IMG/VR virus record: IMGVR_UViG_3300043436_002559
Coordinates: 1-37,596 of that record
Strand: one strand, 5' to 3'
DNA from: a virus
Length of the DNA: 37,596 nucleotides
Shown piece by piece: positions 1 through 37,596 of the stretch. Made by a program: the position numbers and the translations under genes. How positions within the stretch are numbered: position 1 is the first letter of the stretch; the number at the start of each line of letters is the position of its first letter. The notes beneath the pieces were generated by a model. It was not told the DNA's origin. It saw nothing but the letters and a program-made list of their open reading frames with translations, and ran no database searches.

Positions 1-1057
1 ATATTTTAAACATTCCTTTGTCGTAACTTGTCGCAGGTGGTGCGCTGGTTGCCCAGCTAAGCGGCTTTTGTGCCGTGTCGCTCTTTGTTTTTTCCTCTAC
101 TTTCTTTTTGCTCGTAAAGGTGTAAGCATCCGCACCGCCTAACCTATTAAGCCAGTGCAAGCGAACCGTTCGCTCATTGCAGCACTCAACCACTTTGTAC
201 ATATATTTTACTCCGTGTAATACGAAAGTTGAAGGGAGCGTCAAATTTCCAGCTTGTATTGAATAATAATATCCAGTCGGAATACCCGTCATTGGATTGC
301 TCGGTGTCATTGTAGTAGCCTGCAGCTGTTGGATGCCTGCTCCGATTGTGCGAGGTGTAAGCGTCGAGCCTGGAGTAATTTGAATAAAGCCAGCGGTGCC
401 GACCACGTTTTGATTAGCATCATAAACAATAACCCTCAGCGCATTTGTAGTGCTGCTCGGTACGTATGACATTGTCAAATTTTCACCGCTGCAAATAGGG
501 ATTGGGTTGTTTGTTTTTGTGGTTGCAGTTGGATAAACACTTCTTTGATTAGTCAAAAAATAGCGATCATAAACGCCTCCGACCGTTGGATTGTCAATAA
601 TATAACTATTCATACTCATATTATTCCAGTTCCTTGTTTGGCGTGTTCCTGCGATTGCAGGGTAACCAGTGCTCACCGTGTCAGTTGTTACAAATTGCGT
701 CAATAGCCCCGTTGTTGGATCATTGTAGTAATAGCTAACTATAATCCCGACCCTCGTATGAATGTCAGCACTTGCAACCTCATAAGCAGCATTTAAAGTA
801 TTTAGAAAGACCGTTGTTTTTTGCTGACCTTTCGGTGCGCTGTATGTCTGCAATACCTTTGCCACGTCAAACACAAAATAATAAGTCGTTCCGATATTAT
901 AGGCTGGAGCTTTCTGCATTGATGTAACCCCAACACCGTCCACAACTATCGAAGCCTGAGCCAAAACAAGTGGGTCGGAGCTTGTCATTGACATAACAAA
1001 AACATTGGGTCTATACTGCGAGTTAAGCGTAAAGAGCGGAGCTGTTACAAGTGCCAT
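1..1057 (-). CDS. Tail protein, variable middle (copy 1, 3' end cut off)
   Basis: Start ATG at 1057; the reading frame stays open to base 1, so the C-terminus lies outside the window. It is the twin of the complete 418-residue gene at 34389-35645. The first ~145 residues (starting MALVTAPLFTLNSQYRP) and the part from the CCNER motif onward (RLHWLNRLGGADAYTF) are nearly identical in both copies, while the stretch between them, roughly residues 148-285, is largely different. The gene lies just downstream of tail-completion genes and, on a circular map, upstream of the large tail protein at 32232-34388. That context supports a distal tail or tail-tip role. No enzymatic motif is visible. The variable middle could be an exposed domain; this is inference. 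Confidence 0.75.
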   Translation of the reverse strand, partial: MALVTAPLFTLNSQYRPNVFVMSMTSSDPLVLAQASIVVDGVGVTSMQKAPAYNIGTTYYFVFDVAKVLQTYSAPKGQQKTTVFLNTLNAAYEVASADIHTRVGIIVSYYYNDPTTGLLTQFVTTDTVSTGYPAIAGTRQTRNWNNMSMNSYIIDNPTVGGVYDRYFLTNQRSVYPTATTKTNNPIPICSGENLTMSYVPSSTTNALRVIVYDANQNVVGTAGFIQITPGSTLTPRTIGAGIQQLQATTMTPSNPMTGIPTGYYYSIQAGNLTLPSTFVLHGVKYMYKVVECCNERTVRLHWLNRLGGADAYTFTSKKKVEEKTKSDTAQKPLSWATSAPPATSYDKGMFKI

Positions 1058-1059
1058 AT

Positions 1060-1371
1060 TTATTTATTTAATAGGTCGTTTGCCTCTGGATCGTTAGCCA
1101 CATTAGCGTTGAAATTATTGATAAACCCCTCGTCTGTCTGAGCCCCTGCGCTTTGAGTTTTTATTGAAACCCTGACCACCGCAAATTGTCCGCTCGTATT
1201 TGCCGCCTCGTATTTTGTTTTATAGACAAGAGGGTAAAGAATAACATTGTAAAGCTTTTCCGCTGCATTGCTCCAAAAAGTATAAACAGAGTATGTCAAA
1301 TTTGTATTGCCAGCCGTTGAAAGCTGTCTATTAAGATCGTCTTTTAATTGTGTTGCTTGTTCGAGTGTCAT
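1060..1371 (-). CDS. Conserved tail-module protein, 103 aa (copy 1)
   Basis: Complete small gene with an ATG start (1369-1371) that overlaps the stop of the upstream gp10-like gene. Its stop lies two bases before the ATG of the next tail gene. The protein starts MTLEQATQLKDDLNRQL and has no signal peptide or membrane segment. The twin at 35648-35959 differs at about eight residues, most of them clustered in residues 8-23, with the rest almost invariant. I do not recognise the family. Position between a gp10-like protein and a tail protein suggests a tail terminator or tail-completion role; this is a guess from gene order. Confidence 0.8.
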   Translation of the reverse strand: MTLEQATQLKDDLNRQLSTAGNTNLTYSVYTFWSNAAEKLYNVILYPLVYKTKYEAANTSGQFAVVRVSIKTQSAGAQTDEGFINNFNANVANDPEANDLLNK

Positions 1372-1913
1372 TGCTCAAAATATTTAATTTTTAGTGAATT
1401 TGAATTTTTCTTTTTTACCTCTGCAAAGCTGCTTAAAAACATCACATTTATAACTTTTGTAAGAGCCTCCGATATAAGCGCCTCAACCTCGTCCGAACTT
1501 TCCTTTATACCTTTTTCAACTGCTCCCGTCTTACCGTCCAGAGGCATTCCGAATTTTTTGTGCTTTCGAGCTATTGCAAAAGCGATCCGCTCCGCCTCCT
1601 TATCATTGGCATTAAATCGGAGTTTTGCATACATTTTAAGACCGTCAATATATTTTGAACTCTTCGCCCCTGAGCCTGGACTAAATGGAATGCGATTTGC
1701 GGGAACTCCATAGTTTAAAATCATACCATAGTCAAGTAAAGTAAACTCAATAAAGGCACTTGTGACCGTCGCATTTACGCTGTAATCAATCGAATTAACC
1801 AAAGCGCTAGTAAGGTTTCGCCCCTGCATAATAAAGGCTTGCTTGACCGCTTTTTTTACGACCTCTCCGACCTGCTCCCCCAGCCTTTGATATATGTCTT
1901 GTGTGTCTGTCAT
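1368..1913 (-). CDS. HK97 gp10-like head-tail/tail completion protein (copy 1)
   Basis: 181 residues, ATG start inside an ATGA overlap with the upstream gene. The N-terminus has the amphipathic start typical of gp10-like proteins (GEQVGEVVKKAVKQA), followed by a YGMILNYGVPANRIPFSPGS loop and a basic helical region (AIARKHKKFGMPLDGKTG) that resembles the minor tail/neck proteins of siphoviruses. The twin at 35956-36501 differs by only four residues (all in the first 35) despite many silent DNA changes, so the protein is under strong purifying selection. The family assignment rests on pattern resemblance and position. Confidence 0.7.
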   Translation of the reverse strand: MTDTQDIYQRLGEQVGEVVKKAVKQAFIMQGRNLTSALVNSIDYSVNATVTSAFIEFTLLDYGMILNYGVPANRIPFSPGSGAKSSKYIDGLKMYAKLRFNANDKEAERIAFAIARKHKKFGMPLDGKTGAVEKGIKESSDEVEALISEALTKVINVMFLSSFAEVKKKNSNSLKIKYFEQ

Positions 1914-2764
1914 AAAATTGTAATAGAATTGCTTATTGCGCTTCCTGACCCTGCTATATTAGTAGCTGTTACCTTGCAGGTTATTGTTTCGCCTGAGTCA
2001 ATCAATTGAGTTGTGTACTCGCTCGTAGTTTCGCCTGAAATGTCAATACCGTTTCTTTTCCATTGATAACTGTATGTTATTGGAATAGTTCCAGACCATA
2101 CCCCTTCATCAGTTACTTTTAAAAGAGTACCAACAATATTACTTCCGCCTATTGTCGGAGGGGTTGTATTAAAAGGAGCTAAAAATATAGTATTTTCATA
2201 GTCAATTGTTAGCGGTGGCATATCATCATAAGGAGCAGGAAGTCCCGCAACATTTACCGTATCGGTCGGACAATCCCAAACATACCAAAGGTTAAAAGCC
2301 ACATCTACCAATACTAAATTTTCGTTGTGAGCGTCCGAAAGATAGTCTATTGTGATCGGGTTCTGTATGCCTGCGCTCATTCCGTTGGCTGGTATCCTCG
2401 CTATCCTATTAAACTCTGATATAATGTTTATCGCAAGCGCTTCCATTTCCGCCTGAGCCTCAATTATTGACTGATTGATATAGCTGCCGTCGTTCTCATA
2501 ATATTGTGGTCTACTAATAACCAACCTGCAGCGTAAATTGCCCTTAACTGATTTTTCTTTTACCTCAATTGTAGCTGTCGGGTACATAAATTGCACCGCA
2601 GGATATAGCCTCCCGAGTGCATTGTCTCCAGTCCAGTTGTTCGAAATATTGGCGTTTATATCTGAGTACCAACCGTAGTGATAAAAGCCAATACGCCCCG
2701 CTGTTTGTTGGTTTATCCCGATGCAAACAACATTAAAAAGATTTGATATCTGGACTATATTCAT
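1910..2764 (-). CDS. Tail-module protein with C-terminal Ig-like domain
   Basis: 284 residues. Residues 1 to about 190 match the twin protein at 36505-37116 (203 aa). Residues ~205-284 are found only here and look like an Ig-like beta-sandwich: TYSYQWKRNGIDISGET followed by DSGETITCKVTATNIAGSG, with the W and C of the classical core. Such Ig domains are common accessory domains on phage capsid and tail proteins, where they are thought to aid surface adhesion. The N-terminal part has no motif I recognise; its place before the gp10-like gene suggests a tail completion or terminator role. Start ATG overlaps the stop of the small membrane protein gene upstream. Confidence 0.75.
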   Translation of the reverse strand: MNIVQISNLFNVVCIGINQQTAGRIGFYHYGWYSDINANISNNWTGDNALGRLYPAVQFMYPTATIEVKEKSVKGNLRCRLVISRPQYYENDGSYINQSIIEAQAEMEALAINIISEFNRIARIPANGMSAGIQNPITIDYLSDAHNENLVLVDVAFNLWYVWDCPTDTVNVAGLPAPYDDMPPLTIDYENTIFLAPFNTTPPTIGGSNIVGTLLKVTDEGVWSGTIPITYSYQWKRNGIDISGETTSEYTTQLIDSGETITCKVTATNIAGSGSAISNSITIL

Positions 2765-2934
2765 AAACTATTGTGAAATTTTGAGCCCGACCAACCGAGC
2801 AAAAATAGTAATATTGCGCTTACTGCCTTAACTATATCTCCGCCTGCAAAAATTGCAATAATTAGCGCTCCCGATCCAAAGATACAACTAATTAAAATAA
2901 TACTATTCAATAGAACTTTTGGATTAACTCTCAT
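2761..2934 (-). CDS. Small two-helix membrane protein, 57 aa (copy 1)
   Basis: Short gene with ATG at 2934 and a stop that overlaps the next ATG. The product starts MRVNPKVLLNSI and contains two hydrophobic segments, about residues 9-30 (IILISCIFGSGALIIAIFAG) and 34-47 (VKAVSAILLFLLGW), joined by a short GGD turn, with a short hydrophilic tail. It follows the tail-chaperone frameshift product at once. The twin at 37113-37286 keeps the length and both helices, with substitutions mainly in the first helix. Function unknown; a small phage membrane protein such as a holin-like or superinfection factor is possible but unsupported. Confidence 0.75.
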   Translation of the reverse strand: MRVNPKVLLNSIILISCIFGSGALIIAIFAGGDIVKAVSAILLFLLGWSGSKFHNSL

Positions 2935-2936
2935 TT

Positions 2937-3892
2937 TTACGATTTTTTACTGTGAACTTCTGATAATCTTTTTTGATAATCCGCCTCCGCTTTGCAGGCT
3001 GCTAAATATGTGAAAGCCTCGTATAAATCCGCCTGCTCTGCTGACTGTAATGGCGTGAGCGTTGGTTGGTTAAATATTCCACTTTCCGCAATTGATTTAA
3101 GCGTTAAATACCAACCGAAACTGTCGTTTAATTTTTCGATGCCTGCTTTTCTCTCATCAAATCCTGAGCTGCCATATAAATTTGCATATTTTGTTGAGAT
3201 ATTTCGCTTCGTTTCAGCAAAAAAAAAGCAACCTTTAGGCAATTTTCTAAGTTCCAAGACATAAACATCTCCTCCCTTTTGAGCAGTTTGTCGCTGTACA
3301 TTTCGCCCTCCTTTCGTACCAATACACACATAATTTTAGCCAGTGCACCCCAATTGCCATTATCCAGAGCTTTGAGATTAGCTTCGAACTGCGATGCCTC
3401 TGCAAACTCAATTAACGTGCTTTTTTCCATATATCGCATAGGTAAATACCAAAGCTCACCATCTACCATTATGACATTAGTATATTCTGGCTCCTCATAT
3501 TTATTCATTATTCGAATAATATTCGAGTAAAGGTACTCCAATTGCCCCACGTTCATACCCTCGCCGTGCTTCCCTCCACCGAGTATAACTTCCTCCGATA
3601 TGCCCACCGCAAAGTGAGCAACTACCCTCGCAAAGTACGGATAAACCTTTCTGTACATCACAACGTCGTCGCAAGCGTGGACCGCCTCGTCAAATTCCTT
3701 CCAAGCTTTCTCTTTTTCCTGCTCAGTCTCAGCGCTATTTCTCGCAATTGATGCCGCCTCAATACGTTTGAACTCTGCTGGCATTGTAGGCTCGACAAAG
3801 GTCATAAAGTCGATATACTGCTTTAAGGTTATGTCCGCAAGTTCGGAGGGGAAAGTGAATGATCCGCCTTTCGATATGCTTATATTATACAT
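2937..3892 (-). CDS. Tail assembly chaperone, -1 frameshift product (gpGT-like)
   Basis: Predicted long product of about 318 residues made when ribosomes reading the 254-aa frame slip back one base on a run of nine T (minus strand; bases 3227-3219). The zero frame reads GCT TTT TTT TTG, giving a T TTT TTT slippery heptamer; after the slip, reading continues TTT GCT GAA in the -1 frame to the stop at 2937, adding 94 residues. The -1 frame stays open upstream to 3329, giving an overlap of about 200 bases. This is the arrangement of the G and GT proteins of lambda-like phages, where both products help assemble the tail around the tape measure. The second copy keeps the run of nine. Confidence 0.75.
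3128..3892 (-). CDS. Tail assembly chaperone, short form (gpG-like)
   Basis: 254 residues, ATG at 3892, overlapping the end of the upstream 108-aa gene by eight bases. The protein is mainly helical, with a beta-like start (ISISKGGSFTFPSEL) followed by a region resembling phage tail chaperones (TLKQYIDFMTFVEP). It carries no enzymatic motif. In siphoviruses the short chaperone is made in excess over the frameshifted form and binds the tape measure during tail assembly. The assignment rests mainly on the overlapping -1 frame and the slippery T run near its 3' end, and on its place in a tail module. On a linear reading the tape measure is far away, but on a circular map it is downstream. Confidence 0.7.
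   Translation of the reverse strand: MYNISISKGGSFTFPSELADITLKQYIDFMTFVEPTMPAEFKRIEAASIARNSAETEQEKEKAWKEFDEAVHACDDVVMYRKVYPYFARVVAHFAVGISEEVILGGGKHGEGMNVGQLEYLYSNIIRIMNKYEEPEYTNVIMVDGELWYLPMRYMEKSTLIEFAEASQFEANLKALDNGNWGALAKIMCVLVRKEGEMYSDKLLKREEMFMSWNLENCLKVAFFLLKRSEISQQNMQIYMAAQDLMREKQASKN
3219..3227 (-). other. Slippery run of nine T: programmed -1 frameshift site
   Basis: On the coding strand the sequence is GTTGC followed by nine T and GCTGAAACG. In the zero frame this is T TTT TTT TTG, an ideal X XXY YYZ heptamer. Slipping there fuses the 254-aa frame to the downstream -1 frame. The run is conserved at 37571-37579 in the divergent second copy. Confidence 0.75.
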
Positions 3893-4211
3893 TCTTTTTG
3901 CGTCCTTTTTTTGGTATTAAATCGCCGTCGGTTTCATCTATTGCCAGCAAGTTTGTCGGCTCTTCCAGCTCCTCTCTTTTCTTTGCTGCTTCCATTAGTC
4001 CGATTGGTTTCGGCTTTGGTTTCGCCTGCTCATTTAATACGGTTGTAGGCTTAACCTCTTTTTTGAATTTGCTATCTCGTACCTTTTGACCGTGATTTTG
4101 TTTAAGATAGTTAGCCGTTTGATTAAAAAGCGCCTTTGTTGTAAAGTCGTGGCTGTAAGCGTTTAAGATCGCCATCCATTGCGCTCCGATTTGAAGTTCC
4201 TCATTTGTCAT
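3885..4211 (-). CDS. Unknown phage protein, 108 aa
   Basis: ATG start at 4211. N-terminal half is helical (MTNEELQIGAQWMAILNAYS), the rest is rich in Lys, Pro and Glu (KPKPKPIGLMEAAKKREEL) and probably disordered, ending in a basic tail. I do not recognise a family. It overlaps the tail chaperone by eight bases and follows the SSB gene after a 21-base gap, so all three are likely co-transcribed. Position upstream of the chaperone leaves room for a tail assembly role, but nothing in the sequence proves it. Confidence 0.75.
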   Translation of the reverse strand: MTNEELQIGAQWMAILNAYSHDFTTKALFNQTANYLKQNHGQKVRDSKFKKEVKPTTVLNEQAKPKPKPIGLMEAAKKREELEEPTNLLAIDETDGDLIPKKGRKKNV

Positions 4212-4232
4212 AATAATTGAATTTTGGAGTTA

Positions 4233-4568
4233 TTAAAATGGCAGGTCTTTTTCCTCTGCCTCGTTATTGCTTTGAGTGTTTGCTTTGGCACCAGTCAAGA
4301 CCTTGACCATATAGGCTTTAATCATTGTTTTTTTGTCCTCAGTATAATTGATTTCGCCCTCTACGTAAACTGTCTCGCCCTTTTTAGCTTCGAGCTTCCA
4401 CCACGCTAAGACAGCGTGCCAGTATGTCTGTTCTACCCACTTTTTATTATTGTCATAATACCCAGACGTTGTAGCCAAATTTAATTTTGTGAAGGGCTTG
4501 CCGTTTTTGGCTTCCTTTGTTTCGGTGTCAGAGCCTAAGCGCCCGACTAAAGTAACTTTGTTGATCAT
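4233..4568 (-). CDS. ssb: Single-stranded DNA-binding protein (SSB)
   Basis: 111 residues with the OB-fold start of bacterial SSBs (MINKVTLVGRLGSDTETKE), the WHAV motif in mid-domain, the VYVEGEI strand, and the acidic C-terminal tip ending DLPF that recruits host replication and repair proteins. It is shorter than host SSBs (usually 140-180 aa) because the glycine-rich linker is reduced to ~15 residues. It would coat ssDNA during phage replication and annealing, partnering the ERF-like protein at 16246-16809. Its location between the large terminase and a tail chaperone, rather than with the replication genes, is unusual. Confidence 0.93.
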   Translation of the reverse strand: MINKVTLVGRLGSDTETKEAKNGKPFTKLNLATTSGYYDNNKKWVEQTYWHAVLAWWKLEAKKGETVYVEGEINYTEDKKTMIKAYMVKVLTGAKANTQSNNEAEEKDLPF

Positions 4569-4575
4569 AATTTAT

Positions 4576-6006
4576 TTATCCGTATGCTAAAATATTTCCA
4601 TTTTGATTGTCTACTAAGTACCTAACAGCATATCTCAAAGCGTCCAAAGCGTGGTCGTGTATTTGGAAAGGCTCGTTTGTCGGATTGCCGTCTTTATCCT
4701 CCTTAAATCTATACTGCCCAATCTCAAAGATAACATTTTTTGCTGAATTTACAATATAAATCTCATATTCGAGTACTTTTAATATGCCATAATAAACAGA
4801 ATTTGAGCCCTTTGCGGTCGGTTTTACATTAAAATACTGCCTTAGATCTTGTATTATTTCAGGTCGAGCGCTGTCTGCAATTATAACCGAACCCCTTGAT
4901 ATTTTAAGCCATTGCATTTCCTGAGCTAATTGTCCAGATGTTAATCCAGTTTTATAAATTGCTTCATTTACATAGAGCCTTTTATTTACTTTGTCAATCT
5001 TGACGTGTACCATTGCCGTCGGTTCGTTATATCCAAAGTCTAATCCATAGGCATCGAGCCCCTTAATAGCATCAAATTCAGTTTGAGTAATAGTTTTAAA
5101 GCGTGGATAAACTAAGCCGCCCTCAAAAGGTTTCGGATCTTGCTGATAAAGAGCGTGGAAAGCTCTGGGGTTCGCTGACTTAATCTCGTTTAATCTGTTT
5201 ATTGAGTGCTTTTCCTCCCATAGCGCCTCGCCAATCTCTCTCGGATCTTGCTCGCTTAATTCGCCCTCAGCTATTGCAGGGAGCGACAATACTGTCCACT
5301 CGTTATTATTGTTTAAAGTCTTTAAAATTCGCCCGCTCAGGTCGTCTAAATTCCACCTCGTTTGAGTTACTATTATTTGGCTGTCATTATGCAAGCGAGT
5401 TAAAAAAACCTGAGTAAACCAATCCCAGACTCTCGCCCGATATGTTTGGCTTTCCGCCTCCAAAGCGTCCTTTATAGGATCATCAATTATGCCAATGTCC
5501 GCAGGTGTTCCAGTTAGTGAGCCACCGACACCGACTGACTTATAAAAACCTTTGTGCCCGACAATTTCAAATATATCTGAGTTCCTTAAATAGCTTCCTA
5601 TTGCAGCCGTGCGGATATTGCTTCCATTCAATTGTGTATCTGGAAAAATATCTCCGTACTCGTCCGAGTCAATTATCCTTTGTACGTCTCGATTAAAGCT
5701 CGTAGCAAGAGAAGCCGAATAGGAGCATCCGATAACTTTTAGTTTTGGATTTGTGCCAAGTAAAAAAGCAGGTAACCGCCTTGATGTCAATTCACTTTTT
5801 CCGTGCTGAGGTGGCATAAAAACCATTAGCTTTTTGATTTTCCCCTCTGCAAATTTCTGTATGTATTCAATCAATAAATCGTGATGCCAGTTAAATTGGT
5901 AATCGCTTTTTGTGTATTCAACAAACTCCCTAAAGTCATATTTTGCTATATGCTTACTTATCTCTTTCGAGCTTAAGGGCAATTTCTTTAAGTTGTTTGA
6001 GCTCAT
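4576..6006 (-). CDS. terL: Terminase large subunit
   Basis: 476 residues. N-terminal ATPase: Walker A MPPQHGKS (about residues 64-71), Walker B IGIIDDP (171-177), and the TQTRW coupling motif (~214-218). C-terminal RNase H-like nuclease: YGLDFGYNEPTAM (catalytic Asp ~323), IIADSARPE (Asp ~376) and HDHALDALRYAV. It packages phage DNA into proheads using ATP and cuts concatemers. The ATG lies 53 bases inside the small-subunit gene; no other Met occurs before the Walker A region, so the overlap is probably real. Length is normal for TerL. Confidence 0.96.
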   Translation of the reverse strand: MSSNNLKKLPLSSKEISKHIAKYDFREFVEYTKSDYQFNWHHDLLIEYIQKFAEGKIKKLMVFMPPQHGKSELTSRRLPAFLLGTNPKLKVIGCSYSASLATSFNRDVQRIIDSDEYGDIFPDTQLNGSNIRTAAIGSYLRNSDIFEIVGHKGFYKSVGVGGSLTGTPADIGIIDDPIKDALEAESQTYRARVWDWFTQVFLTRLHNDSQIIVTQTRWNLDDLSGRILKTLNNNNEWTVLSLPAIAEGELSEQDPREIGEALWEEKHSINRLNEIKSANPRAFHALYQQDPKPFEGGLVYPRFKTITQTEFDAIKGLDAYGLDFGYNEPTAMVHVKIDKVNKRLYVNEAIYKTGLTSGQLAQEMQWLKISRGSVIIADSARPEIIQDLRQYFNVKPTAKGSNSVYYGILKVLEYEIYIVNSAKNVIFEIGQYRFKEDKDGNPTNEPFQIHDHALDALRYAVRYLVDNQNGNILAYG

Positions 6007-6319
6007 CCAAGTTTAATTTTGTTAGGTCATTATTAACCACCTCGATCGGAGCACCCTCCGCCCCAGTTATTTCCGTCCTTTGTGTTGCTTTGCCAAAGGT
6101 ATAGCTCAAAAGCATATCGACCGCCTTTAAATCGCCTTTGAGCGCCTTATTGACCACTACCGACATAAGACCGTCAATTAGTTGAGTGCCGTTCTTTTCC
6201 TGACTGAGTAGGTCTTGAAGCACGACCTTAATATCTCGAAGTGAGCTTCCCTTTGGTCTGCCGTTTGGGTTTCCAGTTTGACCTTTTTTAAACGGTTTTA
6301 AATTATCCTCTTTTGCCAT
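5954..6319 (-). CDS. terS: Terminase small subunit (DUF5681-like)
   Basis: 121 residues with the DUF5681 signature near the N-terminus (FKKGQTGNPNGRPKGS), a helical middle and a C-terminal leucine-rich helix (LNLDELKQLKEIALKL) suited to oligomerisation. Such proteins precede the large terminase in many phages and recognise the packaging site. It overlaps the large-subunit gene by 53 bases, supporting co-translation. The family is usually annotated as a terminase small-subunit candidate; DNA binding is inferred. Confidence 0.8.
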   Translation of the reverse strand: MAKEDNLKPFKKGQTGNPNGRPKGSSLRDIKVVLQDLLSQEKNGTQLIDGLMSVVVNKALKGDLKAVDMLLSYTFGKATQRTEITGAEGAPIEVVNNDLTKLNLDELKQLKEIALKLERDK

Positions 6320-6340
6320 TAAATCTCTGTTTTGTCACTG

Positions 6341-6526
6341 TTAGTTTTGGCTTTCTAATTTCTTAATCATTGTTGTTATTGTTTCCATCCGCCCCTGAAT
6401 TTTATCGAGCTTTTCCTCGATTAGATCGTCCGACGGATTAGTCAAAACAAACCAGCTGAGCATCTCGCTGCAGCCTCGCAAATATTCGTACTCCCTCCTT
6501 AATCGTGTCCTATCGTTCCGTGTCAT
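6341..6526 (-). CDS. Unknown small coiled-coil protein, 61 aa
   Basis: ATG start overlaps the stop of the homing endonuclease gene (ATGA). The product is charged and helical: an N-terminal RNDRTRLRREYEYLRG segment and a C-terminal heptad-like helix (LIEEKLDKIQGRMETITTMI). No recognisable domain. Place between an endonuclease and the terminase genes suggests co-transcription with packaging genes. Confidence 0.7.
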   Translation of the reverse strand: MTRNDRTRLRREYEYLRGCSEMLSWFVLTNPSDDLIEEKLDKIQGRMETITTMIKKLESQN

Positions 6527-7146
6527 AATTTCATCTTTACATATCGTTCAACCGTTGTTGTTGGTATTCCGTATTTTTTAGATAATTTGATTGTGCCAAA
6601 AACATAAGGAATATAATCGGATTGTATTTTCTTTATTAACTCAATATCGTGCTTTACAATTCCTTTATTTTTTGGTGCTATACCTTTTCTATTTTCAGAC
6701 ATTTTTTTCAAATGCTCTTGAGTAAATTTTTTACCTAACCAATGTTTTAAATTAGGTCTTTTTTTTAATTCTTCAATCTGTTCAAGTGTCCTCTTTTTCC
6801 CTTTATTGGCAATGCTTATTTTTTCTCTTGTTTCATTACTTGGTTTATGTAAATATCCATTTGCAGCCCTATTTTTTAAATTAGCTCCGCAAGCCATAAA
6901 TAGTTTTATATATCCAGTTTCGGCTTTTATGCAATAATCAACTGTTCCCTCGTCAATAATATCAAATATAGGCTCTAATCCTAATTTATGTAAATTTAGC
7001 AGCCAATTTCTTTTTACTATACCTTCCCCTTTTTGTTTATCGCTTTTATGCTTACAAAATCTATTTTTTGGATTTGTAGTAATTCCTACATATTTAACCA
7101 AATAATCTCTAGGGTCTGTTATTGTATAAACAACGCAATTATTCAT
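6523..7146 (-). CDS. GIY-YIG homing endonuclease with NUMOD3 motifs
   Basis: 207 residues. The N-terminal nuclease starts VVYTITDP...VKYVGIT (variant GIY-YIG strands), then the basic NPKNRFCKHK segment with the catalytic Arg (~29) and a Glu in AETGYI (~76). C-terminal part holds two NUMOD3-type DNA-binding repeats (SNETREKISIANKGK at ~103-117 and TQEHLKKMSENRKG at ~142-155) and an HTH-like end. Free-standing enzymes of this kind nick or cut a target in phages that lack them and spread by repair. Base composition is visibly more AT-rich than the terminase genes next to it, as expected for a mobile gene. Confidence 0.88.
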   Translation of the reverse strand: MNNCVVYTITDPRDYLVKYVGITTNPKNRFCKHKSDKQKGEGIVKRNWLLNLHKLGLEPIFDIIDEGTVDYCIKAETGYIKLFMACGANLKNRAANGYLHKPSNETREKISIANKGKKRTLEQIEELKKRPNLKHWLGKKFTQEHLKKMSENRKGIAPKNKGIVKHDIELIKKIQSDYIPYVFGTIKLSKKYGIPTTTVERYVKMKL

Positions 7147-7148
7147 AT

Positions 7149-7613
7149 TTATGCCTCCAAACTTTTAACTTTCCTAATCGCCCAATCGACTCCCTCAGTT
7201 CCGCCCCAGCAGTCCCAAACTATCGTGCCGCAACCTTCCTCGTAACTCTTCCCAGCAAACCTCCTAAACCTTTGAAACGCTGCCATCCTTTTGATTGTGT
7301 CAAAGCTTATCGGCTCTCTATTTGCTAACTTGTTAGCTATATTCCATCCGACTGGAGTGCCGCACCCTCTCGGGTTGCCAGTTTCGTCTCTCCATTTTAG
7401 CGCCCTCTTTGCGTTTGTTGTCGCTGCCTGCGGATAGTCCGTAAATGTTTCCTGAGCTAAAATATTCTTTTGCGCTTGCTTTTCGTATGTGACGAGACAA
7501 ACTGCATACCGCTGCTTTTGGTCTGGATAGTCGGTATTCATATTTTCGTCCGACATACATCGGTCAATAAATTTGTCGACGTCTTCGGTTGGTGTGGGTG
7601 TGGGTATTGGCAT
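7149..7613 (-). CDS. Conserved phage protein (virion/prohead-associated motif)
   Basis: 154 residues. After a Pro/Thr start it has a CMSDE...YPDQKQRYAVCL segment resembling the short motif found in many phage structural and prohead proteins, then a conserved block TTNAKRALKWRDETGNPRGC, GTPVGWNIANKLANREPIS and TIKRMAAFQRFRR, also known from phage proteins attached to portal or protease genes. Function unknown. The stop at 7149 leaves two bases before the endonuclease ATG; the ATG at 7613 directly follows the stop of the KilA-N-like gene. Cys residues (19, 39, 84, ~128, ~134) could bind metal but spacing is irregular. Confidence 0.7.
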   Translation of the reverse strand: MPIPTPTPTEDVDKFIDRCMSDENMNTDYPDQKQRYAVCLVTYEKQAQKNILAQETFTDYPQAATTNAKRALKWRDETGNPRGCGTPVGWNIANKLANREPISFDTIKRMAAFQRFRRFAGKSYEEGCGTIVWDCWGGTEGVDWAIRKVKSLEA

Positions 7614-8303
7614 TTAATTGATATTTTGTATTGTTTTCAATATCTGTTCATCTGTTTTAATCATTCCCATTTCAATAGCATTTGTAATAAATTGCTCAAT
7701 CTTTGTAATTTTTTTGAGTTCCTGAGCCGTTGCAAGATTTCTCATTCCAGATAAGTGAGTTCCAAAAACCTTTTTATTTATTGCAATTGAATATTTTGGA
7801 TATTCTGGATTAGGAATAATACTTTTGATTGCGTTGTTCATTGGTTTAAATTCCGTTCCTGCTTCTATTCTGTCAAAAATCAAACTATCTGTTAGCCAAA
7901 TTATAACCTTTGCATAAATCATAGGGTTTAATTCCATTGCAAGTAAAACCCAAATATAAGGATTTGCCATTACTTGTTTTGTTTGACGAGCCCCAGTTGT
8001 TTTGTAAACTCCAAGTCCTTTTAAAACTTTTGCAATTCCCTCTTTTTCGACCATTTCTATAAATCCAAGAATACTTGTTTTTATAAGTCCTTGTTCTTGA
8101 AGTAAATAAAAAACTCTTTCTTTAAAATCTTGTGTTTGCATTAAAACATCAATTCTTCTTTCGCTCCATCCATATTGCCATCGTGCTGTTTCGTACGCTT
8201 TTTGCAAGTCTGAAACTGATAAAAAACCAGTCTTTGTTTCTTGTTTAATAGTAATTCCAAATAATTCTCTGTCTTTACTTTCAAGTACTACATTTGTTTT
8301 CAT
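7614..8303 (-). CDS. KilA-N-like DNA-binding protein
   Basis: 229 residues. Residues ~28-140 fit the KilA-N fold: VSDLQKAYETARWQYGW, then GLGVYKTTGARQ, then NPYIWVLLAMELNPMIYAKV followed by IIWLTDSLI, the typical tail of the domain. The C-terminal ~80 residues form a second region ending in helices. KilA-N proteins in phages bind DNA and often act as antirepressors or host-takeover factors. The gene has its own promoter (TATATTTG at 8338-8331), is AT-rich and sits at the start of the packaging operon, so it may be a later acquisition. The specific role is not evident. Confidence 0.65.
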   Translation of the reverse strand: MKTNVVLESKDRELFGITIKQETKTGFLSVSDLQKAYETARWQYGWSERRIDVLMQTQDFKERVFYLLQEQGLIKTSILGFIEMVEKEGIAKVLKGLGVYKTTGARQTKQVMANPYIWVLLAMELNPMIYAKVIIWLTDSLIFDRIEAGTEFKPMNNAIKSIIPNPEYPKYSIAINKKVFGTHLSGMRNLATAQELKKITKIEQFITNAIEMGMIKTDEQILKTIQNIN

Positions 8304-8330
8304 AGCTAATATTTTAAATTATTCAATTCA

Positions 8331-8338
8331 CAAATATA
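8331..8338 (-). promoter_or_regulatory. Promoter -7 box for the KilA-N-like gene
   Basis: Minus strand reads TATATTTG, matching the Bacteroidota -7 consensus TAnnTTTG, about 28 bases before the ATG at 8303. A clear TTTG -33 box is not seen at the usual spacing. The 66-base gap between genes here is otherwise A/T-rich. Confidence 0.5.
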
Positions 8339-8369
8339 ACACTATAATTTTATAATAAAAACTTTATAT

Positions 8370-8867
8370 TTATTTTATTGTAGCTTTTGGAAATTTCCTA
8401 TCTAATATCTCTTGTATTTCAATATGTGCCTTTTGTAGTTCGTCAGCATCTCCAAAACTTATTGTCATTGTAGATTTTTCTTTTTGCTCAGCTTGTTTTA
8501 TTTCATTATCTATATTTGGCACGTCAAGACCCCACTCTTCCAATTCCACAGCGTCCCACTCATTCGCGAGCATATCCCAGTCCCACTCGCCAGTGTTGGC
8601 ATTCAAACGTATATTAAGCTCCTTTTCGTCCTCCTCGCTAAGGTCAACAATTACGCACTCAATCTCCTTATAACCGAGTTTTTTTAACTCCCTGACCCTA
8701 AAGTGACCACCTACAATATAGCCCGTTTGCTTATTGAAAATAATCGGCTCAACAACTCCAAACTTTTCAAGGCTCGCTTTCAGGTGCTTTTCCTGCTTTG
8801 CCGTGCTTTGTCTGGGATTATATGGTGCTGGCGTTAATTCAGATAATTTCTTTTTCTCTATTATCAT
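8370..8867 (-). CDS. ParB/Srx-domain protein
   Basis: 165 residues. The N-terminal domain has the ParB/sulfiredoxin pattern: LSELTPAPYNPRQ, FGVVEPIIFNKQTGYIVGGH, FRVRELKKLGYKEIECVIVD. The tail is acidic and helical, without a HTH of the chromosomal ParB type, so this is the short phage form that often lies next to methyltransferases or terminases rather than a partition protein. ParB-fold proteins bind CTP or act on DNA; activity here is unproven. ATG overlaps the stop of the endolysin-like gene (ATGA), indicating one operon. Confidence 0.85.
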   Translation of the reverse strand: MIIEKKKLSELTPAPYNPRQSTAKQEKHLKASLEKFGVVEPIIFNKQTGYIVGGHFRVRELKKLGYKEIECVIVDLSEEDEKELNIRLNANTGEWDWDMLANEWDAVELEEWGLDVPNIDNEIKQAEQKEKSTMTISFGDADELQKAHIEIQEILDRKFPKATIK

Positions 8868-9490
8868 AACTCAATCAAAGTAAAATTTATCAATTGATTA
8901 GCTGAAAAAATCTTTATTGCTTCGAACCAACGTGCATCTGGCACCACCATACAACCTGCGCTCCAGTTATCGACAAAAGACCCGACTCCGCCACGGTGGA
9001 AGTTTATGCCATACCAGCCTTTAGTTTTGGTTGTCTTGTCGAGCTTTCTGTCTTTGTTTCCATCCCGATAAATCTCAATTGCTCCCGATTGGAAAAAGTA
9101 AGGAGCGCCCAGCCATAAGGAAGACCACGTGCCCGACGTTACAAACTTATGACTTCCGATAACTTGCTGCTCGCAGGCAACTGCTGCACCAGTTATGCCA
9201 CCAACTGTCAAAGGATTAAAAATATAAAAATCGCCTGGAGTAGTTGAGCAGGGCAATATCATATCAGCAACCCGATTATTAAATCTCACTACATAGTCCG
9301 CAAATTTGTTGTCGAAGCTTTGGTCTGTTCTAATCCAGACTAAGTCATTAACTGGCTTCACCCAGCCTCTGATATTCATTTCGGCATCAATCCAAGCCTT
9401 TGCCCCGCCTAATGTAAGCGGTCCGACTATTCCGTCAATGGCTCCAGTGTAATAGCCTCTGTCTTTTAAAATCTGTTGGAAGTTCTTCAC
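8864..9490 (-). CDS. Endolysin-like: peptidoglycan-binding plus L,D-peptidase-like domain
   Basis: 208 residues from a GTG start (9488-9490); the next Met is residue 38, inside the binding domain, so GTG is preferred. Residues 1-35 form a PG_binding_1 repeat (LKDRGYYTGAIDGIVGPLT). The C-terminal domain ends with GINFHRG (His ~165) and NWSAGCMVV (Ser ~177, Cys ~180), resembling the His...S-x-GC site of YkuD-type L,D-transpeptidases. This points to a cell-wall enzyme used in lysis. No signal peptide is visible, so release would need a holin or other exporter. It starts the short operon with the ParB-domain gene and is divergent from the plus-strand gene. Confidence 0.75.
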   Translation of the reverse strand: MKNFQQILKDRGYYTGAIDGIVGPLTLGGAKAWIDAEMNIRGWVKPVNDLVWIRTDQSFDNKFADYVVRFNNRVADMILPCSTTPGDFYIFNPLTVGGITGAAVACEQQVIGSHKFVTSGTWSSLWLGAPYFFQSGAIEIYRDGNKDRKLDKTTKTKGWYGINFHRGGVGSFVDNWSAGCMVVPDARWFEAIKIFSANQLINFTLIEL

Positions 9491-9509
9491 AATCTTTTGT
9501 AATTTTATA

Positions 9510-9536
9510 CAAATATAAAAGTATTTTGTATTTTTG
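9510..9536. promoter_or_regulatory. Divergent overlapping promoter boxes
   Basis: Minus strand has TATATTTG at 9517-9510, about 20 bases before the GTG of the endolysin-like gene. Plus strand has TATTTTTG at 9529-9536, about 25 bases before the ATG at 9562. The two boxes lie 11 bases apart back to back in a 71-base gap, so the two directions may compete or be co-regulated. Clear -33 boxes are not obvious. Confidence 0.5.
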
Positions 9537-9561
9537 TGCTATTAACCTAAAAAATATTTAT

Positions 9562-9894
9562 ATGTCTTCATTAAAAACCTGCGTCGTTATTTCGGCTGAG
9601 CTAATTTCTGAAATTGGAAAAATCCTACAAGATAAAAAAGTTTTATTCGCTGAGGTTGTCGGTCTGGTTCCTGAGCTTATGAAATTGCCTAAATTTGTCA
9701 CTAATATAGACGAGGCTATTGCAGAGCTTAAGGCTGGCATTTCGCCTCAATACAGCGAGGAAATTAAGCTGGCAGTGGCTGAAAAGTTAGATCTACCCAA
9801 TGACAAAGCAGAGCTAATTGTCGAGCAGTGCATTAACTGGCTTATCGTGACTTCTTCCGTTGTGTTTCAGGTTGTCAAAGTTTCAAAAAAATAG
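9562..9894 (+). CDS. Conserved phage protein of unknown function; only plus-strand gene
   Basis: 110 residues. The frame is open from a TTG at 9526, but ATG at 9562 is the better start because it follows an A/T-rich leader and gives a normal N-terminus (MSSLKTCVVISAELI). Its shape, a helix rich in Ile/Val, an alternating ELMKLPKF...NIDEAIAELK segment, then EKLDLPNDKAELIVEQCINW and a hydrophobic end, resembles small proteins seen in many Bacteroidota phages and genomes with a DLPND-type motif; function is unknown. It has its own promoter and terminator, so it forms a monocistronic unit opposite to the rest of the genome. Confidence 0.8.
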   Translation: MSSLKTCVVISAELISEIGKILQDKKVLFAEVVGLVPELMKLPKFVTNIDEAIAELKAGISPQYSEEIKLAVAEKLDLPNDKAELIVEQCINWLIVTSSVVFQVVKVSKK

Positions 9895-9940
9895 TGTTTA
9901 AATAGTTTGTTTGTTTGGTCTTTCTAAGTGATTAAATTGA

Positions 9941-9972
9941 AAAGCTCCGCAGTGATTGCAGAGCTTTTTTTT
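9941..9972 (+). terminator. Intrinsic terminator after the plus-strand gene
   Basis: AAAGCTCCGC and GCAGAGCTTT form a stem with one mismatch around the loop AGTGATT, followed by a run of eight T that reaches the stop codon of the convergent methyltransferase gene. On the minus strand the same hairpin is followed by TTTTC, so it may also act weakly in that direction. Confidence 0.8.
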
Positions 9973-11107
9973 ATAGACTAAGATTTTTCAATATTTTGTA
10001 AAGTACGTTAACTACTATACTATTTCCAGCTTGTTTGTATGCTTGACTATCTGAGCAAATCCAAGTAAAAGTATCGGGAAAATCCATAAGTCGGAAGCAC
10101 TCTCGAGGGGTTAATCGACGAATTTTGTAGTTATCTGCAATTAATCCCTCTTTTTGTGGATTAGGATTAGCTAATAAAGTATCAAAATAATCTTGATTTT
10201 TTATTATAAGTTCTTTGTCTTTAAAACTTCCTGTATCTAAACCAGTCTTTTTAAAATATTCTTTGCGCCTTTTCTTTTCTTCTTCTGATCGACCGAATGC
10301 AATAACCATTACACCTTGATTGCATTGTGATTTGATTTTTAAGTATTCTCCATCAGTAGGAATTTTTGAATAAGCAGTTAAAACACAATTAGCAGTATTT
10401 TTTAATTCTGCATCAGTAAATCCAATTCCACGCTCTGATTTTGTTATAGTACCTATTCGCTCTTCACTCAAAAAATACTTTTCATCAACTTCGCTTTCTA
10501 ATACATCTTTCAACCGCTTTGTCAAATACTCCTCAGCCGGGAAGCTGAAATTATTATCTTTTTCATCTCGAATACCAATTAAAAAAACACGTTCTCGATT
10601 TTGTGGTACTCCGTGGTGCTTTGCGTTTAATACTTTCCAATATAAGTGGTATGGAACTGAATCGGCATAAGGAAATAAAACAGGCGCACCGTTAACAGAT
10701 TTGCCGCCTAAAAAATTAACCCATTCAGAAAAAGTTCTACCGCCATCATCTGATAATAAACCTTTGACATTTTCAAAGATAAAAAAACGAGGTTGGTTTT
10801 CCTGGATAAACTCCAAACTATTAAAAAACAAAATACCTCTTTTGTCCTCTTTGCCCAATCTTTTCCCTGCAAGACTAAACGCTTGACAAGGCGGAGAAGT
10901 CATATAAATGTCCAAGGATTCAGATGGTATTTCACGCTCATAAACATTTGTTGGATAATATTCTGGCTCTCCATAATTATGGACAAATGTTTGCCGAGCA
11001 TATTTGTCCATATCGCAGGCAAATATTTCCTTGTATTCAATGCCGAGCCTGTTCAGCGCTTGATTAAATGCACCTACTCCGCTAAAGTCTGATCCTACTT
11101 TTATCAT
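9971..11107 (-). CDS. DNA (cytosine-5)-methyltransferase
   Basis: 378 residues with the ordered C5-MTase motifs: SAM-binding FSGVGAFNQAL (motif I, ~8-18), catalytic Pro-Cys in SPPCQAFSLAGKR (Cys ~74), FENVKGL (motif VI, Glu ~112), PQNRERVFLIG (motif VIII), a target-recognition region with little similarity to anything I can name, and RRLTPRECFRLMDFP plus QAGNSIVV (motifs IX-X). It methylates cytosines in phage and possibly host DNA, most likely to block host restriction. No restriction gene is adjacent, so it is an orphan. Both ends are bordered by hairpins with T runs pointing along the plus strand. Confidence 0.95.
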   Translation of the reverse strand: MIKVGSDFSGVGAFNQALNRLGIEYKEIFACDMDKYARQTFVHNYGEPEYYPTNVYEREIPSESLDIYMTSPPCQAFSLAGKRLGKEDKRGILFFNSLEFIQENQPRFFIFENVKGLLSDDGGRTFSEWVNFLGGKSVNGAPVLFPYADSVPYHLYWKVLNAKHHGVPQNRERVFLIGIRDEKDNNFSFPAEEYLTKRLKDVLESEVDEKYFLSEERIGTITKSERGIGFTDAELKNTANCVLTAYSKIPTDGEYLKIKSQCNQGVMVIAFGRSEEEKKRRKEYFKKTGLDTGSFKDKELIIKNQDYFDTLLANPNPQKEGLIADNYKIRRLTPRECFRLMDFPDTFTWICSDSQAYKQAGNSIVVNVLYKILKNLSL

Positions 11108-11121
11108 TTTATTATAAATTT

Positions 11122-11150
11122 AAGCCCCACAAAATGCAGGGCTTTTTTTT
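11122..11150 (+). terminator. Hairpin with T run in plus direction before the methyltransferase
   Basis: AAGCCC (11122-11127) pairs with GGGCTT (11139-11144) around an 11-base loop, followed by eight T on the plus strand. In the minus direction the hairpin precedes only TTAAATTTAT, and it falls in the gap between the Gp157-like gene and the methyltransferase start. It therefore points against the known transcription of this region. Confidence 0.6.
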
Positions 11151-11628
11151 ATCGAATATTGAGCGAGTAATTTTCTACAATCAAAGCTCCTTGCACTTCC
11201 TGACCGCTCTCGAGTGCTTCCTTAATAGCTGTCTTGTTTGGCTCTGTCTTAATGCGCAAAAATTCAGCTCCTAACAAACTTTCATCCGTGATGCTTACTG
11301 ACTTACTTTTGCGGCTCGATATTGTCACAAATGCCGTTTTAATTTGACCGTGAGCAACAACTGACTCGAGTAGTCTGTCGGCTAATTTGTCGGCTGAGTT
11401 TTCGTAGCGTTTCGCCAGATCCTGCAAACGCTTTGCTTCCGCCTTGATCATCTCTGACTGAGACTTTAATTGCTTAATGACATAGACATAGCCCTCGCCC
11501 TTAGTAAGTCGCTCAGACTCGGAAATTTCGAGTGCTGCTTCCAGCTCTGGAGTCATCTCGCCTCCGTTGTTTTCAATTTGGCTGTATACTTCGTAAAGTT
11601 CAGCGTCGATGTTAAATAGGTTTTTCAT
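11149..11628 (-). CDS. Siphovirus Gp157-like protein
   Basis: 159 residues from the ATG at 11628. The frame is open upstream to 11745, but that extension overlaps the 63-aa gene and lacks the family; the ATG at 11628 gives MKNLFNIDAELYEVYSQIEN, follows the AAACCTTAT leader and starts the Gp157 family pattern. Further on: TPELEAALEI, a helix ending YVYVIKQLKSQSEMIKAEAK, and the C-terminal RKSKSVSITDE...EFLRIKTEPNKTAIKEALE typical of Gp157. In Streptococcus phages this family has been linked to phage resistance; its molecular role is unclear. It is usually found with recombination and SSB genes. Confidence 0.85.
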   Translation of the reverse strand: MKNLFNIDAELYEVYSQIENNGGEMTPELEAALEISESERLTKGEGYVYVIKQLKSQSEMIKAEAKRLQDLAKRYENSADKLADRLLESVVAHGQIKTAFVTISSRKSKSVSITDESLLGAEFLRIKTEPNKTAIKEALESGQEVQGALIVENYSLNIR

Positions 11629-11668
11629 AAAATAAGGTTTTAAAAATTTAAAAAAATATTGAGGTTTG

Positions 11669-11685
11669 TCGGATGCCTCTCCCCG
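11669..11685 (-). promoter_or_regulatory. Intercistronic CGGGGAG...GCATCCG element before Gp157-like gene
   Basis: Minus strand reads CGGGGAGAGGCATCCGA, about 8 bases after the stop of the 63-aa gene. The ends CGG and CCG can pair. The nearly identical CGGGGAGCAGCATCCGA occurs before the ERF gene at 16862-16846, also just after the stop of a small first gene, and both are followed by an A/T tract and AAACCTTAT before the ATG. Confidence 0.6.
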
Positions 11686-11692
11686 TTGTTTT

Positions 11693-11884
11693 TTATACAA
11701 ATATTCCTGCATCCCAAAGTGAGCGCAAAAAATTGTGATGCTCATTGATTACTTTATTTAAAGCATTATTTCTTTTAATCCAAAAACCGTATGGAGCTTT
11801 TTCAGAGTTAACATCGATTTTTTCCAATTTTGAAATAGCTTTTTCCATTGCTTCAAGTTTTTTAACTGCTTCGATAGTTGTCAT
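11693..11884 (-). CDS. Unknown small protein, first gene of operon, 63 aa
   Basis: ATG at 11884, 51 bases downstream of the -7 box of the promoter cassette. The product is helical and Lys-rich (MTTIEAVKKLEAMEKAI, then WIKRNNALNKVINEHHNFL). No known family. The same arrangement (promoter cassette, small first gene, hairpin, second gene) is present at 17.2 kb and 28.2 kb, where the first genes encode unrelated proteins of 99 and 73 aa. A role as an early host-takeover peptide or as a leader gene is possible but unsupported. Confidence 0.7.
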   Translation of the reverse strand: MTTIEAVKKLEAMEKAISKLEKIDVNSEKAPYGFWIKRNNALNKVINEHHNFLRSLWDAGIFV

Positions 11885-11928
11885 AATAAAAGGTTTTTTG
11901 TGTGATTGTTAATTGCTTTCTGAATAAC

Positions 11929-11950
11929 TTGATACAAAGATAGAACTACT
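11929..11950 (-). promoter_or_regulatory. Promoter cassette, copy 3 (Gp157/methyltransferase operon)
   Basis: Minus strand carries AGTAGTTCTATCTTTG then TATCAA. The -7 box TATCTTTG is at 11942-11935. About 30 bases upstream a TTGnnAAAA element is shared with copies 1 and 2, and the distance to the first ATG (about 51 bases) is also kept. The 125-base gap 11885-12009 holds nothing else I can identify. Confidence 0.75.
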
Positions 11951-12009
11951 TTTTATATTTTTACTCTTTTACCAAAAATATTTTTCGAAAATGTGATTTT
12001 TTTTTCTGT

Positions 12010-12528
12010 TTAGGTCTTTTTTCGTGCTTTTTCCGCACTTTTTGCCTTAAAATACTCAAATTTTGCCCTTAATGCCAGTTTAAAAGCGTCCCTTTTGTCC
12101 TGCTCAGATTTCAGACCTTTGTAATTAAGCAGCTCAATACCGTGATTTCTGGCTTCCGACTTCGTGATCAGATCGCTCCACTTCATACCCTTATCAGCTG
12201 GGCTGACTGAATAAACACCAATGCTGAGCCTATACTTTGCATAATCGACCGACATTTGACTAACTGCCTGATTTTTTCCCACGTCCCGACTGATTTTCTC
12301 CCTGCCAGCGGTGGAGCGCACTTTCGGGCTTATAAAGGTGTGATTTGTTTCGTTGCTGTTCTCAATACAGATAAAAGCCTCAATGTTATTGTCTGCAATT
12401 TTATCGATAAATTGGACAAAGTCAATAAAGGTTTTCATTTTCTGAAAGTCTGCGATATTGTCATTTATTACGCAAACGTAAAAACCGTTCTCCCTGAATG
12501 CAGGATCTACCCCGATATAAATAATCAT
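12010..12528 (-). CDS. RuvC-like Holliday junction resolvase
   Basis: 172 residues. The frame is open to 12567, but ATG at 12528 overlaps the stop of the 67-aa gene (ATGA) and gives MIIYIGVDPAFRENGFYV, the first strand of a RuvC-type RNase H fold with catalytic Asp8. The second acidic residue is Glu56 in FICIENSNE and the C-terminal acidic pair is in SEQDKRDAFKLAL (Asp144, Asp147). The protein probably cuts branched DNA made by ERF-mediated recombination before packaging. It ends in a Lys-rich tail. Last gene of the replication operon; no clear terminator follows. Confidence 0.8.
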   Translation of the reverse strand: MIIYIGVDPAFRENGFYVCVINDNIADFQKMKTFIDFVQFIDKIADNNIEAFICIENSNETNHTFISPKVRSTAGREKISRDVGKNQAVSQMSVDYAKYRLSIGVYSVSPADKGMKWSDLITKSEARNHGIELLNYKGLKSEQDKRDAFKLALRAKFEYFKAKSAEKARKKT

Positions 12529-12728
12529 TGCTCGCTGGCTTTGACTTCTTCCAAAAATTGCTCCCACGTTTTGCCCTTCATTTTTTTAACCCAATCTTTG
12601 CGGATAAAGGCATCTCGGACTGGATGGTAAATGTATTGCACACCCTCCAGGTTTATGCCTCCAAAGTGACTACCGATTGCGATATAAGGTTGTTTCGAGC
12701 CTTCCAGAATAACAATTGCTTTTATCAT
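12525..12728 (-). CDS. Unknown small protein, 67 aa
   Basis: ATG overlaps the stop of the lipoprotein gene upstream, and its own stop overlaps the resolvase ATG. Sequence: MIKAIVILEGSKQPYIAIGS, then EGVQYIYHPVRDAFIRKDWV and an acidic end. No recognisable family, no signal or membrane segment. It is likely translated by coupling within the replication operon. Confidence 0.72.
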   Translation of the reverse strand: MIKAIVILEGSKQPYIAIGSHFGGINLEGVQYIYHPVRDAFIRKDWVKKMKGKTWEQFLEEVKASEQ

Positions 12729-13186
12729 AGCTTTTTATATTTGTTTAGGTAGTTTAAAGTTGCATTTGATTTATACCCCTCTGAGCCTCCGCACCACATT
12801 CGAGCGAGTTCTTCATACGTCGGGTATCGTCCGTGCTTTTGTGCAAAGATATGGCAGAAAATGCCCATTGTAGCCCAGAAAACGTGCTTTGATTTTTCAG
12901 GGTTAAACATATCATTATGAGAGTAACCGAGTAGATCTGTCATTCCTGAGCCTTTGACGCAAATATTATAAATCTGGTAGCGTCCGAAGCCGTGACCGTT
13001 TGCCTCAATTACGCTATCTGTATTATTGGACTCAATTTGTCCAATTTTGCGTATAAACTCGCTGTCGCAGGTGTCTCGATAAACTATCCGCTCAATAACT
13101 TTGACTTGTACCTCTGGCTTTTGCTTTGTCTGGATGCAGCCGAAAAGACAGACCGCTAATATTGTAAATCCGATTAGTTGTTTCAT
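12725..13186 (-). CDS. Lipoprotein with lytic transglycosylase-like (SLT) domain
   Basis: 153 residues. Signal peptide with lipobox LFGC (Cys17), so the mature protein should be lipidated in the inner or outer membrane. The domain after it has the SLT pattern: IGQIESNNTDS with catalytic Glu52, GHGFGRYQIYN, and a C-terminal RMWCGGSEGY...NYLNKY. Such enzymes cut the glycan strands of peptidoglycan. Expression with replication genes rather than with the lysis genes suggests it is not the main endolysin; superinfection exclusion or wall remodelling are possible. The ATG overlaps the stop of the 39-aa gene. Confidence 0.78.
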   Translation of the reverse strand: MKQLIGFTILAVCLFGCIQTKQKPEVQVKVIERIVYRDTCDSEFIRKIGQIESNNTDSVIEANGHGFGRYQIYNICVKGSGMTDLLGYSHNDMFNPEKSKHVFWATMGIFCHIFAQKHGRYPTYEELARMWCGGSEGYKSNATLNYLNKYKKL

Positions 13187-13305
13187 TAGATTTGAATGTT
13201 ATATTTTTTAAAGTATTTTAGAATGTCCTCTGGCGAAATATAGATGTTTCCTTTTGTAAAGCCTCCAGTATAAATAAATTTTAGCTTGTTGCTTCGTTTT
13301 GGCAT
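13186..13305 (-). CDS. Unknown mini-protein, 39 aa
   Basis: ATG at 13305; stop TAA at 13186-13188 overlaps the ATG of the lipoprotein gene (TAATG). The product starts MPKRSNKLKFIYTGGFTKGN and ends in a helix (EDILKYFKKYNIQI). It fills the gap of about 120 bases that would otherwise be empty, and its codon use looks coding. Basic and small, it could bind nucleic acid; no family is known to me. Confidence 0.55.
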   Translation of the reverse strand: MPKRSNKLKFIYTGGFTKGNIYISPEDILKYFKKYNIQI

Positions 13306-13306
13306 A

Positions 13307-13522
13307 TCAGTAAATTTGAATATTGTACTCAATAGCTCTTTGAGTCAAAAATTTTATTGTTTCCGCTGCTGTCGGTTCGCCAGTTATTTCGAGCCTGAGC
13401 AGAAAAAAAAGATCGTGCAGGTTCTGGACAGTTAGATCTTTAATAAACTTGCCAGCGTGCAAATTATGCTCATAAAGTTGGTCGTTTGTGAGCCCAGTCA
13501 GGTTATAAATATTTGCGATCAT
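13307..13522 (-). CDS. Unknown small protein, 71 aa
   Basis: ATG overlaps the stop of the 112-aa gene upstream (ATGA). The product is helical (LTGLTNDQLYEHNLHAGKF, then LHDLFFLLRLEITGEPTAAE) and ends NIQIY, similar to the end of the next 39-aa protein (YNIQI), which may hint at a small local duplication. No known domain. Confidence 0.72.
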   Translation of the reverse strand: MIANIYNLTGLTNDQLYEHNLHAGKFIKDLTVQNLHDLFFLLRLEITGEPTAAETIKFLTQRAIEYNIQIY

Positions 13523-13857
13523 AATACTGCTCCGTTTTGTCGATTAACTGATTGAAAGACTAATTTTTTGACTTCCTGAGTAATCCACTCGTGCTGGTCT
13601 GGGTGCACCTGAGAAACCATTGCGACCAGCTCGACAATTAGCCCTACGCTGTCGAAGCTCTGATCATTCAAAAACTCTTTGTCCTCTTTCGAGTTTGGCA
13701 TCTGTTCCAGAAAGTTTTTTGCAGCGTTCCGCAGGTTTAAAAATCTCATCTTTTGCGCTTGTTTCATCTTTCCTGGCTCCAGTTCCGCAATCGAAAACAA
13801 AGTCAGGTTTAAAGATGTGACGAGCAGGTAAGCATTCATTGCTTTGTAGTTGTTCAT
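13519..13857 (-). CDS. Unknown helical protein, 112 aa
   Basis: ATG at 13857, seven bases from the stop of the DnaC-like gene. The protein is predicted mostly helical: a hydrophobic amphipathic start (AMNAYLLVTSLNLTLFSIAE), a basic middle (KMKQAQKMRFLNLRNAAKNF) and an acidic/hydrophobic end (VGLIVELVAMVSQVHPDQHE). No recognisable family. Position after a helicase loader suggests a role in replication. Confidence 0.75.
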   Translation of the reverse strand: MNNYKAMNAYLLVTSLNLTLFSIAELEPGKMKQAQKMRFLNLRNAAKNFLEQMPNSKEDKEFLNDQSFDSVGLIVELVAMVSQVHPDQHEWITQEVKKLVFQSVNRQNGAVL

Positions 13858-13863
13858 AGTGTT

Positions 13864-14736
13864 TTATTCTCTTTTTGATTGTCCGTTTAATTCAATAATA
13901 TTTAACATTTCCCTGAGCCTATCCACAACCCTGCGATCATATCTTTCTGCAAAAGTACCGAAGCCGAAGTTTTGCGAGAAGCCAAGATTAGTTGTAATAT
14001 GGAAAACTTTTCCGCTTTTTAAAAATCTTTCGTACAAAATATTAACAAGCTCAGTAAAAATACAAATTTTGTTACCGTAGTGGTTCGCCTTATCCTCAAA
14101 GCCTACATCGTCATAGCAGCAAGATCCACGAGTATATTCCGAAAGCACCTCGACACCGTGCTGTTGTACTGCTCGAGCAATTTCTTTCATATCGTGAACT
14201 TTAAATTTATTTGTGTTATCCTGAGTAAACTCGCTAAAAACTTGCATTGTGAGGCTTTTGCCAGTTCCAACGTCCCCAAATAGGCAAATTCCTTTTTTTA
14301 GGCTGTATTGGCTGTTTTCGTCTTTAATGAAGTAGTTTGTTAGGTTTCGATATATCTCTTTGTCCTTATCGCTCAACATTAGCTCCTTATCAATTCTTTC
14401 GAGCTTTGTCCTTAGTATCTTTGATATTTCCTTTCTGGCATCCTCAAAGCTCTTTTTTATGAATACTGGCTGAGTTGGTTTTGGCTTATCAGTTGTTTTG
14501 ACATACTCCAAATAATGTGCTTTTCTTTTTTCCTGCTCCTCTGTTAATTTATAACTATTCCTTTTGTCTTTAGCTTCCTGCAAAGTCTGGATTGTTTTTG
14601 CTCTTCCGCTCATAGCCTCAGCCAGTTGCTTTTGTAGCTCTTCGAAGTGGTTTTCTCTATCAGTCCATTGACCTTTTGCTTTTTGCTCCTCGACAAATTT
14701 CTCGTAAACTTTTTTGTTATAATCTTGATCATTCAT
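13864..14736 (-). CDS. DnaC/IstB-like helicase loader ATPase
   Basis: 290 residues. A charged N-terminal half (~1-125, partly coiled-coil) is followed by an AAA+ core with Walker A GDVGTGKS (~154-161), Walker B CCYDDVGFED, sensor-1 like HITTNLGFSQ and a terminal RYDRRVVDRLREM arginine-finger region. This is the DnaC/phage P pattern; it probably recruits the host replicative helicase to the phage origin. The ATG is three bases after the stop of the initiator-like gene, so the two are coupled. The longer N-terminus compared with E. coli DnaC may be the helicase- or initiator-binding part. Confidence 0.88.
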   Translation of the reverse strand: MNDQDYNKKVYEKFVEEQKAKGQWTDRENHFEELQKQLAEAMSGRAKTIQTLQEAKDKRNSYKLTEEQEKRKAHYLEYVKTTDKPKPTQPVFIKKSFEDARKEISKILRTKLERIDKELMLSDKDKEIYRNLTNYFIKDENSQYSLKKGICLFGDVGTGKSLTMQVFSEFTQDNTNKFKVHDMKEIARAVQQHGVEVLSEYTRGSCCYDDVGFEDKANHYGNKICIFTELVNILYERFLKSGKVFHITTNLGFSQNFGFGTFAERYDRRVVDRLREMLNIIELNGQSKRE

Positions 14737-14738
14737 AA

Positions 14739-15635
14739 TTAGAAAATTTTATAATTTAAAGGTTGAGGTACATATCCATTATCTGAGTTTGTGTTGGTAT
14801 TTGTTTTGTGTTTATTTTTTTCCTCTTGCATTTTTGGGAGCTTATCAAATATGATACCTTGATAATTATTTCCGATACAGTCTAAAATAAGCTCATTAAG
14901 TAATTTTGCATCGTACAAATCGACATATTTTGATATTCTATTGATAAGTATCTGAACACTTGTATTTTCTTTATAAGCTTGTTTTTTTTCAATTTTGTAT
15001 TTTAAGAAAATTTCAAAAGTTGCTTTTAGCTCATCATCAAAGTTAATCGGGAAAGTATAATCATAATTGTATTTCTTTTCTTTTTTTGAAGTGGAAGCAG
15101 ATTTTTTAAAATCTGTACTTTCTTTATTATTATTATCTATTATTATTTCTTTATTATTATTAACTCTATTATTATTTATTAGCACTTTTGTAGAAACTTG
15201 ATTGTCCAAAATCTCTAAACTTGTTTCTACATTTTCGCCAGACTTGTTTGTACTTTTTGGATTAACTTGATTATCCTTTTCAGCTATACAAGTTTCTCCC
15301 TTTTGTAGAACCTGAGAAAGTCTATAGATACATTCGTTATCAATGCAAAAATATTTCTTAGCTGGCAATCCTTTAAGCTTAGTTTTAATCAATCCTTTGT
15401 CCTCTAATAATCGCAAACATCTTAATTGAACTTTTGCAGAAAGAGTTGTATTGAGCTCAATCTCGTTTTGAGTTCTATAAAAATAACCGTCTTGAATTTC
15501 GTTTTTTTCGCTCCAGTAATCTTGAGCGCCTGCGAGATCTGAATATAAAATTGCAGTTTCAATGTCCGTCAATCTTATAATTTCCTTGTTTGCCATAAGG
15601 AAAGCAGTTGAGCCTATCATTTTTAATACATTCAT
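14739..15635 (-). CDS. Replication initiator-like winged-helix protein
   Basis: 298 residues. N-terminal winged-helix region: a LTDIETAILYSDLAG helix, WSEKNEIQDGYFYRTQNEIE, then TTLSAKVQLRCLRLLEDKG and LIKTKLKGLPAKKYFCID, the pattern of phage replication proteins with a HTH (as in DnaD/O-type initiators). The middle (~120-180) is Asn/Ser/Lys-rich and likely disordered. The C-terminal ~100 residues form a compact helical region. Directly before the DnaC-like loader, as expected for an initiator. It has a dedicated leader with a promoter and attenuator-like hairpins, so its level is probably controlled. The Asn-rich linker may carry the origin, as in lambda O, but no iterons are obvious. Confidence 0.7.
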   Translation of the reverse strand: MNVLKMIGSTAFLMANKEIIRLTDIETAILYSDLAGAQDYWSEKNEIQDGYFYRTQNEIELNTTLSAKVQLRCLRLLEDKGLIKTKLKGLPAKKYFCIDNECIYRLSQVLQKGETCIAEKDNQVNPKSTNKSGENVETSLEILDNQVSTKVLINNNRVNNNKEIIIDNNNKESTDFKKSASTSKKEKKYNYDYTFPINFDDELKATFEIFLKYKIEKKQAYKENTSVQILINRISKYVDLYDAKLLNELILDCIGNNYQGIIFDKLPKMQEEKNKHKTNTNTNSDNGYVPQPLNYKIF

Positions 15636-15652
15636 TTTGATATGTTAAAAAC

Positions 15653-15708
15653 AAAAAAAACCCGAGATAATCTCCAGCAGTAGCAGTTGCCTTTGATTAA
15701 ATCGGGTT
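15653..15708 (-). terminator. Terminator-like hairpin in the initiator leader
   Basis: On the minus strand AACCCGA (15708-15702) pairs with TCGGGTT (15665-15659) and is followed by a run of T to 15653, about 18 bases before the ATG at 15635. Inside the loop lies CTGCTACT, which can instead pair with AGTAGCAG upstream (15750-15743), so terminator and alternative helix compete. This is the arrangement of a transcription attenuator. Confidence 0.6.
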
Positions 15709-15742
15709 AAACCTTATTTTATGACTGTCGAATTTAAGTTCG

Positions 15743-15798
15743 CTGCTACTCAAACGTAAATTCTATACGCAAATATAGAAATAATTTTCTAAATCAAA
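15743..15798 (-). promoter_or_regulatory. Promoter and antiterminator arm of the initiator leader
   Basis: Minus strand shows TTTG (15798-15795), a 17-base spacer and TATATTTG (15777-15770), a good Bacteroidota promoter. Transcription would start near 15764. The next 8-base element AGTAGCAG (15750-15743) is complementary to CTGCTACT in the terminator loop (15686-15679). Confidence 0.6.
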
Positions 15799-16249
15799 GT
15801 GTTTTTTCAAAAAAATCTTTCAGATCCTGAGTAATTACAACCCTTTGCAGGATAGCCGCCGCCATTAGCTGTTTAGTTAATTTCAGCCTTCCGATGTTAC
15901 TGCCAATCTTTCGCCTACTTTCGGGCAATAACTGGACGCATATTTTCCTAAGCTCTTGCAATTCCTTCGCCTGCCAGTCGGGAGCCGACCTCCGCCAATT
16001 TTTGCAGTAAGCAGCCAAAAGCATAGCGCAAAGATCCCTTTTATTGTGTCCTTTTTCCTCGCCTTTTTTCGGACGCCCTGCATTGATGCCAGAGGAATAA
16101 ACACCTATTGCGTCGCTGGCTTCATCTGTAAGCATAACAGTAAGCGATCTGACGTTATCCAACGCCTCCCTTTCGGGAAGCGCTGGGTTAGTAATCTTTT
16201 CAAGGGTGATATGCACCGAGTCAGTATTTTTTAAGATAGTGAATTTCAT
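15794..16249 (-). CDS. Unknown protein, 151 aa, in recombination operon
   Basis: ATG overlaps the stop of the ERF gene (ATGA). The N-terminus is beta-rich (MKFTILKNTDSVHITLEKI). A segment with INAGRPKKGEEKGHNKRD, then a helix-rich C-terminal half (DWQAKELQELRKICVQLLPE) follows. No family recognised. The promoter for the next operon lies partly within its 3' end. Position directly after ERF suggests a role in recombination or replication. Confidence 0.75.
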   Translation of the reverse strand: MKFTILKNTDSVHITLEKITNPALPEREALDNVRSLTVMLTDEASDAIGVYSSGINAGRPKKGEEKGHNKRDLCAMLLAAYCKNWRRSAPDWQAKELQELRKICVQLLPESRRKIGSNIGRLKLTKQLMAAAILQRVVITQDLKDFFEKTL

Positions 16250-16809
16250 AAGTTATTTTCGATAAATTGTTTTTGTTCTTTTGTAAGCTCAAATAAATCT
16301 AAGTAGGTGTCTTGTTTCTCTGGGTTATTTATAAGCCATCCTAACAACTTTTGAAGCTCCTCGATAGTATTTACTTTCTTCTTAGGTTTAAGTTGCTCAG
16401 ATTTGATTTTAGACCCTTGTCCATCGTCGTCAGCATCTACTGAAATTCCCAGCATTGCAGAAATAGCATAGCGCTTCGCATAGGTAATGCCGCCCCCGAG
16501 CTCCTGCAGCGCATTTGTGCCCTTGTTTCCGCTCATCGGGTGGAATGGCATATCAGTCTGGATATATTGCCCTGAGACGTGGTAAATAGTTGTAACAAGA
16601 TAATCGCCAGCCAATGCCTGCACAATCACTAAACCGTGCTTTGTGAGGATCGGGCGCACTGTGTTGAGGATATTATCCAAAGTCAAATATTTGTTCCTCA
16701 GGTGCTCGTTTTTTCCGTCCTTAATGAGCTTAGTATTTTGAAATTCTAAGTTAAAATTAACCATTGCTAAAATAAGATCTGCAATGTTTTCAGTTTGTTT
16801 GTAGTTCAT
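16246..16809 (-). CDS. erf: ERF-family single-strand annealing protein
   Basis: 187 residues. The hallmark of the ERF superfamily is present: ALQELGGGITYAKRYAISAM followed by LGISVDADDDGQ (~100-131), preceded by a beta region (TTIYHVSGQYIQTDMPFHP). These proteins anneal complementary single strands to circularise or recombine phage DNA, working with SSB. The C-terminal ~55 residues (after QGSKIKSEQLKPKKK) are helical and may be the oligomerisation or SSB-binding part. It follows the intercistronic hairpin and the AAACCTTAT leader in the operon driven by promoter cassette 2. Confidence 0.93.
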   Translation of the reverse strand: MNYKQTENIADLILAMVNFNLEFQNTKLIKDGKNEHLRNKYLTLDNILNTVRPILTKHGLVIVQALAGDYLVTTIYHVSGQYIQTDMPFHPMSGNKGTNALQELGGGITYAKRYAISAMLGISVDADDDGQGSKIKSEQLKPKKKVNTIEELQKLLGWLINNPEKQDTYLDLFELTKEQKQFIENNL

Positions 16810-16845
16810 AAAAATAAGGTTTTGAAATTAAAAAAATGCAGTTGA

Positions 16846-16862
16846 TCGGATGCTGCTCCCCG
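16846..16862 (-). promoter_or_regulatory. Intercistronic CGGGGAG...GCATCCG element before erf
   Basis: Minus strand reads CGGGGAGCAGCATCCGA, 7 bases after the stop of the 99-aa gene. It differs at two of 17 bases from the element before the Gp157-like gene (11685-11669), and both are followed by an A/T-rich tract and AAACCTTAT a few bases before the ATG. Confidence 0.6.
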
Positions 16863-16869
16863 ATTTATG

Positions 16870-17169
16870 TTAATAACCTCTATCGTAAAACATTTGATTT
16901 TCATCGTCAATAATACGATCTATTTTCTCGAGCGAATATCTGTCCTCGTTTTTTAATTTTGGTACTACTTTTTTGATTGCCTTTCCAGTAAGCTCCTGAA
17001 TTTGCAATAATTCGGTGTGAGTAATTTCATAAAGCTCAATAATTGACCTAATGCTTTGTTCGTCATTTTCTGCCAATGCGATAAATAAGTTAAGAATTGC
17101 ATTTGATACCTCGTTTTGAGTATAAGCGCATCCCCAAATAAGTCTGTGATAAATTTTTAAAGTTTTCAT
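16870..17169 (-). CDS. Unknown protein, first gene of replication operon, 99 aa
   Basis: ATG at 17169, 50 bases after the promoter -7 box, with an AAACCTTATAATT leader. The protein starts MKTLKIYHRLIWGCAYTQNE and is helical and acidic (LFIALAENDEQSIRSIIELY), with a basic stretch in KAIKKVVPKLKNED. No known family. Its place, promoter and leader match the first genes at 11.9 and 28.2 kb. Confidence 0.75.
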   Translation of the reverse strand: MKTLKIYHRLIWGCAYTQNEVSNAILNLFIALAENDEQSIRSIIELYEITHTELLQIQELTGKAIKKVVPKLKNEDRYSLEKIDRIIDDENQMFYDRGY

Positions 17170-17212
17170 AATTATAAGGTTTAAAGTGTAAAAAATTCGC
17201 TTTGTTTGTAAC

Positions 17213-17234
17213 TTGATACAAAAATAGAACTACT
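17213..17234 (-). promoter_or_regulatory. Promoter cassette, copy 2 (replication operon)
   Basis: Minus strand has AGTAGTTCTATTTTTG then TATCAA; -7 box TATTTTTG at 17226-17219. A TTGnnAAAA element starts 31 bases upstream, as in copies 1 and 3. It lies in the 169-base gap 17170-17338, after the BhlA-like gene. A weak 6-7 bp hairpin (TAAAAG...CTTTTA) lies near 17300-17325, too short to call a terminator. Confidence 0.75.
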
Positions 17235-17338
17235 TTTTTTAATAAAAAAGCTTTTGACAATATTTTTTTTCAAGATGTGAATATTTTTTTTGTCTAAAGC
17301 TCAAAAGTGCGATAAAAGCGTCCTTTTACCCCCTCGAT

Positions 17339-17860
17339 TTATTTTTTTAAAGACCTGATTATCTCGTCCTTAGCTTTCAATTGTTCCGTCAATAGGTCTT
17401 TGTGCTCTTTGTGGATCTCTTGAAATTCGTGCATCGTGCTTTTGTGTTCCTGCCTGAGCTTTTCTGTTTCCTGATAAAAATCTTTTGACTGGACTTTCAT
17501 TTGCTCTTTCATTTCCTTAAGCCAAAACCATAGCACCGCCACGACTCCAAACTTTGATATGATTTCGAAAATAGTTGACTCGATTGCAACCTCAGCTCCA
17601 GTAAATAAGAATAGCCCTGAGAAAGCAGCGACGTCTACAATAATACTTTTGTCCATTTGTTTGGGTTTATAATCTATGAGGGGTAGGTACCTGACCCACC
17701 AAAAGTTTATATTTTTATTGTTTTTAATTTGCTTTATAGGTAGTACCCAGTTTTCGTCAGCATCTTTTAAAGGAGTAAAAATCTTTTTATGGTCGTATTT
17801 CTCGCCCTCCAAAGCTTCTTTCTCGTCCTCATCTAATAAACCGACCTTTTGTTTGCACAT
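17339..17860 (-). CDS. Membrane protein with coiled coil, BhlA/UviB holin-like
   Basis: 173 residues from ATG at 17860 (the frame is open to 17875 through a TTG, which is less likely). Residues 1-68 are a soluble domain (MCKQKVGLLDEDEKEALEGE...FWWVRYLPLIDY). Then come a hydrophobic VDVAAFSGLFLFTGAEVAI (~75-93) and FGVVAVLWFWLKEM (~103-116) followed by a long charged coiled coil (QSKDFYQETEKLRQEHKSTM). A helix running into a coiled coil in this way resembles BhlA/UviB holin-like proteins. A Met at about residue 68 (MDKS) could start a shorter BhlA-like product. It ends the structural operon. Confidence 0.6.
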   Translation of the reverse strand: MCKQKVGLLDEDEKEALEGEKYDHKKIFTPLKDADENWVLPIKQIKNNKNINFWWVRYLPLIDYKPKQMDKSIIVDVAAFSGLFLFTGAEVAIESTIFEIISKFGVVAVLWFWLKEMKEQMKVQSKDFYQETEKLRQEHKSTMHEFQEIHKEHKDLLTEQLKAKDEIIRSLKK

Positions 17861-17864
17861 TGCA

Positions 17865-18098
17865 TTAAACAGCAAATTGAGCTAACCAAATATTTACCAT
17901 ATCGGGAACATCGGCATCGTCCCAAGTGTCAGTATAAGGCATATTTTCAGCACGTACACCGAACTCAGCCGATGCAGTTGTTAGCAGTACATCAACACCT
18001 AAAAGTTTGTCAAGTGCCTTATCTGAAATTGTGTTAAGGTTTATTGATATTGCAGGGTCTGTAATTTCTACTTGAAATTGTGGAAACTTGTATGTCAT
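17865..18098 (-). CDS. Unknown small protein, 77 aa
   Basis: ATG at 18098; the stop lies four bases before the ATG of the holin-like gene. The N-terminus is beta-like (MTYKFPQFQVEITDPAISIN), followed by NTISDKALDKLLGVDVLLTT and an acidic end. No domain recognised. Position after the DUF1566 adhesin suggests a virion-associated or tail-fibre accessory role. Confidence 0.75.
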   Translation of the reverse strand: MTYKFPQFQVEITDPAISINLNTISDKALDKLLGVDVLLTTASAEFGVRAENMPYTDTWDDADVPDMVNIWLAQFAV

Positions 18099-18115
18099 TT
18101 TATTATTTTTTTATG

Positions 18116-18727
18116 TTATGAAAGTGTTGTTCCTGTTACTGTGAAAGTGCGGACAGCAAAATATCTCATTGATGATGATGTTGTTTTTCCTGTTGATGCA
18201 ATAACAGCTGTGTTATTTACAAAAGTTTGAGCAGCCGTTGTTGTAACTGCATTTGTAGTTGAACTCCAATAAGTGACTGCTGTTGCAAGTGAAAAAGGTG
18301 AATAAGACAAATATCTGCTTGCTGGTAATGACCAATTACAAATAGAAATAATTTCATTTATATTAGGTAATCTCCACCCAGTTGTAAATGTGCCTAAACT
18401 AACTGCTAATGCTCCATCAATTGAATTATCCCACGTAATATTTACACCATTATCGGTTCTTTTATACCCCAAAACCGTAGTGCCATTATAAGTTGACCAA
18501 TCTATTACAATATTATTTGTATAAGTTTGTCCGCCTAATTCATCGGTAAAACGATTTGTATTTCCGAAAACATTATTTTCTGCTAATACCGTAAAACTTG
18601 TATTTCGACCTGCTTCCAAATCTCCATCATCACCTGTTCTAAAAGACGTTGTTTGTCCTGTTTTCATCAACTGTGCTGTACTTCTACTTACAGCAGTTGC
18701 AACCGCTTTTATATAGTTCCCTATCAT
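18116..18727 (-). CDS. DUF1566 (Lcl-like) domain protein, candidate receptor-binding
   Basis: 203 residues. The C-terminal half has the DUF1566 hallmarks: GWRLPNINEIISICN and, further on, TYWSSTTNA, with a final strand MRYFAVRTFTV. Such C-type-lectin-like folds are found on phage tail fibres and on bacterial surface proteins, where they bind ligands. The N-terminal half (~1-95) is Thr/Gly-rich and may be a stalk. It follows a fibre-like gene, so it may be a host-recognition tip. Related folds are often diversified by reverse-transcriptase systems, but no RT is present here. Confidence 0.75.
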   Translation of the reverse strand: MIGNYIKAVATAVSRSTAQLMKTGQTTSFRTGDDGDLEAGRNTSFTVLAENNVFGNTNRFTDELGGQTYTNNIVIDWSTYNGTTVLGYKRTDNGVNITWDNSIDGALAVSLGTFTTGWRLPNINEIISICNWSLPASRYLSYSPFSLATAVTYWSSTTNAVTTTAAQTFVNNTAVIASTGKTTSSSMRYFAVRTFTVTGTTLS

Positions 18728-18730
18728 AAT

Positions 18731-19939
18731 TTATGCTTTTGTTATGTTTAGATTTGTTACCCCTGCAACCGATGCCGTTACCGTAATTTTACTACCTACT
18801 GCAATAGTATTTGTCAGACTATAAGCAGCTCCATCGTCTAAAATTGTAATTGTCGGAGCGTTTTTTATATTTGTAGTAGTGTTTATTTTTAGGTCGTATG
18901 GTGCGTAAAAATCCACCGTTAAGGCATCCATAAGTTCAACAGTATAAACAATGCCACGATTAACCCAAAGTGAGCCGTTATACTCTAAAAAATTACCATT
19001 TGCAGGCGTTGTGATACTGACATTATGCAATTCATCAAGCTCATAGCCGTTGTCGATTTTAACGTAAATCTTACCATTTACAGCGTGAGCATATTCGACA
19101 TATCCAATCCTAACTTCGTGAATAGGTGCCGATGGTTTTACGTTTGTTATCGCCCCAAAAGTAGTACCACTCAAATAAAGCGAATCACCATCTGCCCACG
19201 TTTCGCCCTGCAATGAACCCGAAGTGTTTAGGTTTTCAATTGTGCCAGTGGTCTGAATAAAACCCTCTTGATTTTTATTTATATTCTCAGCAACTATACC
19301 GAGCGTTCCTGCCGAGTTAATATCATTATCTGCTCTTGCAAGCTTTACAGAAAGTCTTTGACCAGTAGCACCAGCCACAACACAAACCTGATAATTTGAA
19401 GCTAATAAATCAACATTTGGAACGGTCTTATTTACAACTTTTGCAAATTCTTGAGTTCCAATTTGAAGCTTTACAGATCCACCGCCAAGACCAGCTAAAA
19501 AAGTACCATAAGCACTATTATAAGTAACTTGAGCAGTTGAAGGATTTGTATTACTTGCTAAATTAAAAGCAATTAAATCAGTATTTAAAAGGTCGTTATT
19601 GTTTAGGTTTATGTCGTTAGCTCCTGCAGTATTGCCAGCAATTAAGACCGTCGCTAAATCGTCACCACCGCCCCCGCTTAACTCAAAAAAAAAAGAGGTC
19701 GAAAGTAAAGCGACTAAGTCAAAAGCATTGCCAGAAAAAGCAACTGCAGCGGCTGGCTCGACCTGAGTGTTAGCAATCTGACTGGCAAAAAGCGAGTGCC
19801 ATTGATTGAAGCCAAATTTAACAATAACTTCGTCCGTTCCTTTTACGTCTAAGGCATTGACATTAACAAAAACCTTTTGGATATTGCCAGCGGCATCCGT
19901 TAAAACGACGTTGCCAGTCGATTGTTTTATTATGTTCAT
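18731..19939 (-). CDS. Tail fibre/appendage-like protein, 402 aa
   Basis: 402 residues, beta-rich and low in Cys. Hallmarks: repeated short Gly/Asn-rich strands (SGGGGDDLATVLIAGNTAG and DINLNNNDLLNTD), a TGQRLSVKLARADNDIN segment, DGDSLYLSGTTFG and a C-terminal FNL-like beta domain (TNTIAVGSKITVTAS). This fits phage fibre or capsid/tail appendage proteins, including the pattern seen in dit- or fibre-shaft proteins of Bacteroidota phages. No catalytic motif is visible. It lies between the connector and the DUF1566 protein, with the next ATG three bases downstream of its stop. Confidence 0.65.
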   Translation of the reverse strand: MNIIKQSTGNVVLTDAAGNIQKVFVNVNALDVKGTDEVIVKFGFNQWHSLFASQIANTQVEPAAAVAFSGNAFDLVALLSTSFFFELSGGGGDDLATVLIAGNTAGANDINLNNNDLLNTDLIAFNLASNTNPSTAQVTYNSAYGTFLAGLGGGSVKLQIGTQEFAKVVNKTVPNVDLLASNYQVCVVAGATGQRLSVKLARADNDINSAGTLGIVAENINKNQEGFIQTTGTIENLNTSGSLQGETWADGDSLYLSGTTFGAITNVKPSAPIHEVRIGYVEYAHAVNGKIYVKIDNGYELDELHNVSITTPANGNFLEYNGSLWVNRGIVYTVELMDALTVDFYAPYDLKINTTTNIKNAPTITILDDGAAYSLTNTIAVGSKITVTASVAGVTNLNITKA

Positions 19940-19940
19940 A

Positions 19941-20576
19941 TTAGTAAAATAAAATATTAGTTGAAGTATTTTTTTTCGTCTCGCACGTATGGCAGTGCTT
20001 GCCAGTCATATTAAAATAGCCACATCCGCAATCTGTATGGCAGTGCCCACAATCGTCCTCGCACGGGCAATTTTTAGCGTCAAACAAAGGCAAAAGCGTC
20101 TTATTAGCACAAAGGAAGTTTTCAATCAGTGGCTTTAAATTATCAATCCTTTGCATCATATTATCTTGCAGGAAGCGCACACCATTAACCCCAGCATTTT
20201 GAGCGAACTCGCTGTCATTTTGATAAATTCCCTTTGAACTAACTTGAATAGTCAAATAAGGCAATACTTCATAATAAACAGCATAGGCAGTATACCTAAG
20301 CAAAAAGTCAGTCCAAAGCGTTTCATATATCGCAGGAGCGGGAGCTATAAATTTATTGACAATTGCCCCGACAGCTGGATTGTAATTGCTCTCTAATGGG
20401 TTTTGTTGCAAAATCATATCATTGTATAAGGCAACGCCCAAAAGTGGCTGTAAAAACCTTTCCTCGCTGTCCTTAATGTGCGGGCTTATTTGATTAACAT
20501 CAAAGCGAGCCGTAACTGGAGCAGGTCGATAAATTCCAGTGTTGACAACTTCGCCTGGCTTAATTAGTGTTTGCAT
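19941..20576 (-). CDS. Head-tail connector-like protein with Cys-rich tail
   Basis: 211 residues following the portal gene, overlapping it by 17 bases. Residues ~1-150 are helical (DSEERFLQPLLGVALYNDMI, YETLWTDFLLRYTAYAVYYE) and resemble adaptor/connector proteins of Bacteroidota phages. The last ~45 residues hold ten Cys and several His: NCPCEDDCGHCHTDCGCGYF and KHCHTCETKK, a strong metal-binding candidate. That tail is unusual for a connector and would suit Zn or Fe-S binding. Alternatively the protein is a capsid component with a metal-binding anchor. Connector assignment rests on order and general shape. Confidence 0.65.
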   Translation of the reverse strand: MQTLIKPGEVVNTGIYRPAPVTARFDVNQISPHIKDSEERFLQPLLGVALYNDMILQQNPLESNYNPAVGAIVNKFIAPAPAIYETLWTDFLLRYTAYAVYYEVLPYLTIQVSSKGIYQNDSEFAQNAGVNGVRFLQDNMMQRIDNLKPLIENFLCANKTLLPLFDAKNCPCEDDCGHCHTDCGCGYFNMTGKHCHTCETKKNTSTNILFY

Positions 20577-21951
20577 TTTCTGTATTTATTTGCTCTTGTT
20601 CTATTTGTTGAAACCCTAACTCCGCGCGCATCTCGTCAACGGTCAAAATATCTTTAATCGGAATATCCCCAGCAAAAGATACTGGCATTGGCTTCGCTAT
20701 ATCGACCGCAATATTTGACCAGTCAAAGCCTAACCATTTTGCAGCGTCCTGAATAACTGGATTTAGGAACTTTGTTAAATATAGCCTTTGCATTGGACGT
20801 ATGACAGTATTATAAACTATGTCGAACTCTGAGCGGATCTGCTGGTTAGTTCCTAAGCTGCCCGCAGTTCTCAATCCCGTGAGCGACACCGACCAACGAT
20901 GTGCCGCAATGATATTAGTCTGAGCCATATTTTGTAAATTCAAAAATTCGCCCTCGTTGCTGCTATTCAAAACTTGAACGTCACTTTTATAAGTCGGATC
21001 TCTTAAAGCCTGAATAAACATTTTAGAGTTGTTCCCAGTGCCCGTGAAACAATCTTTCATTGCTCGGACTACTTGTTGAGCTTCCTCTTGATTGGCTGAG
21101 CCAAACAACGAAATAATAGCCGAAGGAGTGAAACCATTTTCGAACTTTGATTGGTTGAATTTTGGTATTCTATACTCAAGTTCCGCCCAGATCTTAGCGC
21201 TCACCCAGTCAGGAATACCCCAATAAACAAGTGTCGGCTCATAATTTTTTAAATGTACGATTGACTTTTCAACCCCTCCGATTTTCTCAAAAACTGGAAA
21301 GATAGGTAAGTCAGTCACATTTTGCGGAGTGATCTCCCACGCCTCTTCGAATTCGTCCGACACACCTATATGAGTAGGATAAATACTATCTTTTGCAGCC
21401 TTTCGAGGTCGGCACCAGTTAATCGGTAAGCAGCGCAAATAATATTTTTTTGTCTGACCTACTTTAATCCTTTGAACTTCGATAAAGGCATTGCCAAAGC
21501 TCGCAAAATCTTTGCAAATTTTAGCTGTAAGTTCCTCGACATTCAACCCCTCTGGAGTTAATAAAGTAAGCCAATCATTTAAAGACTGGATCTGCTCCTC
21601 AGTTATTTCCTGAGCCTCTGCCTTTGCTGTTTTTAAACTTGCAAGCATTGACATTGTAGCAGCGGGTACCGTATAAAAGCCATCACCACCGAAATAATTA
21701 ACTTTTTGCTGAATAATGCCTGCAGTGGTCGGGCTATTGTTACAAATTGCCTGCAATCGGTCGAGCCTGCAAAGGTCATAAGTCGAAAAGGGTACATATT
21801 CCCAGACCGTACGATCTAAAATTTCCTTAGTCGGCTCCCGAAAAATGTCGTCCACTTTAAACGGATGCACTCCCGAATTGAGAGAGCCCCACGCGTAAAC
21901 GTCTGTTTTTGGCTTATTTTCGCCCGATATAACGGCTTTTCTTCTACTCAT
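20560..21951 (-). CDS. Phage portal protein (HK97-type)
   Basis: 463 residues with the portal layout: an N-terminal clip of ~80 residues, LCRLDRLQAICNNSPTTAGI (core helix), SFGNAFIEVQRIKVGQTKKY with YYLRCLPINWCRP, then IVHLKNYEPTLVYWGIPDW and TNIIAAHRWSVSLTG in the wing and tunnel-loop region, and a Gln/Glu/Asn-rich end. Portals form a 12-subunit ring that takes up DNA with the terminase and joins the tail. It overlaps the 66-aa gene upstream by eight bases. Its place downstream of the capsid and tail-tube genes is atypical. Confidence 0.9.
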   Translation of the reverse strand: MSRRKAVISGENKPKTDVYAWGSLNSGVHPFKVDDIFREPTKEILDRTVWEYVPFSTYDLCRLDRLQAICNNSPTTAGIIQQKVNYFGGDGFYTVPAATMSMLASLKTAKAEAQEITEEQIQSLNDWLTLLTPEGLNVEELTAKICKDFASFGNAFIEVQRIKVGQTKKYYLRCLPINWCRPRKAAKDSIYPTHIGVSDEFEEAWEITPQNVTDLPIFPVFEKIGGVEKSIVHLKNYEPTLVYWGIPDWVSAKIWAELEYRIPKFNQSKFENGFTPSAIISLFGSANQEEAQQVVRAMKDCFTGTGNNSKMFIQALRDPTYKSDVQVLNSSNEGEFLNLQNMAQTNIIAAHRWSVSLTGLRTAGSLGTNQQIRSEFDIVYNTVIRPMQRLYLTKFLNPVIQDAAKWLGFDWSNIAVDIAKPMPVSFAGDIPIKDILTVDEMRAELGFQQIEQEQINTENANTN

Positions 21952-22144
21952 TATTATTGTCTGTCGTTTCTGCTTTAAAGTTGTCTACTGGCTTGTTTTT
22001 TGGCTTTTTACCTACCAACTCAACACCTTTAAAACCTATATGATATAAGTGCTCGAGCTGCTCTTGAGTTGCCTTTGACAAATGTACGGTAAAATTTGTA
22101 TTATAAACCGTGCAATCGATGAATTTTTCTTTTACTTTAAACAT
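21944..22144 (-). CDS. Unknown small protein, 66 aa
   Basis: ATG at 22144. N-terminus is beta (MFKVKEKFIDCTVYNTNFTV), then LSKATQEQLEHLYHIGFKGV followed by a Lys/Asn-rich tail. It is similar in shape to short tail or head accessory proteins of Bacteroidota phages. No known domain. It precedes and overlaps the portal gene, so it is translated with it. Confidence 0.75.
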   Translation of the reverse strand: MFKVKEKFIDCTVYNTNFTVHLSKATQEQLEHLYHIGFKGVELVGKKPKNKPVDNFKAETTDNNNE

Positions 22145-22222
22145 AAAAACAGATTTTTAATTTAAAAAAGGGAGAGGATAAAAACCCTCCCCCTCCGTAT
22201 GAATTTCCCCAAAATCCAATAA

Positions 22223-22756
22223 TTAGACTGGAATATTTACTGTCGAAGCCAATGGAATAGCTTGAACGGTACCGCGTGAAGTCAAAGTAATAGTTGACTG
22301 GTTTTGGTCGTTGATCGCTGTTCCAGTAACTGTTTCGAAGTTAGTCAGCTGAGCAGGGTAAGCAATGCCCAAAGTTGTTAAAACATCTGGAGCGCCCCAC
22401 ATCCAGCGAGTGCCGTTGTTCTCTTCGTGAATTACGATAAAACCGCAGCAACAGTCTTGTAATTCCTTAATAGCCTCGCGAGTTGCCAAAGCGTGGCACG
22501 GAAATACAGCAACCAAAGTTTGAGTAATTACAGTATTACAGTTTACTCTTTCGCCAGTTTCCGTAAAGTTGGCAGTCTCCTGATAAGGCTCAAACTCATA
22601 GAATTTAGTAGCGCCTACCATTGTGATCGTGTCAATTTCGCCAGCCGTGATGTTTAAAGCGGATACGTCCTCTTTCGAAGCGACCCAAAACTTAGCTAAA
22701 CCACCAGCGCAGGCGTTTGCGCAATCTATTGTTAAACCTGTTGTTAGACAGCTCAT
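22223..22756 (-). CDS. Major tail (tube) protein candidate
   Basis: 177 residues. Two Cys pairs near the start (MSCLTTGLTIDCANACAGG), then beta-rich stretches (TKFYEFEPYQETANFTETGE), a CCCGFIVIHEENNGTRWMWG segment and a C-terminal TVTGTAINDQNQSTITLTSR. This pattern is typical of the tail-tube proteins of Bacteroidota siphoviruses, which form the long non-contractile tube. It follows the major capsid gene. Identification rests on resemblance to that family and on gene order. Confidence 0.7.
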   Translation of the reverse strand: MSCLTTGLTIDCANACAGGLAKFWVASKEDVSALNITAGEIDTITMVGATKFYEFEPYQETANFTETGERVNCNTVITQTLVAVFPCHALATREAIKELQDCCCGFIVIHEENNGTRWMWGAPDVLTTLGIAYPAQLTNFETVTGTAINDQNQSTITLTSRGTVQAIPLASTVNIPV

Positions 22757-22782
22757 ATTTATATTTTTATTAGGTTAAAAAA

Positions 22783-23772
22783 TTAGTATGCAACCGTGAT
22801 CAGGTCTGAATGCTTGTAGTTGAAACCAAGGTAAAAACGTGATTTCACTTTCAATTTCTCATCCTCCTCATCGTGCCAAGCAATTGCCTGATTGATCGGG
22901 TTAGCAATGTCAGTACCCAAAACAAAGTTTGTTCTCTCAGTGTAAAGTACAAAGTTAGCATCTTGCACATTCAAATAAGAGTCTGCATATTGCTGCCAGT
23001 CGTACATTGGCTTAACCTCAATGCCATTAAACGTCAATCTCTGAGCGCCATTTGTAAGGAGTGTCAAGTGAGCCGCAGAGCTTACACCATTATTTTGCAA
23101 ATCCTGCAGGTATTGTCTGTAAACATTAGCAGATACCAAAAGCACTTTTTGAGCCTCAGGAACAGCCGCCAAAACATTAGAGCTATTTTCCCAAACTGCA
23201 GTAAGTAGGTCGATACCGTCACCAGCTCCGAGCGGAGTACCTGAGTTTGAATTGATATAAGGAACTAAGTTGCCAGCAACCAATTGCGGAATATAAACAG
23301 ACCACATACCGTCAGTTATGTTAACAGCATCGTCCACGCTTGCTTTGTTACCAAAGAAAGCAACTTTCAACATCTGTTTGCGCAAAGCCTGCACCATTCT
23401 TGTCATAAGGATCTGCATAAAGATAGTGCCCTCTAAGTTGCTGCTATTGCTGCCAGCTTTGAGCTTTTGCTTATAAACAGTACCGACAAATTCGTCATAA
23501 CAAAGCTCGAGGTTTACTTTGATTTCGTCTACTTCGATACATCTTTCAAACAAGCCGAGTGAACCCTTTGGAGTCCATCCGCAACCGCCTGACAGCTGCA
23601 TAATATCCTCCATAGCGCCAACGTAGCCAATTTGTTGTTTATTGTTTACGAGTACCATTGTCTCGAAAATGTCTTCTATTTCAGCGTCAAAAAATACAGG
23701 TTTAAAAAGCATTTCCTGCGCCTGAGTGCCTACAAGTCCTATTCTGAACTGTCCAGCTTCAAAAGTTGCCAT
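22783..23772 (-). CDS. Major capsid protein
   Basis: 329 residues, with the sequence pattern of an HK97-fold capsid protein from Bacteroidota phages: an N-terminal arm, DDAVNITDGMWSVYIPQLVA, AVPEAQKVLLVSANVYRQYL, NGIEVKPMYDWQQYADSYLN and FVLYTERTNFVLGTDIANP. It follows the prohead protease and candidate decoration protein in the same operon, the normal order for an HK97-like head. The ATG at 23772 has an A/T-rich leader of the kind used by other genes here. Confidence 0.88.
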   Translation of the reverse strand: MATFEAGQFRIGLVGTQAQEMLFKPVFFDAEIEDIFETMVLVNNKQQIGYVGAMEDIMQLSGGCGWTPKGSLGLFERCIEVDEIKVNLELCYDEFVGTVYKQKLKAGSNSSNLEGTIFMQILMTRMVQALRKQMLKVAFFGNKASVDDAVNITDGMWSVYIPQLVAGNLVPYINSNSGTPLGAGDGIDLLTAVWENSSNVLAAVPEAQKVLLVSANVYRQYLQDLQNNGVSSAAHLTLLTNGAQRLTFNGIEVKPMYDWQQYADSYLNVQDANFVLYTERTNFVLGTDIANPINQAIAWHDEEDEKLKVKSRFYLGFNYKHSDLITVAY

Positions 23773-23804
23773 ATATTTAAAATTTTGATTTGTGAGTTAA
23801 TAAA

Positions 23805-24578
23805 TTAAACAAGTGTCCAAGTTACTGTCAAAGTAATAGAACCTCCGTCGCTTACAAAGTTAATATCCCCAGTCTGAGCACCTGCTCCGAGATTGCCGTC
23901 AGCAACCGCAGACAAAGTGTACTTGTTGCCTGGATAAATTACACCTGCAAATTGTGGAAGCGTCGCACTAAGTACGTCAGCAACTGGAGTTGCACTTGCA
24001 ACGGTCAAAACCGTAAAGCCAGTATTATGCAATTCAACTTGGAAAGGAATATCCGCACCGTCTGGGAAAGATCCGAGCGCCAAAGTTGTAATGCCAAGTG
24101 CACCGCCAACTGCTGAAAGAGAAAGAACTGGATTAGCCAGAGCCTCAGTGTCAATTGACAAACTTCCGCCGTTATATGCAAAGCTAAATTTCTTAGTACA
24201 ATCGCAACCGAGCAAATCGCTTTCTCCGATACTGATCTCGATAATTACTGACCAGTCAGAGCCGTTAAGACCAGTTACATCAAGTGTAAGCTCGTCAACT
24301 ACACCAGTGCCAACTGCAGTAACGAAATTACCTTGACCGTCTGTAATTTGAACCTTTACATATTTTGTATCGTAGTCATCAGTTGGAGTGTTAAACTCAA
24401 TTGTAGTCACACCTTCAACGGTTGTCATATCCAAATCGAGCTGAATATCGCAGCAACCGCCACAATCCTCAATTTTTAGGATTTCAGCATTGGCAGCATT
24501 AGCCAAAGGATTTGTGCGAGAGAAAAAGAACTCCTCGCTGTTCCCCTCCTGATAAAAGTTTTCTTTATTGAATGACAT
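23805..24578 (-). CDS. Candidate capsid decoration protein, beta-rich, Cys-rich N-terminus
   Basis: 257 residues. Residues ~38-45 hold DCGGCCDIQL and ~127-131 hold GCDCTKK, so it may bind metal. The rest is beta-rich and repetitive (FNTPTDDYDTKYVKVQITDG; GSLSIDTEALANPVLSLSAV; ATLPQFAGVIYPGNKYTLSA) with an Ig-like end (GSITLTVTWTLV). No enzymatic motif. Position between the prohead protease/scaffold and the major capsid gene suggests decoration or minor capsid. I cannot assign a family with certainty. Confidence 0.6.
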   Translation of the reverse strand: MSFNKENFYQEGNSEEFFFSRTNPLANAANAEILKIEDCGGCCDIQLDLDMTTVEGVTTIEFNTPTDDYDTKYVKVQITDGQGNFVTAVGTGVVDELTLDVTGLNGSDWSVIIEISIGESDLLGCDCTKKFSFAYNGGSLSIDTEALANPVLSLSAVGGALGITTLALGSFPDGADIPFQVELHNTGFTVLTVASATPVADVLSATLPQFAGVIYPGNKYTLSAVADGNLGAGAQTGDINFVSDGGSITLTVTWTLV

Positions 24579-24584
24579 TTTATA

Positions 24585-24944
24585 TTAGTTTTTGATAAGT
24601 GAGTTAATGAATTTTGAAGCCTGCAAAATTTGGTCCTGAGTGAAACCGATTTCAGCAGTTTTTTCCGCTTTTACGTCGCTTTTATAGCTAATTTTCGCCT
24701 GAATTTCAGCCTCCAAAGCTTCGAGTTTGAGTTGTTTTTCCTCGAGCTGTTTGTCCAGAGCATCGATTTTTGCCTCCAATTCGGCTTTGTCGTCGCTCTT
24801 AACTTCCTCTTTTGCGTCAATGGCTGGCTCTTCGGCTTTTTCCTCAACAACGGGAGCCGTCTCGACTTCCTGCTCAGTTATTTCAGCCTTAAAACCAAAC
24901 ATATTAGCGAGTTGCTGGAGAAAAGTCTTTTTTTCAACTTGCAT
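24585..24944 (-). CDS. Possible nested scaffold protein (internal start)
   Basis: In-frame ATG at 24944 inside the protease gene, preceded by AAAATTAAAAACAGT, an A/T-rich leader of the type seen before other starts. The product (~119 aa) would be MQVEKKTFLQQL plus the whole acidic coiled-coil region. A nested scaffold is known from lambda (Nu3 inside C). Position and leader support it; there is no direct proof of use. Confidence 0.45.
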   Translation of the reverse strand: MQVEKKTFLQQLANMFGFKAEITEQEVETAPVVEEKAEEPAIDAKEEVKSDDKAELEAKIDALDKQLEEKQLKLEALEAEIQAKISYKSDVKAEKTAEIGFTQDQILQASKFINSLIKN

Positions 24945-25559
24945 ACTGTTTTTAATTTTATTTGGAATGTTTTTAAATTTTGCCTCCGCTCTGATCATTG
25001 CGTAGGTTTCTTCATATATAGAGTTTTCGTCTTTTTTTTCTTCGACTATGCTGTCAATAAAACCCATTTCGAGCGCCTCATCTGCAGTCAACCAAGTTTC
25101 AGCCGACATCATTTTTTTAACTTCCTCTAAGGTTTTCTCTTTACTGCCTCCGATCAACTTTCCTTTGCTTTCGAGCTGAGCCGTATAAATCGCAGCCATT
25201 TGCTCGTCAAACATTCTTAAAAGCTCGATTGTCTTTTCAAGCTCAAAGACGTTACCTTCAACACCGCCCCAGCTATTATGCATCATAAAAAAGGAGTTTT
25301 TAGTCATTTCCTTTTTCTTTCCTGCCATTAAGATAATTGTCGCAGCACTGGCAACAATCCCGATGCCTCTCGTTGTGGTTTTACCTGGATATAAAGCGAT
25401 CATTTCAGAGATTGCCATTCCCTCGATAATAGATCCGCCAGAGCTTGATATATTGATAAGCACGTCCTGACCGCCAGCCTCATTCAAAGCCTTTTTAACC
25501 GTGTCTTTCGTTTCGGTGTCTTTGCTGCCTATTGTGCCAAAAATGTTTAATTCAAACAT
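24585..25559 (-). CDS. ClpP-type prohead protease fused to scaffold
   Basis: 324 residues from ATG at 25559; the frame is open to 25580 through a TTG, but that adds seven residues outside the family. ClpP-fold features: ISSSGGSIIEGMAISEMIAL, GIVASAATIIL (nucleophile Ser71), FFMMHNSWGG (His94) and TWLTADEALEMGFIDS. The C-terminal third is acidic and coiled-coil (KAELEAKIDALDKQLEEKQL), typical of scaffolds. It matures the prohead by cleaving the scaffold and itself. An internal ATG at 24944 (MQVEKKTFLQQL) with an A-rich leader could make a separate scaffold of ~119 aa, as in the lambda C/Nu3 pair. Confidence 0.88.
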   Translation of the reverse strand: MFELNIFGTIGSKDTETKDTVKKALNEAGGQDVLINISSSGGSIIEGMAISEMIALYPGKTTTRGIGIVASAATIILMAGKKKEMTKNSFFMMHNSWGGVEGNVFELEKTIELLRMFDEQMAAIYTAQLESKGKLIGGSKEKTLEEVKKMMSAETWLTADEALEMGFIDSIVEEKKDENSIYEETYAMIRAEAKFKNIPNKIKNSMQVEKKTFLQQLANMFGFKAEITEQEVETAPVVEEKAEEPAIDAKEEVKSDDKAELEAKIDALDKQLEEKQLKLEALEAEIQAKISYKSDVKAEKTAEIGFTQDQILQASKFINSLIKN

Positions 25560-25577
25560 TGATTTATAGATTTTGAA

Positions 25578-25605
25578 CAAAAATAAATACTCATTTGCTC
25601 ACAAA
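25578..25605 (-). promoter_or_regulatory. Promoter candidate for the structural operon
   Basis: Minus strand has TTTG (25605-25602), a 16-base spacer and TATTTTTG (25585-25578), just after the terminator at 25618-25648. The start would be near 25572, leaving a leader of about 13 bases before the ATG at 25559. The spacer is a little shorter than typical (17-21). Confidence 0.4.
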
Positions 25606-25617
25606 AAAACGATAAAT

Positions 25618-25648
25618 AAAAAAACCGCTACCCAGTTAAGGATAGCGG
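25618..25648 (-). terminator. Intrinsic terminator after the lysis operon
   Basis: Minus strand reads CCGCTATCC, loop TTAACT, GGGTAGCGG then seven T. The stem has nine positions with one mismatch. It lies 52 bases after the stop of the GH73 gene and before the structural promoter, separating two operons. Confidence 0.8.
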
Positions 25649-25686
25649 CAAACTTAAAAAACTAATGGAATTGCTACATACAAAGA

Positions 25687-25694
25687 CAAATATA
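25687..25694 (-). promoter_or_regulatory. Second -7 box just before the terminator
   Basis: TATATTTG on the minus strand (25694-25687), with TTTG about 24 bases upstream. A transcript starting here would hit the terminator after ~60 bases, so either it makes a short RNA or readthrough is regulated. Confidence 0.35.
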
Positions 25695-25699
25695 AATCT

Positions 25700-26218
25700 T
25701 TATTTCAGATCATAGCGCCAAAGCTTATTTTTTTCAATTACTGAGATTAAAATTTCGGCGTATTTTGGATGCGTTGCATATCCGCATTTTTTCAAACCTC
25801 GTGCCCAACTTTTATAATCAGTCCTTTTGAGTTTTGTCAGGTGTCTGTAATGCCTTGACGTTAACAGTCTGGAGTGATCCCGATATGACCACCAAGCGGA
25901 ACGGTACACAACAAACCTATCTTTCGGAGTGTCATCTTTGTAAACTGCATACTTTTCCTTTCTGCCTTTATACCATTTGACCCCGAAATGGTTATTGTGC
26001 TTTTTAGCCAGACTTGACCGTCCGCAGTTGCTTTCGATTATTCCCTGAGCCAAAGTTATACTGACTGGAATATTGTAGAGCCTCGCTTCCGTTTGCGCTG
26101 TCTTTAAATACCTTTCGATGTATTGCTCAATGTGATTTTTTGGAGGCTGTTTTTTTAGCGCTGGAAAGGTTGCCGCTGATAATAGCAGCGCCGTTAAAAT
26201 TAAGATTGCTGTTTTCAT
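25700..26218 (-). CDS. Secreted GH73 glucosaminidase (lysis enzyme)
   Basis: 172 residues with an N-terminal signal peptide (MKTAILILTALLLSAATFPA). The mature part is a FlgJ/GH73 N-acetylglucosaminidase: IPVSITLAQGIIESNCGRS with catalytic Glu62, NNHFGVKWYKG, and a final GYATHPKYAEILISVIEK. It cuts the glycan strands of peptidoglycan. The Sec signal suggests export into the periplasm by the host. It ends the operon of cassette 1 and is directly followed by a terminator; the ATG overlaps the stop of the 60-aa gene (ATGA). Confidence 0.9.
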   Translation of the reverse strand: MKTAILILTALLLSAATFPALKKQPPKNHIEQYIERYLKTAQTEARLYNIPVSITLAQGIIESNCGRSSLAKKHNNHFGVKWYKGRKEKYAVYKDDTPKDRFVVYRSAWWSYRDHSRLLTSRHYRHLTKLKRTDYKSWARGLKKCGYATHPKYAEILISVIEKNKLWRYDLK

Positions 26219-26397
26219 TGTGTGTTGTTTAAAAGTTGTTCGTTTAGCTGTTTGATTGTTTCTTTAAATCCAAATGGGAAGCAAGTATATTCCCAAAGAT
26301 AGAACTCACATTGCTCGTCTGTCCAGTCGGGTTTAAAATATTTTACCCATTCAATGTAAGTCATATCATTTGCCATTGATAATGTTAGCTCTTCCAT
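26215..26397 (-). CDS. Unknown small acidic protein, 60 aa
   Basis: ATG at 26397; stop overlaps the glucosaminidase ATG. It is acidic and Trp-rich (TYIEWVKYFKPDWTDEQCEF and LWEYTCFPFGFKETIK). No signal or membrane segment. No known domain. Its leader (ACACAATG) resembles the one of the next gene. Co-transcribed with the lysis genes. Confidence 0.7.
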   Translation of the reverse strand: MEELTLSMANDMTYIEWVKYFKPDWTDEQCEFYLWEYTCFPFGFKETIKQLNEQLLNNTQ

Positions 26398-26510
26398 TGT
26401 GTTGTGTTTTTAAATTAAAAAATGCGTTTTTGAATTATCCCCAGAACGCTAACTGTGGCAACATACGATTTGGAATACTTAGTCGTATTATCTTCGGTCC
26501 ATACTCAGCG
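26398..26510 (-). other. 113-base non-coding gap with nested inverted repeats
   Basis: Longest gene-free gap inside the lysis operon. On the minus strand TACTTAG and CTAAGTA (7 bp) can pair, with inner GTAT and ATAC inside. A 9-codon frame MLPQLAFWG lies further downstream. No promoter box is seen. It may be a structured RNA or just spacer; function unknown. Confidence 0.4.
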
Positions 26511-26738
26511 CTAAGTAGAGGGCTTATAAGTTTCAATTTCTTGTTTTACCATTTGCCAATAAATATACAAAAGAACATATTCTTCTGCGTCAATGCTATT
26601 TATAATTTCTTCAACTGCTATCAAAGCACATTGTTTAGCTAAGTCATTTATGACAAATCCGTTAATACTATATTTAGCACTTAACAACTCTTTAATGTAA
26701 TAATGGATTAACTCCTTTGCTTTTTCTTTTGCTGTCAT
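26511..26738 (-). CDS. Unknown small protein, 75 aa (MTAKEKA type)
   Basis: ATG at 26738 overlaps the stop of the 64-aa gene. It starts MTAKEKAKELIHYYIKELL, a pattern often seen in small proteins of Bacteroidota phages and genomes. The rest is helical (NDLAKQCALIAVEEIINSI) with an acidic end. The first bases are a copy of those of the next upstream gene (see repeat). No known function. Confidence 0.75.
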   Translation of the reverse strand: MTAKEKAKELIHYYIKELLSAKYSINGFVINDLAKQCALIAVEEIINSIDAEEYVLLYIYWQMVKQEIETYKPST

Positions 26739-26745
26739 TTCAAAG
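26730..26745. repeat. 16-base direct repeat at a gene junction (copy A)
   Basis: Plus strand TGCTGTCATTTCAAAG; identical to 26921-26936. Both copies cover the same kind of stop/start junction, reading on the minus strand CTTTGAAATGACAGCA, and both begin the protein MTA. They flank the 64-aa gene, which could have been inserted or lost by recombination between them. Confidence 0.7.
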
Positions 26746-26929
26746 GTTTTTTGTAGGTTTCATTGTAGTATTGTTCGCCATCTCTTTCATCTTCAAACCA
26801 ACAGTCTTTTGCATCTATTATCTGCTGCTTTTCCATTTCTTTAGCTTGTTCAATTATTTCATAAGCTAAATCAAGATATTCTATTCCATTATCTGTTAAT
26901 TCATCTATTAACCATTCTACTGCTGTCAT
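26735..26929 (-). CDS. Unknown small protein, 64 aa (MTAVEWLIDEL type)
   Basis: ATG at 26929 overlaps the stop of the upstream membrane-protein gene. MTAVEWLIDELTDNGIEY, then EQAKEMEKQQIIDAKDCW and a Tyr-rich end. Proteins starting this way are common in Bacteroidota phages and prophages; function unknown. It sits between the two copies of the 16-base repeat, so it looks like a cassette. Confidence 0.78.
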   Translation of the reverse strand: MTAVEWLIDELTDNGIEYLDLAYEIIEQAKEMEKQQIIDAKDCWFEDERDGEQYYNETYKKPLK

Positions 26930-26936
26930 TTCAAAG
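26921..26936. repeat. 16-base direct repeat at a gene junction (copy B)
   Basis: Second copy of the sequence at 26730-26745 (TGCTGTCATTTCAAAG). The two are 191 bases apart and frame the 64-aa gene exactly from stop/start to stop/start. Confidence 0.7.
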
Positions 26937-27093
26937 TTTTTATTTCCGTAATGGAGTCGTTAACAAAAAAGATTTTTAAAGTGTCTGAGCCATTGAAAGG
27001 CTGCTCGGGTGCCTTGTATTCCTGCTGAAACTCGCAGCGTAATAATTGCCATACCAAGATAGATAAAATTATTACCGTGATTAAATCTTTCAA
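26926..27093 (-). CDS. Small single-span membrane protein, 55 aa, TTG start
   Basis: The frame is open upstream, but a TTG at 27093 overlaps the stop of the SPOR-like gene (TTGA), which fits the coupling seen at other junctions and starts MKDLITVIILSILVWQLL, a transmembrane helix followed by RCEFQQ and a ~35-residue polar tail. This looks like an inner-membrane protein with a periplasmic tail. It might work with the secreted SPOR protein, or as a spanin-like element, but neither is shown. No ATG exists in this frame. Confidence 0.55.
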   Translation of the reverse strand: MKDLITVIILSILVWQLLRCEFQQEYKAPEQPFNGSDTLKIFFVNDSITEIKTLK

Positions 27094-27404
27094 TCCTTTG
27101 TTATAAAAGGGTAAAAAGTAGCGACCTGCTCTCTCGTACGTCTGCAGATAAAAGCGTCTTTGTGCGCCCGCTGCCAAGTTGCGATCATATAGTCCGCTTC
27201 CATTTCAGTCTCGTAAACAAACATAATACGATAATAATCCCCGACCTGCTCAACCATAGCTTTGTCGAGCGTACACATAGCAAGATGCTCGGCTCTAATA
27301 TATTGAGGTGTCTTTGTGCTCATTATCTGGATGCAGTACAAAGTGTCCGAGCTTTGAGCCATTGCGCTAACTGAAAGCGCCAAAATAAAAAATAAAGTTT
27401 TCAT
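27090..27404 (-). CDS. Secreted SPOR-like domain protein
   Basis: 104 residues with a signal peptide (MKTLFFILALSVSAMAQ, cleaved after about Gln17). The mature part resembles a SPOR repeat: YCIQIMSTKT, AEHLAMCTLDKAMVEQVGDY followed by YRIMFVYETEMEADYMIATW, with the usual two-strand/helix pattern. SPOR domains bind glycans stripped of stem peptides at division sites. In a phage lysis operon it could direct or regulate wall breakdown or host division. Assignment is by pattern only. It has the AAACCTTAT leader. Confidence 0.6.
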   Translation of the reverse strand: MKTLFFILALSVSAMAQSSDTLYCIQIMSTKTPQYIRAEHLAMCTLDKAMVEQVGDYYRIMFVYETEMEADYMIATWQRAHKDAFICRRTREQVATFYPFITKD

Positions 27405-27436
27405 AAAAATAAGGTTTTAAAAATGATAAAAAGTGT

Positions 27437-27883
27437 TTAGAAAGGAAGTTCATCGACATACTCGACCAACTTCGCCAATATTTTTCTTTGGAGTTCGTGC
27501 TCACCTGCATTCATATACTCCGCAGCCTCTGCAACGTCTTGCTTTTTGTGACCGTTGACTTTAAGCTCAGTTATAAAATGCTTAGTTGTCATATTGACAA
27601 ACAACTCGTCTGGGTGCTTAAAAAAGTCTGCTCTAACTTCGACGCAATACTCCCAGCCTGATGCATAATGATAAAATAATACTTCGCTATGTTTAATGTC
27701 TGGGGCGATCAGTCTGTCTCTGGGTATAAAGTGCCGCAAATTTTCGCCTTTGTAAGTGTACTCAATAATAGCACGTTTGTTGAGGCTTTTTTCGTGTGTC
27801 AGCTCGACAACCTTAACAAAAAGTAATTGATTGCTGTAGCCAGTTTCGAGCGAGTGGTGTGTGATTTCTGCGAATGCAAACAT
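27437..27883 (-). CDS. Unknown protein, 148 aa
   Basis: ATG at 27883 with an AAACCTTAT leader and an upstream hairpin. Sequence is mixed alpha/beta: MFAFAEITHHSLETGYSNQL, then KRAIIEYTYKGENLRHFIPR and an acidic end (AGEHELQRKILAKLVEYVDE). No recognised family, no signal or membrane segment. Second gene of the operon of cassette 1; its neighbours are lysis-associated. Confidence 0.75.
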   Translation of the reverse strand: MFAFAEITHHSLETGYSNQLLFVKVVELTHEKSLNKRAIIEYTYKGENLRHFIPRDRLIAPDIKHSEVLFYHYASGWEYCVEVRADFFKHPDELFVNMTTKHFITELKVNGHKKQDVAEAAEYMNAGEHELQRKILAKLVEYVDELPF

Positions 27884-27910
27884 AGAAATAAGGTTTTTAA
27901 GTTTTAAAAA

Positions 27911-27937
27911 TTCGGTTTTGTAGGCTTACCGAAAACC
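27911..27937 (-). promoter_or_regulatory. Intercistronic hairpin before the 148-aa gene
   Basis: Minus strand TTCGGT (27933-27928) can pair with ACCGAA (27916-27911), or GGTTTT (27937-27932) with AAAACC (27919-27914); the two are mutually exclusive. It follows the stop of the 73-aa gene by ten bases, at the same place as the CGGGGAG elements in the other two operons. Confidence 0.5.
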
Positions 27938-27946
27938 TTTGATGTT

Positions 27947-28168
27947 TTAGTTAAGTTTTAATCCGTATTCTTGTGGGTTATCAATCATATAAATTGCAGA
28001 TTCTAAAGCATTTTTCTTTGAATAACTATAATCGTCAACATTGCCGTTGTTAATTTGGGAATACCACAAATTATTATCAAAATCGGTTTTGCAAATTTTA
28101 ATTTCTTGTCCTTTGTATTCAGTTACATAATAACCTGAAGCTAATTTTTTCATTTTTAAAGTTGTCAT
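27947..28168 (-). CDS. Unknown protein, first gene of lysis operon, 73 aa
   Basis: ATG at 28168, 52 bases downstream of the promoter -7 box; a second ATG five codons later (MKKLASGYY) is also possible. The product has beta-like strands (MKKLASGYYVTEYKGQEIKI) and a helical Ser/Ala-rich end (YSYSKKNALESAIYMI). No known family. Same place as the first genes at 11.9 and 17.2 kb. Confidence 0.72.
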   Translation of the reverse strand: MTTLKMKKLASGYYVTEYKGQEIKICKTDFDNNLWYSQINNGNVDDYSYSKKNALESAIYMIDNPQEYGLKLN

Positions 28169-28213
28169 AATCTTAGTTTTTTAAAGTTTTAAATAATTCT
28201 CTTTCGTTTTATG

Positions 28214-28235
28214 TTGATACAAAGATAGAACTACT
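28214..28235 (-). promoter_or_regulatory. Promoter cassette, copy 1 (lysis operon)
   Basis: Minus strand has AGTAGTTCTATCTTTG then TATCAA; -7 box TATCTTTG at 28227-28220. A TTGnnAAAA element begins 31 bases upstream as in the other two copies. It lies in the 131-base gap 28169-28299, after the tail genes. Confidence 0.75.
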
Positions 28236-28299
28236 TATTTAATAAAAAAACATTTTAGCAAAAAACTTTCTTGAAATTGTAATTTTTTTTTCATTTCGC

Positions 28300-28626
28300 C
28301 TAAAAATCGAAGTGATTTGGCAAAAAATATCCCGAATGATTGCTCAATATGTTATAAATTGCCGTTTCCTCAACTGGCAAAACCTTTGTTAATTCAGTAA
28401 CGGCAACCGCCTTTTTTTCGTACCGTTCCAAATATTCTGGATAGACCTTAATAACGACATAGCGATTGATCACCGATTGCCTTACAATATTGTATTTTAG
28501 CAAATAAAAAATAATCGCTTGCAGGTTTTTGATTTCCCCGAGCTTTTCCTCCAGTTCAGCAGCTAATAAGTGACAAAATAAGCGCCTCGAGTTTTTTTGC
28601 CTATCCCTTGTTAGGTTTATGATCAT
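28300..28626 (-). CDS. Unknown protein, 108 aa
   Basis: ATG overlaps the stop of the 78-aa gene (ATGA). Helical (MIINLTRDRQKNSRRLFCHL, then LQAIIFYLLKYNIVRQSVIN) with YVVIKVYPEYLERYEKKAVA and a NILSNHSGYF end. No signal peptide and no known domain. Last gene of the tail operon. Confidence 0.75.
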   Translation of the reverse strand: MIINLTRDRQKNSRRLFCHLLAAELEEKLGEIKNLQAIIFYLLKYNIVRQSVINRYVVIKVYPEYLERYEKKAVAVTELTKVLPVEETAIYNILSNHSGYFLPNHFDF

Positions 28627-28859
28627 AGCTCTAAATTTCTGAAATACATAATAACTTTGCCTTTGCAGGCTGAACAGCTTAAATCCTTTTTCATTCGCTT
28701 CTCGACATTCTCGCCTCTCTGAAATACTTTAATAAACCGATAATAAAAGTAAAACATTCTTTCGAGATCTGAATAAGGTATTAACATTGCTGACTTATTG
28801 CGCTCGATTATTTGCTTAACCTCTGGCAGGTGTTCCGCTGGAATTTCTCTAATATACAT
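28623..28859 (-). CDS. Unknown small protein with CxxC, 78 aa
   Basis: ATG at 28859, 11 bases after the tape measure stop. Basic and aromatic (YIREIPAEHLPEVKQIIERN, ERMFYFYYRFIKVFQRGENV), ending in DLSCSACKGKV with a single CxxC pair. No domain recognised. Overlaps the next gene, so the two are coupled. Tail accessory role is possible by position. Confidence 0.72.
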   Translation of the reverse strand: MYIREIPAEHLPEVKQIIERNKSAMLIPYSDLERMFYFYYRFIKVFQRGENVEKRMKKDLSCSACKGKVIMYFRNLEL

Positions 28860-28870
28860 ATTAAACTATT

Positions 28871-31800
28871 TTAAAATGATGCTGTCGCTCTGATTTCTTT
28901 CCTTTCGTTACGCCCTTTTTCCACGTCGTCGTCCGTGCTGGCTGTATAAATAACTTGCAGGCGGTCAATTCGCCCCTGAGTTTCCAAAACAAGGTCTTGC
29001 ATAACTTTAAATCTATTTTGTTCCTCGCCTGCTCTGTTGAGGCTATCTTGCAGGAATGCAGAAGGAGCGCCCACAACCCCACCGAGCGCAAAGTTTGGTA
29101 TCCGTGCCGCCTTAAGTGTCGAGTACCCTATTCGCCTTTGCTGGTCTTGATTAAGCACGACCTCGCCAGTCTTAAGCGTTGCCAGTACATTATCTCCATT
29201 ACTAAGGGGCTTTATATTTCCTGAGCTTGTCACACGCCCACCATTAGCAAATTGCACTACCTCCCCGCTCAACTTACCAACTACTCCGCCCTTTGCAAGT
29301 GGCTGAGCTGCGATAATAGCAGTCTGAGCAGCGCCAGCAATACCGACCGCAATGGCACCAGCTAAACCAGTAGTGGCAAAAGCCCTTGTTACTCCTAAAG
29401 CTGTGTTAATAATAGACTGAATAATCGCCAGAGCTTTTTCTTTTTTTGCTGCTCTTTTTGCCGCTTCCTCTTTTGCTTTTTCGATTGCTGCCTGATTTGC
29501 TATTTCAGCATCGAGCTGCTCCTGATAAAAACGACGTCTTAATCCCGTACTATTTTCGAGTTCCTCTTGAAGCCTTTCCTGTCTTTGTTGACTGCGCTCA
29601 ATATCCGCATCGAAAGCCGCTTGCTGCCTTTCATTTGCAACGGCAAAAGCCTCCCCGATTAAATCAATACCCTCTTTAAAATATTCTAAAACCTGAGCGA
29701 ATTGATCCTGCCTAATCTTTGTCTGTTCAGCTGCATTTTTCTCGACGTCCTCAGTTTGTTTTCGCTCCTGCTCCGATAATTCAGTAAATAATTTTTGTCT
29801 GGCTAACAAGATTTTATCATATTCATCCTGAGTAATTCCAACTTTTAGCTTTCCGTTTTCGTCTAATAGCTGAGCCTCCGCATCATTAAAAGCCTGAATT
29901 TGGTTTCTTATATTAGCAATTTTATCGATTGTCTCCTGCTCGCTTGCAAGTTTCATCAACTGCTCCTCTTTTTTGGCATCTGTTTCCTGAGCCAAAGCCT
30001 TATTCAAATTCTCCTGATTTTTGAGCTGGGTCATTTCGCCTTTTTCCTGAATGAAGTTTATTTCCTCAGTTAGGAAGAAGTCCCGCAATTCTTTTAATTT
30101 GTCCGCCTGCTCTTTTGCTTTGTCAAGTTGCTTTTGATTTTCGTCGGAATTAACTTTGTCGATCGCATTATTCTTTTGGATTTCGTATTGAATAAGGATT
30201 TCCGCCTGAGCCTTTGCAACCGCTTCGATTTGGATAGTGTTGTCCTTTCTTGCTTGTATTACTTCTTTCGATCCATCCCCAAAAGTTTTGATTAACTCTT
30301 TCTCCCTTTGCTGAGCTTGTAAAACTAAATCGTCATACTGCTTTTGGAGTCCTGCCTTTTGTTGGTCAAAGTTGTTATTTATTTCAGCGAGTTCACGTTG
30401 GTAGCCGTCTTTTATATTTTTAATTCTTTCCTCAATAGCTTTTGCACTAAGGTCGGACAGAAGCGCTGCCCTTTGTTTTGCGTTTTTCTCCTCGTCCTCT
30501 TGAAACTTTTTCCGATCCTCAGAAAGTTTTTTTGCACTCTCAGCCGCTGCCTCTTGCTGTTTCTTTAATAATTCGAGATCTACCTTTAAAAGTTTTTGTT
30601 TTGTCTTTTTTTCCTCCTCAACTTGTACGACATTGCCCGCTTTTTTTGCATCGTTATAACCTTTCGAGAATGCCTCTGCAATTGTCATTCCTGCCTTTCC
30701 GATTTCCGCTTGCTGCTTTCTTAAATCCTCAATAGCGGTTTTAACATTAGCACCGAAAACCCCTTTAACTTGTTCCGCAAATATTTGAGCCTCCAAAAAC
30801 AAAGATTGAAAGGTATTAACAAAGGTCAATCCGACTTGCTGCAATGCAGAAACAACGCCAGCAAAAACATTAGGTATATCATTAAATACAGCAATAACAT
30901 TTGTAATCGCAGCACCTACATTTGAAAATACTGATTGCAAAAATGGACTTTGCTTTATTACATTGGCAACAATGTCATACCAACTCGCAAAGGTATTTAA
31001 TAAAATTGGAAAAAGTAGGCTTATCATTGTGATAGGCATCAATAAAACCCTCACAGCAGCACTAAATAAATTTATTTGTACACCACCAAGTTTTAAATTT
31101 TCGAATACCTTAGTGAATGAAGTCGATAACCTGGTGAACCCATCTGTCAAAGGCTTAAAAATGTCGATTATTTCCGCAATAACAAGGAAAAAACCTGTCT
31201 CAAGTTGTTTGCCAAAATTACTAATTCCTCCAGTCGATTTTTCAATCCTTTGCGCTGTTTCAATTTGCGACAATGCAAGCTCCCTATTCGTATTAACCGC
31301 ATCCATATTTTTTTTAGAAAACTCTGTAATCTCACCGCTTGCACTTTGAAATGCCTCTGGATATTCCGTTATCGCTTTAAGGTAATCGTCAGCATTCCCA
31401 CGCCCCTCGACAAGCGTACCCTCTAATTTTTTTAAAGCCTCCTCAAAGCTAATTCCTAAATTTTTACTAAGCGATTGAGCCGCTGCGGATATTGTTCTCG
31501 CATCTGTATTAAAAGTCTCAGCCAGTGCCGTTGTCGATGCTGTCAGCGTGTTAAGGTCTTCATCGTAGGCTCCAGAAAATTCAGCAACCGTGTTTTTGGT
31601 TTCGTTAATTTTGGAAATGAACTGGTCGAGCTTTTGGATAGCCTGCCCGATTAACTTTGCACCCTGAAAAGCTACAAAGCCACCGATTAAAGCCTTACCA
31701 AAACCGCTTAACTGCCCCTCACTATTTCTTAATTGACTTGAAAAAGCCTCAAATCCTGGTATAGTTTGATTTAAAGATCGTGTGAGCCTGCCTAATGTTT

Positions 31801-32230
31801 TAGGATAGTTACCGACATTTCGCTGGAACTGCCCGACCTGACCGTCTACATTTTTAAGCGTTTTATCGAGTTGTTGGATTTCTTTTTGCATTTTGTCCAA
31901 CTCCTCAGTCGTTTTTGAGCCGTCTAAAGCCGCATTTTTAAACTCTTTCCGTAATTTATTGAGCTTTGCCGCCAGTGCATCGTAGGCACCGACCGCTTTT
32001 TCTGGCAAAAATGACTTGTTTACATCATCCTGAGCCTTTTTAAGTGCCTTTTGTTGTGCCGTTAATTGCCCCAGCGTTTGGCTTAAGTCTTGAAATTCTT
32101 TATTGCCCTGCTCAGTTGACTGATCCAGAGCGTTCATTGCCTCCTTTGTGGCTTTTATTTCAGCATTTAGCTGGTTTATTGACTGTATTCCATCAATCGA
32201 AATAGTAAAACCGACTACTGTATTGGACAT
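28871..32230 (-). CDS. Tail tape measure protein
   Basis: 1119 residues. Starts with a long coiled-coil region (LNAEIKATKEAMNALDQSTE, residues ~1-150), then a TP901-type core (~180-330: ARTISAAAQSLSKNLGISFE, followed by EALKKLEGTLVEGRGNADDY), a hydrophobic stretch near ~390-420 (VRVLLMPITMISLLFPILLN), another long coiled coil (~540-920) and a Gly-rich end with GGVVGKLSGEVVQFANGGRV and GEVVLNQDQQRRIGY. Its length sets the tail length and it is ejected with the DNA. On rise per residue the tail would be about 150-170 nm; this is a general rule, not a measurement. It follows the large tail protein. Confidence 0.93.
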   Translation of the reverse strand: MSNTVVGFTISIDGIQSINQLNAEIKATKEAMNALDQSTEQGNKEFQDLSQTLGQLTAQQKALKKAQDDVNKSFLPEKAVGAYDALAAKLNKLRKEFKNAALDGSKTTEELDKMQKEIQQLDKTLKNVDGQVGQFQRNVGNYPKTLGRLTRSLNQTIPGFEAFSSQLRNSEGQLSGFGKALIGGFVAFQGAKLIGQAIQKLDQFISKINETKNTVAEFSGAYDEDLNTLTASTTALAETFNTDARTISAAAQSLSKNLGISFEEALKKLEGTLVEGRGNADDYLKAITEYPEAFQSASGEITEFSKKNMDAVNTNRELALSQIETAQRIEKSTGGISNFGKQLETGFFLVIAEIIDIFKPLTDGFTRLSTSFTKVFENLKLGGVQINLFSAAVRVLLMPITMISLLFPILLNTFASWYDIVANVIKQSPFLQSVFSNVGAAITNVIAVFNDIPNVFAGVVSALQQVGLTFVNTFQSLFLEAQIFAEQVKGVFGANVKTAIEDLRKQQAEIGKAGMTIAEAFSKGYNDAKKAGNVVQVEEEKKTKQKLLKVDLELLKKQQEAAAESAKKLSEDRKKFQEDEEKNAKQRAALLSDLSAKAIEERIKNIKDGYQRELAEINNNFDQQKAGLQKQYDDLVLQAQQREKELIKTFGDGSKEVIQARKDNTIQIEAVAKAQAEILIQYEIQKNNAIDKVNSDENQKQLDKAKEQADKLKELRDFFLTEEINFIQEKGEMTQLKNQENLNKALAQETDAKKEEQLMKLASEQETIDKIANIRNQIQAFNDAEAQLLDENGKLKVGITQDEYDKILLARQKLFTELSEQERKQTEDVEKNAAEQTKIRQDQFAQVLEYFKEGIDLIGEAFAVANERQQAAFDADIERSQQRQERLQEELENSTGLRRRFYQEQLDAEIANQAAIEKAKEEAAKRAAKKEKALAIIQSIINTALGVTRAFATTGLAGAIAVGIAGAAQTAIIAAQPLAKGGVVGKLSGEVVQFANGGRVTSSGNIKPLSNGDNVLATLKTGEVVLNQDQQRRIGYSTLKAARIPNFALGGVVGAPSAFLQDSLNRAGEEQNRFKVMQDLVLETQGRIDRLQVIYTASTDDDVEKGRNERKEIRATASF

Positions 32231-32231
32231 T

Positions 32232-34388
32232 TTATACTGTGTTTATTTTTGCTTCTAAAATTGTGCTTTGAATATTGGCATCCGCCCCAACTTCCTTATT
32301 ATCTAAAACGAAATACGTCTTTGTACTTTGATTTTTCGCCACGTCAAAGGTATTTATTTCTTGCAGGATATAAGTATTGTTATTTATGAAGATTTTGTCT
32401 CTAAAGGTCAAATTTTGAATTTTAAGCACGTCCCAAAGGATAAACAATTCAAGATACTTTCCTCCGCTTCGCCTGACCATTTCCGAAAGGTAAAATCTTT
32501 TTAGCAACCCAGCCACCGCCAGACCGTTAACAGTTACATCTCCAAAGCTGAGTGAGGTCTGAAAGCCTGTTGTATCATTGTAATCGACCATATAATTTAA
32601 CGGGGTTTTGTAGTCGACAACCGCGACACCATTATAGACGTTTATTGTCCCATTTTCATAGCCAGTCGCTATGCTTTCAGCAACTAACAGTCGGGGTAAA
32701 ATCTGAGATACTATTTCCGCGCTCGTGCTTGTTTCAAGATAATTAACCGCCCAAATTATCGGTACCATTGGCGTGCGAGTGCTGCTCGTTGCCTGAGGTT
32801 CATTGTCAGCCAATACCAAAGTCGGAGCAAAAAAAGGATTGTCGACAACCGTTTCGCCAACTTTAAACCTATTTGTCGGGAACTGATACCGAGCCTCTAA
32901 TATGCCTAAATTTGCATTAAGGTTTAGCGCCTCGACCGTTGGGTCGTTGCTGTCGTCCTTCCATTTTAGTCGGAGCTGGCTCAATTGCTTTGTGTCGCTT
33001 ACTAATTCTCCGCCCTTGCTCAAATCTACAAAAGGAGTATAATCTACTCCCTTTTGAGCCGTGTAAAATCCGTCCTCGAGGTTTAATGTCGCTGGTCTGC
33101 TCTCAATAATATAGTCATCTGCAGGCTCAATATAAACCGTCCTGCTCCCCTCGTTTGTTTCAAAAACTAAATTGAAAGCGTGAGCGAGCCCCCGAATTAA
33201 ATCAATAGCTTTTAAAGAAGGGTCAATAATGTATTTTAAGTCCAGATTAAAGCCGTCCACTATTTCAGCCTCGCCAATGACATCCATAGTAATAACAAAA
33301 TAGGTACTCGGGTCGGTGCAAGCTGCTGATAATTTAAGACCTATAAACTCGCCTGCAGTTAAATTTATAACCTGACTTTCAATTGTAATTTCAAAATTTC
33401 CTGTACTGCCAAATGGTTGAAAAAAATATGTAGAACCGACAATAATAGCAAAATTACCATTTTGAACTATTCCGCCTTCAGCTTGCCAAACTCCTGCCGT
33501 CGAAAAAACTTGAATGCGAAACCTTACAACATAATAACCCGTGACGGGAGCCAGATAAAAGCCTGAATAAAACCCAGCCACATTATAAGGGTTCGGAGGG
33601 TTCGGTGGTGTTAGTGTCTGATTAGTAAAAATAACTGGAAAATAATTTCCGTTAGGGTCGTTTATAGTTTCATTAACTGAGACATTCAAATAATCCTGAC
33701 CATATTGCCCCTGCAAATACCTATTCAAAATCGGCACTGGCATTATAAGCCTTTTGAAAAAATCCGTAATAAAAAAACCGCTTACAACCGTATAACCAAC
33801 CGAAGCGAATATCTTATCGATTATGCCCGCAATAAATAGCGCTGGGTGACTATCCTCCAAACCGTCGACCTGCCCAAAAGTTGTATAATCTTTGAGCTTT
33901 AAAAGAATGTATTTATAATCCCACGTTGGGTATTGATTATTCCAAGCCGTGATGTTATCATTATAGGAATAAGTGTGAGCCGTGAAAGGTAAATCCTTTA
34001 TAAGCAAATCACCTATTCGAGTACTCCAGTCTGCATTGTTTCCGTAAAAAGCAATTTTATAACTTTTGCCCTGCCAGAAATATTGATCTTGTCTCAATGT
34101 TACCGACTGCAATTGACAGCGCCCGATAAAAAAGGGCAGACCGTCCACCTCAATACTCGCAGACAAAAAAGCCTGCTCTAAAATTGTGTATGTCGCAGGA
34201 TCATAAAATTGATTGAAAATACTATCATTGTGCTTTGTAGCTGGCAGCTCAAAAGAGTACTCCGATCGACTGCCTGAGTTAATAGCCAGACCTTCCCGAC
34301 TTCTAAGCGAATAAGTCAAAGGTAGGTTTAAACCGTTTGGAGGCAACTCAGCAACCTGACCGTCAATTATGATTTTAATTTCTGCCAT
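32232..34388 (-). CDS. Large tail/baseplate hub-like protein, 718 aa
   Basis: ATG at 34388; the stop lies one base before the tape measure start. Beta-rich with aromatic strands: ELPPNGLNLPLTYSLRSREG, FELPATKHNDSIFNQFYDPA, SLKAIDLIRGLAHAFNLVFE, and a conserved end (IFINNNTYILQEINTFDV). The mid-part contains a Pro/Asn segment (TPPNPPNPYNVAGFYSG) and an adhesin-like beta domain (~270-400). This fits tail hub/distal tail proteins of Bacteroidota phages, which have a gp27/hub-like fold. Assignment is by general shape and position only; no enzymatic motif is visible. Confidence 0.65.
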   Translation of the reverse strand: MAEIKIIIDGQVAELPPNGLNLPLTYSLRSREGLAINSGSRSEYSFELPATKHNDSIFNQFYDPATYTILEQAFLSASIEVDGLPFFIGRCQLQSVTLRQDQYFWQGKSYKIAFYGNNADWSTRIGDLLIKDLPFTAHTYSYNDNITAWNNQYPTWDYKYILLKLKDYTTFGQVDGLEDSHPALFIAGIIDKIFASVGYTVVSGFFITDFFKRLIMPVPILNRYLQGQYGQDYLNVSVNETINDPNGNYFPVIFTNQTLTPPNPPNPYNVAGFYSGFYLAPVTGYYVVRFRIQVFSTAGVWQAEGGIVQNGNFAIIVGSTYFFQPFGSTGNFEITIESQVINLTAGEFIGLKLSAACTDPSTYFVITMDVIGEAEIVDGFNLDLKYIIDPSLKAIDLIRGLAHAFNLVFETNEGSRTVYIEPADDYIIESRPATLNLEDGFYTAQKGVDYTPFVDLSKGGELVSDTKQLSQLRLKWKDDSNDPTVEALNLNANLGILEARYQFPTNRFKVGETVVDNPFFAPTLVLADNEPQATSSTRTPMVPIIWAVNYLETSTSAEIVSQILPRLLVAESIATGYENGTINVYNGVAVVDYKTPLNYMVDYNDTTGFQTSLSFGDVTVNGLAVAGLLKRFYLSEMVRRSGGKYLELFILWDVLKIQNLTFRDKIFINNNTYILQEINTFDVAKNQSTKTYFVLDNKEVGADANIQSTILEAKINTV

Positions 34389-35645
34389 TTAGTTTGATTG
34401 TACGCTTATATAATTAGCCTCAACAAATTGGACCACCACGTTTAAAAGTTGGTCGTTTTCGCTTAGTGTTATCTTGCTGTCCTGAATTACAACTGCAATA
34501 AGTCCGTCGCTCGTTTCCATATAAACCTCTGGACTACTTAATAACTCAGCTATCCAAGCGCCCTCCGCCTCGCTATAAAAAGAGCTTTCAACTTCATACT
34601 CTTTCGTCACTTCCTGAAATATTTTAAACATTCCTTTGTCGTAACTTGTCGCAGGTGGTGCGCTGGTTGCCCAGCTAAGCGGCTTTTGTGCCGTGTCGCT
34701 CTTTGTTTTTTCCTCTACTTTCTTTTTGCTCGTAAAGGTGTAAGCGTCCGCCCCGCCTAACCTATTAAGCCAGTGTAAGCGAACTCGCCTTTCATTGCAG
34801 CAATCAATTTTTCTATATACTCTACCTTCCGAAGCCTCAATAAAAAGCCAATTGCCTGCAATTAAATAAGCATTTCCGATGTAAATACGATATTCTGCTA
34901 AGGTAGGATCTGACATATTTACTGATCCGTCGAAATAGGTTTGAGTTGCAAGATTAACCATACCAACTCCGACCGTTGTGGGCACCAGATTTGTGCTTGG
35001 TGTAATAGAAAAAAGACCGTTATCAATTCCTGCTCCTGCAGAGTCAACCGTTTGAACCCTGACAGCATTGCAAGTGTTTGGGACAAAACTCAAATAAGCG
35101 TTTTCATTTGGGCAAATTGGATAAGCGCTGCCTACTATATTAGGACAATTAGTTAAAAAAGGGCTTAATCCTGAGCCAGTGACCATAATATATCCATTCA
35201 TACCCATATTATTCCAATTCCTTGTTTGTCTGGTTCCTGCGATTGCAGGGTAGCCAGTTGAAACCGTGTCAGTTGTTACAAATTGCGTCAATAATCCAGT
35301 TGTCGGATCATTGTAATAATACGAAACTATAAGCCCGACTCGAGTATGAATGTCAGTATTTGAAGCATTAAAAGGAACTGCCAAAGTATTTGGAAAGACC
35401 GTTGTTTTTTGCTGACCTTTCGGAGCGCTGTATGTCTGCAATACCTTTGCCACGTCAAACACAAAATAATAAGTCGTTCCGATATTATAAGCTGGAGCTT
35501 TCTGCATTGAGGTAACTCCTACACCGTCGACCACTATCGAAGCCTGAGCCAAAACAAGCGGGTCGGAGCTTGTCATTGACATAACAAAAACATTAGGTCT
35601 ATATTGCGAGTTGAGCGTAAAGAGCGGAGCTGTTACAAGTGGCAT
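34389..35645 (-). CDS. Tail protein with variable middle (copy 2, complete)
   Basis: 418 residues, complete. Twin of 1-1057. Residues 1-145 and the CCNER...ADAYTF region onward match the other copy, while ~148-285 are largely different in sequence and length. C-terminal ~120 residues (PPATSYDKGMFKIFQEVTKE to FVEANYISVQSN) are present only here because the other copy is cut off. Between gene 103 aa and the large tail protein, so probably a distal tail or tip protein. The variable middle is a candidate for an exposed, adaptable region. Confidence 0.75.
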   Translation of the reverse strand: MPLVTAPLFTLNSQYRPNVFVMSMTSSDPLVLAQASIVVDGVGVTSMQKAPAYNIGTTYYFVFDVAKVLQTYSAPKGQQKTTVFPNTLAVPFNASNTDIHTRVGLIVSYYYNDPTTGLLTQFVTTDTVSTGYPAIAGTRQTRNWNNMGMNGYIMVTGSGLSPFLTNCPNIVGSAYPICPNENAYLSFVPNTCNAVRVQTVDSAGAGIDNGLFSITPSTNLVPTTVGVGMVNLATQTYFDGSVNMSDPTLAEYRIYIGNAYLIAGNWLFIEASEGRVYRKIDCCNERRVRLHWLNRLGGADAYTFTSKKKVEEKTKSDTAQKPLSWATSAPPATSYDKGMFKIFQEVTKEYEVESSFYSEAEGAWIAELLSSPEVYMETSDGLIAVVIQDSKITLSENDQLLNVVVQFVEANYISVQSN

Positions 35646-35647
35646 AG

Positions 35648-35959
35648 CTATTTATTTAATAGGTCGTTTGCCTCTGGGTCGTTAGCCACATTAGCATTAA
35701 AATTATTTATAAAGGCTTCGTCTGTCTGAGCCCCTGCACTTTGAGTTTTAATTGAAACCCTGACCACCGCAAATTGTCCGCTCGTGTTTGCTGCCTCGTA
35801 CTTTGTTTTATAGACAAGTGGGTAAAGAATAACATTGTAAAGCTTTTCCGCTGCATTGCTCCAAAAAGTATAAACCGAATATGTTAAATTTCTATTGCCT
35901 GCCTTTTCAAGCTGCTCATTGAGATCGTTTTTTAATTTTGTTGCTTGTTCGAGTGTCAT
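35648..35959 (-). CDS. Conserved tail-module protein, 103 aa (copy 2)
   Basis: Twin of 1060-1371. ATG at 35959. It differs at a few N-terminal residues (KLKNDLNEQLEKAGNRN versus QLKDDLNRQLSTAGNTN) and at one later site (EAFIN versus EGFIN); the rest is unchanged. Its stop lies two bases before the ATG of the tail protein gene. Function unknown. Confidence 0.8.
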   Translation of the reverse strand: MTLEQATKLKNDLNEQLEKAGNRNLTYSVYTFWSNAAEKLYNVILYPLVYKTKYEAANTSGQFAVVRVSIKTQSAGAQTDEAFINNFNANVANDPEANDLLNK

Positions 35960-36501
35960 TGCTCAAAATATTTAATTTTTAGTGAATTTGAATTTTTCTT
36001 TTTTACCTCTGCAAAGCTGCTTAAAAACATTACATTTATAACTTTTGTCAGTGCCTCCGAAATAAGCGCCTCAACCTCGTCCGAACTTTCCTTAATACCT
36101 TTTTCAACTGCTCCAGTCTTACCGTCTAAAGGCATCCCGAACTTTTTGTGCTTTCGAGCTATTGCAAAAGCGATCCGCTCCGCCTCCTTATCATTGGCAT
36201 TAAATCGGAGTTTTGCATACATCTTTAAACCGTCAATATATTTCGAACTTTTCGCCCCTGATCCTGGACTAAATGGAATGCGATTTGCTGGAACTCCATA
36301 GTTTAAGATCATACCATAGTCGAGCAGAGTAAACTCGATAAAGGCACTTGTGACCGTCGCATTTACGCTGTAATCAATCGAATTAACCAGAGCGCCAGTT
36401 AATGTCCGCCCCTGCATAATAAAGGCTTGTTTGACCGCTTTTTTTACGACCTCACCGACCTGCTCCCCTAGCCTTTGATATATGTCTCTTGTTTCTGTCA
36501 T
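35956..36501 (-). CDS. HK97 gp10-like tail completion protein (copy 2)
   Basis: Twin of 1368-1913; differs in about four residues (MTETRDIYQ versus MTDTQDIYQ, RTLTGALVN versus RNLTSALVN) out of 181 while the DNA carries many silent changes. Same gp10-like features as copy 1. The ATG here does not overlap the upstream stop, because the upstream protein ends earlier. Confidence 0.7.
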   Translation of the reverse strand: MTETRDIYQRLGEQVGEVVKKAVKQAFIMQGRTLTGALVNSIDYSVNATVTSAFIEFTLLDYGMILNYGVPANRIPFSPGSGAKSSKYIDGLKMYAKLRFNANDKEAERIAFAIARKHKKFGMPLDGKTGAVEKGIKESSDEVEALISEALTKVINVMFLSSFAEVKKKNSNSLKIKYFEQ

Positions 36502-36504
36502 TTT

Positions 36505-37116
36505 TTAAGGAGTTGGAGGTGGTGGAAATACTGGCGGAAGTTGCTTTTCTAAGTCAGTTGTCAAAGGTGGTAAATTGTCATAAGGATCTGGAAGCCCTGC
36601 AATATCGACAACATCTGTCGGACAATCCCAAACGTACCAAAGATTAAAAGCCACATCTACTAATACTAAATTTTCATTGTGAGCGTCACTCAAATAGTCG
36701 ATTGTGATCGGGTTCTGTATGCCTGCGCTCATTCCGTTAACTGGCAACCTCGCAATCCTATTAAACTCTGATATAATGTTTATTGCAAGCGCCTCCATTT
36801 CAGCCTGAGCCTCAATTATTGACTGATTGATATAGCTACCGTCGTTCTCATAATATTGCGGTCTACTAATTACCAACCTGCAGCGTAAATTGCCCTTGAC
36901 CGATTTTTCTTTTACCTCGATTGTCGCTGTTGGGTACATAAATTGCACCGCAGGATATAGCCTCCCGAGTGCATTGTCGCCAGTCCAGTTGTTGGAAATA
37001 TTGGCGTTTATATCTGAGTACCAACCGTAATGGTAAAAGCCAATACGCCCCGCTGTTTGTTGGTTTATTCCGATGCAAACAACATTAAAAAGATTTGATA
37101 TCTGGACTATATTCAT
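36505..37116 (-). CDS. Tail-module protein without Ig domain, Pro-rich end
   Basis: 203 residues. Same N-terminal ~190 residues as the 284-aa twin, ending instead in EKQLPPVFPPPPTP. The missing Ig-like domain is replaced by this short Pro-rich tail. It shows that the Ig domain is an optional module in this gene. Start ATG overlaps the stop of the small membrane protein gene upstream, as in copy 1. Confidence 0.78.
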   Translation of the reverse strand: MNIVQISNLFNVVCIGINQQTAGRIGFYHYGWYSDINANISNNWTGDNALGRLYPAVQFMYPTATIEVKEKSVKGNLRCRLVISRPQYYENDGSYINQSIIEAQAEMEALAINIISEFNRIARLPVNGMSAGIQNPITIDYLSDAHNENLVLVDVAFNLWYVWDCPTDVVDIAGLPDPYDNLPPLTTDLEKQLPPVFPPPPTP

Positions 37117-37286
37117 AAACTATTGTGGAATTTTGCGCCCATCCAACCGAGCAAAAAAAGTAATATTGCGCTCACCGCCTTAACTATATCCCCGCCTGCA
37201 AAAATTGCAATAATTAGCGCCAGCGTTCCAAAGATACAACTTATTAGAACTATTGAGTTCAAAAATACTTTTGGATTAACTCTCAT
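37113..37286 (-). CDS. Small two-helix membrane protein, 57 aa (copy 2)
   Basis: Twin of 2761-2934: ATG at 37286, stop overlapping the next ATG. Starts MRVNPKVFLNSIVLISCIFG; same two hydrophobic segments and the same length, with a handful of substitutions in and near the first helix and one Gly-Trp-Met site near the end. Conservation of length and reading frame in two diverged copies supports a real gene. Confidence 0.78.
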   Translation of the reverse strand: MRVNPKVFLNSIVLISCIFGTLALIIAIFAGGDIVKAVSAILLFLLGWMGAKFHNSL

Positions 37287-37288
37287 TT

Positions 37289-37596
37289 TTACGATTTTTT
37301 ACTGTAAACTTCTGATAATCTTTTTTGATAATCCGCCTCCGCTTTGCAGGCTGCTAAATATGTGAAAGCCTCGTATAAATCCGCTTGCTCTGCTGATTGT
37401 AATGGCGTGAGCGTTGGCTGGTTAAATATTCCGCTTTCTGCAATTGATTTTAATGTCAGGTACCATCCAAAACTGTCGTTTAATTTTTCGATGCCTGCTT
37501 TTCTCTCATCAAATCCTGAGCTGCCATATAAATTTGCATATTTTGTTGAGATATTTCGCTTCGTTTCAGCAAAAAAAAAGCAACCTTTAGGCAATT
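37289..37596 (-). CDS. Tail assembly chaperone, 3' part (copy 2, cut at window end)
   Basis: Partial. The -1 frame runs 37289-37596; the zero frame, the end of the 254-aa form, stops at 37480-37482. The same slippery run of nine T (37579-37571) and the same -1 extension are present, with one substitution near the end (VYSKKS versus VHSKKS). The 5' part is missing because the window ends here; it is supplied at 3243-3892 on a circular map. Confidence 0.7.
   Translation of the reverse strand, partial: LPKGCFFFAETKRNISTKYANLYGSSGFDERKAGIEKLNDSFGWYLTLKSIAESGIFNQPTLTPLQSAEQADLYEAFTYLAACKAEADYQKRLSEVYSKKS

Follow-up and report, generated by a model that had tools for sequence, protein, structure and literature searches.

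The organization of three operons in this viral DNA raises the question of what the short CGG..CCG element following their first genes represents, and which of the two neighboring genes it serves. The window analyzed here comprises one entire IMG/VR virus record (37,596 nt), in which nearly all genes are located on the minus strand. As the original prediction had stated, each of three promoter cassettes leads into an operon that opens with a small ORF, and the three encoded proteins (99, 63, and 73 aa) belong to no known family. The assignment of two of the second genes to erf and Gp157 was confirmed by Pfam. The features of the operons are listed in Table 1.

The ends of the record, 1-3200 and 34619-37596, repeat each other at an offset of ~34.6 kb, with 91-95% identity in three aligned blocks, and related gene sets are found at both of them (103 aa, 181 aa, 284/203 aa, and 57 aa). 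This looks like either a circular genome that was closed on a divergent variant of the strain or a genuine duplication of part of the sequence.

Table 1. Features of the cassette operons in the window, with supporting evidence.
Feature	Position	Strand	Evidence or remark
Promoter cassettes, repeat family D4	17180-17290, 11896-12006, 28181-28291	-	
-7 promoter element TATTTTTG, operon 2	17219..17226	-	consensus TAnnTTTG, PMC6847099
-7 promoter element TATCTTTG, operon 1	11935..11942	-	
-7 promoter element TATCTTTG, operon 3	28220..28227	-	
First gene of operon 2, 99-aa protein, no known family	16870..17169	-	
First gene of operon 1, 63-aa protein, no known family	11693..11884	-	
First gene of operon 3, 73-aa protein, no known family	27947..28168	-	
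TAA stop of operon-2 first gene (16872-16870) and 7-nt spacer to copy 1	16863..16872	-	
TAA stop of operon-1 first gene (11695-11693) and 7-nt spacer to copy 2	11686..11695	-	
Pseudoknot copy 1, CGGGGAGCAGCATCCGATCAACTGCA	16837..16862	-	sequence; pair counts over 44 distinct copies
Helices of copy 1	S1 16862-16860/16849-16847; S2 16856-16853/16841-16838	-	S1 CGG/CCG; S2 GCAG/CTGC
Pseudoknot copy 2, CGGGGAGAGGCATCCGACAAACCTCA	11660..11685	-	sequence; variant identical in L013, L065
Helices of copy 2	S1 11685-11683/11672-11670; S2 11679-11676/11664-11661	-	S2 compensated, GAGG/CCTC
Third junction, AGGTTTTCGGTAAGCCTACAAAACCGAA then TTTTT	27911..27938	-	recurs in four relatives
Second gene of operon 2, ERF-family ssDNA-annealing protein	16246..16809	-	PF04404, E 4e-22; phrog_2324, E 4.4e-35
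Second gene of operon 1, Gp157 family (phrog_253, Mu Gam-like end protection)	11149..11628	-	PF05565, E 3.5e-30
Second gene of operon 3, 148-aa protein of unknown family	27437..27883	-	
Start-proximal motif AAACCTTAT	16814..16822, 17174-17182, 11632-11640, 27409-27417, 27888-27896	-	

A pseudoknot behind the first genes

The hairpin proposed earlier behind the stop codons of the first genes does occur in the window, in two copies, but it is not the whole element. The CGG..CCG stem (S1) is one helix of an H-type pseudoknot of ~26 nt, and the second helix (S2), which had been missed, is formed by a loop word, GCAG or GAGG, that pairs with CTGC or CCTC shortly 3'. Both window copies lie on the minus strand (16862-16837 and 11685-11660). 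The exact CGGGGAGNNGCATCCG element was found twice (16847-16862 and 11670-11685), each time 7 nt past a TAA, and with up to three mismatches allowed there were three matches against 0.63 expected. The core of copy 1, CGGGGAGCAGCATCCGA (16862-16846, minus strand), is located 7 nt past the TAA of the 99-aa ORF, and the core of copy 2, CGGGGAGAGGCATCCGA (11685-11669), also begins 7 nt past a TAA. Copy 1 reads CGG GGA [GCAG] CAT CCG ATCAA [CTGC] A, where the brackets mark the two strands of S2. The corresponding junction also has a pseudoknot in the relatives L067, L045, L026, L219, and L005/L054.

Compared with shuffled sequences, the nested-hairpin folds of the two window copies were not exceptional (z -1.34 and -0.13). 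A nested hairpin as the whole element was rejected because of these weak z-scores and because it leaves S2 out. The isolated helices have a modest stability of -1.6 and -3.5 kcal/mol.

The same element had been expected in all three operons; it is present in two of them, whereas the third has a different, clade-specific structure. At the third junction, either a GGTTT/AAACC hairpin or a pseudoknot of AGG/CCT and TTCGG/CCGAA fits the sequence (nested fold -5.4 kcal/mol, z -0.93), and the structure is found only in the close relatives L232 (G019), L235 (G018), L237 (G004), and L219. It was dropped as a member of the pseudoknot family, since its pairing fits two models and two relatives break S2. 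We regard it as a clade-specific alternative, perhaps one resembling a terminator, with a hairpin and a U-tract. Homologs of the second gene of operon 3 follow a true pseudoknot in L050, L186, L201, L224, and L227.

Covariation and distribution of the family

A scan of IMG/VR with CGGGGAGNNGCATCCGA, in which nothing was demanded downstream, returned 69 loci. A part of these were chance matches in G+C-rich coding DNA; the rest were AT-rich, located just after a stop codon, and followed by the complementary word. In this blind test of S2, the complementary S2' was present in 33 of the 33 AT-rich post-stop matches and in 1 of the 25 other matches after deduplication. Relaxed scans extended the collection to 149 copies in 139 loci, plus a few found later. 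Parts of the consensus were built into several of these scans, hence the importance of the blind tests, in which no pairing was demanded. In the blind test of S1, which required position 15 not to be C, position 2 had changed to match in all real copies returned, namely L136 (U-A), L272 (G-U), and L274/L276/L277 (A-U), all of them paired.

The plan of the element is as follows: S1 (3 bp, variable), GGH, S2 (4 bp, mostly GCAG/CUGC), YAU, S1', the third loop L3, S2', and a final A. The total size is 23-27 nt, and L3 is A-rich, being AnnAA or, in a shorter type B, ACA. The S1 variants comprise CGG/CCG, AGG/CCU, AGU/ACU, UGG/CCA, AUG/CAU, and CAG/CUG, and those of S2 comprise GCAG/CUGC, GAGG/CCUC, GGGG/CCCC, and UUAG/CUGA, with GAAG/CUUC and GUGCG/CGCAC found later. 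Over 44 distinct copies, 98.1% of the cells were paired and both sides had changed in six of the seven pairs, although these pair counts overstate the number of changes, as many contigs are related and the copies are not independent events. The covariation score was 0.283 versus 0.079 in shuffles, none of 500 of which reached it, and a slid alignment gave at most 0.054. The exceptions were an A.A mismatch at pair 1-16 in ~20 copies (AGG/CCA) and one broken S2 pair in 2 of the 44. Thus, covariation, which had been named beforehand as the check on the hairpin, was found and is strong. Compensatory changes in both helices beyond chance indicate that the element is a functional structured RNA of a new family. 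The earlier idea of a regulatory or processing RNA site stands insofar as an RNA structure is supported by covariation; its shape is a pseudoknot, not a hairpin.

The unpaired bases were conserved as well. When GGA and CAT were left free in the scan, GG(A/C/T) and (C/T)AT were recovered in all real copies but one. Bases G4, G5, A12, U13, A20, and A21 of the loops were invariant among the real copies, and position 6 was never G among the 149 copies. Such conservation suggests either a defined three-dimensional fold or a partner that binds the element. The consensus GGGGAGCAGCAU resembles, with one gap, a conserved stretch of 16S rRNA, GGGAGGCAGCAG; mimicry of rRNA is possible, or the likeness is due to chance. 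The shorter type B (..CATC[CT]NACACTGC) has a weaker outer S1 pair. It occurs in L190 (9629-9651), L199 (7005-7027), L203, L217, L230, L248, L261, and L068 (2310-2332), often in the same virus as a normal copy.

No Rfam 15 family matched the element at the gathering score or with a suggestive E-value, and no description of such an element was found in the open papers of PMC. About 150 copies are present in ~140 IMG/VR viral contigs, so that the carriers include the window virus and more than 100 other uncultured viruses. At least two virus groups can be told apart among them, which differ in their terminases and have hardly any structural genes in common. Among the 21 virus records compared, no gene family was common to all, as judged by BLASTP only, which could miss remote homologs. 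A shared viral trans-acting factor is therefore disfavored, and a host factor or a self-sufficient fold appears more likely than a common viral partner. The common pattern matched only once in 84,980 bacterial and archaeal genomes, in a coding sequence, with an estimated ~2 expected by chance; the relaxed type A and type B patterns returned this match and one more, also coding, in 395 Bacteroidota genomes. These bacterial scans used exact patterns covering only the common variants. Short BLAST queries against isolate phages gave only weak partial matches, none of them convincing; IMG/VR has a biased coverage, and there may be a cultured carrier beyond the collections that were searched.

Position of the pseudoknot and its proposed function

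With gene starts and stops taken from a simple ORF caller, the pseudoknot begins 5-9 nt past the stop codon in 117 of 141 copies, and the distance is below 5 nt in none. The stop codon is UAA in 136 of the 141, compared with 450 of 701 long genes (p 8e-18) and 119 of 146 matched gaps (p 5e-5). Given the 5-9 nt spacer, the first base of the pseudoknot would lie at the mRNA entrance of a ribosome terminating on UAA, and the pseudoknot could stay folded. The preceding gene is small and typically promoter-proximal: the TAnnTTTG motif, which is the -7 promoter consensus of Bacteroidota (PMC6847099), was found within 150 nt upstream of it in 95 of 141 copies, versus 9.5% in shuffled sequence. Within the 21 virus records, the motif occurred within 75 nt before 14 of 23 pseudoknot-bearing genes and 96 of 1,114 others (p 1e-9). 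About a third of the copies have no recognizable TAnnTTTG upstream; some of these are located behind a second gene in tandem arrays. At the majority of the remaining same-strand gene junctions in the carrier viruses, no pseudoknot is present. The hosts are probably Bacteroidota, as judged only from the promoter. The best isolate-phage matches of the portal protein of the window virus (20560-21951, minus strand) are in Streptomyces and Rhodococcus phages (~24-25% identity) and not in Bacteroidota phages.

Single-linkage clustering of BLASTP matches divided the neighboring proteins into ~100 upstream and ~95 downstream families. For 47 sampled upstream proteins, three PHROGs families matched with one member each, leaving at least 44 of the 47 without a PHROGs match; among 47 sampled second genes, only ERF and its overlapping recombinase profiles matched more than one. 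ERF was found in only 2 of these 47, and a recombination-specific role is not supported because the second genes are unrelated across viruses.

Several observations tie the element to the first gene and not to the second. In four loci (L190, L198, L199, and the first of two copies in L068), the next gene is preceded by a TAnnTTTG promoter located behind the pseudoknot, giving the order promoter, gene, pseudoknot, promoter, gene in L190 and L068. L230 has two separate operons, each with a promoter, a small gene, a pseudoknot, and a second gene. Homologs of all three second genes of the window, when located behind another gene, had no pseudoknot before them. In G028 (L260/L261), an ordinary terminator hairpin sits 8 nt past the stop of a promoter-led first gene, where other operons have the pseudoknot. 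By these sequence comparisons, the pseudoknot belongs to the 3' side of the first gene. The suggestion that the first gene is a translated leader for the second is not supported, given the second genes' own promoters in the four loci and their homologs without a pseudoknot elsewhere; membership in a class of leader or coupling elements was rejected, as the element is not conserved with the second gene. The G028 genes themselves (minus strand, 16769-17008 and 16064-16312) are promoter-led and small, with ordinary intrinsic terminators close behind: GGGAGGAGCAATCCTCCC followed by T5 at the first of them, the one in the place of the pseudoknot, and AGCCTAC..GTAGGCTTTTTT at the other.

The structure and the position of the element are established at the level of sequence, and from these we infer its function. 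We tentatively favor a cis-acting intercistronic barrier in the mRNA at the 3' side of the first gene, most likely directed against 3'-5' decay. The pseudoknot would act on the message that carries it, at the 3' side of the first gene and as near to the stop codon as a terminating ribosome allows. As a compact barrier, it would stop 3'-5' exonucleases or mark a processed 3' end, and the promoter-proximal gene would be expressed more, or for longer, than the genes behind it. Since the carriers have no viral gene that is common to all of them, the pseudoknot probably needs no partner or relies on one from the host, such as the ribosome or an RNase. The very strong conservation of S2 and the loops exceeds the need of a plain mechanical block and suggests recognition by something. 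The modest stability, the copies with a mismatch at pair 1-16, and the third of copies without a recognizable promoter element count against a barrier. In a broader formulation, which we regard as somewhat unlikely, the element would be a new class of minimal pseudoknot at the edge of the terminating ribosome on promoter-proximal genes, acting via a host factor (ribosome or RNase) to set operon expression; it would have spread among virus lineages that are not related, while cellular genomes make no use of it.

Intercistronic REP elements, for example that of malE-malF, are 3' stabilizers of mRNA and form long hairpins in host chromosomes. Like them, the pseudoknot follows the stop codon of the upstream gene of an operon irrespective of the identity of that gene, and precedes genes expected to be less expressed. 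In contrast to REP, it is a 26-nt pseudoknot with conserved loops, found here in viral records only, and its protection against decay is putative.

The main rival is a role directed at the ribosome, in which contact between the pseudoknot and the ribosome that terminates on UAA would control release, recycling, or re-initiation, thereby coupling the second gene to the first or uncoupling it. The sharp lower limit of the spacing, which matches the downstream edge of the ribosome, the near universality of UAA, and a second-gene start usually 6-35 nt past the element all agree with this. However, the distance to the second gene is loose overall (6-78 nt), in four loci this gene is served by a promoter of its own behind the element, and the element is absent from most other same-strand junctions of the same viruses; we consider such a role unlikely. 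Next comes a binding site for a protein or a small molecule, as in autoregulation of the T4 gene 32 type or in a miniature riboswitch, to which we assign a still smaller probability. Invariant loop bases even with GGH and YAU left free and an S2 that is nearly always GCAG/CUGC would suit a binding site, and H-type pseudoknots of this size are known to bind proteins and ligands. Yet no single gene family occurs in all 21 virus records, the neighboring genes share no function, the element stands after the first gene and not in a 5' leader, and the bacterial matches are chance matches in coding sequence. The small pseudoknot riboswitches preQ1-I and SAM-II are compact H-type folds, and the likeness extends to a conserved A-rich third loop; the present element differs in having no Rfam match, a location outside the 5' leader, and no metabolic gene in common, and the sampled neighbors had no common gene function. 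The T4/T2 gene 32 pseudoknot, a small H-type pseudoknot in the mRNA of a DNA phage like the one described here, is perhaps the only viral example in translational autoregulation (review PMC3014915). It lies ~67 nt upstream of one gene and binds the product of that gene, whereas ~100 different genes precede the present element and no common viral binding protein was found. In its position, the element does not fit the gene 32 type, given ~95 downstream families and no family in all viruses.

A partial terminator or attenuator closing a promoter-gene unit is doubtful. The intrinsic terminator at the same place in G028, the hairpin and U-tract of the third window junction, and the gene order in L190 and L068 speak for it, but a U-tract is missing from most copies (CTGCATTAACAA...), and a strong terminator would silence the majority of the second genes, which are promoterless. 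The class of intrinsic terminators was rejected on the missing U-tract and on the weak nested folds of the window copies. Phage morons consist of a promoter, an ORF, and a terminator; the likeness lies in a small gene of variable identity that is led by its own promoter and closed by a structure, and the difference is that the closing pseudoknot has no U-tract and transcription must mostly go on into the second gene. Programmed recoding, by stop readthrough or frameshifting that fuses the first gene to the second, is highly improbable. Pseudoknots of this kind act in luteovirus frameshifting and MuLV readthrough, and they resemble the present element in size, in an A-rich third loop, and in a position 5-9 nt from the A-site codon; in operon 1, moreover, the Gp157 frame is open back into the first gene. 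Against this, the stops are UAA and there is no shared reading frame: the second-gene frames are even (50/45/40), and the frame is open through the element in 52 of 135 cases versus 94 of 270 other frames.

The pseudoknot is among the smallest mRNA elements supported by covariation and is tied to a position, not to a gene. Should its effect be to shield or partition messages, it would reveal how Bacteroidota phages without Shine-Dalgarno sequences express the genes of one operon unequally. In addition, the small, highly variable, promoter-proximal genes that it marks are good candidates for functions in host takeover or counter-defense.

The motif preceding start codons

The AAACCTTAT motif had been reported before the second-gene ATGs and was found there, 3-4 nt before the ATG; it also stands before a first gene (17174-17182) and before a third (27409-27417), for five minus-strand starts altogether. 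It was dropped as a part of the pseudoknot element, since it precedes first and third genes and is absent from the other virus groups. Judging from these occurrences, the motif is a general one near gene starts of this virus and is not confined to second genes, and it fits the A-rich initiation without a Shine-Dalgarno sequence in this phylum (PMC6847099), to which it may be linked. In addition, AAACCTTATTTTATG occurs on the plus strand at 15709 (15709-15747), opposite the start of the replication-initiator gene; this segment and the start region of the Gp157 gene (11602-11640) form a 39-nt imperfect inverted repeat (74%).
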